From NCBI GenBank assembly GCA_021129775.1, contig JAJOKP010000115.1:1-45995 (forward strand): a stretch of DNA of 45,995 nt, written 5' to 3'. The notes under the pieces were generated by a model that worked only from the letters and a program-made list of their open reading frames with translations, did no database searches and had not been told where the DNA came from. The DNA comes from Clostridiales bacterium. GTDB lineage: Bacteria > Bacillota > Clostridia > Peptostreptococcales > NVVX01. Positions 1-45,995 of this stretch are shown here, one piece after another. The translations under genes were made by a program, and so were the position numbers. Within the stretch, counting starts at the first letter, position 1. Every line of letters starts with the position of its first letter.

Positions 1-1
1 A

Positions 2-673
2 GAACATTTAAAAAACATACACAAATACATTTTTCAAGACATATACGAATGGGCGGGAAAACTTAGAACGGTGGACATTGCAAAAGGAAATAATTTGTTT
101 GCGCTAGAAAGGCATCTAGAGTATGCAGCGAATTATGTTTTCACAGCACTAAAAAAAGAAAATAACTTAATAGGCGTTAAAGCAAATGTTGAACAATATG
201 CAGATAGACTAGCCTTTCATGCTGGGGAAATTAATATGCTACATCCATTTCGTGAGGGGAATGGTAGATCTCTTCGTGAATTTCTTCGTTGCCTCGCAAA
301 AGAAGCTGGCTATGAAATTAATTGGGTGGATTTTGATAGAGACTCTATCTATAATTCTTTTGTCAAGTCTTCAGTAGATCACGTGCCGTTAAAGAAAGAA
401 TTTAAGAATCATTTTTTGGAAAACGAAAGAAAGTGGTATGTTAGTACATATTCTTGTGCTTGTTTGTTGTCTTCTGAAACTGTTGAAAAATGCATCAGAA
501 TCAACAGAACTGTTGGGAAAAAACAAAACTTAAGGCAACTCAAAAATCTAAGAACTAACCCTGCTTTCAAAAACATCACTTATGACGTTATTAACGATTT
601 CAAAGTCGCGGCCATTAAACACAGAAAAGAAAACAGCAAAAAAATGATTAATAAAATCGATTTAGAATTATAG
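2..673 (+). CDS. Fic/DOC family protein, 5' end outside window
   Basis: The frame is open from the first bases of the window, so the true start lies upstream; the GTG at 71 is internal. The visible protein starts with ENLK-like helices (HLKNIHKYIF, then DIYEWAGKLRTVDIAKGN) typical of Fic domains. It carries the Fic signature HPFREGNGRS at about 242-271, with the catalytic histidine and the GNGR anion hole intact. Fic proteins transfer AMP or another nucleotide moiety onto hydroxyl side chains of target proteins. An N-terminal inhibitory helix, if present, would lie outside the window, and no S/TxxxE(G/N) inhibitory motif is seen in the C-terminal tail. It is followed after 16 bases by a small ORF with a good ribosome site. 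Substrate and biological role cannot be inferred. The Fic call is secure. Confidence 0.9.
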   Translation, partial: EHLKNIHKYIFQDIYEWAGKLRTVDIAKGNNLFALERHLEYAANYVFTALKKENNLIGVKANVEQYADRLAFHAGEINMLHPFREGNGRSLREFLRCLAKEAGYEINWVDFDRDSIYNSFVKSSVDHVPLKKEFKNHFLENERKWYVSTYSCACLLSSETVEKCIRINRTVGKKQNLRQLKNLRTNPAFKNITYDVINDFKVAAIKHRKENSKKMINKIDLEL

Positions 674-689
674 AAAGGTGGTAATGTAA

Positions 690-932
690 TTGAATTTTGC
701 TTATTTAAGTAGTTTATACAAAGAAATATGCGAAGATTTTGAAGAACTCGGTTTTTCGGTTGTTATTTCTGATCTTCTTGATTTTAACGAAATTGCGGAG
801 ACTTCTAAATTAAAGATTACCACAAGTGGCGTAAAGCCCCTTGCTTCAGCTATGGGGAGTTTCAGAAAAATAGTAATTGATTTAGCAAGCGTTAAAGACG
901 ATAACGCTTTTTTAAATGCAATAAAAAAATAA
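690..932 (+). CDS. Small hypothetical protein, probably truncated by an A-tract frameshift
   Basis: An 80-codon ORF begins with TTG at 690 behind AAAGGTGG at 675-681, 16 bases after the fic stop, so the two are probably cotranscribed. The product is soluble, with no signal peptide or membrane helix. It ends at TAA just after a run of seven A (923-929). One more A would fuse it in frame to the next 39 codons (935-1054), giving a 121-residue protein whose alternating hydrophobic strands (VVISDLL, IVIDLAS, IIIIATN, YDIVLS) resemble a receiver-like or Rossmann-like alpha/beta fold. I do not recognise a family. No FicA-type inhibitory motif is visible, so calling it an antitoxin would be unsupported. 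Confidence 0.5.
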   Translation: MNFAYLSSLYKEICEDFEELGFSVVISDLLDFNEIAETSKLKITTSGVKPLASAMGSFRKIVIDLASVKDDNAFLNAIKK

Positions 933-934
933 GG

Positions 935-1054
935 TTGACACAAGAACAAGCACAAATAATTATTATTGCAACTAACAGGGAAAAAGAAAAAGATGTGCTT
1001 CTAGCGAACCTGGTAAGGCTTGGGGTATACGATATTGTCTTGTCAATAAATTAA
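935..1054 (+). pseudogene. Out-of-frame C-terminal remnant of the preceding ORF
   Basis: This frame encodes 39 residues starting LTQEQAQIIIIATNREKEK and ending YDIVLSIN before TAA. It has no ribosome site of its own. It would continue the ORF at 690-932 if the A7 run at 923-929 had eight A. The joined sequence keeps a regular strand-helix alternation across the junction, which is why I read it as the severed C-terminus rather than chance coding. Confidence 0.45.
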
Positions 1055-1107
1055 ATGCTAGTAAAATCACTTTGATACAATTTTTAAATTAGAAATTTTT
1101 AAAAAAA

Positions 1108-1150
1108 CCAAGGTCGATAATCTGTTAAAACAATAGATTATCGATCTTGG
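1108..1150. terminator. 17-bp stem-loop between the fic unit and cysK
   Basis: CCAAGGTCGATAATCTG (1108-1124) pairs with 1134-1150 (TAGATTATCGATCTTGG) with one or two imperfect pairs and a 9-base loop. An A7 run precedes the left arm, so on the minus strand the hairpin would be followed by a U tract. On the plus strand no T tract follows. It could stop transcripts in either direction, most convincingly on the minus strand, or be a simple palindromic repeat. The rest of 1055-1263 shows no gene and no convincing promoter. Confidence 0.4.
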
Positions 1151-1263
1151 CTAGTATATAATATTAATATCTTAGGTCAAAAATGATTTAGCAACCCAAT
1201 ATTTTGATATCATCTAGATTTTGAATGTTTTGGAATGGATGCAGTTATGGAGGAAGTGATACT

Positions 1264-2160
1264 ATGAAAAAAAATGCACTCGATTTGATAGGCAAAACAC
1301 CAATAATTAAGCTAAGCAAAATAAAATCTAATAAAATGGCTGATATTTTTATTAAATTAGAAGGAAGTAATGTTGGCGGAAGCATTAAAGACCGTATTGT
1401 TGTGAGTATGATTGAGTTTGCAGAAAAAACAGGTAAATTGAAAAGTGGATCGACGATTATAGAACCAACTAGTGGCAACACAGGTATTGCTTTAGCACTA
1501 TTAGGGGCAATAAAAGGATATAAAGTCAAAATAGTTATGCCTGATAATATGAGCATAGAAAGAAGAAAAATAATTAAAGAGTATGGGGCTGAAATTGTTT
1601 TGACAGATGGAACTAAAGGAATGACAGGTGCAATTAAAAAAGCGAAAGAGATTTTAGATGCAAATATTTTGCACTTCATGCCAAATCAATTTGAAAATAT
1701 TGCAAACCCTAATGCTCATTATTTAACAACGGGCGTTGAGATTATAAATGAAGTAAGTGATATTGACATGTTCGTTGCTGGAGTAGGAACAGGTGGAACA
1801 ATTTCAGGAGTAGGCAAACGATTAAAAGAAGCGAATCCCTCAGTTAAGATAATAGCTGTTGAACCTGCGAATAGTTCAGTTTTGTCAGGAAATAAGGCAG
1901 GTTCGCATAAAATTCAAGGTATTGGAGCGGGTTTTATTCCTAAAGTTTATGATCCGACTGTAGTAGACAGAGTAGTAAAAGTAGAAGAGAGTGAAGTGTT
2001 TGATATGAAAGAAAAACTAGCGAAAGAAGAGGGTTTGTTGTTAGGAATTTCATCTGCCGCAAACATATACGTATCATTGTGCCTAGCTAAAAATTTAGGT
2101 AGTGGTGGAAAAATAGTAACGATAGCTCCTGATAATGGCGAGAAATATTTGTTTGAATAA
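1264..2160 (+). CDS. cysK: Cysteine synthase A (O-acetylserine sulfhydrylase)
   Basis: The enzyme joins O-acetylserine and sulfide to give cysteine using pyridoxal phosphate. The 298-residue protein is of family length. Its PLP-lysine region reads GSNVGGSIKDRI, where many CysK proteins have NPxxSVKDR. The substrate loop PTSGNTGIAL and the phosphate-binding GTGGTISGVG are present. I start it at ATG 1264 because GGAGGAAGTGA lies just upstream at 1249-1259; the open frame further upstream from 1225 lacks a ribosome site. It is followed 21 bases later by the serine acetyltransferase gene, so the two steps of cysteine synthesis form one operon. No cysteine T-box or other leader is evident upstream. 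Confidence 0.93.
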   Translation: MKKNALDLIGKTPIIKLSKIKSNKMADIFIKLEGSNVGGSIKDRIVVSMIEFAEKTGKLKSGSTIIEPTSGNTGIALALLGAIKGYKVKIVMPDNMSIERRKIIKEYGAEIVLTDGTKGMTGAIKKAKEILDANILHFMPNQFENIANPNAHYLTTGVEIINEVSDIDMFVAGVGTGGTISGVGKRLKEANPSVKIIAVEPANSSVLSGNKAGSHKIQGIGAGFIPKVYDPTVVDRVVKVEESEVFDMKEKLAKEEGLLLGISSAANIYVSLCLAKNLGSGGKIVTIAPDNGEKYLFE

Positions 2161-2181
2161 TAGATGAGAGGTGGTTATCTT

Positions 2182-2691
2182 ATGAAAGTTCAAGGATTTT
2201 TCAATAATATAAAGAGTAAAGACCCAGCAGCAAGGAATAATATAGAAATCCTGCTTTTTTATCCAGGCGTGCATGCAGTTTTTTTTTACAACGTAGCACA
2301 TAGATTGTATAAATTTAAGTTGTATTTTGTGGCTAAACTGGTTGCACACATATCGCGGTTCTTGACAGGAATTGAAATACATCCAGCAGCAAAAATAGGG
2401 AAAAATTTATTTATTGATCATGGAATGGGAGTTGTAATTGGAGAAACTGCAGAGATAGGTGACAATGTAACCATATATCAAGGGGTGACATTGGGAGGTA
2501 CTGGAAAACACAAAGGAAAAAGGCATCCAACGATTGGTAATAATGTGGTTATTGGTGCAGGGGCAAAGGTACTAGGTCCTATAGTTATTGTAGAAGGTTG
2601 CAAAATTGGAGCAGGTTCTGTTGTGCTAAGAGACGTAAACGAAAAGGCAACAGCAGTTGGTGTGCCGGCTCGTATAATATCAAAGAATTAG
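2182..2691 (+). CDS. cysE: Serine O-acetyltransferase
   Basis: This enzyme acetylates serine with acetyl-CoA to supply CysK. The 169-residue protein is the short type, with a brief N-terminal helical part ([20 protein letters not shown]) and a left-handed beta-helix of hexapeptide repeats, including [34 protein letters not shown] and [15 protein letters not shown]. The active-site histidines in DHG and KRHP are kept. ATG 2182 is chosen because GAGAGGTGG (2166-2174) is correctly spaced; the ATG at 2164 would place that ribosome site inside the gene. It forms an operon with cysK and is followed by a strong palindrome that may end transcription. Confidence 0.93.
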
Positions 2692-2703
2692 GGACGACAT
2701 CTG

Positions 2704-2768
2704 GGGACGGGGCAGTTTTGTCACGATACATCGATATTTTGGTTTGCGTGACAAAACTGCTCCGTCCC
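2704..2768. repeat. Long GC-ended palindrome after cysE (REP/MITE-like)
   Basis: The 22-base arms GGGACGGGGCAGTTTTGTCA.. (2704-2725) and its complement at 2747-2768 pair with a single G-T mismatch around a 21-base loop. It begins 12 bases after the cysE stop and could stop transcription. Its design, with a GGGGAC-type end and a long perfect stem, matches two other palindromes in this window (5459 and 16514), although the inner sequences differ. No transposase lies nearby. Confidence 0.8.
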
Positions 2769-2777
2769 AAAAATTGA

Positions 2778-2806
2778 TTGACTTACTATGCCATATACGG
2801 TACAAT
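2778..2806 (+). promoter_or_regulatory. Sigma-A-type promoter for the YefM-like gene
   Basis: TTGACT (2778-2783), a 17-base spacer and TACAAT (2801-2806) form a near-consensus promoter. It starts 10 bases after the palindrome, so the antitoxin gene has its own transcript. Initiation near 2813 also rules out the far-upstream alternative starts of this gene. Confidence 0.7.
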
Positions 2807-2846
2807 AAATCGTACAATAAAACGTATGAAAAAGAGTGATGATAAA

Positions 2847-3116
2847 ATGTTAGCTGTAAACTACTCCACTTATCGAAATAACCTAAAAGAATACTGCGAC
2901 CGTGCAACAGATGATAGTGAAACCATTATTGTAACTCGAAAAGGCGAAAAAAATATTGTTGTTATGAGCCTTAACGAATACAATAATATAATGGAAAACC
3001 TGAAAGTGTTAAAAAATCCAAACTATTTTGTTGAATTGTTCCGGTCCTTGCAACAGCTCAACCAAGGTAAAGTTGTCATTAAGACAATTGTGGAATTGGA
3101 AACAATGGAGCAATGA
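2847..3116 (+). CDS. yefM: YefM/Phd-family antitoxin, solitary
   Basis: The product, 89 residues from ATG 2847, starts MLAVNYSTYRNNLKEYCDR and has the YefM/PhdYeFM core: the N-terminal DNA-binding part, then ETIIVTRKGEKNIVVMSLNEYNNIMEN. YefM dimers bind their own operator and wrap the YoeB mRNA-interferase toxin. ATG 2847 has a weak GAGTG ribosome site and matches the usual family N-terminus; ATG 2826 is possible. The stop overlaps the ATG of a yoeB gene that has lost most of its length, so the antitoxin is now an orphan. Its 22 C-terminal residues, beyond the usual toxin-binding part, look ordinary. A strong promoter lies directly upstream. Confidence 0.85.
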   Translation: MLAVNYSTYRNNLKEYCDRATDDSETIIVTRKGEKNIVVMSLNEYNNIMENLKVLKNPNYFVELFRSLQQLNQGKVVIKTIVELETMEQ

Positions 3117-3206
3117 ATGTAGTCTTTTCGGAGAGAGCATCGTCTTGTATATGCATTGGATGAAAACGATAATTTAGTAATTGTTAAGTGCAAGGGACAT
3201 TATTGA
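3113..3206 (+). pseudogene. yoeB: YoeB toxin remnant with internal deletion
   Basis: ATG 3113 overlaps the antitoxin stop and reads MNVVFSE, the YoeB N-terminus. In another frame, 3132-3206 reads REHRLVYALDENDNLVIVKC, then KGHY and a stop, which is the conserved YoeB C-terminus. About 50 codons between the two ends, including most of the ribonuclease core, are missing, and the junction is out of frame. From ATG 3113 translation would stop after about 15 codons. This is a dead toxin gene next to an intact antitoxin. Confidence 0.85.
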
Positions 3207-3299
3207 CTCGATATGAAAACGAATTTTATTCCACTTCCTGACTTTAGGGAGATTTAGCCTGTTTAAAGAAAAGGAGCGGATTTTTCGTGACTCGATACG

Positions 3300-3328
3300 T
3301 TGCAATATTATTAATTGTTTGCTATAAT
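3300..3328 (+). promoter_or_regulatory. Sigma-A-type promoter for the chemoreceptor gene
   Basis: TTGCAA (3300-3305), a 17-base spacer and a perfect TATAAT (3323-3328) lie 41 bases upstream of the chosen ATG at 3369. The preceding 3207-3299 contains no gene; the short string TGACTCGATA occurs in it twice. Confidence 0.65.
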
Positions 3329-3368
3329 TAATTTTGAAATCTACATATGTTGAATGGAGTGGAAGAAA

Positions 3369-5450
3369 ATGAAGAGAATCAAGCAATTGAAATTTGGAAC
3401 AATTATTAGTATTAGCATTGTGTCGGTGACAATCATTTTGCTAGGGAGTGCATTATTAGTTAATAACTTTGTAACTAAAAATGTTTTTGATGAGCAAGTA
3501 GATTCGAAAAATGTTGATCAGGTTGTCGCTGTAGACGGCGTTTTGTCTGTTGTAGCAGGAACGGTTGCAGATAAAACAGAGTTAATAGGTGCGTTTTTAG
3601 AAGGTGTGGGATTTTCAGACATTAGAAAAATAGCTGCATATCTAGAATTGGCTGATGGCGTTACAGAAGGCGGATTAGGTATACGAGAAATTTTCGTGAT
3701 AGACGAGGAAGGAAAACTAATATCTAGTAGTACTGATCGCCCTAGTATAGATATATCTTTATTTGGTGAAGGTGTTGAAAATGCCTTGAGAGGTACACCT
3801 GATTTACGTAAGGTTATAATTCCTGTGTCTGCACTTCCACAAGAGCATAGAGGAGATTTTGAATCTGCTATGATTTTAATGGCAAGTGAACCTATTATGG
3901 AAGCAGGAAAAGTGAAAGGAGTAGTTGTAGGATATCTAATAGTGAACAATAATATAGACGCTGTTGTAGCGATTAGAACTCTTACAAGTGCGTATTTTAC
4001 AGTTTTTGCACCAAGTGGTGAATTGATGGGCTCAATATTTAAAGAAGAGATTACGCTTACTAAAGAGCAAATAGAAACAGCAGAAAACCATATTAAGCTA
4101 CTTAAAGAAGGAAAAGAAGGAGAACTGCCTAAAGGAATAATTTTTGACACGAAGAGAAACGTTTCACTTACTCCATTTGATAGTGAAGAACCTTTAACAT
4201 TTGATTTGAGATTTGTAGCAGAACACGACCCAGATTTTAATCTAGTAGCAATACGTGTTATTGCTTTTAATCTCACGAACTATGCACACGGGTCCAATAG
4301 ACTAAGCAGACTATTTTGGTTGTCACTATTAGTTGCAATAATACTATCAGCTATCGCTGGTTATGCACTTTCAAAAGTCTTGCGAAAACCAATTAAAAGG
4401 ATAAGCAGAGATTTTGAACCTGTAAAAGGTGGGATTCTAACAATACGTATAGGAAAAAGCCTAGGTGGAGTCGTAGAAGCATTAAGAGTGAGTATTAATG
4501 GGGTTATTGAATCCTTGCAAGAACTAGTTGTTAGTATTAGGCGTTCTTCATCAAGGTTAGAGAATAAACAAAAAAACGTTAAAATTTGTTTTGATGTTGT
4601 AGATACTGGAGTAAAAGAAACGACTTCTGCTATAGAGCTAGTAGCAGAAGATGCTGAAAAACAGACTGGCTATGTGTTTGACTTAAAAGAAGCTACAAAT
4701 ACTTTAGCTGATGTAAGAGAAAGACTATCTCTTGTATTTAGTTCGCTTGTAGAAAAAGTAGATAGTACTGTTGAAAAAACTAATAATGGCTATCAACAGA
4801 TTAAAAGAACAAGTGCACTAAATAATAACTTACAAGAGTCTATAACTAGCTTAGCGGAAGAAAGTGGTCATTTAGATGGAATTTCAAAAGAAGTTGCAAA
4901 GATGATTGAAACAATTAGAACTATTGCAGAACAAACAAATCTATTGTCATTAAACGCATCCATTGAAGCAGCGCGTGCAGGTGAGCACGGAGTAGGCTTT
5001 GCAGTTGTCGCACAAGAAATTAAAAAGCTAGCGACCACTTCCACAGAGCAAACAGTAGAGATGGACGAGATGGTGTCCGAAATGAGCGGACGACTTGGTA
5101 CGGTAACAGAAAAAATAGGCATAGCGGAAGAAAATATTAGTGAATCTCAAAAGAGCGTAGACGAAACCGAAAGTAGTTTTAGTGCAATTGAAACTGACGT
5201 TACTAACCTAAGAACGCAAGTGGAAGAGGTTTCAGAAGTGCTAAAGTCCCTTGGGAGTTGCACGACTAGTCTAGAAAAACAAATGTCTGATATAAGTTTA
5301 GTGATAGAGAATAATTTAGCAGTAACACAAGAAGTCACAGCATCGACTTCGGAGCAAACTGATGCCTTGAAGCAACTAAGTGATATTCTAGATGAGACAT
5401 ACCAAGAAATTGATAGATTAGCAGCTAAAGTTTCTAAATTTAAAGTCTGA
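3369..5450 (+). CDS. Methyl-accepting chemotaxis protein
   Basis: A transmembrane chemoreceptor of 693 residues. It has an N-terminal membrane helix (about 9-31), an extracellular sensor of about 280 residues with Cache-like features ([30 protein letters not shown]), a second helix near 312-335 ([20 protein letters not shown]) and a long cytoplasmic coiled coil. The kinase-control hairpin starts near residue 515 with [20 protein letters not shown] and continues [20 protein letters not shown]. The C-terminus has no CheR-tethering pentapeptide. ATG 3369 is chosen behind GGAGTGGA (3356-3363). It has its own promoter and no chemotaxis neighbours. The ligand cannot be predicted. Confidence 0.92.
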
Positions 5451-5458
5451 TAGAAAAC

Positions 5459-5532
5459 AAGACAGGGGGACAGGGACTTGTCTGGTCATATTTGCTTTTC
5501 CAGAACCAGACAAGTCCCTGTCCCCCTGTCTT
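5459..5532. repeat. 27-bp perfect palindrome between convergent genes
   Basis: The arms at 5459-5485 and 5506-5532 pair perfectly over 27 bases (left arm starts AAGACAGGGGGACAGGGACT) around a 20-base loop. It sits 8 bases after the chemoreceptor stop and 5 bases after the minus-strand SbtB stop, so it can serve as a two-way terminator. It belongs to the same design class as the palindromes at 2704 and 16514. Confidence 0.85.
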
Positions 5533-5537
5533 GCTAT

Positions 5538-5843
5538 TTAGATTTTGGGCATCTCAACATCCTCTACATAAACAATCCCTGCATAATATTTATAGAATTT
5601 ATCGACTACTTCTTTAATTATTTTGTTTGCGACTTCTTCGCTAGTTACTATTTCAATTTTAATGTTTTTAAGAATACTTATAAAGGAGTCTTGAGAGCGA
5701 CGTATTCCTCGTGGTCCTTTACCTGTAACAGCAGTTACGGTATACCCATCAGCACCTGCACTTTCTGATAGTTTTATTATATCGTTTAGTATAATAGCCT
5801 CTGTTACAATCACTACCTTCTTTTTTTTGCTGTAAGATTTCAC
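5538..5843 (-). CDS. sbtB: PII-like SbtB-type regulator of the adjacent bicarbonate permease
   Basis: A 101-residue protein with the ferredoxin-like PII fold pattern: strand KKVVIVTEAI, helix DIIKLSESAGADGYTV, T-loop-like GKGPRGIRRSQDS, strand KIEIVTSEE and a last strand AGIVYVEDVEM. In cyanobacteria SbtB binds adenine nucleotides and controls the SbtA transporter. The match GYTV...GKGxR resembles SbtB more than GlnB, and no C-terminal cysteine R-loop is seen. GTG 5843 is used, with AGGAGG 7 bases upstream on this strand. It follows the sbtA-type gene by 45 bases in one operon. A function in sensing nucleotide or carbon state is inferred from its partner. Confidence 0.8.
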   Translation of the reverse strand: MKSYSKKKKVVIVTEAIILNDIIKLSESAGADGYTVTAVTGKGPRGIRRSQDSFISILKNIKIEIVTSEEVANKIIKEVVDKFYKYYAGIVYVEDVEMPKI

Positions 5844-5888
5844 ATTTACACCTCCTTGTTTTTGATGGTATATGCAGCAAAAGCTGCT

Positions 5889-6959
5889 TTACAAAGCCCC
5901 CCATAAGTACATACAAACTACTTTCCAAATTGCTAAGCCGAAAATGATGTTAAATGGAAATGTCAAAGCAACCGACATTGGCAAGTAAATTGAAGGATTT
6001 GCTTCGGGGATGGCAACACGCATTGCTGCTGGTGCCGAAATGAATGAACAGCCACCGGCAATTGTAGCGAAGACAAATGCATCCCCCCATCCTATTGTCC
6101 CGGGAAGCATGTGATGTATAGCGTACATCCCAAGTATTCCGATGGTTCCCCAAATTTGAGGGAGCAGGAGAGCTACTGCTACTGCTTTTATAAGATTTCC
6201 TCCAAGTTCTTTAAGGAAATTCAACTGTTTTCCTGCAGTCATTCCCATATCAATTAGAAATAGAGCCAAAATTCCTCTAAACATTCCATCGAAGAAATAG
6301 AGAGTATCGCCCATTTCCTTTGGTGAAAAGAATTGGGAAAGTGCCCCAATGATGAGTGAAAAGACAAGTAACCATACTGCCATACCAAAAATACTGTGGT
6401 GGAGAATTTTTTTGGTACTTGTTTTCATTATTCCTTCAATACTACCCTCCTTAGCAAGGGAAATTCGGCCAAATAAAATAGCAGCAAGTAAAGCAGGACT
6501 GTCCATGAAAGGATATATTGCAGGCATCCATCCAGCGAATATACGCGCTGAAGGTACGAGAGCCTGTGCATCACTCGCAATTGAAACACCTACAGCAAGG
6601 GTAGCCGAACTAACTGCTCCGTAATGCCCACCTGCTGCCCAAGCGTCAGCAGTACTAAGTCCTATACCTTTTAGCGTTTTAGCAGTTAAAATGGCAAATA
6701 GAGAACCGCATATAATTGCTAAAATTGCAACAGCTACGACAGCTCCGAGAATATCTGGGTATTTTACGATTGCTTCAATTGCCTTTGCACCGCCTTCTAG
6801 TCCAATTGAGACGAGCAAAAAAATGGACAATCCTATACTCATTGCAGGAGGGATAATAAGATCAGATTTCACAGCTATAGTTAACATCCCAAATACAAAA
6901 AAAAGAATTGCTGGAGCAAATAAACCACTTAGCACAATTTCAAACAAATTAATTTCCAC
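5889..6959 (-). CDS. sbtA: SbtA-type sodium-dependent bicarbonate permease
   Basis: A polytopic membrane protein of about 356 residues with roughly ten hydrophobic helices. It begins NLFEIVLSGLFAPAILFFVF and has the family patterns GGHYGAVSSATLAVG, ARIFAGWMPAIYPFMDSPAL and GAIAGGCSFISAPAAMR-like loops. SbtA proteins import bicarbonate with sodium. The GTG at 6959 is preferred because AGGAGG (6968-6973 on this strand) is 8 bases before it, whereas the upstream GTG at 6968 overlaps that site. The PII-like partner gene follows. No carboxysome or carbon-fixation gene is in the window, so the cell may use bicarbonate for carboxylases or pH control; that is inference. Confidence 0.87.
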   Translation of the reverse strand: MEINLFEIVLSGLFAPAILFFVFGMLTIAVKSDLIIPPAMSIGLSIFLLVSIGLEGGAKAIEAIVKYPDILGAVVAVAILAIICGSLFAILTAKTLKGIGLSTADAWAAGGHYGAVSSATLAVGVSIASDAQALVPSARIFAGWMPAIYPFMDSPALLAAILFGRISLAKEGSIEGIMKTSTKKILHHSIFGMAVWLLVFSLIIGALSQFFSPKEMGDTLYFFDGMFRGILALFLIDMGMTAGKQLNFLKELGGNLIKAVAVALLLPQIWGTIGILGMYAIHHMLPGTIGWGDAFVFATIAGGCSFISAPAAMRVAIPEANPSIYLPMSVALTFPFNIIFGLAIWKVVCMYLWGAL

Positions 6960-6998
6960 AAAGTACACCTCCTATATTTATTTTTGATACATTTGCAT

Positions 6999-7020
6999 CG
7001 TTGTTATTATTTTAACAATG
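6999..7020. promoter_or_regulatory. Inverted repeat upstream of sbtA, possible operator
   Basis: CGTTGTTA (6999-7006) and TAACAATG (7013-7020) form an 8-bp dyad with one G-T pair and a 6-base centre, about 40 bases upstream of the sbtA-type start. It is placed where a repressor or activator of that operon could bind. No good -35/-10 pair could be assigned with confidence. The rest of 7021-7247 is AT-rich and shows no gene. Confidence 0.3.
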
Positions 7021-7247
7021 ATCGCAATATTCTGCAAGGGTTTTTGATTTTTTTTTTTTATTACGCCGAGGTTGATGTTTTTGTATAGTGAAATTCAAAA
7101 CAATGACTTTTTCTTTGGGCTTATTAAGTCGAGAGCGCTTGAAATCATTATTAAATTATTATAAAATGTAAATAAACTGTAAACAAATCACCTATAAAGT
7201 GTGTTAGAATAGAATAGATATTTGTTGTGTTTGAAAGAGTGATATCA

Positions 7248-7757
7248 TTGGATACTAGAAAGTTTGTTCAAATTGCTACACTGACATCTTTGGGCATTGC
7301 ACTTCATATAACAGAAGCGTATATTCCTAACCCATTAATTGTATTAGCTCCAGGAGCAAAACTGGGACTAGCTAATATTATCGCTCTAGTTACACTAGTA
7401 TTGTTTGGTTTAAAGTATGGGCTTCTAGTAAATGTTCTAAGATGTCTTTTAGGGGGTTTAATTGTAGGTTCTGTAATGTCAATGATGTACAGTGTAAGCG
7501 GAGCAATTGTTAGTACATTTTCAATGTGGATAGCGTACAAATATTTAAGTAGATTTTTTAGTTTAATTGGTGTTAGCTTGTTAGGAGCTGTTGGGCATAA
7601 CATTGCACAATTAGTTATAGCTAGCTTGCTTATAAACAATGCTCATATTTTTATCTATCTACCAGTAATGATGTTAGTAAGTATTTTTACAGGATCATTT
7701 ATAGGACTTACAGCAATTTATGTATTAAAAAGTACAAATATAGTGTTACAGAGGTGA
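7248..7757 (+). CDS. Gx transporter family protein (annotated as heptaprenyl diphosphate synthase component I)
   Basis: A small integral membrane protein of about 169 residues with five or six helices. It matches the Gx/ECF-S-like family (PF07456): TLTSLGIALHITEAYIPNP, then PGAKLGLANIIALVTLVLFG and RCLLGGLIVGSVMSMMYS. Despite a common database name it is more likely a substrate-binding membrane component than a prenyl synthase. I start it at TTG 7248, 6-7 bases after AAGAGTGAT; GTG 7227 and GTG 7239 are alternatives. It heads the shape and division gene run, as is usual in Clostridia, where an ApbE or NusG-like gene is often adjacent. Confidence 0.75.
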   Translation: MDTRKFVQIATLTSLGIALHITEAYIPNPLIVLAPGAKLGLANIIALVTLVLFGLKYGLLVNVLRCLLGGLIVGSVMSMMYSVSGAIVSTFSMWIAYKYLSRFFSLIGVSLLGAVGHNIAQLVIASLLINNAHIFIYLPVMMLVSIFTGSFIGLTAIYVLKSTNIVLQR

Positions 7758-7758
7758 G

Positions 7759-8010
7759 ATGATGAAAAAATACAGTAATCCTTGGTTATTGCTCTTGTTA
7801 TTGGTAACTGGGTTTGTACTTGGAAGCGTGTTGGCTATCTTGTTAGGCGATTTTATTCCTATTCTCTCTTATGGTCCAGGTACGCTTGGCATAGAAGATT
7901 TTGAAGTAAACTTAGGGTTTATATTTTTCAGTATAACATTTTTAGCTAATATAAATTTAGCAGGGATAATTGGTTTAGTGTTAGCTATAATAATTTTCAA
8001 CAAATTGTAA
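7759..8010 (+). CDS. DUF4321-type small membrane protein
   Basis: An 83-residue protein with two hydrophobic helices (NPWLLLLLLVTGFVLGSVLA and LGFIFFSITFLANINLAGII, followed by a further hydrophobic tail). The PWxxxLLLxxGxxxGSxxG start and the position just before radC-mreB fit DUF4321 proteins of Clostridia, whose function is unknown. It starts 2 bases after the preceding stop, behind GAGGTGAG, so it is translationally coupled. An in-operon maf gene, common here in relatives, is absent. Confidence 0.7.
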   Translation: MMKKYSNPWLLLLLLVTGFVLGSVLAILLGDFIPILSYGPGTLGIEDFEVNLGFIFFSITFLANINLAGIIGLVLAIIIFNKL

Positions 8011-8037
8011 TTCATTGTATGGGGGAAAAATATTTAT

Positions 8038-8757
8038 ATGGGGATAGAAAACAAAAAAACAGAGAACTATTCTGTCAAAATCCATGATTTACCAACTAGT
8101 GAGCGTCCAAGAGAAAGATTGCTTAATAATGGCGCACATGTACTTTCAAATGCAGAACTTTTCGCGATTTTATTATCAACTGGTACTAAAGAAAAGTCTG
8201 CTGTAGCTCTTGCAGAAACCATATTAACCTATGCGCAGGAAGGGCTACGCTTCTTTACAGATTGTACAGTAGAAGAATTAAGTAAAATCAAAGGCATTGG
8301 ACTAGCAAAGTCAGCAAAAATAATAGCGGCAGTAGAGTTAGGTAAGCGTATAGCTTTATCGTCAAAAGTTAATAATTATAGTAAGATAAAAAGTCCTGAC
8401 GATGTTAGTAATATAATAATGGAAAATATGAGGTATCTAAAAAAGGAATATTTTAGCATACTGTTGCTAAATACAAAAAACGAAGTGATTTCCTTAGAGA
8501 ATATTTCGATAGGTAACTTAAACTCTTCTATCGTTCACCCACGTGAAGTTTTTGTAAAGGCAATCAAACGAAGCAGTTCATCAATTATTCTGGCACATAA
8601 TCATCCTAGCGGGGATCCAAAGCCAAGTAATGAAGACATTCAAATAACGAGAAGATTAGTGGAAGCTGGAAAATTAATAGGTATTGCAGTACTAGATCAC
8701 ATAATAATTGGTGATGGGGTATACTGTAGCTTGAAAGAAGAACATCTAATGGATTGA
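8038..8757 (+). CDS. radC: RadC family protein (JAB/MPN domain)
   Basis: A 239-residue protein. Residues 1-90 hold the UPF0758 N-terminal part (LPTSERPRERLLNNGAHVLS and a helix-hairpin-helix, LSKIKGIGLAKSAKI). The C-terminal half is a JAMM metalloprotease-like domain with AHNHPSGDPKPSNED, keeping the zinc-binding H-x-H and aspartate. The historical DNA-repair role of RadC is not supported and its true function is unknown. The ribosome site GGGGGA (8020-8026) lies 11-12 bases from ATG 8038, a long spacing. The gene is placed directly before mreB, a conserved arrangement. Confidence 0.9.
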   Translation: MGIENKKTENYSVKIHDLPTSERPRERLLNNGAHVLSNAELFAILLSTGTKEKSAVALAETILTYAQEGLRFFTDCTVEELSKIKGIGLAKSAKIIAAVELGKRIALSSKVNNYSKIKSPDDVSNIIMENMRYLKKEYFSILLLNTKNEVISLENISIGNLNSSIVHPREVFVKAIKRSSSSIILAHNHPSGDPKPSNEDIQITRRLVEAGKLIGIAVLDHIIIGDGVYCSLKEEHLMD

Positions 8758-8775
8758 TAACTTAGGAGGGAAAAA

Positions 8776-9807
8776 ATGGGTTTGTTAAATATATTTTCAA
8801 AAAACATAGGAATTGATTTAGGTACGGCTAATACTTTGGTGTATGTACAAGGGAAGGGAATAGTGGTGAGAGAACCGTCAGTCGTTGCAATTCGGAATGA
8901 CACAAAAACAGTACTAGCAGTTGGGAAAGAAGCAAAAAAAATGATTGGAAGAACTCCAGGAAATATTGTTGCAATCAGACCGATGAGAGACGGAGTAATA
9001 GCTGATTTTGATGTAACGCAAAATATGTTAAAGTACTTTATTAGAAAAGCCTATCAAGGAAAAGGGTTGTTTAGACAACGTGTTATAATCTGCGTCCCTT
9101 CTGGAGTTACAGAAGTCGAAAAAAGAGCGGTTGAAGAAGCTGCATATCATGCTGGTGCTAGAGAAGCCTACTTGATCGAAGAACCAATGGCTGCAGCAAT
9201 AGGGGCAGGATTACCTGTAGAAGAACCAACTGGGAGCATGATTGTAGATATTGGCGGGGGAACTACTGAGGTGGCGATAATATCGTTAGGCGGCATTGTA
9301 ACTGCTAGATCAATTAGGTTTGGCGGAGACGAGCTAGATGAGGCGGTTATAAATTATATTAAACGGGAATACAAACTTACGATTGGTGAGAGAACTGCGG
9401 AAACAGTTAAGATATCTATTGGTTCGGCTTTCCCAAAAGTAAAAGAGGAAAAGATGTTAGTAAGAGGCAGGGATTTAGTGTCTGGTTTGCCAAAAACTCT
9501 GGAAATAACGTCAAAAGAAATACTAAATGCGCTAAGAGAGCCAATAGGTCAAATTGTCGATGCCATTAAACATACTTTAGAAAGAACGCCACCTGAATTG
9601 GCATCTGATATTATGGAAATGGGAATAATGCTTACTGGCGGTGGAGCAATTTTGGATGGGTTACCTGAACTTGTGCATAAGGAAACTAATATGCCTGTAA
9701 AAGTGGCGGAAGAACCTTTAGATTGTGTGGTATTGGGCACAGGTAAAGCAATTGAAGAAATAAATACTTTGAAAAAAGTTTTAATTATGCCTAAGAAATT
9801 AGGGTAA
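8776..9807 (+). CDS. mreB: Rod shape-determining protein MreB
   Basis: A bacterial actin of 343 residues. Signatures are the phosphate-1 loop [12 protein letters not shown], the phosphate-2 region [28 protein letters not shown], and the adenosine motif [14 protein letters not shown]. MreB filaments under the membrane guide the elongation machinery. It starts 18 bases after radC, behind TTAGGAGGGA, and is followed by mreC and mreD. The sequence is complete and of normal length. Confidence 0.96.
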
Positions 9808-9822
9808 AGTTGGTGGGGGAGA

Positions 9823-10674
9823 ATGTCCAAAAACACAGGTAAAGACAGAACTGTGCGAATCTTAGCAATAGTATCTATTGTTTTGATTAGCATTATGGGA
9901 ATCACGGCAGGGCAAAGAGAAAGGATAACTGCGCTTGAAAGGTGGACTGGTAACATTTTGTCCCCTATTCAAGGTTTTGTTATGACTGTTTCTAATACAA
10001 TTGGCGGTGAGGTAGCTTCAATTGCCAATATAAAAAAAATAAAAGAAGAAAACAAGGTTCTCACAAAAAAAATACCACAATTGCAAAATGAGATAGTTAC
10101 CCTAAGGCTTAAGAGGGAGGAACTTGAAGAGCTGAGAGGTTTAATTCGTGCACTGAATTATGTAAATGAGAATGCAGAAGTCAAGCCTGTGGTTGCTGAT
10201 ATTATTGCAAAAGATCCTGGGAACTGGTTTAATATATTTACCGTAAACGCTGGTGAGAAACATGGCGTAAGAAGTAATAGTATTGTACTAAATTCGAAAG
10301 GACTGATAGGTCGTGTTTATGAGACAGGAGATACATGGGCAAAAGTTGTATCTATTGTTGACAACAATAGTTCTGTCAGTTTTCAAGTTTTAAGAGATGG
10401 CAAGGCTCAAGGGATACTAAGTGGAAGCATTACAAATGAGATTTCTGGTTATTTGTTTGATCCTGAATTTGAAGTAATAGTCGGTGATAAACTTATAACT
10501 TCTGGGCTAGGACTCTATCCCGAGGGAATTATTATAGGAGAAGTAACAGAAGTGCACACTTCAAGTAGTAAGTTGCTTAAAACTATTACTGTAGAACCGG
10601 CCGTGAATTTTAACAGATTGACAAAGGTACTGATAGTTACTCCAAATAATCTTAATAATTTTTTGGAGGAGTAG
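9823..10674 (+). CDS. mreC: Rod shape-determining protein MreC
   Basis: A 283-residue bitopic protein with an N-terminal membrane helix (about 8-27, RILAIVSIVLISIMGITAG), a coiled coil (about 65-108, rich in K, E and L) and an extracytoplasmic beta-barrel pair. The family features KDPGNWFNIFTVNAGEKHGV and SGLGLYPEGIIIGEV are visible. MreC links cytoplasmic MreB to PBP2 and RodA. ATG 9823 follows GGTGGGGGAGA closely. Confidence 0.93.
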   Translation: MSKNTGKDRTVRILAIVSIVLISIMGITAGQRERITALERWTGNILSPIQGFVMTVSNTIGGEVASIANIKKIKEENKVLTKKIPQLQNEIVTLRLKREELEELRGLIRALNYVNENAEVKPVVADIIAKDPGNWFNIFTVNAGEKHGVRSNSIVLNSKGLIGRVYETGDTWAKVVSIVDNNSSVSFQVLRDGKAQGILSGSITNEISGYLFDPEFEVIVGDKLITSGLGLYPEGIIIGEVTEVHTSSSKLLKTITVEPAVNFNRLTKVLIVTPNNLNNFLEE

Positions 10675-10678
10675 GCAG

Positions 10679-11179
10679 GTGAAGAACTTAATTATTGGAA
10701 CCATTATCATGGCGAATTTTATACTGCATACTACATTATTTCATAATTTTAAATTGTTCGGAGTAATTCCTAACACAGCCCTTGTTTTAGTAGTTACATT
10801 TTCAATACATTATGGTAAAAGTAAAGGCGCAGTTATTGGCTTTCTTATGGGGATAATACAAGATATTTTATTTGGCAGAGTTGTAGGGATGAATGCGCTT
10901 GCTTATATGCTTATAGGATATTTTGTTGGGATGATGACCCATAAAATAATAATGGAAAAATTAGTAGTCCCTTTTTTACTCGTAGCACTTTCTACGCTTT
11001 TAAATGCATTGATAAACTTGCTATTTATTTACTTTTTAGGATTTAGAACTGAGGTTTTTTTATTATTCAAGGACATTATTATAGTAGAAATGCCATACAA
11101 TGCTTTTTTATCAGTACCGATATATGTTTATGTCTCAAAAATAATTGATTCGAAATTAATGCAAAAGAGGGGTTACTAA
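10679..11179 (+). CDS. mreD: Rod shape-determining protein MreD
   Basis: A 166-residue membrane protein with about five helices, including the IPNTALVLVVTFSIHYGKSK and GAVIGFLMGIIQDILFG segments typical of MreD. It works with MreC in the elongasome. It starts with GTG 10679, 4 bases after the mreC stop, with GGAGG at 10665-10669 inside the end of mreC, so it is translationally coupled. Confidence 0.9.
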   Translation: MKNLIIGTIIMANFILHTTLFHNFKLFGVIPNTALVLVVTFSIHYGKSKGAVIGFLMGIIQDILFGRVVGMNALAYMLIGYFVGMMTHKIIMEKLVVPFLLVALSTLLNALINLLFIYFLGFRTEVFLLFKDIIIVEMPYNAFLSVPIYVYVSKIIDSKLMQKRGY

Positions 11180-11220
11180 AATTGTGTGTTTACTTGAATT
11201 GCAAAAGGTGATGATGGCTG

Positions 11221-14013
11221 ATGATTCCAGAAAAACTTAAAAACAGGTACAATGTGGTAACTATTGTTTTTATTGCTCTTTTTTTGGTTATTCTATTTAG
11301 ATTAGCATCGCTTATGATTGTTGAAGGAGAAGAACATAGAGAAATATCTGAAAATAGAATTTTCAAAAATATTCCTTTGACGGCTCCAAGGGGAGAGATA
11401 CGAGATAGGTATGGTCGGCTTATTGCAGGAAACAGACCGAGTTTTACAGTGCAAATAATGAAAAACGAAGTTGTCGATGCGAAAATCAATGAAGTAGCAC
11501 TTGCTATTGTTAAAATATTAGAAAGACATGGCGATACATATAAAGATGAGTTCCCAATAGTGATTTCTGAAAATGGGGGATTTGATTTTGTATTTGATAT
11601 TGAAATTAGTGAATGGAGATATGGACATGATATTGGTGATGAACTATCGGCTAAAGAGGCATTTTATGTTATGCTAGAGCGACATGGGATTGAAGAAGAG
11701 AATGCAATTGAAGCGCAGCAACAGTTACTACAGGTACCTAATTTAAGTGTACCCATATCTATTAGAACTTGGAAATTTAGTGAGGAGATGAAAAAACAGT
11801 ATTGGCTAGAGACTCATCGTATCACTGATTTTGAAATTTCAGCATATGATGCGTTTCAACAAATAAGAAATAATGTGTATAGAATTCCTGAAGAATTCTC
11901 AAATTCTGATGCGAGAAAAATAATGGTAATAAGAGAACAGTTGAGAAAACAAGGGTTTTTGCAGTATAGACCAGTAGAAATTGCACATGATATTTCTTGG
12001 AAATCTGTTATAGACATCGAAGAGAATATTTATGATTTTCCAGGAGTGAATATAGTAGTTGAACCGGTTAGGTATTATCCACATGGAAAGCTAGCAGCAC
12101 ATGTTGTAGGTTTTATTGGAAAAATATCACAGCAACATGAGATTGATAAATTCGTAGATGAGTTAGGGTACAGGCGCACAGATTTAATCGGGAAAACAGG
12201 AATTGAGCACAGTTTTGAATTGAATTTGAAAGGTCAGGATGGTTTTAAAGAGGTAATTGTGGATTCGCGAGGAAGGTTGCAAAGTGTAACGAAACGAGAA
12301 GAACCCATCATAGGTGATACTCTATATTTAACTATTGATTTAAACTTACAGTTAAAAGCAGAAGAGGTACTTGAAGAAGTGTTAGAAGCTATTCAAACAG
12401 GCGGGACATTCGAAACCCAATGGGGAACAAATTTATTATATTCTGCCAGAGCGGGTGCAAGGGAAAATGCTAACTCGGCCTCTGTGGTTGTTACTGACGT
12501 GAGAACAGGAGAAGTATTAGCTTTAGTGAATTATCCTGCATTTGATCCTAATTTATTCGCTACAGGAATTAGTTTGAAGGAATGGAGAAACTTAAAACCT
12601 GAAAATGAGAGAGATTTACTGGCACCAAGACCTCTTGCTAACATAGCCTTAAGTACTGCCGTTCAGCCTGGTTCAACTTATAAAATGATTGTTGGTTTAG
12701 CAGCACTAGAACAAGGGATGAGTGAAGATTTTAAAATTCTGGATAGAGGATTTGTAGAAGTAGGGAATCGTATATTTGGCAATTGGCTTTGGAACATGAG
12801 CAGAGCAACGATGGGATGGCAGAATATTGTCGAAGCAATCGAAGACTCGAATAACTTCTTTTTTTACTCCTTAGGTGCTGGTTATGATTTTGGGATGAGG
12901 AGACCCCTCCCATTTAATATGAATATTTATAGAATGCTAGAATTTACACATAAATTCGGACTTGATGACAGGACAGGGATTGAAATTGATATTCCTAGAG
13001 AAAGATCTGGTGGAGTTCCATCAATTGAAAATAAATTGAGAACTACCAAAACGTTGCTAATTAGAGATCTTAAAATGAGGATATCATCTGAAGATTTTAG
13101 TGGAGAACAAAGAATCACTGACGATAAAATAGCAGAAATAATTGAAGAAATCGCAAGTTGGGCTGAAGAAAATCCATCTAGAGGGACAATCGTAAATAGG
13201 TTATTAGATTTTGGTTTTGTATTGGACAGAGCAAATGTTTATACTGACGTAATTAAATTTGATTATTTTAATTTTGCAGCCTGGACTACTGCTGACACTT
13301 TAAACTTTTCAATAGGGCAGGGCCAGCATGCTTATACACCTTTGCAAATGAGTAAATACATGGAGATGCTCGCTAATGGTGGATACCGTTTTCAGACAAG
13401 CATATTAAGCAAAATAAGGAATTATACAGGGGAGACTTTACACAAATTTGAACCAATATTAGTTGACAAAATTGAATTTACTGACGAGGAAAATTTAGCA
13501 ATAATTAAACATGGGATGTTTCAAGTAAATGAAAGAGGAACCGCAAGATTGTTCTTTAGAGACTTCCCAATTGATGTTGCTGGGAAAACGGGAACAGCGC
13601 AAAAATCAGGCTTTATACCACCTCTTAACGAAGTCAGTTATTTACTTGAAAATTTGAAGCATTTTAATGTAGAAGAAGATGAAGTTAGAAAAAAAATGGC
13701 AGAGCTAATGTTACAAGACCATGGAAATCGTAAGGATGAAGCATATGTTATGAGGCGAGCAATACAAGCATTAAATCCACAAATTACAAGACAAATTCTT
13801 AATCAGTATAAAGATGAGTATGATAATTTCGCTTGGTATACTGGCTTCGCTCCCTATCAAGACCCTGAAATTGCTATTTCAGTATTGATTTTTCAAGGGG
13901 GTTCAGGCGGATTTGCCGCTCCGATATTTAGAGAAATTGTTGCTGAGCATATGGGGTTAAACTTGATGGAGAATGAAAGACGTAGATTGACAGAAAATGT
14001 TCTCAGAAGGTAA
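11221..14013 (+). CDS. mrdA: Penicillin-binding protein 2, elongation-type transpeptidase
   Basis: A class B penicillin-binding protein of 930 residues. It has an N-terminal membrane anchor (about 9-29), the PBP dimer domain (RGEIRDRYGRLIAGN) and a transpeptidase domain. The catalytic SxxK is STYK with Ser near 485, SxN is SNN near 543, and KTG lies near 789 (AGKTGTAQKS). It crosslinks side-wall peptidoglycan with MreBCD and a RodA partner. It is 200-300 residues longer than typical PBP2, with extra sequence in the pedestal (about 80-250) and in the transpeptidase domain (about 600-680), as in some clostridial PBP2 proteins. No rodA/ftsW gene is adjacent. Confidence 0.93.
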   Translation: MIPEKLKNRYNVVTIVFIALFLVILFRLASLMIVEGEEHREISENRIFKNIPLTAPRGEIRDRYGRLIAGNRPSFTVQIMKNEVVDAKINEVALAIVKILERHGDTYKDEFPIVISENGGFDFVFDIEISEWRYGHDIGDELSAKEAFYVMLERHGIEEENAIEAQQQLLQVPNLSVPISIRTWKFSEEMKKQYWLETHRITDFEISAYDAFQQIRNNVYRIPEEFSNSDARKIMVIREQLRKQGFLQYRPVEIAHDISWKSVIDIEENIYDFPGVNIVVEPVRYYPHGKLAAHVVGFIGKISQQHEIDKFVDELGYRRTDLIGKTGIEHSFELNLKGQDGFKEVIVDSRGRLQSVTKREEPIIGDTLYLTIDLNLQLKAEEVLEEVLEAIQTGGTFETQWGTNLLYSARAGARENANSASVVVTDVRTGEVLALVNYPAFDPNLFATGISLKEWRNLKPENERDLLAPRPLANIALSTAVQPGSTYKMIVGLAALEQGMSEDFKILDRGFVEVGNRIFGNWLWNMSRATMGWQNIVEAIEDSNNFFFYSLGAGYDFGMRRPLPFNMNIYRMLEFTHKFGLDDRTGIEIDIPRERSGGVPSIENKLRTTKTLLIRDLKMRISSEDFSGEQRITDDKIAEIIEEIASWAEENPSRGTIVNRLLDFGFVLDRANVYTDVIKFDYFNFAAWTTADTLNFSIGQGQHAYTPLQMSKYMEMLANGGYRFQTSILSKIRNYTGETLHKFEPILVDKIEFTDEENLAIIKHGMFQVNERGTARLFFRDFPIDVAGKTGTAQKSGFIPPLNEVSYLLENLKHFNVEEDEVRKKMAELMLQDHGNRKDEAYVMRRAIQALNPQITRQILNQYKDEYDNFAWYTGFAPYQDPEIAISVLIFQGGSGGFAAPIFREIVAEHMGLNLMENERRRLTENVLRR

Positions 14014-14128
14014 GGGCTTGTTCCTAGGTGGATTTTTGCAACAAAAACATTTTTTAAAGATTTAGCAGGACTTCTTTAATTCATAGAGAAGATATATATT
14101 ATGGGGTTACAACAGAGAGGAGCTTACC

Positions 14129-14752
14129 ATGTCTCTAGAAAATGTAATTGAGTTTAAAGGTTCAAAAAATGGTATTTTTGTACATATAAAAGAAGAAGCA
14201 AACTATGATTTAATTAAAAAGAAAATAATTGAAAAATTAGACGAATCTGGCACCTTCTTTAAAGGAGCAAATATGGTAGAAATACAAAATAGTACTCTTA
14301 CTGATAATGAAAAAATAGAATTAGAAAAATTAATTTCTGAAAGATATGAAATTAATATAGTGAAGGAAGAATTACATGATGATTTATATGAGAGTTACTT
14401 TAGTGGAATACTCGAAGGAACTACAAAGTTTATTTATAGGACAATTAGATCAGGGCAGAGGTTTTACTACGAAGGAAATATCGTAATTTTCGGTGATGTT
14501 AACCCAGGAGCGGAAGTAGTAGCAGATGGGAACATTGTTGTGATGGGTAGCTTAAGAGGAGTTGCACATGCAGGAAGAGATGGAAATGTTAGAGCGTGTG
14601 TAGCGGCGTTTAAGCTTGTTCCAACTCAGCTAAGAATTGCAGGATTTATTGCACGATCTGCAGATGGTAATACGTCACATTCAACTCAACCAGAAATTGC
14701 AAAAATAAATAAAGGGGTATTGTGTGTAGAGCCATACTTGCATAAAAAATAA
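14129..14752 (+). CDS. minC: Septum site-determining protein MinC
   Basis: A 207-residue inhibitor of FtsZ assembly. The N-terminal domain (about 1-90) is divergent. The C-terminal beta-helix reads GQRFYYEGNIVIFGDVNPGA, EVVADGNIVVMGSLRGVAHAG and QLRIAGFIARSAD, which is diagnostic for MinC and carries the MinD-binding face. It starts at ATG 14129 behind GAGAGGAGC, 115 bases after the PBP2 stop. That gap holds no clear terminator, so readthrough from mrdA is likely. Confidence 0.93.
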   Translation: MSLENVIEFKGSKNGIFVHIKEEANYDLIKKKIIEKLDESGTFFKGANMVEIQNSTLTDNEKIELEKLISERYEINIVKEELHDDLYESYFSGILEGTTKFIYRTIRSGQRFYYEGNIVIFGDVNPGAEVVADGNIVVMGSLRGVAHAGRDGNVRACVAAFKLVPTQLRIAGFIARSADGNTSHSTQPEIAKINKGVLCVEPYLHKK

Positions 14753-14802
14753 AGAGAGAACGCAAAGTGAAAATACGATAAAAAAAGATTAAGGGGGATT
14801 TT

Positions 14803-15600
14803 ATGGAACAAGTAATAGTGATAACTTCAGGCAAAGGTGGAGTAGGTAAAACTACTGCAACTGCAAATATAGGTTCAGGCCTTGCTCAGCTAGGAAAGAA
14901 AGTTTTAGTTATAGATGCGGATATAGGACTTAGGAATTTGGATGTTGTTATGGGGCTTGAAAACCGCATTGTATATGACATTGTTGATGTTGTAGAAGGA
15001 ACATGTAGACTTAAACAGGCGTTAATAAGAGATAAGAGATTTGAAGGTCTTTTTCTGCTTCCTGCAGCGCAAACTAGAGACAAGGATGCTGTGACTCCTG
15101 ATCAAATGAAGAAATTAACATCTGACCTTAGAGAGATGTTTGATTTTGTATTAATTGATTGTCCAGCAGGAATTGAACAAGGGTTTAAAAATGCAATTGC
15201 AGGAGCAGATAAAGCTATTGTAGTAACAACTCCCGAAATTGCAGCTGTTAGAGATGCAGACAGGATAATTGGATTATTAGAGGCGGCTGAGTTGAGAGAT
15301 CCTGTTCTCATCATAAACAGAATAAGAGTTGATATGGTTAAACGAGGAGATATGATGAACATTGAAGATATGATTGATATTTTAGCAATAGAACTTATTG
15401 GTGTCGTTCCAGATGATGAAGCAATTGTCGTTTCAACAAATAGGGGCGAGCCAGTAGTAATGTTGGGTAAAACTATTGCTGGACAGGCGTTTAAAAATAT
15501 TTCTAGACGCATTTCAGGTGAAGAAGTCCCATTTATCAACAGAGAAGAAGGTCGAAATTTCGCATTAAAACTTAAAAAAATGTTTGGTTTTGCAAATTAG
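14803..15600 (+). CDS. minD: Septum site-determining protein MinD
   Basis: A 265-residue ParA/MinD ATPase with the deviant Walker A SGKGGVGKTT, Walker A' (VLVIDADIGLRNLD) and Walker B (FVLIDCPAGIE). The C-terminal amphipathic membrane-targeting helix (FALKLKKMFGFAN) is intact. It recruits MinC and, with MinE, sets the division site. It starts at ATG 14803 behind AAGGGGGAT. Confidence 0.96.
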   Translation: MEQVIVITSGKGGVGKTTATANIGSGLAQLGKKVLVIDADIGLRNLDVVMGLENRIVYDIVDVVEGTCRLKQALIRDKRFEGLFLLPAAQTRDKDAVTPDQMKKLTSDLREMFDFVLIDCPAGIEQGFKNAIAGADKAIVVTTPEIAAVRDADRIIGLLEAAELRDPVLIINRIRVDMVKRGDMMNIEDMIDILAIELIGVVPDDEAIVVSTNRGEPVVMLGKTIAGQAFKNISRRISGEEVPFINREEGRNFALKLKKMFGFAN

Positions 15601-15619
15601 GGCGCTAGGGGGAAAACAA

Positions 15620-15901
15620 ATGGAGTTATTTAACATATTAAATAAAAAGGGAAAAGCAAGCAAAAATATTGCGAAGGAGAGGCTGAAGCTTGTTCTTGTA
15701 CATGACAGAACAAATTGTTCTCCTCATTTTCTTAGCATGGTGAAAGAAGACATAATTAAAGTGATAGCGGATTATATGGAAATTGATGAAGAGGGGCTGG
15801 ATATAAAAATAGTTAGGACTAAGAGTGGAGCTGACGGGGCAACTGTGCCTGCGCTAGTTGCAAATATACCTATAAAAAAAATGAAAGATAGACGAAGGTA
15901 A
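15620..15901 (+). CDS. minE: Cell division topological specificity factor MinE
   Basis: A 93-residue protein with the MinE pattern: an N-terminal amphipathic MinD-contact helix ([20 protein letters not shown]), a strand [10 protein letters not shown], and a C-terminal dimer domain [20 protein letters not shown]. Its presence implies an oscillating Min system, which some Clostridia have while Bacillus uses DivIVA/MinJ. ATG 15620 follows AGGGGGAAAA, 19 bases after minD. Confidence 0.93.
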
Positions 15902-15918
15902 TAGACACGGAGGTGCGT

Positions 15919-16323
15919 ATGAATATTGCACTAATTGCACATGATGCAAAAAAAGATTTAATGATAGATTTCGTATTGGCATATGAGTTATTATTAGGGA
16001 AACATTCCTTGTTTTCAACGGGTAATACGGGTAAACGGATAATGGAAGCAACGACATTAAGTGTCAAAAGATTTCAATCAGGTCCTTACGGAGGAGACCA
16101 ACAAATTGGAGCAGAAATTGCGAATAATAGAATGGATATGGTAATTTTCTTAAGAGATCCCATGTCTTCCCAACCACATGAACCTGATATTCAGGCATTA
16201 ATAAGATTATGCGACGTTCACTTAATTCCTGTTGCAACAAACATAGCTACAGGAGAGCTCTTAATTAAAGGACTTGAAAGAGGCGACCTAGAGTGGAGAC
16301 ATTTAGCGAAGTACAAGAAATAG
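15919..16323 (+). CDS. mgsA: Methylglyoxal synthase
   Basis: A 134-residue enzyme converting dihydroxyacetone phosphate to methylglyoxal and phosphate, an overflow bypass of glycolysis. It shows the start [23 protein letters not shown], the catalytic aspartate in [14 protein letters not shown], and [18 protein letters not shown] 15919 is preferred with GGAGG at 15909-15913; the GTG at 15913 overlaps that site. It is the last gene of the shape and division run, as in other Clostridia, and is followed by a clear terminator. Confidence 0.95.
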
Positions 16324-16395
16324 CAATACTGCTTTTATAATATTACTGATATTAAGATGGAAAATAGACTTCACAACATGTGAATATGTTTGTTT

Positions 16396-16425
16396 AAGAC
16401 TATTACCTAGTAGTAGTCTTTTTTA
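16396..16425 (+). terminator. Rho-independent terminator after mgsA
   Basis: AAGACTATTAC (16396-16406) pairs with GTAGTAGTCTT (16410-16420) with one G-T pair and a 3-base loop, followed by a T tract to 16424. It ends the long operon beginning near 7248. Confidence 0.85.
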
Positions 16426-16513
16426 TGGTCTATTTGACTATTTCTATTAGTATTAATATTCGAATGTACTAAAATATAAACATTTCAAATATAGTATACT
16501 AGGTGGGAAAACA

Positions 16514-16621
16514 TGGGGTCAGGCATTTGTATATTTATAAACACATAAGGGCAGGTATTTATGCCCAGCATTGTATGCCCTGCATTGCATAAGTTTATAA
16601 ATATACAAATGCCTGACCCCA
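16514..16621. repeat. 108-base perfect-armed palindromic element with inner hairpins
   Basis: The 29-base outer arms (16514-16542 and 16593-16621) are perfect complements and begin TGGGGTCAGGCATTTGTATA. The 50-base centre contains GGGCA/TGCCC arms that can form one or two smaller hairpins, giving a branched structure. It lies in the 430-base gap between mgsA and the next gene, which otherwise holds only the terminator at 16396 and AT-rich DNA with no convincing promoter. It shares the GGGG(T/A)C-type end with the elements at 2704 and 5459. Confidence 0.85.
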
Positions 16622-16754
16622 CACTATACTAAAGTGAGGGTTTGAAAAAAATCTTCAAAGTAAACAAGGACGCCATGTTTTCTGCCAAAATCGTTATTAA
16701 TATGGTATGATAATGGAGATAATATTTTGATTTAAGTTGAACGGAGGATAAATA

Positions 16755-18590
16755 GTGCAGAAAGTGGAAATAGATGAGTTGTTATTTAAAGTAGAGAAAC
16801 CCGGTCAGTACTTAGGAAACGAAATTAACAGCAGCCATAAAACAGTTAACGAGAATACTATAAGGTATTGCGCCTGCTTTCCAGACGTTTATGAAATCGG
16901 AATGAGTCATTTAGGGACTCAGATTTTGTATAATTTAATAAATACAGTAGAAGATGTTTATTGTGAGAGAGTGTTCGCACCAGCTAACGACCTAGAAAAA
17001 TTAATGAGAGAAAAACAAGTGCCTCTCTTTGCGTTAGAAAGCCGAAACGCTCTAAGATATTTTGATTTTTTAGGGTTTACACTGCAGTACGAATTGAGCT
17101 ATACAAATATTTTGAATATGCTGAATTTGGCTAGAGTGCCTATATATAGTAAAGACAGAAGTGAAAGTGAGCCTTTAGTAATTGTAGGAGGACCGTGCGC
17201 ATATAATTGTGAGCCTATTGCAGATTTTGTGGATATTGTGATTTTAGGAGAAGCGGAAGAAGTAATAATTGAAGTTTTAGAAATATACAAGCAACAAAAA
17301 CAAATAGGATATAACAAGAAGAAGTTTTTAGAAAAAATTGTTTCCCTTCAAGGAGTATACATACCATCGTTTTATGAGGTAGATTATTTGAGTGACGGAA
17401 GAATAAACAAAGTTTATCCAGTTAATACCCATACTCCTAAAAGTGTTAAAAAGAGAATAATAAATGATTTAGAAAATGTTTTTTATCCTGAAAAACTGAT
17501 AGTTCCTTTTGTGAACATTGTGCATAATAGAGTGATGCTTGAGATTTTCAGAGGTTGTTCTAGAGGCTGCAGATTTTGTCAAGCAGGGATGATATATAGA
17601 CCAGTAAGAGAAAAGAGTGTCAATAAGCTATGCGAGTTAGCTGGGGAACTATTAGAGAGTACTGGATATGAAGAAATTTCTCTTTCTTCACTAAGTGCAA
17701 GTGATTACACATCACTACAAGAACTAGTTAGCAAATTGATTGAAACTCATGAAAAAGATAGAGTTGGAATATCACTACCATCATTACGGTTAGATAACCT
17801 AACCTTTGAAATAATTAAGGAAATACAAAAAGTGAGAAAGACGAGTCTTACATTTGCTCCAGAAGCGGGAAGTCAAAGATTAAGAGATGTAGTTAATAAA
17901 GGGCTAACAGAAGAAGATTTGCTTAATGCAGTAAGAAATGCTTTTGAACTTGGATGGAGTACAGTGAAATTGTATTTTATGATAGGATTACCTACAGAGG
18001 ATATGAAAGACATAGAAGAAATTAAAAACTTAGGATTTAAAGTAGTGGAAGAATACAACAAGGTTGATAAAGAAAAGCGTAGTAAAGGCCTAAGAGTAAC
18101 GGTTAGCGCATCTACATTTATCCCCAAACCATTTACTCCTTTTCAGTGGGAAGCACAAGACGACATGAGTAAAACCATAGAAAAACAACAATTTATGAAA
18201 GAAATTATCAATCATAGGAATATTACTTTCAATTATCATGATGTTAAAGCAAGCTTTCTAGAAGGAGTTTTTGCAAGAGGTGACAGAAGATTATCAAAAG
18301 TTATTGAGGTAGCCGTTAGAAACGGATGCAAATTTGACGGATGGAGAGATCACTTTGACTTTGAAAAATGGATGGATGCTTTTAATGAATGCGAAATAGA
18401 TCCGTTGTTTTATGCTAGGCAGAGATGCTATGATGAAAAGCTGCCTTGGGATCACATTGATGTAGGAATTACAAAGAAATTTTTAATATCTGAAAATGAA
18501 AAATCAAAAAAAGAAGAAATAACTCCTGACTGTAGAGAGTTGTGTAGTGCTTGTGGTATTAATGTGGACTACAAAGGAGGAGATTGCTAG
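16755..18590 (+). CDS. TIGR03960 family B12-binding radical SAM protein
   Basis: A 611-residue protein. The N-terminal 200 residues resemble a cobalamin-binding domain (YEIGMSHLGTQILYNLINTV; VGGPCAYNCEPIADFVDIVI). The radical SAM core has CX3CX2C with cysteines at 268, 272 and 275 (RGCSRGCRFCQAG), followed by LSSLSASDY and FAPEAGSQRLRDVVNKG. The C-terminus has a cysteine-rich CRELCSACGIN. TIGR03960 and TIGR03936 proteins occur together across Clostridia and Actinobacteria; the reaction is unknown and a tRNA or rRNA link is suspected from the nearby RNase. It starts at GTG 16755, 7 bases after GGAGG, and is an operon with the next two genes. Confidence 0.9.
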   Translation: MQKVEIDELLFKVEKPGQYLGNEINSSHKTVNENTIRYCACFPDVYEIGMSHLGTQILYNLINTVEDVYCERVFAPANDLEKLMREKQVPLFALESRNALRYFDFLGFTLQYELSYTNILNMLNLARVPIYSKDRSESEPLVIVGGPCAYNCEPIADFVDIVILGEAEEVIIEVLEIYKQQKQIGYNKKKFLEKIVSLQGVYIPSFYEVDYLSDGRINKVYPVNTHTPKSVKKRIINDLENVFYPEKLIVPFVNIVHNRVMLEIFRGCSRGCRFCQAGMIYRPVREKSVNKLCELAGELLESTGYEEISLSSLSASDYTSLQELVSKLIETHEKDRVGISLPSLRLDNLTFEIIKEIQKVRKTSLTFAPEAGSQRLRDVVNKGLTEEDLLNAVRNAFELGWSTVKLYFMIGLPTEDMKDIEEIKNLGFKVVEEYNKVDKEKRSKGLRVTVSASTFIPKPFTPFQWEAQDDMSKTIEKQQFMKEIINHRNITFNYHDVKASFLEGVFARGDRRLSKVIEVAVRNGCKFDGWRDHFDFEKWMDAFNECEIDPLFYARQRCYDEKLPWDHIDVGITKKFLISENEKSKKEEITPDCRELCSACGINVDYKGGDC

Positions 18591-19312
18591 TGTTAAGGAT
18601 TAGATGCAGATTTTCTAAAAAAGACGATATGATTTTTACCTCCCATCTTGACTTAGTAAAATTCTTTGGAAGAGCAATGAGAAGAGCCAATATACCTATA
18701 GCGTATAGCCAAGGGTTCAATCCGCATCCGATTATGTCGTTTGCAACTGCTTTAGGAATAGGAGTTGCTAGTAATGCTGAGTACTTAGATATTCAATTGG
18801 ATAAAGAAATAGAAGCAGATGCATTCACAAAGAGCCTTAATGATACTCTACCAAAAGGATTAAGCATATGGGCTTGTAAGTATATTGACAAATCAGAAAA
18901 GTCATTAATGAGCATTGTTAATAGATCTGTTTACGCAATAGAAATGAAGCTAAAGAATAAAACGACTCAAAAAAGCATTGAAAAAGAAGTGGAAAAATTT
19001 TTGGAGCAAGATAGTATAATTTATATAAAAGAAAGAAAGAAGAAAAACAAATGGAAAAGAAATAAAAAAAGCATTGAAATGAATATTAGGGAATTAATAT
19101 ATGGTATTGAAGTGATGTCTTTAATAGAGGGAAAAATAATCATGAAAATGAGTTTAGCAGCTGGAAGTGAAAACAATTTGAAACCAGAAGTTGTAATTAG
19201 CAAACTAAATGAAATGTCAGAAGTATCAGCTATTGAAGACAGTATTAGAGTTACTAGGCTCGATTTGCTAAAACGACAAGGAGAACAATATGTGCCTCTT
19301 ATGTCTATTTAG
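18590..19312 (+). CDS. TIGR03936/DUF2344 family protein
   Basis: A 240-residue protein beginning MLRIRCRFSKKDDMIFTSHL and continuing LVKFFGRAMRRANIPIAYSQ and GFNPHPIMSFATALGIG, the conserved N-terminal block of DUF2344. In many species this is fused to or adjacent to the TIGR03960 radical SAM protein, so it is probably its partner. GTG 18590 overlaps the previous TAG stop and lies 6 bases after GGAGGAG, so translation is coupled; TTG 18584 would abut that site. The lysine-rich stretch around residues 145-160 is poorly conserved. Function unknown. Confidence 0.88.
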   Translation: MLRIRCRFSKKDDMIFTSHLDLVKFFGRAMRRANIPIAYSQGFNPHPIMSFATALGIGVASNAEYLDIQLDKEIEADAFTKSLNDTLPKGLSIWACKYIDKSEKSLMSIVNRSVYAIEMKLKNKTTQKSIEKEVEKFLEQDSIIYIKERKKKNKWKRNKKSIEMNIRELIYGIEVMSLIEGKIIMKMSLAAGSENNLKPEVVISKLNEMSEVSAIEDSIRVTRLDLLKRQGEQYVPLMSI

Positions 19313-19341
19313 TTTGAGTGATATAGTTAGGAGTTGGTAGG

Positions 19342-20805
19342 ATGAATCAAATAATTGTCGATGTTGGCATTATAGAAACAAGGTTAGCCATACTTGAGAA
19401 TAAAGAGTTAGTAGAATTATATATTGAAAGAAAAGGTAGCAAGAGGATATTGGGGAATGTTTATTTGGGAAGAGTGGTAAACGTTCTTCCAGGAATGCAA
19501 GCCGCTTTTGTAGATATTGGGTTAGAAAAAAACTGCTTTTTATATGTAAAGGAAGTTATTAATAATAGAGGCCAAGATACAGATCTAGATATAGATAAAG
19601 AAAAATGCATAAGTGATATTATTAAGACAGGTCAAGAAATACTTGTGCAAATAATTAAAGAGGCTATTGAAGCGAAGGGCGCTAGAGTAACTACTAATAT
19701 TACTTTGCCAGGCAGATATTTAGTTCTTGCTCCGTTTAATAAGGGTATTGGCATATCAAGAAAGATAGACAATGAAAATGAAAGAGAAAGACTGAAAATA
19801 GAAATTGAAGAGTTGAAACCAAAAAACATGGGAGTTATTGTGAGGACCTTGGCAAAGGGCAGATGCATAGAAGATTTTGCAGACGATATTAAGTTTCTGC
19901 TTAGGCTATGGCAAAAAATCGAGAAAAAGAAAAAAACGGAATATGCTCCCCAACTGATATACAAAGACTTTGATTTAGTTAGCAAAACGATAAGAGATAT
20001 TTTTAATAAGGAAATGCAGGAATTTGTAATCAACGACTATGATACCTTTAGCTTAGGCAAAGATTTAGTAGAAATTATTTCTCCACATTTAAACGAACGT
20101 ATTTTTCATTATATAGATGAAACTGATATTTTTGAAAAGTATGATATTGAGGCGCAAATAGCAGGAAGTCTAAATAGAAAAATTTGGTTAGATATTGGAG
20201 GCTACATTGTAATAGACTCAACCGAAGCTCTAACGGTAGTTGACGTAAATACAGGAAAATATGTTGGCAATACAAATTTGGAAGATACGGTTTATAAAAT
20301 AAATATTGAGGCTGCAACTGAAATTGCAAAACAACTAAGACTAAGAGATATAGGCGGAGTAATAATCGTAGACTTTATTGATATGAGCACTAGAAAGCAT
20401 AAATTTGAAGTGATAAAAGCATTAAATAGTGAATTGAGAAAAGACCGAACTAAGACTAAGGTTGTTGGGATGACAAGATTAGGATTAGTTGAAATTACGA
20501 GAAAGAAAACAAGGAAAAAACTAGAAGCAACACTAAAGAAAAAATGCACATGCTGTAATGGTTCTGGAGGAGTATATTCTGAGCAGTTCTTTTTAAACAA
20601 AATTGAAAAGGGAATAAAAAAAATAAGTAAGCATACTAGCTGTAAAGCTGTAAAAATCCAAATGAACCCGAACGCTGCGGACAGCCTCGAGGAAGAACTT
20701 CAGCTGATTGAAGAGCTTGAAAGCAAAACAAATATCAAAATTTGCCTAATTAAAAATGATGACTTGCATTATAATGAATTAAAGATAGTCAGAATTGTCA
20801 ATTGA
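19342..20805 (+). CDS. rng: Ribonuclease G (RNase E/G family)
   Basis: A 487-residue endoribonuclease. It has an N-terminal RNase H-like part, an S1 domain (about 37-125: LGNVYLGRVVNVLPGMQAAF...), a 5' sensor region and the DNase I-like catalytic part, with VVDVNTGKYVGNTNLEDTV and GGVIIVDFIDM carrying the Mg-binding aspartates. The zinc-link motif KKCTCCNGSG follows, then a short C-terminal domain. There is no long degradosome scaffold, which favours RNase G over RNase E. It is the third gene of its operon. In relatives rplU usually follows; here an 8-kb surface-protein locus intervenes. Confidence 0.93.
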   Translation: MNQIIVDVGIIETRLAILENKELVELYIERKGSKRILGNVYLGRVVNVLPGMQAAFVDIGLEKNCFLYVKEVINNRGQDTDLDIDKEKCISDIIKTGQEILVQIIKEAIEAKGARVTTNITLPGRYLVLAPFNKGIGISRKIDNENERERLKIEIEELKPKNMGVIVRTLAKGRCIEDFADDIKFLLRLWQKIEKKKKTEYAPQLIYKDFDLVSKTIRDIFNKEMQEFVINDYDTFSLGKDLVEIISPHLNERIFHYIDETDIFEKYDIEAQIAGSLNRKIWLDIGGYIVIDSTEALTVVDVNTGKYVGNTNLEDTVYKINIEAATEIAKQLRLRDIGGVIIVDFIDMSTRKHKFEVIKALNSELRKDRTKTKVVGMTRLGLVEITRKKTRKKLEATLKKKCTCCNGSGGVYSEQFFLNKIEKGIKKISKHTSCKAVKIQMNPNAADSLEEELQLIEELESKTNIKICLIKNDDLHYNELKIVRIVN

Positions 20806-20905
20806 GTGCTGTAAGCTTTGATGAACAATGAATATAGGTGTTGCCTAAACATTCTGAATAGTTAAAACAATAACGATCATTTTTACAGGAGAATTGGAAT
20901 TTATG

Positions 20906-20921
20906 TAGAATAGATATTCTA
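20906..20921. promoter_or_regulatory. Short dyad upstream of the surface-protein gene
   Basis: TAGAATA and TATTCTA flank a GA centre, forming a 16-base dyad about 85 bases before the start at 21004. It could be an operator. The gap 20806-21003 shows no clear terminator for rng; a TATAAA at 20948-20953 might be a -10 box but has no good -35. Confidence 0.25.
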
Positions 20922-21003
20922 ATACTTTTTTGTGTGCGGAAAAACAGTATAAATAGAGTTCTTTTTAAGAGGAAGTTTTAAAAACAGAATGGAGGTTGAA
21001 GAA

Positions 21004-21624
21004 ATGACGAACTACAAACGTTTCATATCAATATTATTAGTCATGTCAATGACAATAACGTTATCACTGTCAGGATTACTGTCGTTTAAAGGAATAGCGC
21101 GTGAGGTCTATGCAACACCGAATCCGACTGTATCAACACTAACTAATAGCTCTACAGTTGTTGACTTAGAGGAGTTAAGAAGTAAAGTTACAGATGATAC
21201 GGACACGGATAATGATGAGTTAAGCGATCAAGTTGAAAAAATAATTGGAACTAATCCTAATGATAGTGATAGTGACGGAGATGGGTTAAATGACTTGTTT
21301 GAACTTAAAAACAACCTAGACCCATTAAAAGAAGACACTAATAGTGATGGTTTATCAGATTTGCACGAAATTACAAGGGGAGATACAAATACGCAATTAA
21401 CACCAGAGCTAGTTCTTAGAGACACTGATAGTGACGGGATAAGCGATGTTTTTGATGACGATAACGATAATGACGGAATAAAAGATTTTCTTGACGTGTC
21501 ACCTTTTTCTAAAATTGATGCAGAGGAAAATCAAAACATTATAGTTATTACCTCTGGTAAGGCAACATATGTAGAGATTCAAATTCAACCTGCTGATTTA
21601 GAAAATTTGTACAAAAACAATTAA
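21004..21624 (+). CDS. Giant secreted surface protein, fragment 1 (signal peptide and calcium-type repeats)
   Basis: The first 206 codons of an interrupted gene spanning 21004-28867. A Sec signal peptide (about residues 5-38, FISILLVMSMTITLSLSGLL, likely cut after AREVYA) is followed by acidic thrombospondin type 3-like repeats such as DTDNDELSDQVEK, DSDSDGDGLNDLFE and DTDSDGISDVFDDDNDND, which bind calcium in characterised proteins. ATG 21004 has GGAGG 8 bases upstream. The frame ends at TAA 21622-21624 and then simply continues in the same frame into the next fragment, so this stop is a point nonsense change. Alone it would make a small secreted calcium-binding peptide. Confidence 0.75.
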   Translation: MTNYKRFISILLVMSMTITLSLSGLLSFKGIAREVYATPNPTVSTLTNSSTVVDLEELRSKVTDDTDTDNDELSDQVEKIIGTNPNDSDSDGDGLNDLFELKNNLDPLKEDTNSDGLSDLHEITRGDTNTQLTPELVLRDTDSDGISDVFDDDNDNDGIKDFLDVSPFSKIDAEENQNIIVITSGKATYVEIQIQPADLENLYKNN

Positions 21625-21627
21625 ATT

Positions 21628-22728
21628 ATGACTTGGCCAGTAGATAATTACGGGCAAATAAGAAATTTTGATGGTTCAGAAGGGGATATGAATGTTACAC
21701 TAATGTTAGAAGTTGTGATGGGGAAATATCCAAGTGAGCAAATAATGAGAGAACACGGATATGTGTTTACAGGAACAAGCATGCTAGTACCACTGCAAAC
21801 AATTGAGCAAGAAGGTAGCAAAGCAGGCATGATTGCTACCATATATATACCAGCAAACACTGGTGTATCAATAGGAAATGGGAAGTATGAAGTAGAAATG
21901 GATTTGAAACTTCAATGGGCTCTTATTGCATGGAATGATAATATTAGTAAGGACTGGGACACTGAAGCACCAGTTAAATATGGTGCTAAGAGCGTAAGAA
22001 TAATAGGAATCGATACAGATGACATGACAGAGTACATAGGTTCTTCAATAGGCCAACTAAATAATAATAACATTCCCGACTTAGCGGTTTTCTACTTGAA
22101 TTCATTTTATAGTAAATGGGATGGACGATTGATTTCAAATGTTTATCGAAATATTTATTATGACTTAGTCTATGACGAAGACGAAAACATATTTGAAGCT
22201 GAGAGTGTAAAAATAAAAGACGTATTATATGGGACATCATATGCAACGCCAGGATATGTGAATAAAGACGATGATGAGCGAATTTTAAATTCAAGATTTA
22301 GCATTAACTACGACGATGCTACTTGGGGCGGTAGAAGAATGGTGCTGAATTTCGCCTATTATACTGGAGACACTGAACTTGAAATTGAAGTAAGATTTGG
22401 TCCATATAGAAATAGTATTATTGAAAAGAGAGGCAACATTGAAGATGGAAATATCACTGTAGTGAATCATGAATTTTTTGATGTTACGTCAAGAAGAGGA
22501 GATAGAGATGTAACTCTTAGCAATATACGTGATAAAGCATACAAATACGATGCAGAAAATGATATTGTATGGTTTTTGTACGAAATATACAATAACAACA
22601 CAGGGAAAAATGAGCTTGTATTGAAGAAAAACTTTAAATCGGGTAGTAACTACGCCACGCAAAAAAGGCTATTATTTGACGATTTACCTGCTGATGCAAA
22701 GACTGAGTCAGATCGTAGCAGATTTTGA
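21628..22728 (+). CDS. Giant secreted surface protein, fragment 2
   Basis: A 366-codon continuation in the same frame as fragment 1. ATG 21628 comes 3 bases after the TAA with no ribosome site, so translation could occur only by reinitiation or readthrough. The sequence is beta-rich with many aromatic and Asp/Asn residues (SIGNGKYEVEMDLKLQWALI, KLDEDENIFEAES-like stretches) and has no signal or membrane helix. I recognise no named domain. It ends at TGA 22726-22728; the reading frame again continues unbroken into fragment 3. Confidence 0.6.
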   Translation: MTWPVDNYGQIRNFDGSEGDMNVTLMLEVVMGKYPSEQIMREHGYVFTGTSMLVPLQTIEQEGSKAGMIATIYIPANTGVSIGNGKYEVEMDLKLQWALIAWNDNISKDWDTEAPVKYGAKSVRIIGIDTDDMTEYIGSSIGQLNNNNIPDLAVFYLNSFYSKWDGRLISNVYRNIYYDLVYDEDENIFEAESVKIKDVLYGTSYATPGYVNKDDDERILNSRFSINYDDATWGGRRMVLNFAYYTGDTELEIEVRFGPYRNSIIEKRGNIEDGNITVVNHEFFDVTSRRGDRDVTLSNIRDKAYKYDAENDIVWFLYEIYNNNTGKNELVLKKNFKSGSNYATQKRLLFDDLPADAKTESDRSRF

Positions 22729-22755
22729 GATTTAGCGAGAGCTTTATCAATAGAT

Positions 22756-25700
22756 GTGTACGACGTTAATGGAGATGACAAAGAAGATTTGATGTTTACA
22801 GATAGATCAGGGAAAATGCATATCATCTCAGATTGCAACTCATCAGGATGGGAAAATAGAGTGCACAATATACCGTTGAAGCTTGGGACGAATAAAGTAC
22901 ATGGACAACATACGCAATTTTTTGACTTTAACAATGATGAAAGAATGGATATGATAAGTGTGAAAGCACTAAGATCACGGGATAGAAATACGACAGACTT
23001 AACCTTTAGAGTCGCAGTGAAAGAGGGGATAAGTAAAGGGAGCGCATTTATTTCAAAAGATTATGAAGCTTTTAAAATAACTGGAATACAAGTAGAAGAG
23101 AAAAATGGAATAAAGACTGCAATAGTTCACGGAGAAGATACAGAAATATTGCTAAATATGGCTTCGGTATTTCAACATTTGTTTATGAATAGCAGCGAGT
23201 CAATAAGTCAAGAAATCTCTCAGTATAGAGATAATGCTATGGAAAATCCAAACGATATTTCTATAATTGAAGGTGGATATGAGCATTTCTATACGGCGAT
23301 GCTTGATATAGGAAGACGTTTATATGAAGATGTAGGCAGTTTGTATCAAGAAGTAAAACCAGTTTTATTGCTCTTTTATGAAGAAAGCAAGTACGTAAAT
23401 CTTGATGATTTTGAAGGTGTCCATTTTACAGGCAAAGGAGTTAGTCTTGATGTTTCTTCTAGAGATATAGTGAGCAAGAAACAAATGACTATGCAGTGGA
23501 TTTCAGGTGCTCACACATTAGGACAACATGAAATAAATGAAATGGTAGAGAATAATCCTAATGGGGGATTTGATTTTAATGAGAATAAATTTGAGGTTAA
23601 AGAACAATTAGCATTTTGGAATCTTGGGCTAGCTAGTATCATCGGAATTGGCAACACATTTCCAGAAAAGGTAAATGACTATATTCGAGTCACTGCTTAC
23701 GAATGGGCGCAACGCCCTGATTCAGCCTTTGGAGCAACTAAGATACTACTAGGGATAAAAGCTCCAATCCAAACGATTGGGAATGTTGGGTGGAAATATG
23801 AAGTCAAACTTGCAAGATATAACAAATACTCAAAAGCTTCTAAAGGAGCTGCGAGACTTGGCGGAGTTGCGGCAGTGGCTATGGGTGTTCATTCGGGCAT
23901 TTTGTATGGACAAGAGATGGCTAAAGTTGGAGGAACTACTTTTGGTGTAGTTACAGGAGTGACTTACGGTGTGCTTATCGCAGCAAGTGGTTTTCTATAT
24001 GGTACTTTAGCGGCTGATGGACCAGTTGGTTGGGTGCTGTTAGCATTTTTAGTGGTAGACACTGTAATCGCTTTTTTTGTAGATGATTATGACGGAGTTG
24101 TATCGAAGATAACTATGGGTATAATGTCAGTTTTTTATGACGCTAAGCAATATCCTGGGACAATTATAAGGACTTTTAGACAAACAAGTGATAAAGGCAA
24201 AAACAAACAGATACTTAAAAACATAGACTATGGCATTACAGTAGGCTCTGAAATTAGAACTTTAAGTGAGTTTATGACACGTGTAAGAGCAGCGACAAAA
24301 AGCACTCCAGCTAATAAGAAATCAAAGCTAGAAGATAGTTTTGCGAATTTTCACCTTTGGAATAAAAGTAATACAATTACGGTAGACAACGATATGGAAA
24401 TGACGCATGAAAACGTATACAAATACAGAGGCTATTGGAATCATAATAGAATATTCGAATTCGACAACAGACTTTCATTTGGCAAAGCAGGAATGAATTT
24501 GAGAGTAGATCATAAATCGAGACTATATTATAAATTAATTGAAAAAGTGACGAAAACTAGGTATGGAGTATATACTTTTTATGAATATGATTGGGATCGA
24601 GGAAATATTAGGTCATTAAACAGTTCGTTTTATGACGTAATCCCTAATGAATTATCGCATTTTTGGCTAGCATTTAGTTTTCTAGTAGATGAGCAGAGAG
24701 TTCCTTTAGTAAAAAACAATGAAATTCTCAAAGTAGATCCAGATGGAGATGGACTCTTTACACATGGTAGTGTTGAAATTGATAACGAAGGAAATGTGGT
24801 TAATTCTGATCCTTTTAAGCGAGATACAGATTACGATGGTATATCGGATAGTCGAGAACACGTAATTGAAACAAATTTAAGAAGTGCAGACACAGACGGA
24901 GATGGACTTACTGATTTAGAAGAATTAATATATGAGACAGATCCTTTGAAAGTTGATACTGATGGTGACGGGGTGTCTGATTATGTAGAACTAAACACAG
25001 CAGTTAATATAGTAATAAACGTAGATGGAAATCAAATTAGTGCTTTGGCATATTCAAGTCCGGTAGATGCAGATACTGACAGTGATTTTGTCTCAGATAA
25101 TATTGAGAGAGATCAAGGTACTAACCCAGCATCTAAATTTACTCATGGGCAAGAACTATTTGATGGTAATCAATTTGCACCAAGTTTCAAAAAAGAATTT
25201 GAAGACATACCCAATGCTGAGGACGGAGTAGAAATTGTTTTAAACCTTTATGATTATATTGAAGATAAAGATGGAGATGATTTGGTATTTAAAGCTAGCA
25301 TTGGCGAAATTGATGTAAGCGGAAACTGGACTTACACGTTTGACACGATAAACGACGGAAAAGTCATCGAAGTAAAAATTGAAGCAACTGACTTAAAAGT
25401 AGGAGAGTTAGTTACAAGTTTTAAAGTATTCGATACAGAGTTACCATTTGTAACAAATGTGATTGCAAGAACTCCTTTAGGGGAAATCGAAGCAGAAACA
25501 ACAGGTGATTTCGAGGCAAAACTTAGTACAAATCCAATTTTCACTTTAACTTTTAGCGAAAATATAACGCTTGTCGATTCTGGCTATGACGAATCGATAC
25601 CTGTTACAATAGAGCCAATTGATAGAATAGAACTTGATGTTGATTTACTAGGGGAGCCAATATGTGCGGACGCAGTAGTTACACAGATATCAGCAAATGC

Positions 25701-27348
25701 AATTACGGTTGAAAGAGTAGATGGAATTGTTGAAAACGGAATTGAGTATAAGTTGAGTATACCTATGAATATGATAAAAGATAGTAGTGGTAACGTGCTA
25801 GAAGGAAATCATGAAATACTATTTACTTCTATTGATACGATAAAGCCAAAACTTGTGCTTGTATCGCCGCATGTTAATTTAACCGAACAATTGATCGTTG
25901 AATTTAACGAAGATATTGACATTATAGAACATAAAATACATGTTATGGAACTAGCAAGTGCAAAACAAAAAATTCTGACTTCTGATGTTTATGGAAAAAG
26001 AGGTTTGCAAGTCGCTGTCGTAGGGAATTTATTGCATAGTGAGCAGAGTTACAGATTTAGAAATAAACTACCGATGAATGTTGTTGACAAGAGTGGAAAT
26101 AGATTTGATATTAACGTAGATGATTGGGAATCGCGTTTTAGAATTTTCACGACAGGCGAGGTCGCTGGACCAAGAATCCAAGCAATGGAAGGCAACTTGT
26201 TTTCTATTGATGTCTACGCTTTAAGTGTGTTGGATGGAGAAATTAGAATTCCATTTAATAAACCAATATTCAAAGGCGAGCGATTCGAAAATATTATTTT
26301 GTCATATGATAGAGGGATCGCTTTTTGGGGAAATGCTAGGGATTCAAAGCTGCGTCATCTAATAAAAGCAGGAGCTTTACCTATGTCAATCCGAATAGAA
26401 GAGAACTTCTTAGTAGTAACACCGACACATTTTGACCCAAGCATATCATATGCTCTATATATTCCAGAAAAGGCCTTGGTGGATAGTCTTGGCACTTATA
26501 TAAAAGAAGAATGGGAAGGGTTAAGGATTCGTGGCCAATGGACAGAAGATGAACGCTACATGAAAGTTGTTGCCGTTAAACAAACCACTACGCCTCCAGA
26601 AGTAAAACATATTGTAACTTTAAGAGACGCAAGTCCTCTAGGAAGTATTGAAGCTCTGTTAGGGGCATTCAATGAGCAGACAACAGTGGAAGCAAGCAAA
26701 ATGTTGGTTGCGATTTTTGCCGAAGATGTCATTGTTAATCCACCTAATTACTTAAATACGATTAGTGTTTGGGAGTTAGATGAAAATGGGGTAGAGGTAG
26801 CGCAAGTTTCAATTGATGACGTTTTTCTGCCTTCGCAAGCAGCAGGAGTCGCTAGTTTGGCTATGTTAATTATGTTGGATAGCGTGCTTGAAATGGGACT
26901 TAGCTATAAACTAAAGATTCTGGCAGGACTTATTAAAAATGCAACAGCAATACATGAAATACCAGGAATGCCGACAATACCAGGAATGCCACCAGTGCCT
27001 GGAACACCACCAGTCCCTGGAACACCATCAGTGCCTGGAACACCACCAGTGCCTGGAACGTCAGAGCAACCTAGGAGACCAAAGGCGCTTGCAACACTAG
27101 CGATGCTTGGGTCACCAGTTGTGTTTGGAGTACCACCAGTACCACCAACACCACCAGTGCCGACAGTGCCCCCAGTACCAACAATACCAACAATGCCAGC
27201 AATCCCTACGGGTTTGTATTCGCCAAATGAAGCGCAAGAAATAATTTTTACAGTTAACAGTGAAAGAGCGTCTATGACTGGTGGTACAGATTTAGACGAA
27301 TTATCGTTTGAAGGGGTGAAAAGAGTTGGGGGAGCAAATATTCCTTGA
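22756..27348 (+). CDS. Giant secreted surface protein, fragment 3 (repeat, Ig-like and proline-rich regions)
   Basis: A 1,530-codon open frame, in frame with fragments 1 and 2; the first in-frame start is GTG 22756 without a ribosome site. It begins with FG-GAP-like units (VNGDDKEDLMFTDRSGKMHI; FDFNNDERMDM). Residues 365-442 hold two or three hydrophobic segments rich in Gly and Ala. Thrombospondin type 3-like repeats follow at 660-795 (DPDGDGLFT, DTDGDGLTDLEELIYETDP). Next come Ig-like or SbsA-like segments at 800-1390 (IKPKLVLVSPHVNLTEQLIV) and a proline-rich PPVPGT repeat tract near 1400-1486. The frame breaks near the G5 run at 27328-27332 and fragment 4 continues in another frame. Confidence 0.7.
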   Translation: MYDVNGDDKEDLMFTDRSGKMHIISDCNSSGWENRVHNIPLKLGTNKVHGQHTQFFDFNNDERMDMISVKALRSRDRNTTDLTFRVAVKEGISKGSAFISKDYEAFKITGIQVEEKNGIKTAIVHGEDTEILLNMASVFQHLFMNSSESISQEISQYRDNAMENPNDISIIEGGYEHFYTAMLDIGRRLYEDVGSLYQEVKPVLLLFYEESKYVNLDDFEGVHFTGKGVSLDVSSRDIVSKKQMTMQWISGAHTLGQHEINEMVENNPNGGFDFNENKFEVKEQLAFWNLGLASIIGIGNTFPEKVNDYIRVTAYEWAQRPDSAFGATKILLGIKAPIQTIGNVGWKYEVKLARYNKYSKASKGAARLGGVAAVAMGVHSGILYGQEMAKVGGTTFGVVTGVTYGVLIAASGFLYGTLAADGPVGWVLLAFLVVDTVIAFFVDDYDGVVSKITMGIMSVFYDAKQYPGTIIRTFRQTSDKGKNKQILKNIDYGITVGSEIRTLSEFMTRVRAATKSTPANKKSKLEDSFANFHLWNKSNTITVDNDMEMTHENVYKYRGYWNHNRIFEFDNRLSFGKAGMNLRVDHKSRLYYKLIEKVTKTRYGVYTFYEYDWDRGNIRSLNSSFYDVIPNELSHFWLAFSFLVDEQRVPLVKNNEILKVDPDGDGLFTHGSVEIDNEGNVVNSDPFKRDTDYDGISDSREHVIETNLRSADTDGDGLTDLEELIYETDPLKVDTDGDGVSDYVELNTAVNIVINVDGNQISALAYSSPVDADTDSDFVSDNIERDQGTNPASKFTHGQELFDGNQFAPSFKKEFEDIPNAEDGVEIVLNLYDYIEDKDGDDLVFKASIGEIDVSGNWTYTFDTINDGKVIEVKIEATDLKVGELVTSFKVFDTELPFVTNVIARTPLGEIEAETTGDFEAKLSTNPIFTLTFSENITLVDSGYDESIPVTIEPIDRIELDVDLLGEPICADAVVTQISANAITVERVDGIVENGIEYKLSIPMNMIKDSSGNVLEGNHEILFTSIDTIKPKLVLVSPHVNLTEQLIVEFNEDIDIIEHKIHVMELASAKQKILTSDVYGKRGLQVAVVGNLLHSEQSYRFRNKLPMNVVDKSGNRFDINVDDWESRFRIFTTGEVAGPRIQAMEGNLFSIDVYALSVLDGEIRIPFNKPIFKGERFENIILSYDRGIAFWGNARDSKLRHLIKAGALPMSIRIEENFLVVTPTHFDPSISYALYIPEKALVDSLGTYIKEEWEGLRIRGQWTEDERYMKVVAVKQTTTPPEVKHIVTLRDASPLGSIEALLGAFNEQTTVEASKMLVAIFAEDVIVNPPNYLNTISVWELDENGVEVAQVSIDDVFLPSQAAGVASLAMLIMLDSVLEMGLSYKLKILAGLIKNATAIHEIPGMPTIPGMPPVPGTPPVPGTPSVPGTPPVPGTSEQPRRPKALATLAMLGSPVVFGVPPVPPTPPVPTVPPVPTIPTMPAIPTGLYSPNEAQEIIFTVNSERASMTGGTDLDELSFEGVKRVGGANIP
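26961..27060 (+). repeat. 18-bp tandem repeats encoding PPVPGT
   Basis: Units of CCACCAGTGCCTGGAACA type repeat about four to five times with small changes and encode (P/S)PVPGT hexapeptides, preceded by two PGMPTI/PGMPPV units. A looser proline-rich part (PPVPPTPPVPTVPPVP) follows at about 27130-27205. It probably forms an extended stalk in the surface protein and is prone to copy-number change. Confidence 0.8.
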
Positions 27349-28867
27349 AAGCAAGTACGAAAAATACATGGAAAAAATCGGCGGAAATATTAGGTATCAG
27401 TGGTATAGATCGGGCACACCAAAATGGAAAGATGCCACGAAAATCCCTGGAGCTAACAAATTGATCTATATACCTGAAATAGCAGACCAGGAAGGATTTT
27501 TGTTCTTGAAAATGACTATGGAATATATTGATGCAGTCATACCACCAGTACTATTGAATTACGTAATGACAGAAAAATTGGAGACAGAGCGAGTTTTTGT
27601 TTCGCCTGCACTTGGTCCGGTATTGCCAGCTTTCTTTATTGAGTCAGACTTAAAAAATATTTCTGTATTTGATAATGAAGGAAATGAACTTCTGCAGAAT
27701 TTCGACAATGAGATTAAAAATTATAGCATTGAAGTAGGCGCAAATGTCACTTCAGTTAGAGTATATCCTACTTGGGTATCAAGCAATAATAACTATGTTG
27801 TTATCAATGGAGTTCCTTCTGAATTATGGGATGCACAAGCTGGTGGACTAAATATTCCTTTGAAGTTTGGTAATAACAAAATAATAGTAGTATCTACTGC
27901 TGAGAGCTTTGCAGGTGTAAACACCTTCTCTATCAGTGTAGATAGGAAAGTAAAAGGTGAAGAAGATGTTAAATTACTTCCACCACAAGCTAGATTCGTA
28001 AAAATTGATAATAGCTTTGACGAGTTTTTGGGTAAAACACTACATGGGAGTTACACTTTTTATGATGAATTAGATAGAGCAGAAAAAGGAACAAAATTCC
28101 AATGGTATCGTCAGAATGACGAAGAAGGAGACGGTAGAGTTGCTATCGTAGGAGCAACTGAGACAACTTACAAGCTAAGCGAAAATGATATTGGGAAGTA
28201 TGTTTATTTCGAGGTCATACCTAAGGCTGAAGGCAGTATTGCAGGTGAAGCAACAATGTCTTGCTGGATTGGACCAATAAATAGAATTGACAGTAAGCTT
28301 AGTAACATTACAGATATTAAGGTTGTTTATGAGGGCAAGAACATACTCAACAATTTTGATGAAATTAGTAAGACTTATATGGTGAACTTCACATCGAAAG
28401 AAGGGAAAGAGATTGTTGAGATATCAGTTGTAGGAGGAGAAGGAATAACAATTAACGGAACAACTGGACACACAAAAAGAGTTAATTTCTACGGAACGCA
28501 TTTGGTAGAAATACAGGCTAATGTACCTAACTCAAGTGAAACAACTTCCTATTTCATACAATTTAATGATGAGGCAAAACCTGCTTCAATCGAAATTAAA
28601 GGAATGCGAGAAGTGAATATAACAGGAGAACATGGAAAAATCGTATCTTTGGAAGCGCTTGTATATGATCAATACAATCAGTTGATTGAAGGAGATATTG
28701 AGTGGACGGTTCCTTCAGGATACGATTTCGAGGTTGTAGGATTTAATAATCAAATATTAAACCTACACTTTCCTTCAAATGTGGCAGCAAAAACAATTGA
28801 AATAAGAGCAAATATTTTTGGAGATGAGAGCGTATCTTATAGAAAGAATATATTGATAACAAACTAA
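27326..28867 (+). CDS. Giant secreted surface protein, fragment 4 (C-terminal beta-sandwich domains)
   Basis: The C-terminal 513 codons, shifted in frame relative to fragment 3 and overlapping it by 23 bases. The frame opens only at 27320, so TTG 27326 is a frame boundary rather than a supported start; ATG 27368 is an alternative without a ribosome site. If GTTGGGGGAGC at 27326 had one G less, fragment 3 would run straight into this sequence. Domains include Ig-like segments with WYR motifs (RYQWYRSG near 20, FQWYRQND near 255) and two cadherin-like beta-sandwich units (LKNISVFDNEGNELLQNFD near 107 and LSNITDIKVVYEGKNILNNF near 319). There is no LPXTG, SLH or other wall anchor at the end. Confidence 0.65.
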   Translation: MGEQIFLESKYEKYMEKIGGNIRYQWYRSGTPKWKDATKIPGANKLIYIPEIADQEGFLFLKMTMEYIDAVIPPVLLNYVMTEKLETERVFVSPALGPVLPAFFIESDLKNISVFDNEGNELLQNFDNEIKNYSIEVGANVTSVRVYPTWVSSNNNYVVINGVPSELWDAQAGGLNIPLKFGNNKIIVVSTAESFAGVNTFSISVDRKVKGEEDVKLLPPQARFVKIDNSFDEFLGKTLHGSYTFYDELDRAEKGTKFQWYRQNDEEGDGRVAIVGATETTYKLSENDIGKYVYFEVIPKAEGSIAGEATMSCWIGPINRIDSKLSNITDIKVVYEGKNILNNFDEISKTYMVNFTSKEGKEIVEISVVGGEGITINGTTGHTKRVNFYGTHLVEIQANVPNSSETTSYFIQFNDEAKPASIEIKGMREVNITGEHGKIVSLEALVYDQYNQLIEGDIEWTVPSGYDFEVVGFNNQILNLHFPSNVAAKTIEIRANIFGDESVSYRKNILITN

Positions 28868-28909
28868 TGCCAGCCATCGATTAAGATTTAGAAAAAATAT
28901 TTTTTGAAA

Positions 28910-28938
28910 TTGACATTCTAAAACATCTATGATAAAAT
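28910..28938 (+). promoter_or_regulatory. Consensus promoter of the rplU-prp-rpmA operon
   Basis: TTGACA (28910-28915), a 17-base spacer and TAAAAT (28933-28938) match the sigma-A consensus. Transcription would begin near 28945, giving an 80-base leader before rplU. Confidence 0.75.
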
Positions 28939-28944
28939 TACTAA

Positions 28945-29022
28945 TTGTATGAAGCCACACAAATCGGGCCTAAAACGAAAGTTGCCTAGTATTTGGTGAG
29001 ACTGGATTGAGGAGGTGTAACA
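28945..29022 (+). promoter_or_regulatory. Possible L21 leader (autoregulatory 5' UTR)
   Basis: The 78-base leader between the promoter and rplU ATG holds GCCACAC...GGGCCTAAAACGAAAG... and ends with GGAGGTG. Many Firmicutes have a structured L21 leader that responds to ribosomal protein. Position and length fit, but I cannot confirm the consensus fold by eye. Confidence 0.35.
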
Positions 29023-29334
29023 ATGTACGCAGTAATAGAAACTGGTGGGAAGCAGTACAGAGTTCAAGAGGGCGATGTATTGAATGTAGAGAGAATGCAT
29101 GTTCAAACTGACGAAATGATTACAATTGATAAAGTTTTGCTTGTATCAAAAGATGATGAGGTCAACGTAGGCACTCCATTTGTCGAAGGTGCAAAGGTTG
29201 AAGCGAAAGTTCTTGAGCAAGGAAAGGCTAAAAAGATTATTGTTTTTAAATATAAGCCCAAAAAAGATTATAGAAAAAAGCAAGGACATAGACAGCCATT
29301 TACTAAAATTCAAATCGAAAAGATTGCTCTTTAG
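29023..29334 (+). CDS. rplU: 50S ribosomal protein L21
   Basis: A 103-residue protein with the L21 start [20 protein letters not shown] and the C-terminal [19 protein letters not shown]. It binds 23S rRNA with L20. ATG 29023 follows GAGGAGGTG. It is first in a three-gene operon with prp and rpmA, the order conserved across Firmicutes. Confidence 0.97.
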
Positions 29335-29342
29335 GAGTTAGT

Positions 29343-29675
29343 ATGATTAAAGTGATTATTTATAGAAATAAGAATAAAGAAATATTTAAGTATATAATCA
29401 CAGGTCATGCTAATGCTGCAAAACATGGAGAAGATATTGTTTGTGCGGCTGTATCGGTACTTAGCCAGACAACTGTGTTAGGACTGCATGGCGTTGCTAA
29501 GATTGCTATTGATTACGAAATTAATGACGGTAAATTAACTTGTAATCTTCCTAAATATTTAACAAAACAAGAACGGATAGCTACAAACTTGTTGCTTGAG
29601 ACAATGTATATTGGGTTCAAGAGTTTATTAGAAAACTATTCAGAGTATATGAAGATTCATGACAAGGAGGTGTAA
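29343..29675 (+). CDS. prp: Ribosomal-processing cysteine protease Prp
   Basis: A 110-residue protein of the YsxB/Prp family. The catalytic pair is in [18 protein letters not shown]: the histidine of GHA and the cysteine of IVCAAVS. Prp removes the N-terminal extension of ribosomal protein L27, which is encoded by the next gene and carries the expected cleavage motif. It lies 8 bases after rplU and its stop overlaps the rpmA ribosome site region. Confidence 0.93.
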
Positions 29676-29679
29676 GGTC

Positions 29680-29958
29680 ATGGTATTAAATATTAACTTA
29701 CAACTATTTGCCAGTAAAAAGGGAGTAGGTAGTACAAAAAATGGTCGTGACAGTATTGGTAGAAGGCTCGGTGTGAAAAGAGCAGATGGACAATTTGTTA
29801 CATCCGGCAATATCCTAGTCAGACAAAGAGGTACTAAAATTCATCCGGGCAACAATGTAGGAAAAGGTTCAGATGATACATTATTTGCGACAGTTGACGG
29901 AATTGTGAAGTTTGAGCGAAAAGGAAAAGCAAGAAAGCAAGTAAGTGTTTACGCATAG
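29680..29958 (+). CDS. rpmA: 50S ribosomal protein L27 with Prp-cleavable N-terminus
   Basis: A 92-residue protein. From ATG 29680 it reads [20 protein letters not shown]: the [10 protein letters not shown] stretch is the extension cut by Prp before L27 can work at the peptidyl-transfer centre. AAGGAGG (29664-29670) is correctly spaced to this ATG; the open frame starting at 29659 is ignored. A strong terminator follows, and obgE, the usual next gene, is absent. Confidence 0.96.
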
Positions 29959-29967
29959 TAGATTAAG

Positions 29968-30006
29968 ACTGGATAATATCTTGGAGAGGATAGTATCCAG
30001 TTTTTT
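29968..30006 (+). terminator. Rho-independent terminator after rpmA
   Basis: ACTGGATAATATC (29968-29980) pairs with GATAGTATCCAGT (29989-30001) around an 8-base loop, followed by a T6 tract. It separates the ribosomal operon from the hydrogenase-type genes. The remainder up to 30158 shows no gene. Confidence 0.85.
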
Positions 30007-30158
30007 AAAATCTACTTTGGAAAGTTCTTGTTTTTTCTGTCGGGCGAGATAATGTTTGACGCTTTTTCTCTTTTCTTTCCAACTGTCCAACTTTACTATA
30101 TACCAAATTAGTGCGGAATTGACTGTTGAAACTTTTGCGTATAAGGGGGTTTTTAACA

Positions 30159-30416
30159 ATGGTCGAAATTAATGTATGTATAGGAAGTGCCTGTCATTTG
30201 AAGGGCTCATACGATGTAATAAAGAAATTACAGAGTATTATTGATGAAAAAAAACTAGGCGATGAAGTGTTAGTGAAAGCTGCTTTTTGTTTAGGCGATT
30301 GCATGAAAGCAGTTGCTGTAAAAATTAATAAAGATGAAAAAATATTTTCTTTAAATATTAAGAATACAGATGAGTATTTTAATGAATATATTCAAAAGAA
30401 GGTGAATCAATGCTGA
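30159..30416 (+). CDS. Thioredoxin-like [2Fe-2S] ferredoxin (NuoE/HymA-type short form)
   Basis: An 85-residue protein with the four-cysteine pattern of thioredoxin-like 2Fe-2S proteins: CIGSACHLKGS near the N-terminus and CLGDC near residue 48. It lacks the N-terminal helical domain of full NuoE. Such proteins pass electrons to [FeFe] hydrogenases or flavin subunits. ATG 30159 is used rather than upstream frames because it gives the compact domain; the ribosome site GGGGG is at 30145-30149. Its stop overlaps the start of the next hydrogenase-like gene, so the two are coupled and probably interact. Confidence 0.82.
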   Translation: MVEINVCIGSACHLKGSYDVIKKLQSIIDEKKLGDEVLVKAAFCLGDCMKAVAVKINKDEKIFSLNIKNTDEYFNEYIQKKVNQC

Positions 30417-32149
30417 ATTTTGATAAAGCAGATTGCAAAAACTGCTATAAATGTTTAAGAGTTTGCCCTACAAAGGCAATAAGAATAAAAAACGAGCAAG
30501 CTGAATGTGTAGAAAAACTATGTATAGACTGCGGAAAATGTCTTGACGTATGTCCACAAGATGCAATAAAGACTGTAAGTGAAATAGAAAATGTGAAAAA
30601 TGCTATTCGGAGCGGAAGAAATGTTATAGCTAGTGTAGCGCCTTCCTTTGCAGGACTCGTTAAGGGAGAAGAGGTAGGACTTTTTGTGACTGCACTCAAG
30701 AAATTAGGTTTTTCTTATATTGAAGAAACTGCAATAGGCGCAAATCATGTGGCCAATTTATACAAAAACTATTCTGAGGAAAAAGACAGTAAAAACATCA
30801 TTGCTACATGTTGTCCATCTGCAAACTTACTAATAGAGCAATATTATCCATCGTTAATAAAATATATAATGCCCTATGTGACCCCTATGATTGCACATGG
30901 TAAAGTGCTAAAAAATAGATTTGGCACTGATTGTTATGTAGTTTTTATCGGTCCCTGTCCAGCCAAAAAAAATGAAGCAAAGGATCACAGGCATAAAAAT
31001 GATATTGATGCGGTTTTAACATTCGATGAATTGTATAAGTGGTTAGAGCAAAGAGGTGTATTACTATATGAGCTTGACTCTAATGAAACTAATGAAACTA
31101 ATCAAACTAATCAAACTAATGAAATGGTGCAAAAAAGAGGTGCTGCTTTTCCAATAAGAGGAGGAGTACTTGCAAGCTTTATTGCTAATGGAAGTGAGAA
31201 ATATGAAGTGATTCATGCTGATGGGATAGAAGAGTGTATTGCAGTATTTGATTCTATGGTATCAGAGAGCATCTCAGGCGTTTGTGTCGAGCCAAACGTA
31301 TGCAGGGGAAGCTGTATAGGCGGAGTAGGGTATCCTAAAAATGAAAAAGATTACTTTAAAAGATTTAAAAGAGTTAAAGAATATGTGAAAAATTTAGAAA
31401 AAAGCAATATCAATGAGGGAAACAATATGCATCAAAATATAGACTGTTCAAAGGAATTTATAAATAAGTTACAAGATAAGAACGTTGCTCCAGAAGAAAT
31501 TATAAATGCAATTATGAGTAAAATGGGGAAACACGATGTATCAGATGAGCTTAATTGTACTACTTGTGGCTATGATACCTGTAGAGATAAAGCACAGGCT
31601 GTTTACGACGGAATGGCTGAAGTTAACATGTGTTTACCTTTTATGAGAACTAAAGCGGAAAGTTTGAGCAATGTGATGTTTGAAAATTCCCCGAATATAA
31701 TAATTATTGTAGATGATGAGCTGATGGTTAAAGAATATAACCCAAAAGCAGAGGAGACATTTCATATAAGAGTGAAACATATGATAGATAGACCAGTTTC
31801 AATTATTTTAGACGAAGACCCATTTATAGAAGTGCTAAACAACAAGAAAGATATAATAGGGCGTAAAAAAACGTATCCTGAATATGATGTGACACTCGTT
31901 CAAAGTTTAAGTTATTTAAAAGACCAAAATAAAGTGTTAACAATATTGACAGACATTACTGCATTAGAAGAGCAAAAGGAAGAAATGATTAGGGCAAAAG
32001 AAAGTACAATTAATGCTGCCCAAAAAGTAATTGAGAAACAAATGAGGGTTGCACAAGAAATTGCGAGCCTGCTTGGTGAAACTACCGCAGAAACAAAAGT
32101 TACACTTACCAAGTTGAAAAATGTTTTTATAGATGGTGGTGTAAAATGA
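30410..32149 (+). CDS. [FeFe]-hydrogenase-like protein with C-terminal 4Fe-4S and PAS domains (putative redox/H2 sensor)
   Basis: A 579-residue multidomain protein. Residues 1-60 have two 4Fe-4S ferredoxin motifs (CKNCYKCLRVCP, CIDCGKCLDVCP). Residues 65-310 form the hydrogenase large-subunit domain with all cluster cysteines present: ATCCPSANL, IGPCPAKKNE and VCRGSCIGG. A second cluster motif, CTTCGYDTCRDKA, follows near 383, then a PAS domain (about 425-535, FENSPNIIIIVDDELMVKEY) and a helical tail. This layout fits putative sensory (group C-type) hydrogenases. The following gene, overlapping by ATGA, is a protein phosphatase, suggesting output. A 9-base microsatellite encoding NETNETNQTNQTN lies inside the hydrogenase domain near residue 225. 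Confidence 0.85.
   Translation: MLNFDKADCKNCYKCLRVCPTKAIRIKNEQAECVEKLCIDCGKCLDVCPQDAIKTVSEIENVKNAIRSGRNVIASVAPSFAGLVKGEEVGLFVTALKKLGFSYIEETAIGANHVANLYKNYSEEKDSKNIIATCCPSANLLIEQYYPSLIKYIMPYVTPMIAHGKVLKNRFGTDCYVVFIGPCPAKKNEAKDHRHKNDIDAVLTFDELYKWLEQRGVLLYELDSNETNETNQTNQTNEMVQKRGAAFPIRGGVLASFIANGSEKYEVIHADGIEECIAVFDSMVSESISGVCVEPNVCRGSCIGGVGYPKNEKDYFKRFKRVKEYVKNLEKSNINEGNNMHQNIDCSKEFINKLQDKNVAPEEIINAIMSKMGKHDVSDELNCTTCGYDTCRDKAQAVYDGMAEVNMCLPFMRTKAESLSNVMFENSPNIIIIVDDELMVKEYNPKAEETFHIRVKHMIDRPVSIILDEDPFIEVLNNKKDIIGRKKTYPEYDVTLVQSLSYLKDQNKVLTILTDITALEEQKEEMIRAKESTINAAQKVIEKQMRVAQEIASLLGETTAETKVTLTKLKNVFIDGGVK
31080..31125 (+). repeat. 9-bp tandem repeat inside the hydrogenase-PAS gene
   Basis: ACTAATGAA/ACTAATCAA units repeat about five times in frame and encode a TNE/TNQ run. 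Copy changes would alter the protein by three residues without shifting frame. It lies in a loop between the second and third cluster motifs. Confidence 0.8.
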
Positions 32150-33318
32150 GCTTTTTTATTGATTTATCATATGATAGCATTAATAAACAAGGAGAGGAAC
32201 TATGCGGTGACAATGTAGAGATTGTACGAGGAGAAGAGAGTATAATTGTTGTATTAGCAGATGGTCTGGGGAGCGGAGTTAAAGCAAATATTTTAGCTAT
32301 GTTAACTTCAAAAATCGCTGCAACAATGTTAAAAGAAGGACTATCAATTGAGGATACTGTCGACACAATTGTAAAGACTCTTCCAGTATGTAGTGTTAGA
32401 CAGTTGGCATATGCAACATTTACGATATTTAAAATAGAAAATGATGGACATATATATATCGTAGAGTTCGATAATCCACCAATTGTATTTGTTAGAGATA
32501 ACAAACTGCAAGAAATTAAAAAAACACCCAGATTTATAAATGATAGAGTTATTTACGAGAGCAATTTAGAGCTTGAGCAAGGCGATGTTTTGGTTGCATT
32601 TAGTGACGGGGTCATTCACGCAGGAGTCGGTGCTATTTTAAATTTAGGATGGCAGTGGGAAAACGTATCGAAACACTTAGTTAGGGTGACAAAAAAAGCG
32701 AAGAGCGCAAAATTTATTTCTAGAGATTTAATTGAAACATGTCAAAATTTATATGATTTTCGACCTGGAGACGACACTACTGTCGTAGCTCTTAAGATCC
32801 GAAAACTAGCAATAATAGATCTTTTTACTGGTCCACCAGAAGATAAAAGGAACGATAGTTTTGCGGTGAGAATGTTGATGAATGCAAGAGGGAAAAAAGT
32901 TGTTTGTGGAGGTACTGCTGCTGCAATCGTATCGCGTGAATTAGACGAAAATATTACTGTTAACATTGGGACTATGAACTCAGAAGTACCACCAACAGCA
33001 TTTATTAAAGGGATAGATTTAGTGACAGAAGGAGTACTAACCATGGTGAAAACAGTGGAAATAATTAGCAAACTTAATAATGAGAGCAGAAATGATTCAT
33101 CCGTTTATGACTTTAGGAAGAATGATGGTGCAACACAATTAGCAAAATTGCTAATAGAGGACTGTACACATCTGAATTTGTGGGTAGGGAGAGCTATTAA
33201 TCCAGCTCACCAAAACCCTGATTTACCAGTTGATCTAAGCATAAAGTTGAAAGTTGTTGCTGATTTAGTTAAATTGTTGAAAGGCATGGGAAAAAATGTA
33301 AAGCTCACATATATTTAG
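32146..33318 (+). CDS. SpoIIE/PP2C-type protein phosphatase with extra C-terminal domain
   Basis: A 390-residue cytoplasmic protein. Residues 1-215 match SpoIIE-type serine phosphatases: GDNVEIVRGEESIIVVLADG, then LGSG; ALVAFSDGVIHAG-type and PGDDTTVVALK keep the metal-binding aspartates. Residues 220-390 form a separate glycine-containing domain (KKVVCGGTAAAIVSREL, TEGVLTMVKTVEII) that I cannot assign. It overlaps the upstream hydrogenase-PAS gene by 4 bases, so the phosphatase is likely its output, dephosphorylating an unknown protein such as an anti-sigma antagonist. No anti-sigma or antagonist gene is in the window. Confidence 0.85.
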   Translation: MSFFIDLSYDSINKQGEELCGDNVEIVRGEESIIVVLADGLGSGVKANILAMLTSKIAATMLKEGLSIEDTVDTIVKTLPVCSVRQLAYATFTIFKIENDGHIYIVEFDNPPIVFVRDNKLQEIKKTPRFINDRVIYESNLELEQGDVLVAFSDGVIHAGVGAILNLGWQWENVSKHLVRVTKKAKSAKFISRDLIETCQNLYDFRPGDDTTVVALKIRKLAIIDLFTGPPEDKRNDSFAVRMLMNARGKKVVCGGTAAAIVSRELDENITVNIGTMNSEVPPTAFIKGIDLVTEGVLTMVKTVEIISKLNNESRNDSSVYDFRKNDGATQLAKLLIEDCTHLNLWVGRAINPAHQNPDLPVDLSIKLKVVADLVKLLKGMGKNVKLTYI

Positions 33319-33336
33319 TATGAAGGAGATAATCTG

Positions 33337-33852
33337 ATGAGAAAGCATATTAATGAGATACAGTCGATAAAATTTAAAGCGTTGAGAGAGGTGGCAGTGT
33401 TATCCTTTGCGGGCAGATTGGAAGAAGAAAAAGATAGTATAGCTGAGCTAGTAGATCCAGGTCCTGAACCAAGAATACGCTGTTGTATACACAAAGAGAG
33501 AGCAATAACCACCGAAAGGGTTAATCTGGCAATAGGAGGCGATAGAAGTAATCCGAACGTTGTAGAAGTTTTGCCAGCAGCTTGCGACGGGTGTCCAATA
33601 GATAGATTCGTTGTTACCGATGCGTGTAGGGGCTGTTTATCGCATCAATGCCTAGAAGTGTGTCCGATTAAAGGGGCAATATTTTTTAGTGACGGAAGCG
33701 TTTATATTAACCAGAAAAAATGTGTGGAATGCGGCAAATGCAAAGAAGTCTGCCCATATCACGCTATTATTGATAGAATGCGCCCATGTAAGAGAGTTTG
33801 CCCAACAGATTCTTTACAAGTCGATGAAAACAGAAAGGCAACTATTGAGTAG
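33337..33852 (+). CDS. [FeFe]-hydrogenase (group B-like), N-terminal part, cut by in-frame TAG
   Basis: The first 171 codons of an iron hydrogenase gene, starting at ATG 33337 behind GAAGGAGAT. The protein has a helical start (EIQSIKFKALREVAVLSFAG), a cysteine pair in RCCIHKERAI and several 4Fe-4S motifs (CDGCP, CRGCLSHQCLEVCP, CVECGKCKEVCP). The frame ends in TAG at 33850-33852 and resumes immediately, in the same frame, with the next cluster motif. Normal homologs read through this point (ATIxxxxCxxCGxC). A CAG-to-TAG or similar point change is the simplest cause. As it stands the product has electron-transfer clusters but no catalytic domain. Confidence 0.8.
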   Translation: MRKHINEIQSIKFKALREVAVLSFAGRLEEEKDSIAELVDPGPEPRIRCCIHKERAITTERVNLAIGGDRSNPNVVEVLPAACDGCPIDRFVVTDACRGCLSHQCLEVCPIKGAIFFSDGSVYINQKKCVECGKCKEVCPYHAIIDRMRPCKRVCPTDSLQVDENRKATIE

Positions 33853-34794
33853 GAAACATGTGTGCAATGCGGATTGTGCATAGCAGGTTGCCCTTTTGGT
33901 GCTATTATGGATAAATCCAGCATAGCAAATGTAATAGAATTGCTAATAAAAGCAAAAACTGAGGATGCTGTTCATTTGTATGCCGTTGTGGCACCAGCGA
34001 TTGCTAGCCAGATCAATGGCGTGCAAATTGGACAAATAACAGCAGCTATAAAGAAATTAGGGTTTTATGATGTTTTAGAGGTTGCTTTGGGAGCTGAAGT
34101 TGTGGCTTATCATGAAGCCCACGAATTTGCTGAGGATGTTGAGGAAAAAAGGGTTATAACAAGTTCTTGTTGTCCAGCTTTTGTGTCTTTAATAAAAATG
34201 AAATATCCAACATTAGCAGACAATATTTCTTCCACTGTTTCCCCAATGATTGCAATTTCAAGATTAATTAAGCAGATGGATAAAAAAGCTAAGATAGTTT
34301 TTATAGGACCATGTGTGGCAAAGAAAAATGAAATAACACAGGGGAATTTGGGCAAGAGTACTGATTTTGTGTTAACATTTGAAGAAATTGATGCGATTTT
34401 AGATGCTAAGGGCATACAAATAGAGGAATGTGAAGCAGAAGAATTCGGAAATGCATCATATTTTGGCAGAGTATTTGCAAGAACAGGCGGATTAGTTGAA
34501 GCTGTTAGACATGTAATCGATGTTGAGGAAATAGATGTTGATTTCAAACCAATTAGTTGTGATGGAGCTGATGAGTGTAAAAAAGCTTTAAGGCTAGCTA
34601 AGGATAATCGATTAACAGAGAATTTTATTGAAGGAATGGTTTGCAAAGGGGGTTGTATAGCAGGAGCTTGTACCTTGTCTCGTGGACCAAGAGACAAGAA
34701 AAAGGTCGAGGCTTTTGGTAAATTAGCTATTACAAAGGTGATTAAGGACCCTTTGGAAATATTTAATACCCACGATGTCAATATGCATAGATAA
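33853..34794 (+). CDS. [FeFe]-hydrogenase (group B-like), catalytic part after the TAG
   Basis: The continuation, in the same frame directly after the TAG; the first in-frame start codon is GTG 33862 but no ribosome site precedes it. It begins with a 4Fe-4S motif (CVQCGLCIAGCP) and then the H-cluster domain with all three signatures: TSSCCPAFV, GPCVAKKNE and MVCKGGCIAGAC. These fit the less-studied group B hydrogenases of anaerobes. The 310 or so residues are otherwise undamaged, so the nonsense change is recent, is tolerated by readthrough, or is an error. No maturation genes (hydE, hydF, hydG) are in the window. Confidence 0.78.
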   Translation, partial: ETCVQCGLCIAGCPFGAIMDKSSIANVIELLIKAKTEDAVHLYAVVAPAIASQINGVQIGQITAAIKKLGFYDVLEVALGAEVVAYHEAHEFAEDVEEKRVITSSCCPAFVSLIKMKYPTLADNISSTVSPMIAISRLIKQMDKKAKIVFIGPCVAKKNEITQGNLGKSTDFVLTFEEIDAILDAKGIQIEECEAEEFGNASYFGRVFARTGGLVEAVRHVIDVEEIDVDFKPISCDGADECKKALRLAKDNRLTENFIEGMVCKGGCIAGACTLSRGPRDKKKVEAFGKLAITKVIKDPLEIFNTHDVNMHR

Positions 34795-34807
34795 AAAAGA
34801 AGTAAAT

Positions 34808-34920
34808 AGTTGGAAAGTTGGTCAGTTGGTAAGTTGGTAAGGAAAAGAAAAAAGAGGCAAGAAACCTGTAGGGGCTCCCCTCGTGGCTGTCCGTGACGAC
34901 GTGGCAAGGGGACGTTTTGT
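34808..34920. repeat. Intergenic repeat, copy A (GTTGG-rich plus GTAGGGGCTCCCC element)
   Basis: Degenerate AGTTGG units (34808-34838) are followed by AAGGAAAAG and then by CCTGTAGGGGCTCCCCTCGT (34865 on). The same order and a 22-base identical core recur at 39908 in copy B. The 265-base gap from the hydrogenase stop to nadD holds this, the nadD promoter and no gene. Confidence 0.7.
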
Positions 34921-34997
34921 TTGCCACATTATTGACAATGTGATTGCTAGTGTAAGTGGCGCTTCCTCAAGTTAACAATTGTTTTATTATTTTTTAG

Positions 34998-35026
34998 TTC
35001 AATTTTTATGCAATATGTAGTATAAT
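34998..35026 (+). promoter_or_regulatory. Probable nadD promoter
   Basis: A perfect -10 TATAAT (35021-35026) lies 17 bases from a moderate -35 TTCAAT (34998-35003). Transcription would begin about 25 bases before the chosen nadD start. Confidence 0.5.
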
Positions 35027-35059
35027 TAACGAATGGGAACTTGTTTAGGAGGGAGAGTA

Positions 35060-35707
35060 TTGTCGATGAAGGAAAGTAACGATTTTAAGGTTGCGCGTTA
35101 TGGTGTGTTAGGAGGCACATTTGATCCAATTCATAATGCACATCTCTTTGTAGCTGAATCTGTATTAGAAGAGTTGAATTTGGATAAAATAATATTTATT
35201 CCCTCGGGGATTCCGCCACATAAAGCAGATCATAAGATAACACGTGCAGATCACAGGCTTATGATGACTGCACTTGCAACAAATAGCAATGAGAGATTCT
35301 TTGTGTCACCAATGGAAGTAAACCGTGAGGGGAAATCGTATACGGTACATACAATGAGAGAATTAAGAGATGAGAATTTTAGCGCGGCTGAGTTCTATTT
35401 TATTATTGGAGCCGATGCATTCATTGAAATAGAAACATGGGCAATGTACGAAGAATTGTTGAAAATAACAAATTTCGTTGTTGTAACAAGATTAGGTAGC
35501 GATGATGAAGTGTTAGATAAGATAATTGAAAAATGCAAGCATGAATTTGGGGCGGATATTTATAAAGTCACGATTCCGAACTTAGAAATTTCTTCAACTG
35601 ATATAAGAAGCAGAGTAGAGCAAGGAAAGCGAGTAGAATATTTGATTCCTTCAGCTGTAGTCGAGTACATAAAAAAATACAATCTATATAGCTCATCTAC
35701 TAGCTAG
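35060..35707 (+). CDS. nadD: Nicotinate-nucleotide adenylyltransferase
   Basis: A 215-residue nucleotidyltransferase making deamido-NAD from nicotinate mononucleotide and ATP. It has GVLGGTFDPIHNAHL (phosphate-binding T/HxxH), IPSGIPPHK and the C-terminal ISSTDIRSRVEQG. TTG 35060 is chosen because AGGAGGG (35047-35053) is 6 bases away; ATG 35066 is nearly as good, and the open frame from 35033 would put the ribosome site inside the gene. In relatives obgE and yhbY precede and yqeK follows; here none is present, but rsfS and leuS follow. Confidence 0.93.
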   Translation: MSMKESNDFKVARYGVLGGTFDPIHNAHLFVAESVLEELNLDKIIFIPSGIPPHKADHKITRADHRLMMTALATNSNERFFVSPMEVNREGKSYTVHTMRELRDENFSAAEFYFIIGADAFIEIETWAMYEELLKITNFVVVTRLGSDDEVLDKIIEKCKHEFGADIYKVTIPNLEISSTDIRSRVEQGKRVEYLIPSAVVEYIKKYNLYSSSTS

Positions 35708-35846
35708 GAGCTAGCTCCACTTAGATAAAAGTAGCATCCTCACCTACGGAAACGTAGGATGGAGAAAAAGATAATACTTATGATGAAAGCATAAGGAGAA
35801 AATATGACTATAATTTTTCTAACAATAACTTATAGGGAGAGATTAA

Positions 35847-36209
35847 ATGGAAAAAACAATTTTGAATACGATAAGTCAAATAGTGAAGAACATTGATGAT
35901 AAATTAGGGAAAGACATTTGCGTACTTGACTTGACTAAGCTAAATGCAATTTGTGACTACTTTATTATAACTAGCGCATCTTCAACAAGACAAGTAAAAT
36001 CAATAGTAGACGGGCTTGAAGATAAGGAAAAAGAACACGACATGCAAATGCATCATAAAGAAGGTTACACCCTAGGAAGATGGGTATTATTAGACTATGG
36101 GCATATTGTGGTTCATGTTTTTCTAGAAGAAGAAAGGCAGTTTTACGGATTAGAAAACAACTGGAAAGATGCACTAGTTGTCGACATTACACAATTTGCT
36201 CAGTATTAA
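35847..36209 (+). CDS. rsfS: Ribosomal silencing factor RsfS
   Basis: A 120-residue RsfS/Iojap protein that binds L14 and blocks joining of the ribosomal subunits when nutrients are scarce. Markers are DICVLDLTKLNAICDYFIIT, SASSTRQVKSIVDG, GYTLGRWVLLDYGHIVVHVF and FYGLENNW. ATG 35847 follows AGGGAGAG. The 139-base gap from nadD contains the palindrome GGAGCTAGCTCC (35707-35718) and a small hairpin, CCTACGGAAACGTAGG (about 35739-35754), of unknown role. Confidence 0.94.
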   Translation: MEKTILNTISQIVKNIDDKLGKDICVLDLTKLNAICDYFIITSASSTRQVKSIVDGLEDKEKEHDMQMHHKEGYTLGRWVLLDYGHIVVHVFLEEERQFYGLENNWKDALVVDITQFAQY

Positions 36210-36226
36210 TTACTAAACCATAATAC

Positions 36227-36297
36227 TTGTCACTCTGAGCTTATTCGATTTACATGCTTGCTTAGCACGAGTATAGTCGAATGTGTCTCAGAGACAA
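36227..36297. repeat. Nested palindromic element with CTCTGAG/CTCAGAG ends
   Basis: TTGTCACTCTGAG (36227-36239) faces CTCAGAGACAA (36287-36297), and an inner ATTCGA (36243-36248) faces TCGAAT (36277-36282). The end sequence resembles dispersed GTCA(C/T)TCTGAGC-type repeats known from many bacteria. It lies between rsfS and the leucine T-box. Confidence 0.65.
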
Positions 36298-36333
36298 TGA
36301 GCCATAAAATATTTTTGGAGGATAGGAGTATTA

Positions 36334-36512
36334 AATAGTGATGCTTTTTCAGAGAGTCGGGGTTTGCTAGGAACCGACAAAGTAGCTATTGAACTTACCT
36401 AAATATTCTTTCACAGGATGGAATCCTTTAAAATCCAGTAAGTGGACTTTCAGTCAATTAGGGTGGTACCGCGGGTTAAACTCGTCCCTAGGCGGCGTGG
36501 GAGTTTTTTGTT
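36334..36512 (+). promoter_or_regulatory. T-box riboswitch controlling leuS
   Basis: The conserved T-box core AGGGTGGTACCGCGGG is at 36460-36475. A stem I region with AGAGAGTCGG and a GAACTTACC specifier loop (a CUU leucine codon is likely) precede it. A terminator stem (AACTC...GGGAGTT) and T6 at 36504-36509 follow, then leuS. Uncharged leucyl tRNA should stabilise the antiterminator and turn on leuS. The stem I start is approximate. Confidence 0.92.
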
Positions 36513-36555
36513 TGTTTTGTGCTATGCAAGAGAAAAATAATAAGAGGTGAAGTTG

Positions 36556-39024
36556 ATGAATAAGTATAATTTTAAAGAAATTGAAGAGAAATGGCAAAAA
36601 GTGTGGCTTGAAAACAGTGCTTTTAGTACAGAGGAAGACAGTGAAAAACCAAAGTTCTACATGTTAGAAATGTTTTTGTACCCTTCTGGGAAAATCCACA
36701 TGGGACATGTAAGAAATTACTCGATCGGTGATGTTGTAGCGAGGTTTAAGAGAATGAAAGGTTTTAATGTATTACACCCAACAGGTGCTGATGCATTTGG
36801 TCTACCTGCAGAAAATGCTGCAATTCAACATGGAGCAAGTCCCGACTTTTGGACCAGAAATAATATGACTGAAATGAAAAAACAACTTAAAGCATTAGGT
36901 TTTAGCTACGATTGGGACAGGGAAGTATCAACATGTGATGTCGATTATTACAAGTGGACTCAGTGGATATTTCTACAGTTTTATAATAGTGGGTTAGCAT
37001 ATAAAAAAGAATCGCGGGTAAATTGGTGCACTTCATGTGAAACAGTTTTAGCTAATGAGCAAGTTGTAAATGGATTGTGCGAAAGATGTGACTCTCAAGT
37101 TGAGAAAAAAGAACTGAGCCAGTGGTATTTTAAAATTACCAAATATGCTAGCAGGTTGTTAGATGATTTAGAATTACTAGACGGATGGCCAGAAAAAGTA
37201 AAGATAATGCAGAAAAACTGGATTGGCAGAAGTGAAGGAGCAGATATAGGGTTTAAAATTGAAAACTTCGATGAGAGATTAAGAGTTTTCACGACGCGAC
37301 CAGACACCCTATTTGGAGCTACTTATATGGTACTTGCTCCTGAACATCCTTATGTCAAGGATTTAGTATTAGGAACTGAGTATGAAGAAGTTGCAAACAA
37401 ATTTATTCATAAACTTGAGCATATGTCAGACATTGATCGAACATCAACAGAAACAGAAAAAGAAGGTGTTTTTTTAGGGCGTTACTGTATAAATCCTTTA
37501 TCAGGCGAGAAAATGCCTATATTTATTGCAAACTATGTATTAGCAGACTATGGAACAGGTGCTGTTATGGCTGTTCCTGCGCATGATCAAAGGGATTTGG
37601 ATTTTGCAAGAAAGTATGATATTAAAGTGTTGTCAGTAATTAGACCGAGTGACCAATCAAACGATTTTGTTGTTACTGATGAAGCTTTTGTTGGCTCTGG
37701 GATAATGATTAATTCGGGAGAGTATAATGGGAAGTTAAGTAAAATCGCATTCCACGAGATAGTCAGTAAATTAGAAGAAAAGGAAGCTGGCAAGAAATCT
37801 ATAAACTATAGATTGAGAGACTGGTTGATTTCAAGACAGAGATATTGGGGAGCTCCAATACCAATTGTTTATTGCGATGATTGTGGGATAATTCCAGTAA
37901 AAGAAGAAGATTTGCCTGTAGAACTACCTATCAACGTTGAATTTTCAGGGAAAGGGTCTTCACCACTAGAATCAAACAAAGAATTTGTAGAAGTCGATTG
38001 CCCTAAATGTGGTAAAAGTGCAAGAAGAGAAACAGATACAATGGACACTTTTGTAGATTCGTCATGGTATTTTTTAAGATTTACTGATTCGAAAAACGCA
38101 TCTTTGCCATTTTCAAAAGAAATAGCCGATAAATGGATGCCAGTAGATCAATATATTGGTGGCGTAGAACATGCAATACTACATCTGCTATATGCAAGAT
38201 TTTTCACAAAAGCGATGAAAGACTTAAATCTTTTAGAAGCGAATGAACCATTTACAAATCTCTTGACACAAGGGATGGTCCTAAAAGATGGAGCGAAAAT
38301 GTCAAAATCGAAAGGTAATGTTGTAAGTCCTGATGAATTAATATATAAATACGGAGCTGATACAATAAGACTGTTTGTTTTGTTTGCAGCCCCACCAGAA
38401 AGGGATTTGGAATGGAGCGAGTTAGGAGTTGAAGGAGCACATAGATTTTTAAATAGAGTATGGAGATTGGTTGAAGAAGTTATTTCTTTAAGAAAGAGTG
38501 AGAATTGCACAAGTGATATAAGCAACAGTAAACCTCTTAAATATAAAATCAATAATACAATAAAAAGAGTAACTGAAGATATTGAGAAGCGTTTTAATTT
38601 TAATACCGCAATTAGTGCTATAATGGAATTAGTGAATGAATTATATAAATATAAAGAAAATGATGAGAAAAAAATGAACACAGAGCTTCTTGTTGAGGGA
38701 GTACATACTACAGTAGCTTTGTTAGCTCCATTTGCTCCGCATATTACTGAAGAACTTTGGAGAATGCTAGGGAATGATAGTAGCGTTCACGATTTAGATT
38801 GGCTTAACTATGATGAAAAAGCGTTAGTTAAAGATGAGGTTGAAATAGTACTTCAGGTAAACGGTAAGTCTAAAGCTAGAATAATGACTCCAACGGATTT
38901 AGGCGTAAATGAGATTGAGAGTATTGCCTTGGCGGATACTAAAATAAGGAGCATAGTAGAGGGGAAAACAATTGTTAAGGTGATAGTAGTGCCTAAAAAA
39001 CTAGTAAATATTGTTGTTAAGTAG
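36556..39024 (+). CDS. leuS: Leucine--tRNA ligase
   Basis: A class I tRNA synthetase of 822 residues. It has the HIGH-type motif in [19 protein letters not shown], a zinc-ribbon-like CTSCETV...CERCDSQV, the CP1 editing domain ([20 protein letters not shown]) and the KMSKS loop in [16 protein letters not shown] near residue 580. ATG 36556 is chosen because AGAGGTG (36543-36549) is 6 bases upstream; the GTG at 36547 overlaps that site. It is regulated by the T-box leader directly upstream. Confidence 0.96.
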
Positions 39025-39105
39025 AATACGAGGAATATTGAAAAAGAATATTTGACTTCAAAGTGAATTAAAAGTAAGCCAAATAATTGTGGGGGGAGTG
39101 GTAAG

Positions 39106-39741
39106 ATGCATGGAGTTTTAGCAAAAATGGTGCCGATTGTAGAAGGTATAGCTAAAACATATGGGAGCAATTGCGAAGTTGTTTTGCACGAAGTAGTTGA
39201 TTCTAAAATGTCAATAATAGCAATTTACAATGGGCATGTAACGGGAAGGAGTATTGGCAGCCCAATGCTTGGGATTGGGAAAAAGAATGTTTCAAATAAA
39301 AGCAGAACAGAGGATATTTTTAACTATAGAAATGTAACATCCGATGGGAAAGTACTAAAATCATCAACAATGTTCATTAAAGACGAAGAGGATAAAGTAA
39401 TAGGTTGTCTATGCATAAATATAGACATATCGTCATTAATAGTTGTACAAAACACAATTACCGATTTAGTTTGTACTGATAAGAGAATGGAAAAGAAACT
39501 TGAAAACATTGCATCTACCGATGTAAAGGATATTTTAAAGAACATTGTTGAACAAACACTTAGTATTGAGGGAAAACCCGCGAAGTACATGAAGAAAGAG
39601 GAGAAAATTGATATTGTTAGAAAACTAGATAAACAAGGAGCTTTTCTTATAAAAGGTGCAATCGACTACGTTTCAGAAGTACTATGTGTTTCTAGATTTA
39701 CAGTATATAATTATTTAGATGAAATAAAGAATGCGAAGTGA
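39106..39741 (+). CDS. YheO-type PAS/helix-turn-helix transcriptional regulator (DauR-like)
   Basis: A 211-residue regulator. Residues 1-120 match the YheO-like PAS domain (AKTYGSNCEVVLHEVVDSKM, GRSIGSPMLGIGKKN, VIGCLCINIDISSL). The C-terminus is a helix-turn-helix of the same family (KLDKQGAFLIKGAIDYVSEV, LCVSRFTVYNYLDEIK). In characterised relatives it controls amino-acid metabolism. ATG 39106 follows GGGGGGAG. Neighbours give no clue to its target. The 81-base gap after leuS holds only a weak AATATT dyad. Confidence 0.88.
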   Translation: MHGVLAKMVPIVEGIAKTYGSNCEVVLHEVVDSKMSIIAIYNGHVTGRSIGSPMLGIGKKNVSNKSRTEDIFNYRNVTSDGKVLKSSTMFIKDEEDKVIGCLCINIDISSLIVVQNTITDLVCTDKRMEKKLENIASTDVKDILKNIVEQTLSIEGKPAKYMKKEEKIDIVRKLDKQGAFLIKGAIDYVSEVLCVSRFTVYNYLDEIKNAK

Positions 39742-39778
39742 AATACAAATATACACACAAGTGAGAATTGAGAATGAA

Positions 39779-39935
39779 AAAAGTTGGTCAGTTGATCAGT
39801 TGGAAAGTTGGTAAGGAAAAGATAAAGGGAAAGAGAAAGGACAAGACAAAAGATAATTGAGAATTGAGAATTGAGAATTGAGAATGGAAAAGAACAAGAG
39901 GCAAAGACCTGTAGGGGCTCCCCTCGTGGGTGCCC
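39779..39935. repeat. Intergenic repeat, copy B, with GAGAATT tandem run
   Basis: AGTTGGTCAGTTGATCAGTT-type units (39782-39812) and AAGGAAAAG are followed by a 7-base tandem GAGAATT repeated four to five times (about 39858-39886), then CCTGTAGGGGCTCCCCTCGT (39908 on) and GGGTGCCC, which can pair with GGGCTCCC. Its order and core match copy A at 34808. It fills the gap between the YheO-type regulator and the adenosyltransferase gene. Confidence 0.75.
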
Positions 39936-39966
39936 TAAACGAAAAGTAAAGAGAAAAGAGGCGCTT

Positions 39967-40482
39967 ATGAAAAAAGGATATGTACAAATCTACACTGGTA
40001 ATGGAAAAGGAAAAACTACAGCATCATTAGGTTTAGCACTTAGAGCTGTATGTGCAGGGAAAAAAGTTTATATGGGGCAGTTTATTAAAGGCATGAAATA
40101 CAGTGAAGTAAAAGCAGAAGAATTGTTACCTAATTTTAGAATTGAGCAATTAGGAAGAAATTGCTTTATTACGAAAGACCCAGAGCAAGCTGACTATGAT
40201 GCTGCAAAGGAAGGGTTAAACAAATGCGCAGAGAAAATGTCTTCTGGAGAATACGATGTGGTAATAATGGATGAACTAAACATTGCACTATACTATAAAC
40301 TATTTTCTGTGGATGAAGTTATAGACATTATTAATGCGAGGGCTGAGCATGTCGAAGTTATAATTACTGGAAGATATGCACCTGATAAGTTAGTTGAATT
40401 TGCAGACCTAGTAACAGAAATGAAAGAGATAAAGCATTATTATACAGCTGGTGTTCAAGCAAGAGTAGGAATTGAAAAATAA
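39967..40482 (+). CDS. cobO: Cob(I)yrinic acid a,c-diamide adenosyltransferase
   Basis: A 171-residue P-loop enzyme of the BtuR/CobO family, adding the adenosyl group to corrinoids. It reads YVQIYTGNGKGKTTASLGLA with the phosphate loop, then VYMGQFIKGMKYSE, VVIMDELNIALYYKL and VIITGRYAPDKLVEFADLVT. ATG 39967 is the first start of the recognisable domain; the upstream frame runs through repeat DNA. The ribosome site (AAAGAGGCG) is moderate. No other cobalamin gene is near, so it probably serves salvaged corrinoids, for example for the B12-binding radical SAM protein. Confidence 0.92.
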   Translation: MKKGYVQIYTGNGKGKTTASLGLALRAVCAGKKVYMGQFIKGMKYSEVKAEELLPNFRIEQLGRNCFITKDPEQADYDAAKEGLNKCAEKMSSGEYDVVIMDELNIALYYKLFSVDEVIDIINARAEHVEVIITGRYAPDKLVEFADLVTEMKEIKHYYTAGVQARVGIEK

Positions 40483-40523
40483 AAGAGAATGAAGTATAAT
40501 ATAAATAAATAGGAGGTAGCTAA

Positions 40524-40922
40524 ATGTTAGAAAAAACATATATTATGGTAAAGCCAGACGGCGTAAAAAGAGGCTTAGTTGGAGAAATAATAAGAAGGAT
40601 TGAAACAAAGGGATACAAAATAGTTGAACTTAGATTAATGAGACCAAGTAGGGAATTAGTTATGAAACACTATGATGTGCATAAAGATAAACCTTTTTTT
40701 GGAGAACTTGTAGATTTCATTTCCGATTCAGAAGTTGTAGGAATGGTCGTAGAAGGTGAAGACGTGATAACAGTTCTAAGAAATATGATTGGAGACAAAA
40801 ACCCTGCAATAGCAACTTCTGGAACAATTAGAGGAGATTACGCCAATAGCCTAACAAAAAATATTATCCATGGCTCTGACAGCACGGAGACGGCAAAAAG
40901 AGAAATCAAAATCTGGTTTTAA
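40524..40922 (+). CDS. ndk: Nucleoside-diphosphate kinase
   Basis: A 132-residue enzyme exchanging phosphate between nucleoside tri- and diphosphates. It has TYIMVKPDGVKRGLVGEIIR, KDKPFFGELVDFI and the active histidine in NIIHGSDSTETAKREI. ATG 40524 follows AGGAGGTAGC. A TATAAT at about 40496 lies upstream but no good -35 is visible. A short CTCTAG/CTAGAG dyad follows at 40927-40946. Confidence 0.96.
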   Translation: MLEKTYIMVKPDGVKRGLVGEIIRRIETKGYKIVELRLMRPSRELVMKHYDVHKDKPFFGELVDFISDSEVVGMVVEGEDVITVLRNMIGDKNPAIATSGTIRGDYANSLTKNIIHGSDSTETAKREIKIWF

Positions 40923-40981
40923 TAGGCTCTAGTTTAGAACCTAGAGTTGATAAACATTTAAAAATGAAAGGAGAGATCATT

Positions 40982-41773
40982 TTGAAAGCACATGAAGTAG
41001 ATTTTAAACTATTTGGTGACGACATGCAGTTTGTGGAAATTGAAATTGACCCACAAGAGAGTGTATTAGCAGAAGCAGGTACAATGATGTATATGGAGCA
41101 AGGCATTGAAATGGAAACAATATTTGGTGACGGATCAGGCGATGGGTCAGGAGGCTTAATGGGCAAATTGCTGGGGGCTGGCAAAAGACTAGTTACAGGT
41201 GAAAGTTTGTTTATGACTGTTTTCACCAACGGAGGAAGAGGAAAAAGCAAAGTAGCATTCGCTGCTTCATATCCTGGTAAGATAATTCCTATTGATTTAC
41301 GGGATGTCAATGGGAAATTGGTTTGCCAAAAAGATGCTTTTCTTTGTGCGGCAAAAGGAGTATCTATTGGTATAGAGTTTCAAAAGAAATTAGGCGTTGG
41401 TTTATTCGGGAGAGAGGGCTTCATTATGCAAAAACTTGAAGGGGATGGATTAGTTTTTGTACATGCAGGAGGAACAATAATAGAAAAAGAACTCGCAAGA
41501 GGAGAATCATTAAGGATTGATACTGGTTGTGTAGTAGCATACACAAAAACAGTTGATTTCGATGTTCAAATGGTTAGAGGAGTAAAGAGCGCATTATTTG
41601 GAGGAGAAGGACTCTTTTTCGCAACTCTTACAGGTCCAGGCAAAGTGTGGCTTCAATCCCTGCCATTTAGTCGTTTAGCAGACAGAATTGGTAAAGAAGC
41701 AATGAATACAGGAAGTGGAAAAGGTGAAAGTAGTGTTCTTGGTGGTTTAGGTGATGTGTTAGGTGGGAGATAA
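40982..41773 (+). CDS. TIGR00266/AIM24 family protein
   Basis: A 263-residue protein beginning MKAHEVDFKLFGDDMQFVEI. It has the family marks DPQESVLAEAGTMMYMEQGI, a glycine-rich GDGSGDGSGGLMGKLLGAGK segment and a C-terminal FATLTGPGKVWLQSLPFSRL. The fold is a tryptophan-RNA-attenuator-like double beta-sandwich of unknown function. TTG 40982 is chosen, as GAAAGGAGAG (40965-40974) lies 7 bases upstream, while the ATG at 40964 overlaps it. The following radical SAM gene starts 3 bases after the stop. Confidence 0.9.
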   Translation: MKAHEVDFKLFGDDMQFVEIEIDPQESVLAEAGTMMYMEQGIEMETIFGDGSGDGSGGLMGKLLGAGKRLVTGESLFMTVFTNGGRGKSKVAFAASYPGKIIPIDLRDVNGKLVCQKDAFLCAAKGVSIGIEFQKKLGVGLFGREGFIMQKLEGDGLVFVHAGGTIIEKELARGESLRIDTGCVVAYTKTVDFDVQMVRGVKSALFGGEGLFFATLTGPGKVWLQSLPFSRLADRIGKEAMNTGSGKGESSVLGGLGDVLGGR

Positions 41774-41776
41774 ACA

Positions 41777-42646
41777 GTGAACTACGAAGGTGCAGTTTAC
41801 AGACCACCTAGTGAAGCGAGAAGCCTGATTATTCAGGTGACGATTGGTTGTTCACATAACAAATGTACGTTTTGCTATATGTATAAAAACAAGCAATTTA
41901 GAGTGCGAAAAATTGAAGATATTAAAAATGACTTAGATGAATCAAGGATACAATACAGAGAAGTAAAGAGGATATTTTTAGCAGATGGAGATGCGTTAGC
42001 ATTAAAGACAGATAAACTAAAAGAGATATTAGAGTATATTAAATTGATATTCCCAGAATGCGAAAGAGTAGGAATTTACACCTCACCTCAGAACATTTTA
42101 CGAAAATCCGTGGACGACCTTGTTTTGCTATCAAGTTTAGGATTAGGCATTGCGTACTTAGGACTTGAATCTGGGAGCGACACAGTTTTAGAAAATGTCA
42201 AAAAAGGTGTGACTTCTTCCGACATGATAGAAGCAGGTAAAAAGGTTGTTAAGGCAGGCATCAAACTTTCAATTATGGTAATATCAGGTCTTGGTGGTAG
42301 AGAACTATGGAAGAAACATGCAGTTGAGTCGGCAAGAATACTAAATGAGATTAAACCAAATTATATTGGACTTCTCACTTTGCTAGTAGAGCCTGAAACT
42401 GAAATGTTTAAACAAATCCAAGCAGGTGAATTTCAGTTGCTAAAAGCAAAAGAAGTGTTATTAGAAACGAAGGAGTTACTAAATCGTCTAACTGTAGATG
42501 GTTGTACATTTAGAAGCAACCACGCTTCAAACTATTTAAATTTAGCTGGGGAATTGAATGAGGATAAAGAAAGGCTCTTAAAGCAAATTGATGATGCCCT
42601 CTCATGGAAATTTGGAACGAAGGATGAGATGTACAGAAGATTATGA
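41777..42646 (+). CDS. Radical SAM protein, CX4CX2C subfamily
   Basis: A 289-residue radical SAM protein. The cluster motif is CSHNKCTFCYMY, that is CX4CX2C rather than CX3CX2C. It is followed by RIFLADGDALALKTDKL, GIAYLGLESGSDTVLENVKK and LVEPETEMFKQI. This subfamily (Elp3/HemN-like barrel) is widespread in Clostridia with unknown substrate. It starts at GTG 41777, 3 bases after the TIGR00266 gene, with GGTGGGAG as ribosome site, so the two are coupled. Confidence 0.88.
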   Translation: MNYEGAVYRPPSEARSLIIQVTIGCSHNKCTFCYMYKNKQFRVRKIEDIKNDLDESRIQYREVKRIFLADGDALALKTDKLKEILEYIKLIFPECERVGIYTSPQNILRKSVDDLVLLSSLGLGIAYLGLESGSDTVLENVKKGVTSSDMIEAGKKVVKAGIKLSIMVISGLGGRELWKKHAVESARILNEIKPNYIGLLTLLVEPETEMFKQIQAGEFQLLKAKEVLLETKELLNRLTVDGCTFRSNHASNYLNLAGELNEDKERLLKQIDDALSWKFGTKDEMYRRL

Positions 42647-42688
42647 ACTAGAAATAATAGGCATATTATCGTCGTTTCCAGAAGACTC

Positions 42689-42717
42689 TTGACACTACTC
42701 ATAGAATAAAATAAGAT
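42689..42717 (+). promoter_or_regulatory. Promoter-like sequence for the two-component genes
   Basis: A perfect -35 TTGACA (42689-42694), a 17-base spacer and TAAGAT (42712-42717) precede the response regulator by about 85 bases. The -10 box lies inside the left arm of the hairpin at 42708-42738. Confidence 0.5.
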
Positions 42718-42738
42718 GCAATTATAGCATCTTATTTT
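42708..42738 (+). terminator. 12-bp perfect hairpin after the radical SAM gene
   Basis: AAAATAAGATGC (42708-42719) pairs perfectly with GCATCTTATTTT (42727-42738) around a 7-base loop. The right arm ends in four T. It probably terminates the ndk-side transcripts; it also overlaps the promoter-like sequence for the next gene. Confidence 0.55.
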
Positions 42739-42800
42739 AATATATTCAATGAAATAGGATTATGATAGGCGAGTGATTCTTTTTATTAGGGGGACTTGAA

Positions 42801-43475
42801 ATGTACAAGATACTAATAGTTGAAGACGATAAAGCAATAGCTTCTATTCTTTGTGACAAACCAAATAAATGGGGACCAGAGTCACACAAAGTAAATGATT
42901 TTGAAAACGTGTTACTAGAATTTACTAAAATAAAACCACAACTAGTATTAGTGGATATTAATCTGCCTTATTATGATGGTTTTTATTGGTGTGAGAAAAT
43001 TAGAAAGATATCTAATATACCAATAGTTTTTATATCGTCAAGAGCAGAAGATTCAGATAAAATAAGAGCAATTACAGGTGGGGGAGACGACTATATAGAA
43101 AAACCATTTTCCGCAGATGTGTTACTTGCAAAGGTATTGGCAACTCTTAGGCGTGCTTATTCGTACAGTGATAGTGATTATAATATTATATCGCATGAGA
43201 AATTTTTTCTGGATTTAGAAAAAGCTATTGTAACTTATGATGATACCGAGATTTCGTTAACGAGAAACGAATGTATAATTCTCTCTTTGCTAATAAAAGC
43301 AGCGGGTAAAATTGTTAGCAGAACAAAGTTTATAAAGTCATTATGGGAAGATGATAATTTTATTGACGAGAACACATTAACTGTTAATCTTAATAGATTA
43401 AGAAAAAAGCTAAAACAAATTAAAGATGCTGATGTAATTGAAACGGTTAAAGGAAAGGGATATAAACTATTATGA
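42801..43475 (+). CDS. Response regulator, OmpR family (BceR-like)
   Basis: A 224-residue protein. The receiver domain (1-115) has the acidic pocket VEDDK, the phospho-acceptor in LVLVDINLPYYDG and the lysine in YIEKPF. A winged-helix DNA-binding domain follows (about 130-224, LTRNECIILSLLIKAAGKIV; TVNLNRLRKKLK). The sequence CDKPNKWGPESHKV after residue 18 departs slightly from the usual receiver helix. It overlaps the kinase gene by ATGA. It should control the neighbouring Bce-type transporter in answer to cell-wall-active peptides. It is intact although its partners are not. Confidence 0.9.
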   Translation: MYKILIVEDDKAIASILCDKPNKWGPESHKVNDFENVLLEFTKIKPQLVLVDINLPYYDGFYWCEKIRKISNIPIVFISSRAEDSDKIRAITGGGDDYIEKPFSADVLLAKVLATLRRAYSYSDSDYNIISHEKFFLDLEKAIVTYDDTEISLTRNECIILSLLIKAAGKIVSRTKFIKSLWEDDNFIDENTLTVNLNRLRKKLKQIKDADVIETVKGKGYKLL

Positions 43476-44107
43476 GTGTGAGAAAGTACATAAAAGAGAG
43501 ATGGTATTTATTTTTAGTAGTTTTGTTTGCGTTTATATTTTCTTTTTCAGTATATTTACTTGACGAAAGATTGATTTCAAACCAAAATATTGAATATATT
43601 TTTTTAGGGTTACTGCTATCGTTTGTTTTTTATGTGAGTATTGATTTTTTTGTCTTAAATCATAGGGTGAAGAATTTGAGCAAATATATAAAGAATGGTG
43701 GTACAGAAAATATAGGATTTGGTTATCCTACTGATATTTTGATTGCAGAAGATGTTAATTTTCTGGCGAACAAGTTTAATGTATATAGAGCGAAAATAGC
43801 TTCTGACTCTGCTGATGAATTAGATTTTGCGACAAAATGGGTGCATGATGTGAAAACACCTATTTCTGCAATGATGTTAATTATTGAAAGTGAAGACATT
43901 GAAAAAGAACGGTTAGAAATGGAACTATTATCGGTCGAACAAAATATTCAAAAGGTACTATTTCATATTAAATCAAAAAGTTTTTATGACGATTATAAAA
44001 TTAGAGAAGTAAGTATAAGAGATTTAATAACACCTACATTAAAAAAACATGTAAGTTTTTTTGCGTATAAAAAATATCACTCGTGCTTGATAAAGATAAT
44101 TATATAG
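43472..44107 (+). CDS. BceS-like sensor histidine kinase, N-terminal part (frameshifted)
   Basis: The first 211 codons of an intramembrane-sensing kinase. Two membrane helices (WYLFLVVLFAFIFSFSVYLL and EYIFLGLLLSFVFYVSIDFF) flank almost no external loop, followed by the H-box FATKWVHDVKTPISAMMLII. The frame fails in the A6 run at about 44069-44074 and ends at TAG 44105. One more A would restore the frame into the ATP-binding domain encoded at 44071-44469. As it stands the product has the phospho-accepting histidine but no kinase domain. Confidence 0.82.
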   Translation: MSVRKYIKERWYLFLVVLFAFIFSFSVYLLDERLISNQNIEYIFLGLLLSFVFYVSIDFFVLNHRVKNLSKYIKNGGTENIGFGYPTDILIAEDVNFLANKFNVYRAKIASDSADELDFATKWVHDVKTPISAMMLIIESEDIEKERLEMELLSVEQNIQKVLFHIKSKSFYDDYKIREVSIRDLITPTLKKHVSFFAYKKYHSCLIKIII

Positions 44108-44469
44108 TTTTAACAGATGATAAATGGAGTGGATACATTATTTCGCAGCTTTTATCTAACGCTGTAAAGCATACCCCTACAGGAGGCACTATAAATATAT
44201 CTGTATCTAAAATAGATGAAAAAATAAAAGTTGCTATAAAGAATCTTGGAAAAGGAATCAAGTCAGCTAATCTAGTTAATATATTTAATAGAGGATATAC
44301 ATCAGAAGATTTTAGAAGTGGTTCCTCGTCAACCAGGTATGGTTTATATTTGTCAAAAAAACTTGCAGACAAATTAGGGCATGAATTATATGTTACTTCA
44401 GAATATGGCGAATATGCGGAATTTCATCTGCTTTTCAATATTAAGAATAACGGAGTGACAAAAATGTAA
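44083..44469 (+). CDS. BceS-like sensor kinase, ATP-binding part in shifted frame
   Basis: The catalytic HATPase domain of the kinase: N-box QLLSNAVKHTPTGGT, then GKGIKSANLVNIFNRGYTSE and the G-box region RYGLYLSKKLADKLGHELYV. The first start codon, GTG 44083, has no ribosome site, and the coding match extends upstream to about 44071 (KISLVLDKDN). It is a severed piece of the gene starting at 43472. It ends at 44469 in the first unit of a 21-base tandem repeat. Confidence 0.78.
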   Translation: MLDKDNYIVLTDDKWSGYIISQLLSNAVKHTPTGGTINISVSKIDEKIKVAIKNLGKGIKSANLVNIFNRGYTSEDFRSGSSSTRYGLYLSKKLADKLGHELYVTSEYGEYAEFHLLFNIKNNGVTKM

Positions 44470-44516
44470 GGTTATTTCGTAAGAATGTAAGGTTATTTCG
44501 TAAGAATGTAAGGTTA
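44464..44516 (+). repeat. 21-bp tandem repeat, 2.5 copies
   Basis: ATGTAAGGTTATTTCGTAAG-A repeats at 44464-44484 and 44485-44505, with a partial third copy to 44516. The first copy includes the kinase stop codon. It separates the kinase from the transporter remnant and may be a regulatory site array or a slippage expansion. Confidence 0.85.
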
Positions 44517-44579
44517 ATCGATTTTTGTACAATTGAATTTGAGGTATAATTTGCATATGATGAGCGGAGGAGAATTTGT

Positions 44580-44774
44580 ATGCAAATATTAAAAGCAAAA
44601 AATGTAAGCAAAATGTATGGAACAAAAAAGAATAGGCAATATATGGCACTTAAAAACATATCTTTGGAAGTGAATAAAGGAGATTTTATCGGGATTATGG
44701 GGGCATCTGGTTCGGGGAAAACTACTCTTCTGAATATTATTGGTAGTATTGACAAGCTCACAACAGCTTTATAA
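44580..44774 (+). pseudogene. BceA-like ABC ATPase, truncated after Walker A
   Basis: Only about 62 codons of an antimicrobial-peptide ABC transporter ATPase remain: LKAKNVSKMYGTKKNRQYMA, LKNISLEVNKGDF and the Walker A loop GIMGASGSGKTTLLNIIGSID. The sequence then joins directly to the middle of the permease gene; the signature motif, Walker B and H-loop (about 190 residues) are gone. The start, ATG 44580, keeps a good GGAGGAG ribosome site. The protein cannot hydrolyse ATP. Confidence 0.85.
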
Positions 44775-45995
44775 GAGCAAGAAAAAAAGAAATCTCGACA
44801 TATGTTCTATTTGGTATGGAAAACTCACGAATAGGTAAATTGATGTTTTTAGAAACATTAATCTTAGGTGCGGCAGCAACAGCCGTAGGGATAGCATTTG
44901 GCGTGTTTTTTTCGAAAATTATAACAATGTTTCTTTTGAAAATGACTATGTCTTCATTTAGTGGAGACATATCTTTTTCAATTGGAATAAGTGCTATTAT
45001 TATCACTATCGTATTGTATTTCGGTATATTTTGTTTAATGGGCTTGTCGGGACTTAGAGTTATTAATAAATCTAACCTTGTGGATTTATTTAAAGGAGCA
45101 AAAGTATCAGAAGGTAAATCAGCGGGTTCATATGTTTTACTAGTAATGTCTTTAATCTTAATTTCTTATGGCTATTATTTAGCATTTACTTTGGAAGCAG
45201 AAGAAATTGTTCAGATGATGCTTACAATACTTGTAATAGTGGTTATTGGAACATATCTATTTTTTTGGGGTGGTTTTCAAAAGATATTATATATATTAAA
45301 ATTGAATAAAAAAATATATTATAAAAATGCAAATTTGGTAGCAACTTCATTGCTTGCACATAGGGCAAAAACTATGGCAACAACTATGGCGACAATCGCA
45401 ATACTTGTCGCAATTGGAACAACTGCGATATCATTTGGTTATGTACTTATTCAAACGGCTGAAGAGCAAACCTACGAGCAAAATGGTTTTGATCTTTATT
45501 TTTATACTGGGGACGAAACCTTAACAAACGATGTTCACGCCATATTTGATAAGCATGACAATACTATAGTTGATGAGATTCGCTTTGAAAGGTATATGAC
45601 CCGACCAGAAGGAATTAATATACCAGAAAGGCGCAAGTATTTTTTTGGAAAAGATAGATATTTGAGGGCGTATTCTGAAAGTCAGTACAATGCTATGTTG
45701 ACGTTTCAAAAGATTTAAGTGAACATATCAAGGTTGAACAAGGTAATGTTGTTTTAATTGATAAATATTTTAGGGGCAGAGGTAATTGGGAGAAAGCGAA
45801 ATTGTTATTTTCAGATAGAGAGTTATATGTTAGTATTACTGACGGTTTTACATATAGCTTTGGGAGATTCTTAACTGTGGTGTTCAATGATAATGATTTT
45901 AATGAGTTAACTATTAATGGGGATATTGCGACTGAAATAGAAGGGCTAGAGTCATGGCCGCTAATAGGTATAAACTATACTAATGCGTTTACATC
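44768..45995 (+). pseudogene. BceB-like permease, N-terminally deleted and frameshifted, runs off the window
   Basis: The permease homology begins abruptly at 44768 with FIRARKKEISTYVLFGMENS, a position normally about 80 residues into BceB, right after the BceA fragment. Several membrane helices and the start of the large external domain follow in one frame to TAA 45716-45718 (SESQYNAM...). A second frame then carries on to the window edge (VSKDLSEHIKVEQGNVVLID and so on). Loss of one base near 45700 explains the switch. A downstream internal ATG at 44816 could give a 300-residue product, but an intact permease is impossible. The gene continues beyond the window. Confidence 0.8.

Follow-up and report, generated by a model that had tools for sequence, protein, structure and literature searches.

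A clostridial copy of the hfsABCD operon with a predicted hydrogenase-PAS sensor, a SpoIIE-type phosphatase and an interrupted hfsD

The window, a stretch of 45,995 nucleotides of DNA from a Clostridiales bacterium, contains at positions 30159-34794 a copy of the known hfsABCD operon. Its four genes lie in the same direction and in the order A-B-C-D, an order shared by Thermoanaerobacterium butyriciformans L073 and others. The hfsA and hfsB genes overlap by 7 bases, hfsB and hfsC (32146-33318) share the bases ATGA, and hfsD begins 18 bases past the end of hfsC (Table 1), in agreement with the tight four-gene chain that was described in the initial annotation. The further claim made there, that the locus represents an undescribed system, was mistaken, as deletions in hfsABCD and expression data from Ruminococcus albus have been published. 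The chain formed by a 2Fe-2S protein, a hydrogenase-FeS-PAS protein and a PP2C phosphatase is nevertheless a conserved unit, and the published genetics points to regulation. The best explanation, which we consider probable, is that this operon is orthologous to that of Thermoanaerobacterium and that HfsB acts as a sensor upstream of the HfsC phosphatase, which in turn acts on a regulator of fermentation. The assignment takes the locus off the list of undescribed systems, and ties it to the genetics of the choice that fermenters make between H2, acetate and ethanol.

Studies of relatives have revealed both deletion phenotypes and an H2-linked change in expression, and these published results support a regulatory role in fermentation. 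In Thermoanaerobacterium saccharolyticum, deletion of hfsA or hfsB led to a higher ethanol yield and increased adhE expression, while no such rise followed deletion of hfsC, hfsD or the whole operon (PMC5707799). Hydrogenase activity also increased upon hfsB deletion (PMC5707799), and the high-ethanol state that follows loss of hfsB in Thermoanaerobacterium requires hfsD (PMC11837493). In R. albus, a cluster encoding a group C hydrogenase was 111-fold down when the organism was co-cultured with an H2 consumer (PMC6776011).

Table 1. Features of the hfsABCD locus (positions in the window)
Feature	Position	Strand	Basis
hfsA, small thioredoxin-like [2Fe-2S] ferredoxin, 85 aa	30159..30416	+	PF01257, 6.1e-07
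hfsB, [FeFe]-hydrogenase-like sensor (putative), 579 aa	30410..32149	+	Pfam/NCBIfam, residue conservation
hfsB, H-domain	30620..31324	+	PF02906, 5.5e-50; alignment of about 65 HfsB sequences
hfsB, extra Fe-S motif C-x2-C-x4-C-x16-C	31550..31639	+	PF04060, 7.9e-09
hfsB, PAS domain	31670..31960	+	PAS_8, 1.2e-04, above cut-off; PAS, PAS_9 weaker
hfsB, C-terminal segment IEKQMRVAQEIASLLGETTAETK	32030..32098	+	column identity; kept in PAS-only versions
hfsC, PP2C/SpoIIE phosphatase domain, residues 1-222	32146..32811	+	PF07228, 1.3e-19 on residues 31-218
hfsC, C-terminal alpha/beta domain of no assigned family, residues 223-390	32812..33318	+	in every relative examined
hfsD, group B1-like monomeric [FeFe] hydrogenase, interrupted	33337..34794	+	PF02906, TIGR04105 FeFe_hydrog_B1
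hfsD, in-frame TAG	33850..33852	+	sequence; alignment

HfsA was reported to align poorly with known proteins (PMC11837493), whereas here its profile match places it among the thioredoxin-like 2Fe-2S proteins, with the cysteine pattern CIGSAC ... CLGDC; its orthologue in Thermoanaerobacterium butyriciformans L073 matches the same profile (PF01257, 7.5e-08). HfsB is composed of two N-terminal [4Fe-4S] motifs, an H-domain, a C-terminal FeS motif, a PAS domain and a conserved C-terminal segment, and both Pfam and the alignment bear out the earlier reading of a hydrogenase-like protein that retains all cluster cysteines and carries an extra cluster motif and a PAS domain. The H-cluster cysteines (residues 135, 183, 298 and 302) are all present and are conserved in relatives, and the view of HfsB as a degenerate hydrogenase was rejected for this reason. 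The spacing of the C-terminal motif is identical to that carried by sensory [FeFe] hydrogenases (PMC8163306). Compared by motifs and residues, HfsB thus agrees with group C (M2f) in its four H-cluster cysteines, its two N-terminal 4Fe-4S motifs and its C-terminal Cx2Cx4Cx16C followed by PAS, but not in loss of the proton-transfer cysteine: the equivalent of CpI C299 is a cysteine in the window protein (residue 134) and C, S, A, T, G or Y in relatives. The best-conserved stretch of the C-terminal half closes the protein, after the PAS domain (QMRVAQEIASLLGETTAETK), with a mean column identity of 0.85 as compared with 0.40-0.56 elsewhere in this half (82 sequences). This segment is a putative phosphatase-docking helix.

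HfsC, 49% identical over its full length to its L073 counterpart, is a SpoIIE-type phosphatase with an unassigned C-terminal domain, as had been proposed. Residues D22, D39, G40, D154, D209 and D210, including the PP2C metal-site aspartates, are invariant in 52 relatives, and the AlphaFold model matches SpoIIE (5mqh/5ucg) in a Foldseek search. No Pfam family covers the C-terminal ~170 residues in the window protein, and none does so consistently in relatives. This domain is modelled with confidence (pLDDT 89), and Foldseek returned no PDB match below E 1e-3. Its top matches, methylglyoxal synthases, are weak (E 6.6e-3, TM 0.41-0.45); profile comparison found nothing to confirm this hint from the fold search, and the domain stays unassigned. 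At the other end, the model has no regulatory helix of its own and opens directly with the first PP2C strand. In RsbP and SpoIIE, a preceding helix acts on the PP2C switch helices (PMC5468089). As HfsC has nothing ahead of its PP2C fold and HfsB closes with its best-conserved segment, analogy suggests that the two proteins may form a split RsbP-type switch acting in trans.

In the proposed mechanism, the H-domain of HfsB, with HfsA as its small 2Fe-2S partner, would use its Fe-S clusters to report H2 or reduced ferredoxin, and the C-terminal Fe-S motif would hand this state to the PAS domain. The C-terminal segment of HfsB would then bind in trans to the switch helices of HfsC, at about residues 44-78, and so turn the phosphatase on or off. 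HfsC would in turn dephosphorylate a regulator that sets expression of fermentation and hydrogenase genes, adhE being the downstream gene known elsewhere. HfsD would be a separate ferredoxin-linked hydrogenase, possibly co-regulated, although broken in this assembly. Weighing against this scheme, hydG and hydF were not found in the assembly, no kinase or anti-sigma-type substrate is a consistent neighbour, and HfsC occurs in a few cyanobacteria with neither HfsA nor PAS genes adjacent.

The fourth gene is group B-like by its profile matches, as described, but it is not the uninterrupted frame that it was taken for, an in-frame TAG having been overlooked. The gene consists of two open frames (33337-33852 and 33862-34794), which score 174.5 and 357.9 bits with TIGR04105, so that neither alone passes the cut-off of 450. 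Owing to the TAG, an intact ferredoxin-linked HfsD is not encoded in this assembly. The affected site lies immediately ahead of an Fe-S motif and is variable, being occupied in relatives by Y, D, N, E, S, R or Q; the TAG may be either a nonsense mutation or a sequencing error. Recoding of UAG is unsupported, as TAG ends 12 of the 38 genes in the window and a profile search found no pyrrolysyl-tRNA synthetase (PylS) above its cut-off. In one sister genome (G001) hfsD is largely deleted, leaving a remnant, and in another (L045) it is intact. Relative to a sister genome, hfsD evolves somewhat faster, with 67% identity and a Ka/Ks of 0.12, as compared with about 75% and 0.09-0.11 for hfsABC; with synonymous sites near saturation, these ratios are not decisive for dating the lesion.

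The interruption raises the question of whether the system in this organism is a relic of decaying H2 metabolism, which we regard as unlikely. Both HydG and HydF are required for H-cluster assembly. Neither was found above cut-off in this assembly, hydF is missing upstream of cysK, the site of hydGEF in a sister genome, and the first 236 residues are missing from a bifurcating-type HydA on one contig (C44). However, the assembly is fragmented and 87% complete, so that these lesions may be errors or gaps, and both sister genomes carry hydG and hydF; their absence here was not taken to show that the organism builds no H-cluster. Furthermore, another contig (C7) encodes a full-length HydA, and hfsA, hfsB and hfsC keep open frames under strong purifying selection.

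Neighbourhoods were counted at 48 related loci with good flanks. The co-occurrence that had been put forward as a check of the module holds far beyond chance: HfsC is paired with an HfsB- or PAS-type protein at every one of these loci (48/48) and HfsA is present at 43, while HfsD lies beside HfsC at just 14 and is missing from 34. The genes that recur as neighbours encode hydrogenases (HydA/HydB) and alcohol dehydrogenases; the same survey found no kinase or anti-sigma-type substrate consistently encoded nearby. These counts weaken the suggestion of the initial annotation that the phosphatase tunes the group B-like hydrogenase next to it, which now appears unlikely to be its main role. In its favor are the 14 loci that retain the adjacency, the requirement for hfsD in the high-ethanol state (PMC11837493) and the rise in hydrogenase activity on hfsB deletion (PMC5707799). 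Because hfsD is broken here, largely lost in a sister genome and missing from most loci while A-B-C persist, HfsD is unlikely to be the obligate target of the phosphatase, or its sole target, and the cyanobacterial versions of the core have no [FeFe] hydrogenase alongside. Least probable is that HfsABCD forms a single catalytic ferredoxin-dependent hydrogenase complex in which HfsA and HfsB serve electron transfer or catalysis and the PAS-phosphatase part is incidental: in its original definition the operon encoded the main hydrogenase for H2 production (as cited in PMC11837493) and HfsB retains all H-cluster ligands, even the C299-equivalent cysteine, but single-gene and whole-operon deletions differ in effect and are partly opposite (PMC5707799), conservation in the C-terminal half of HfsB peaks after the PAS domain, and versions without an H-domain exist.

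Such versions occur in cyanobacteria, where HfsA, a PAS-only protein with the same conserved segment as HfsB, and HfsC are usually encoded directly downstream of the [NiFe] hydrogenase genes hoxFUYH, sometimes with adhE. No description of this arrangement was found in the literature searched. We see about an even chance that HfsA, the PAS-helix unit and HfsC constitute a self-contained cassette that links redox state to a phosphatase and has been joined to unrelated hydrogenases: in Clostridia and Fusobacteria by fusion to a sensory [FeFe] H-domain, in cyanobacteria as the hox-adjacent PAS-only form. If so, both versions would use one phosphatase output to govern how fermentation disposes of electrons, and Hox would be under a phosphatase regulator not described before. 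The hox-side version offers a simpler place to search for the substrate, one that would be tractable if found in a transformable strain.

The preferred reading, that of a sensor-phosphatase operon acting on fermentation, can be set beside several known systems. The hfsABCD operon of T. saccharolyticum and T. thermosaccharolyticum (Shaw 2009, as cited; PMC5707799; PMC11837493) is alike in its four genes, their order and their domains, including an HfsB that is an [FeFe] hydrogenase with PAS, as judged from the congener T. butyriciformans L073, which stood in for T. saccharolyticum GQ354412; it differs from the present operon, in which hfsD is interrupted by TAG and HfsC is about 49% identical. 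The HydS/HydA2 cluster of R. albus (PMC6776011; Zheng 2014, as cited there and in PMC5707799) likewise combines, by its published description, a group C hydrogenase bearing PAS with a Ser/Thr phosphatase; it is described as sharing a transcript with genes for a ferredoxin hydrogenase and an alcohol/aldehyde dehydrogenase, whereas no alcohol dehydrogenase lies in the operon studied here. Thermotoga maritima HydS (group C, M2f) and T. mathranii TamHydS (group D, M2e) have in common with HfsB the two N-terminal 4Fe-4S motifs, the H-domain and the C-terminal Cx2Cx4Cx16C. HfsB further resembles TmHydS in its PAS domain and in the glycine at the M353 position, but has a cysteine at the C299-equivalent position, which is reported to be unconserved in M2e/M2f (PMC8163306). 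Finally, the RsbP, RsbU and SpoIIE switches share with HfsC the SpoIIE-family PP2C fold, and input through PAS and a helix is as in RsbP, whereas here sensor and phosphatase are separate proteins and HfsC has an extra C-terminal domain and lacks the preceding helix.

The region at 30159-34794 is a conserved and already described hfsABCD operon, found here in a new organism and with a broken hfsD. The initial annotation had ranked this four-gene redox-signalling module as the best candidate for an undescribed system, a claim that falls because the identical gene set and order constitute hfsABCD of Thermoanaerobacterium saccharolyticum. For that operon, the literature gives a PAS-bearing hydrogenase (HfsB), a homologue of serine phosphatases (HfsC) and a hydrogenase linked to ferredoxin (HfsD) (PMC5707799; PMC11837493). 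A congener, Thermoanaerobacterium butyriciformans (L073), carries the four genes with the same order and domains as the window. Coordinates, Pfam and NCBIfam bear out the gene layout and domains assigned earlier, apart from the hfsD reading frame: hfsD, previously taken as a single whole gene, consists of two open frames because of an in-frame TAG at 33850-33852. The genes are tightly packed, with a 7-base overlap of hfsA and hfsB, an ATGA overlap of hfsB and hfsC, and an 18-base gap before hfsD.

Features of the window (domains of hfs genes from Pfam/NCBIfam)
Feature	Coordinates	Strand	Description
hfsA	30159-30416	+	Thioredoxin-like 2Fe-2S protein
hfsB	30410-32149	+	[FeFe] hydrogenase: two N-terminal 4Fe-4S motifs, H-domain, C-terminal FeS motif, PAS
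hfsC	32146-33318	+	SpoIIE-type phosphatase; C-terminal domain unassigned
HfsC C-terminal domain	32812-33318		Alpha/beta domain; family consensus motifs VCGGTTANIVAR, GIDLVTEGVLTL, INPAHQNP
hfsD	33337-34794	+	Group B1-like monomeric hydrogenase, interrupted by in-frame TAG
Region upstream of cysK-cysE	1-1230		Fic-domain fragment and non-coding sequence; hydG-hydE-hydF at that place in sister genome G001
Surface-type gene	22756-28867		Large protein with TSP3 repeats, then overlapping ORF in a different frame; possibly one long gene with a frameshift

Measured against the sister genome G002 (L045), hfsA, hfsB and hfsC, all with open frames, show purifying selection (Ka/Ks 0.09-0.11, with synonymous sites near saturation), while hfsD is less conserved (67% versus about 75% identity). 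The hfsD stop falls at a site whose residue differs from one relative to another. The gene is intact in G002 (503 aa) and reduced in the second sister genome, the Alkaliphilus MAG G001 (L026/L044), to a remnant of about 50 codons followed by frame-broken debris up to nadD. Recoding of the TAG as an amino acid is without support in the window or its source assembly; the stop may be a real lesion or a sequencing error. A second in-frame TAG in an hfs gene was met in Maledivibacter halophilus (L090:4213-4215), where this single codon separates the H-domain of hfsB from its FeS-PAS portion.

The hfsD stop and gaps among hyd genes may reflect either a true decay of H2 metabolism or missing parts of the assembly. 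In the source assembly, searched at 87% completeness, neither HydG nor HydF exceeds its cut-off, and the region upstream of cysK lacks the hydF that G001 carries there as part of hydGEF. A bifurcating-type HydA directly after HydB (contig C44, L002:1480-2550) lacks its first 236 residues relative to the sister genome, through deletion or misassembly; another HydA is full length. HydG and HydF also remained below their cut-offs in G008 (L035), which is listed as 100% complete and whose HfsB and HfsD keep the H-cluster cysteines.

The scan of named genomes with HfsC turned up 63 loci, spread over Clostridia, Fusobacteria, one spirochaete and cyanobacteria, a biased sample, as it was seeded with window peptides, in which some species are closely related to each other. 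Co-occurrence, counted in the 48 loci flanked by 3 kb or more on each side, is conserved for an HfsB- or PAS-type protein (48/48) and HfsA (43/48), but HfsD is present in 14, and about 14 others carry a bifurcating-type hydrogenase gene. Recurrent neighbours were hydrogenase and alcohol dehydrogenase genes, with no kinase among them. Essentially all clostridial HfsB proteins retain the H-cluster ligands in alignment, and the position equivalent to C299, the proton-transfer cysteine of CpI, varies among relatives and is Cys in the window. Tissierella simiarum (L051) and the cyanobacteria have a B protein of the PAS-only type.

What seems new is a hydrogenase-free cassette adjoining hox in cyanobacteria. 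HfsC was found in 27 of 390 genomes of the class of L105, and 23 loci (20 fetched, plus three seeds) were inspected. HfsA and a PAS-only protein lie immediately upstream of HfsC in 20 of the 23, and hoxH lies upstream of these genes in 15, with hoxF-U-Y where the contig extends that far; hoxFUYH is directly upstream of the cassette in L167-L169, L174-L178, L180, L182-L184, L186, L188 and L189, and hoxW is often downstream. L182 has an adhE gene separating hoxH from hfsA, and in Spirulina subsalsa (L187) adhE is found upstream of hfsA; HoxU and AdhE exceeded their NCBIfam cut-offs. The literature searched, mostly excluding subscription papers, makes no mention of a PAS or phosphatase gene at cyanobacterial hox regions.

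HfsC contains the invariant PP2C aspartates, and its confident predicted model (pLDDT 88.6) matches SpoIIE and opens at the first strand of the PP2C fold, without a preceding helix of its own. In SpoIIE and RsbP, a helix of the regulatory part acts on two switch helices (PMC5468089). The segment after PAS at the HfsB C-terminus is the most conserved stretch of the C-terminal half and is also kept in PAS-only proteins. The simplest reading is that HfsB and HfsC would together form a split RsbP, with PAS and helix on HfsB and the phosphatase on HfsC. The HfsC C-terminal domain occurs in all relatives examined and has no Pfam family or solid PDB match; a weak resemblance to methylglyoxal synthase was not backed by profile comparison.

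In T. saccharolyticum, deletion of hfsA or hfsB raised ethanol yield about 1.8-fold and increased adhE expression, while deletion of hfsC, hfsD or the entire operon did not raise ethanol yield; hfsB deletion was effective in four further species (PMC5707799). In R. albus, a cluster of a group C hydrogenase, Ser/Thr phosphatase, ferredoxin hydrogenase and alcohol/aldehyde dehydrogenase was 111-fold down in co-culture with an H2 consumer, which its authors read as H2 sensing (PMC6776011). Given these phenotypes and the R. albus data, a logic running from hydrogenase sensor through phosphatase to fermentation control has already been published as a hypothesis. The earlier proposal that hydrogen or ferredoxin redox state is turned into dephosphorylation, possibly tuning the neighbouring hydrogenase, comes close to this published logic, but HfsD alone is probably not the target.
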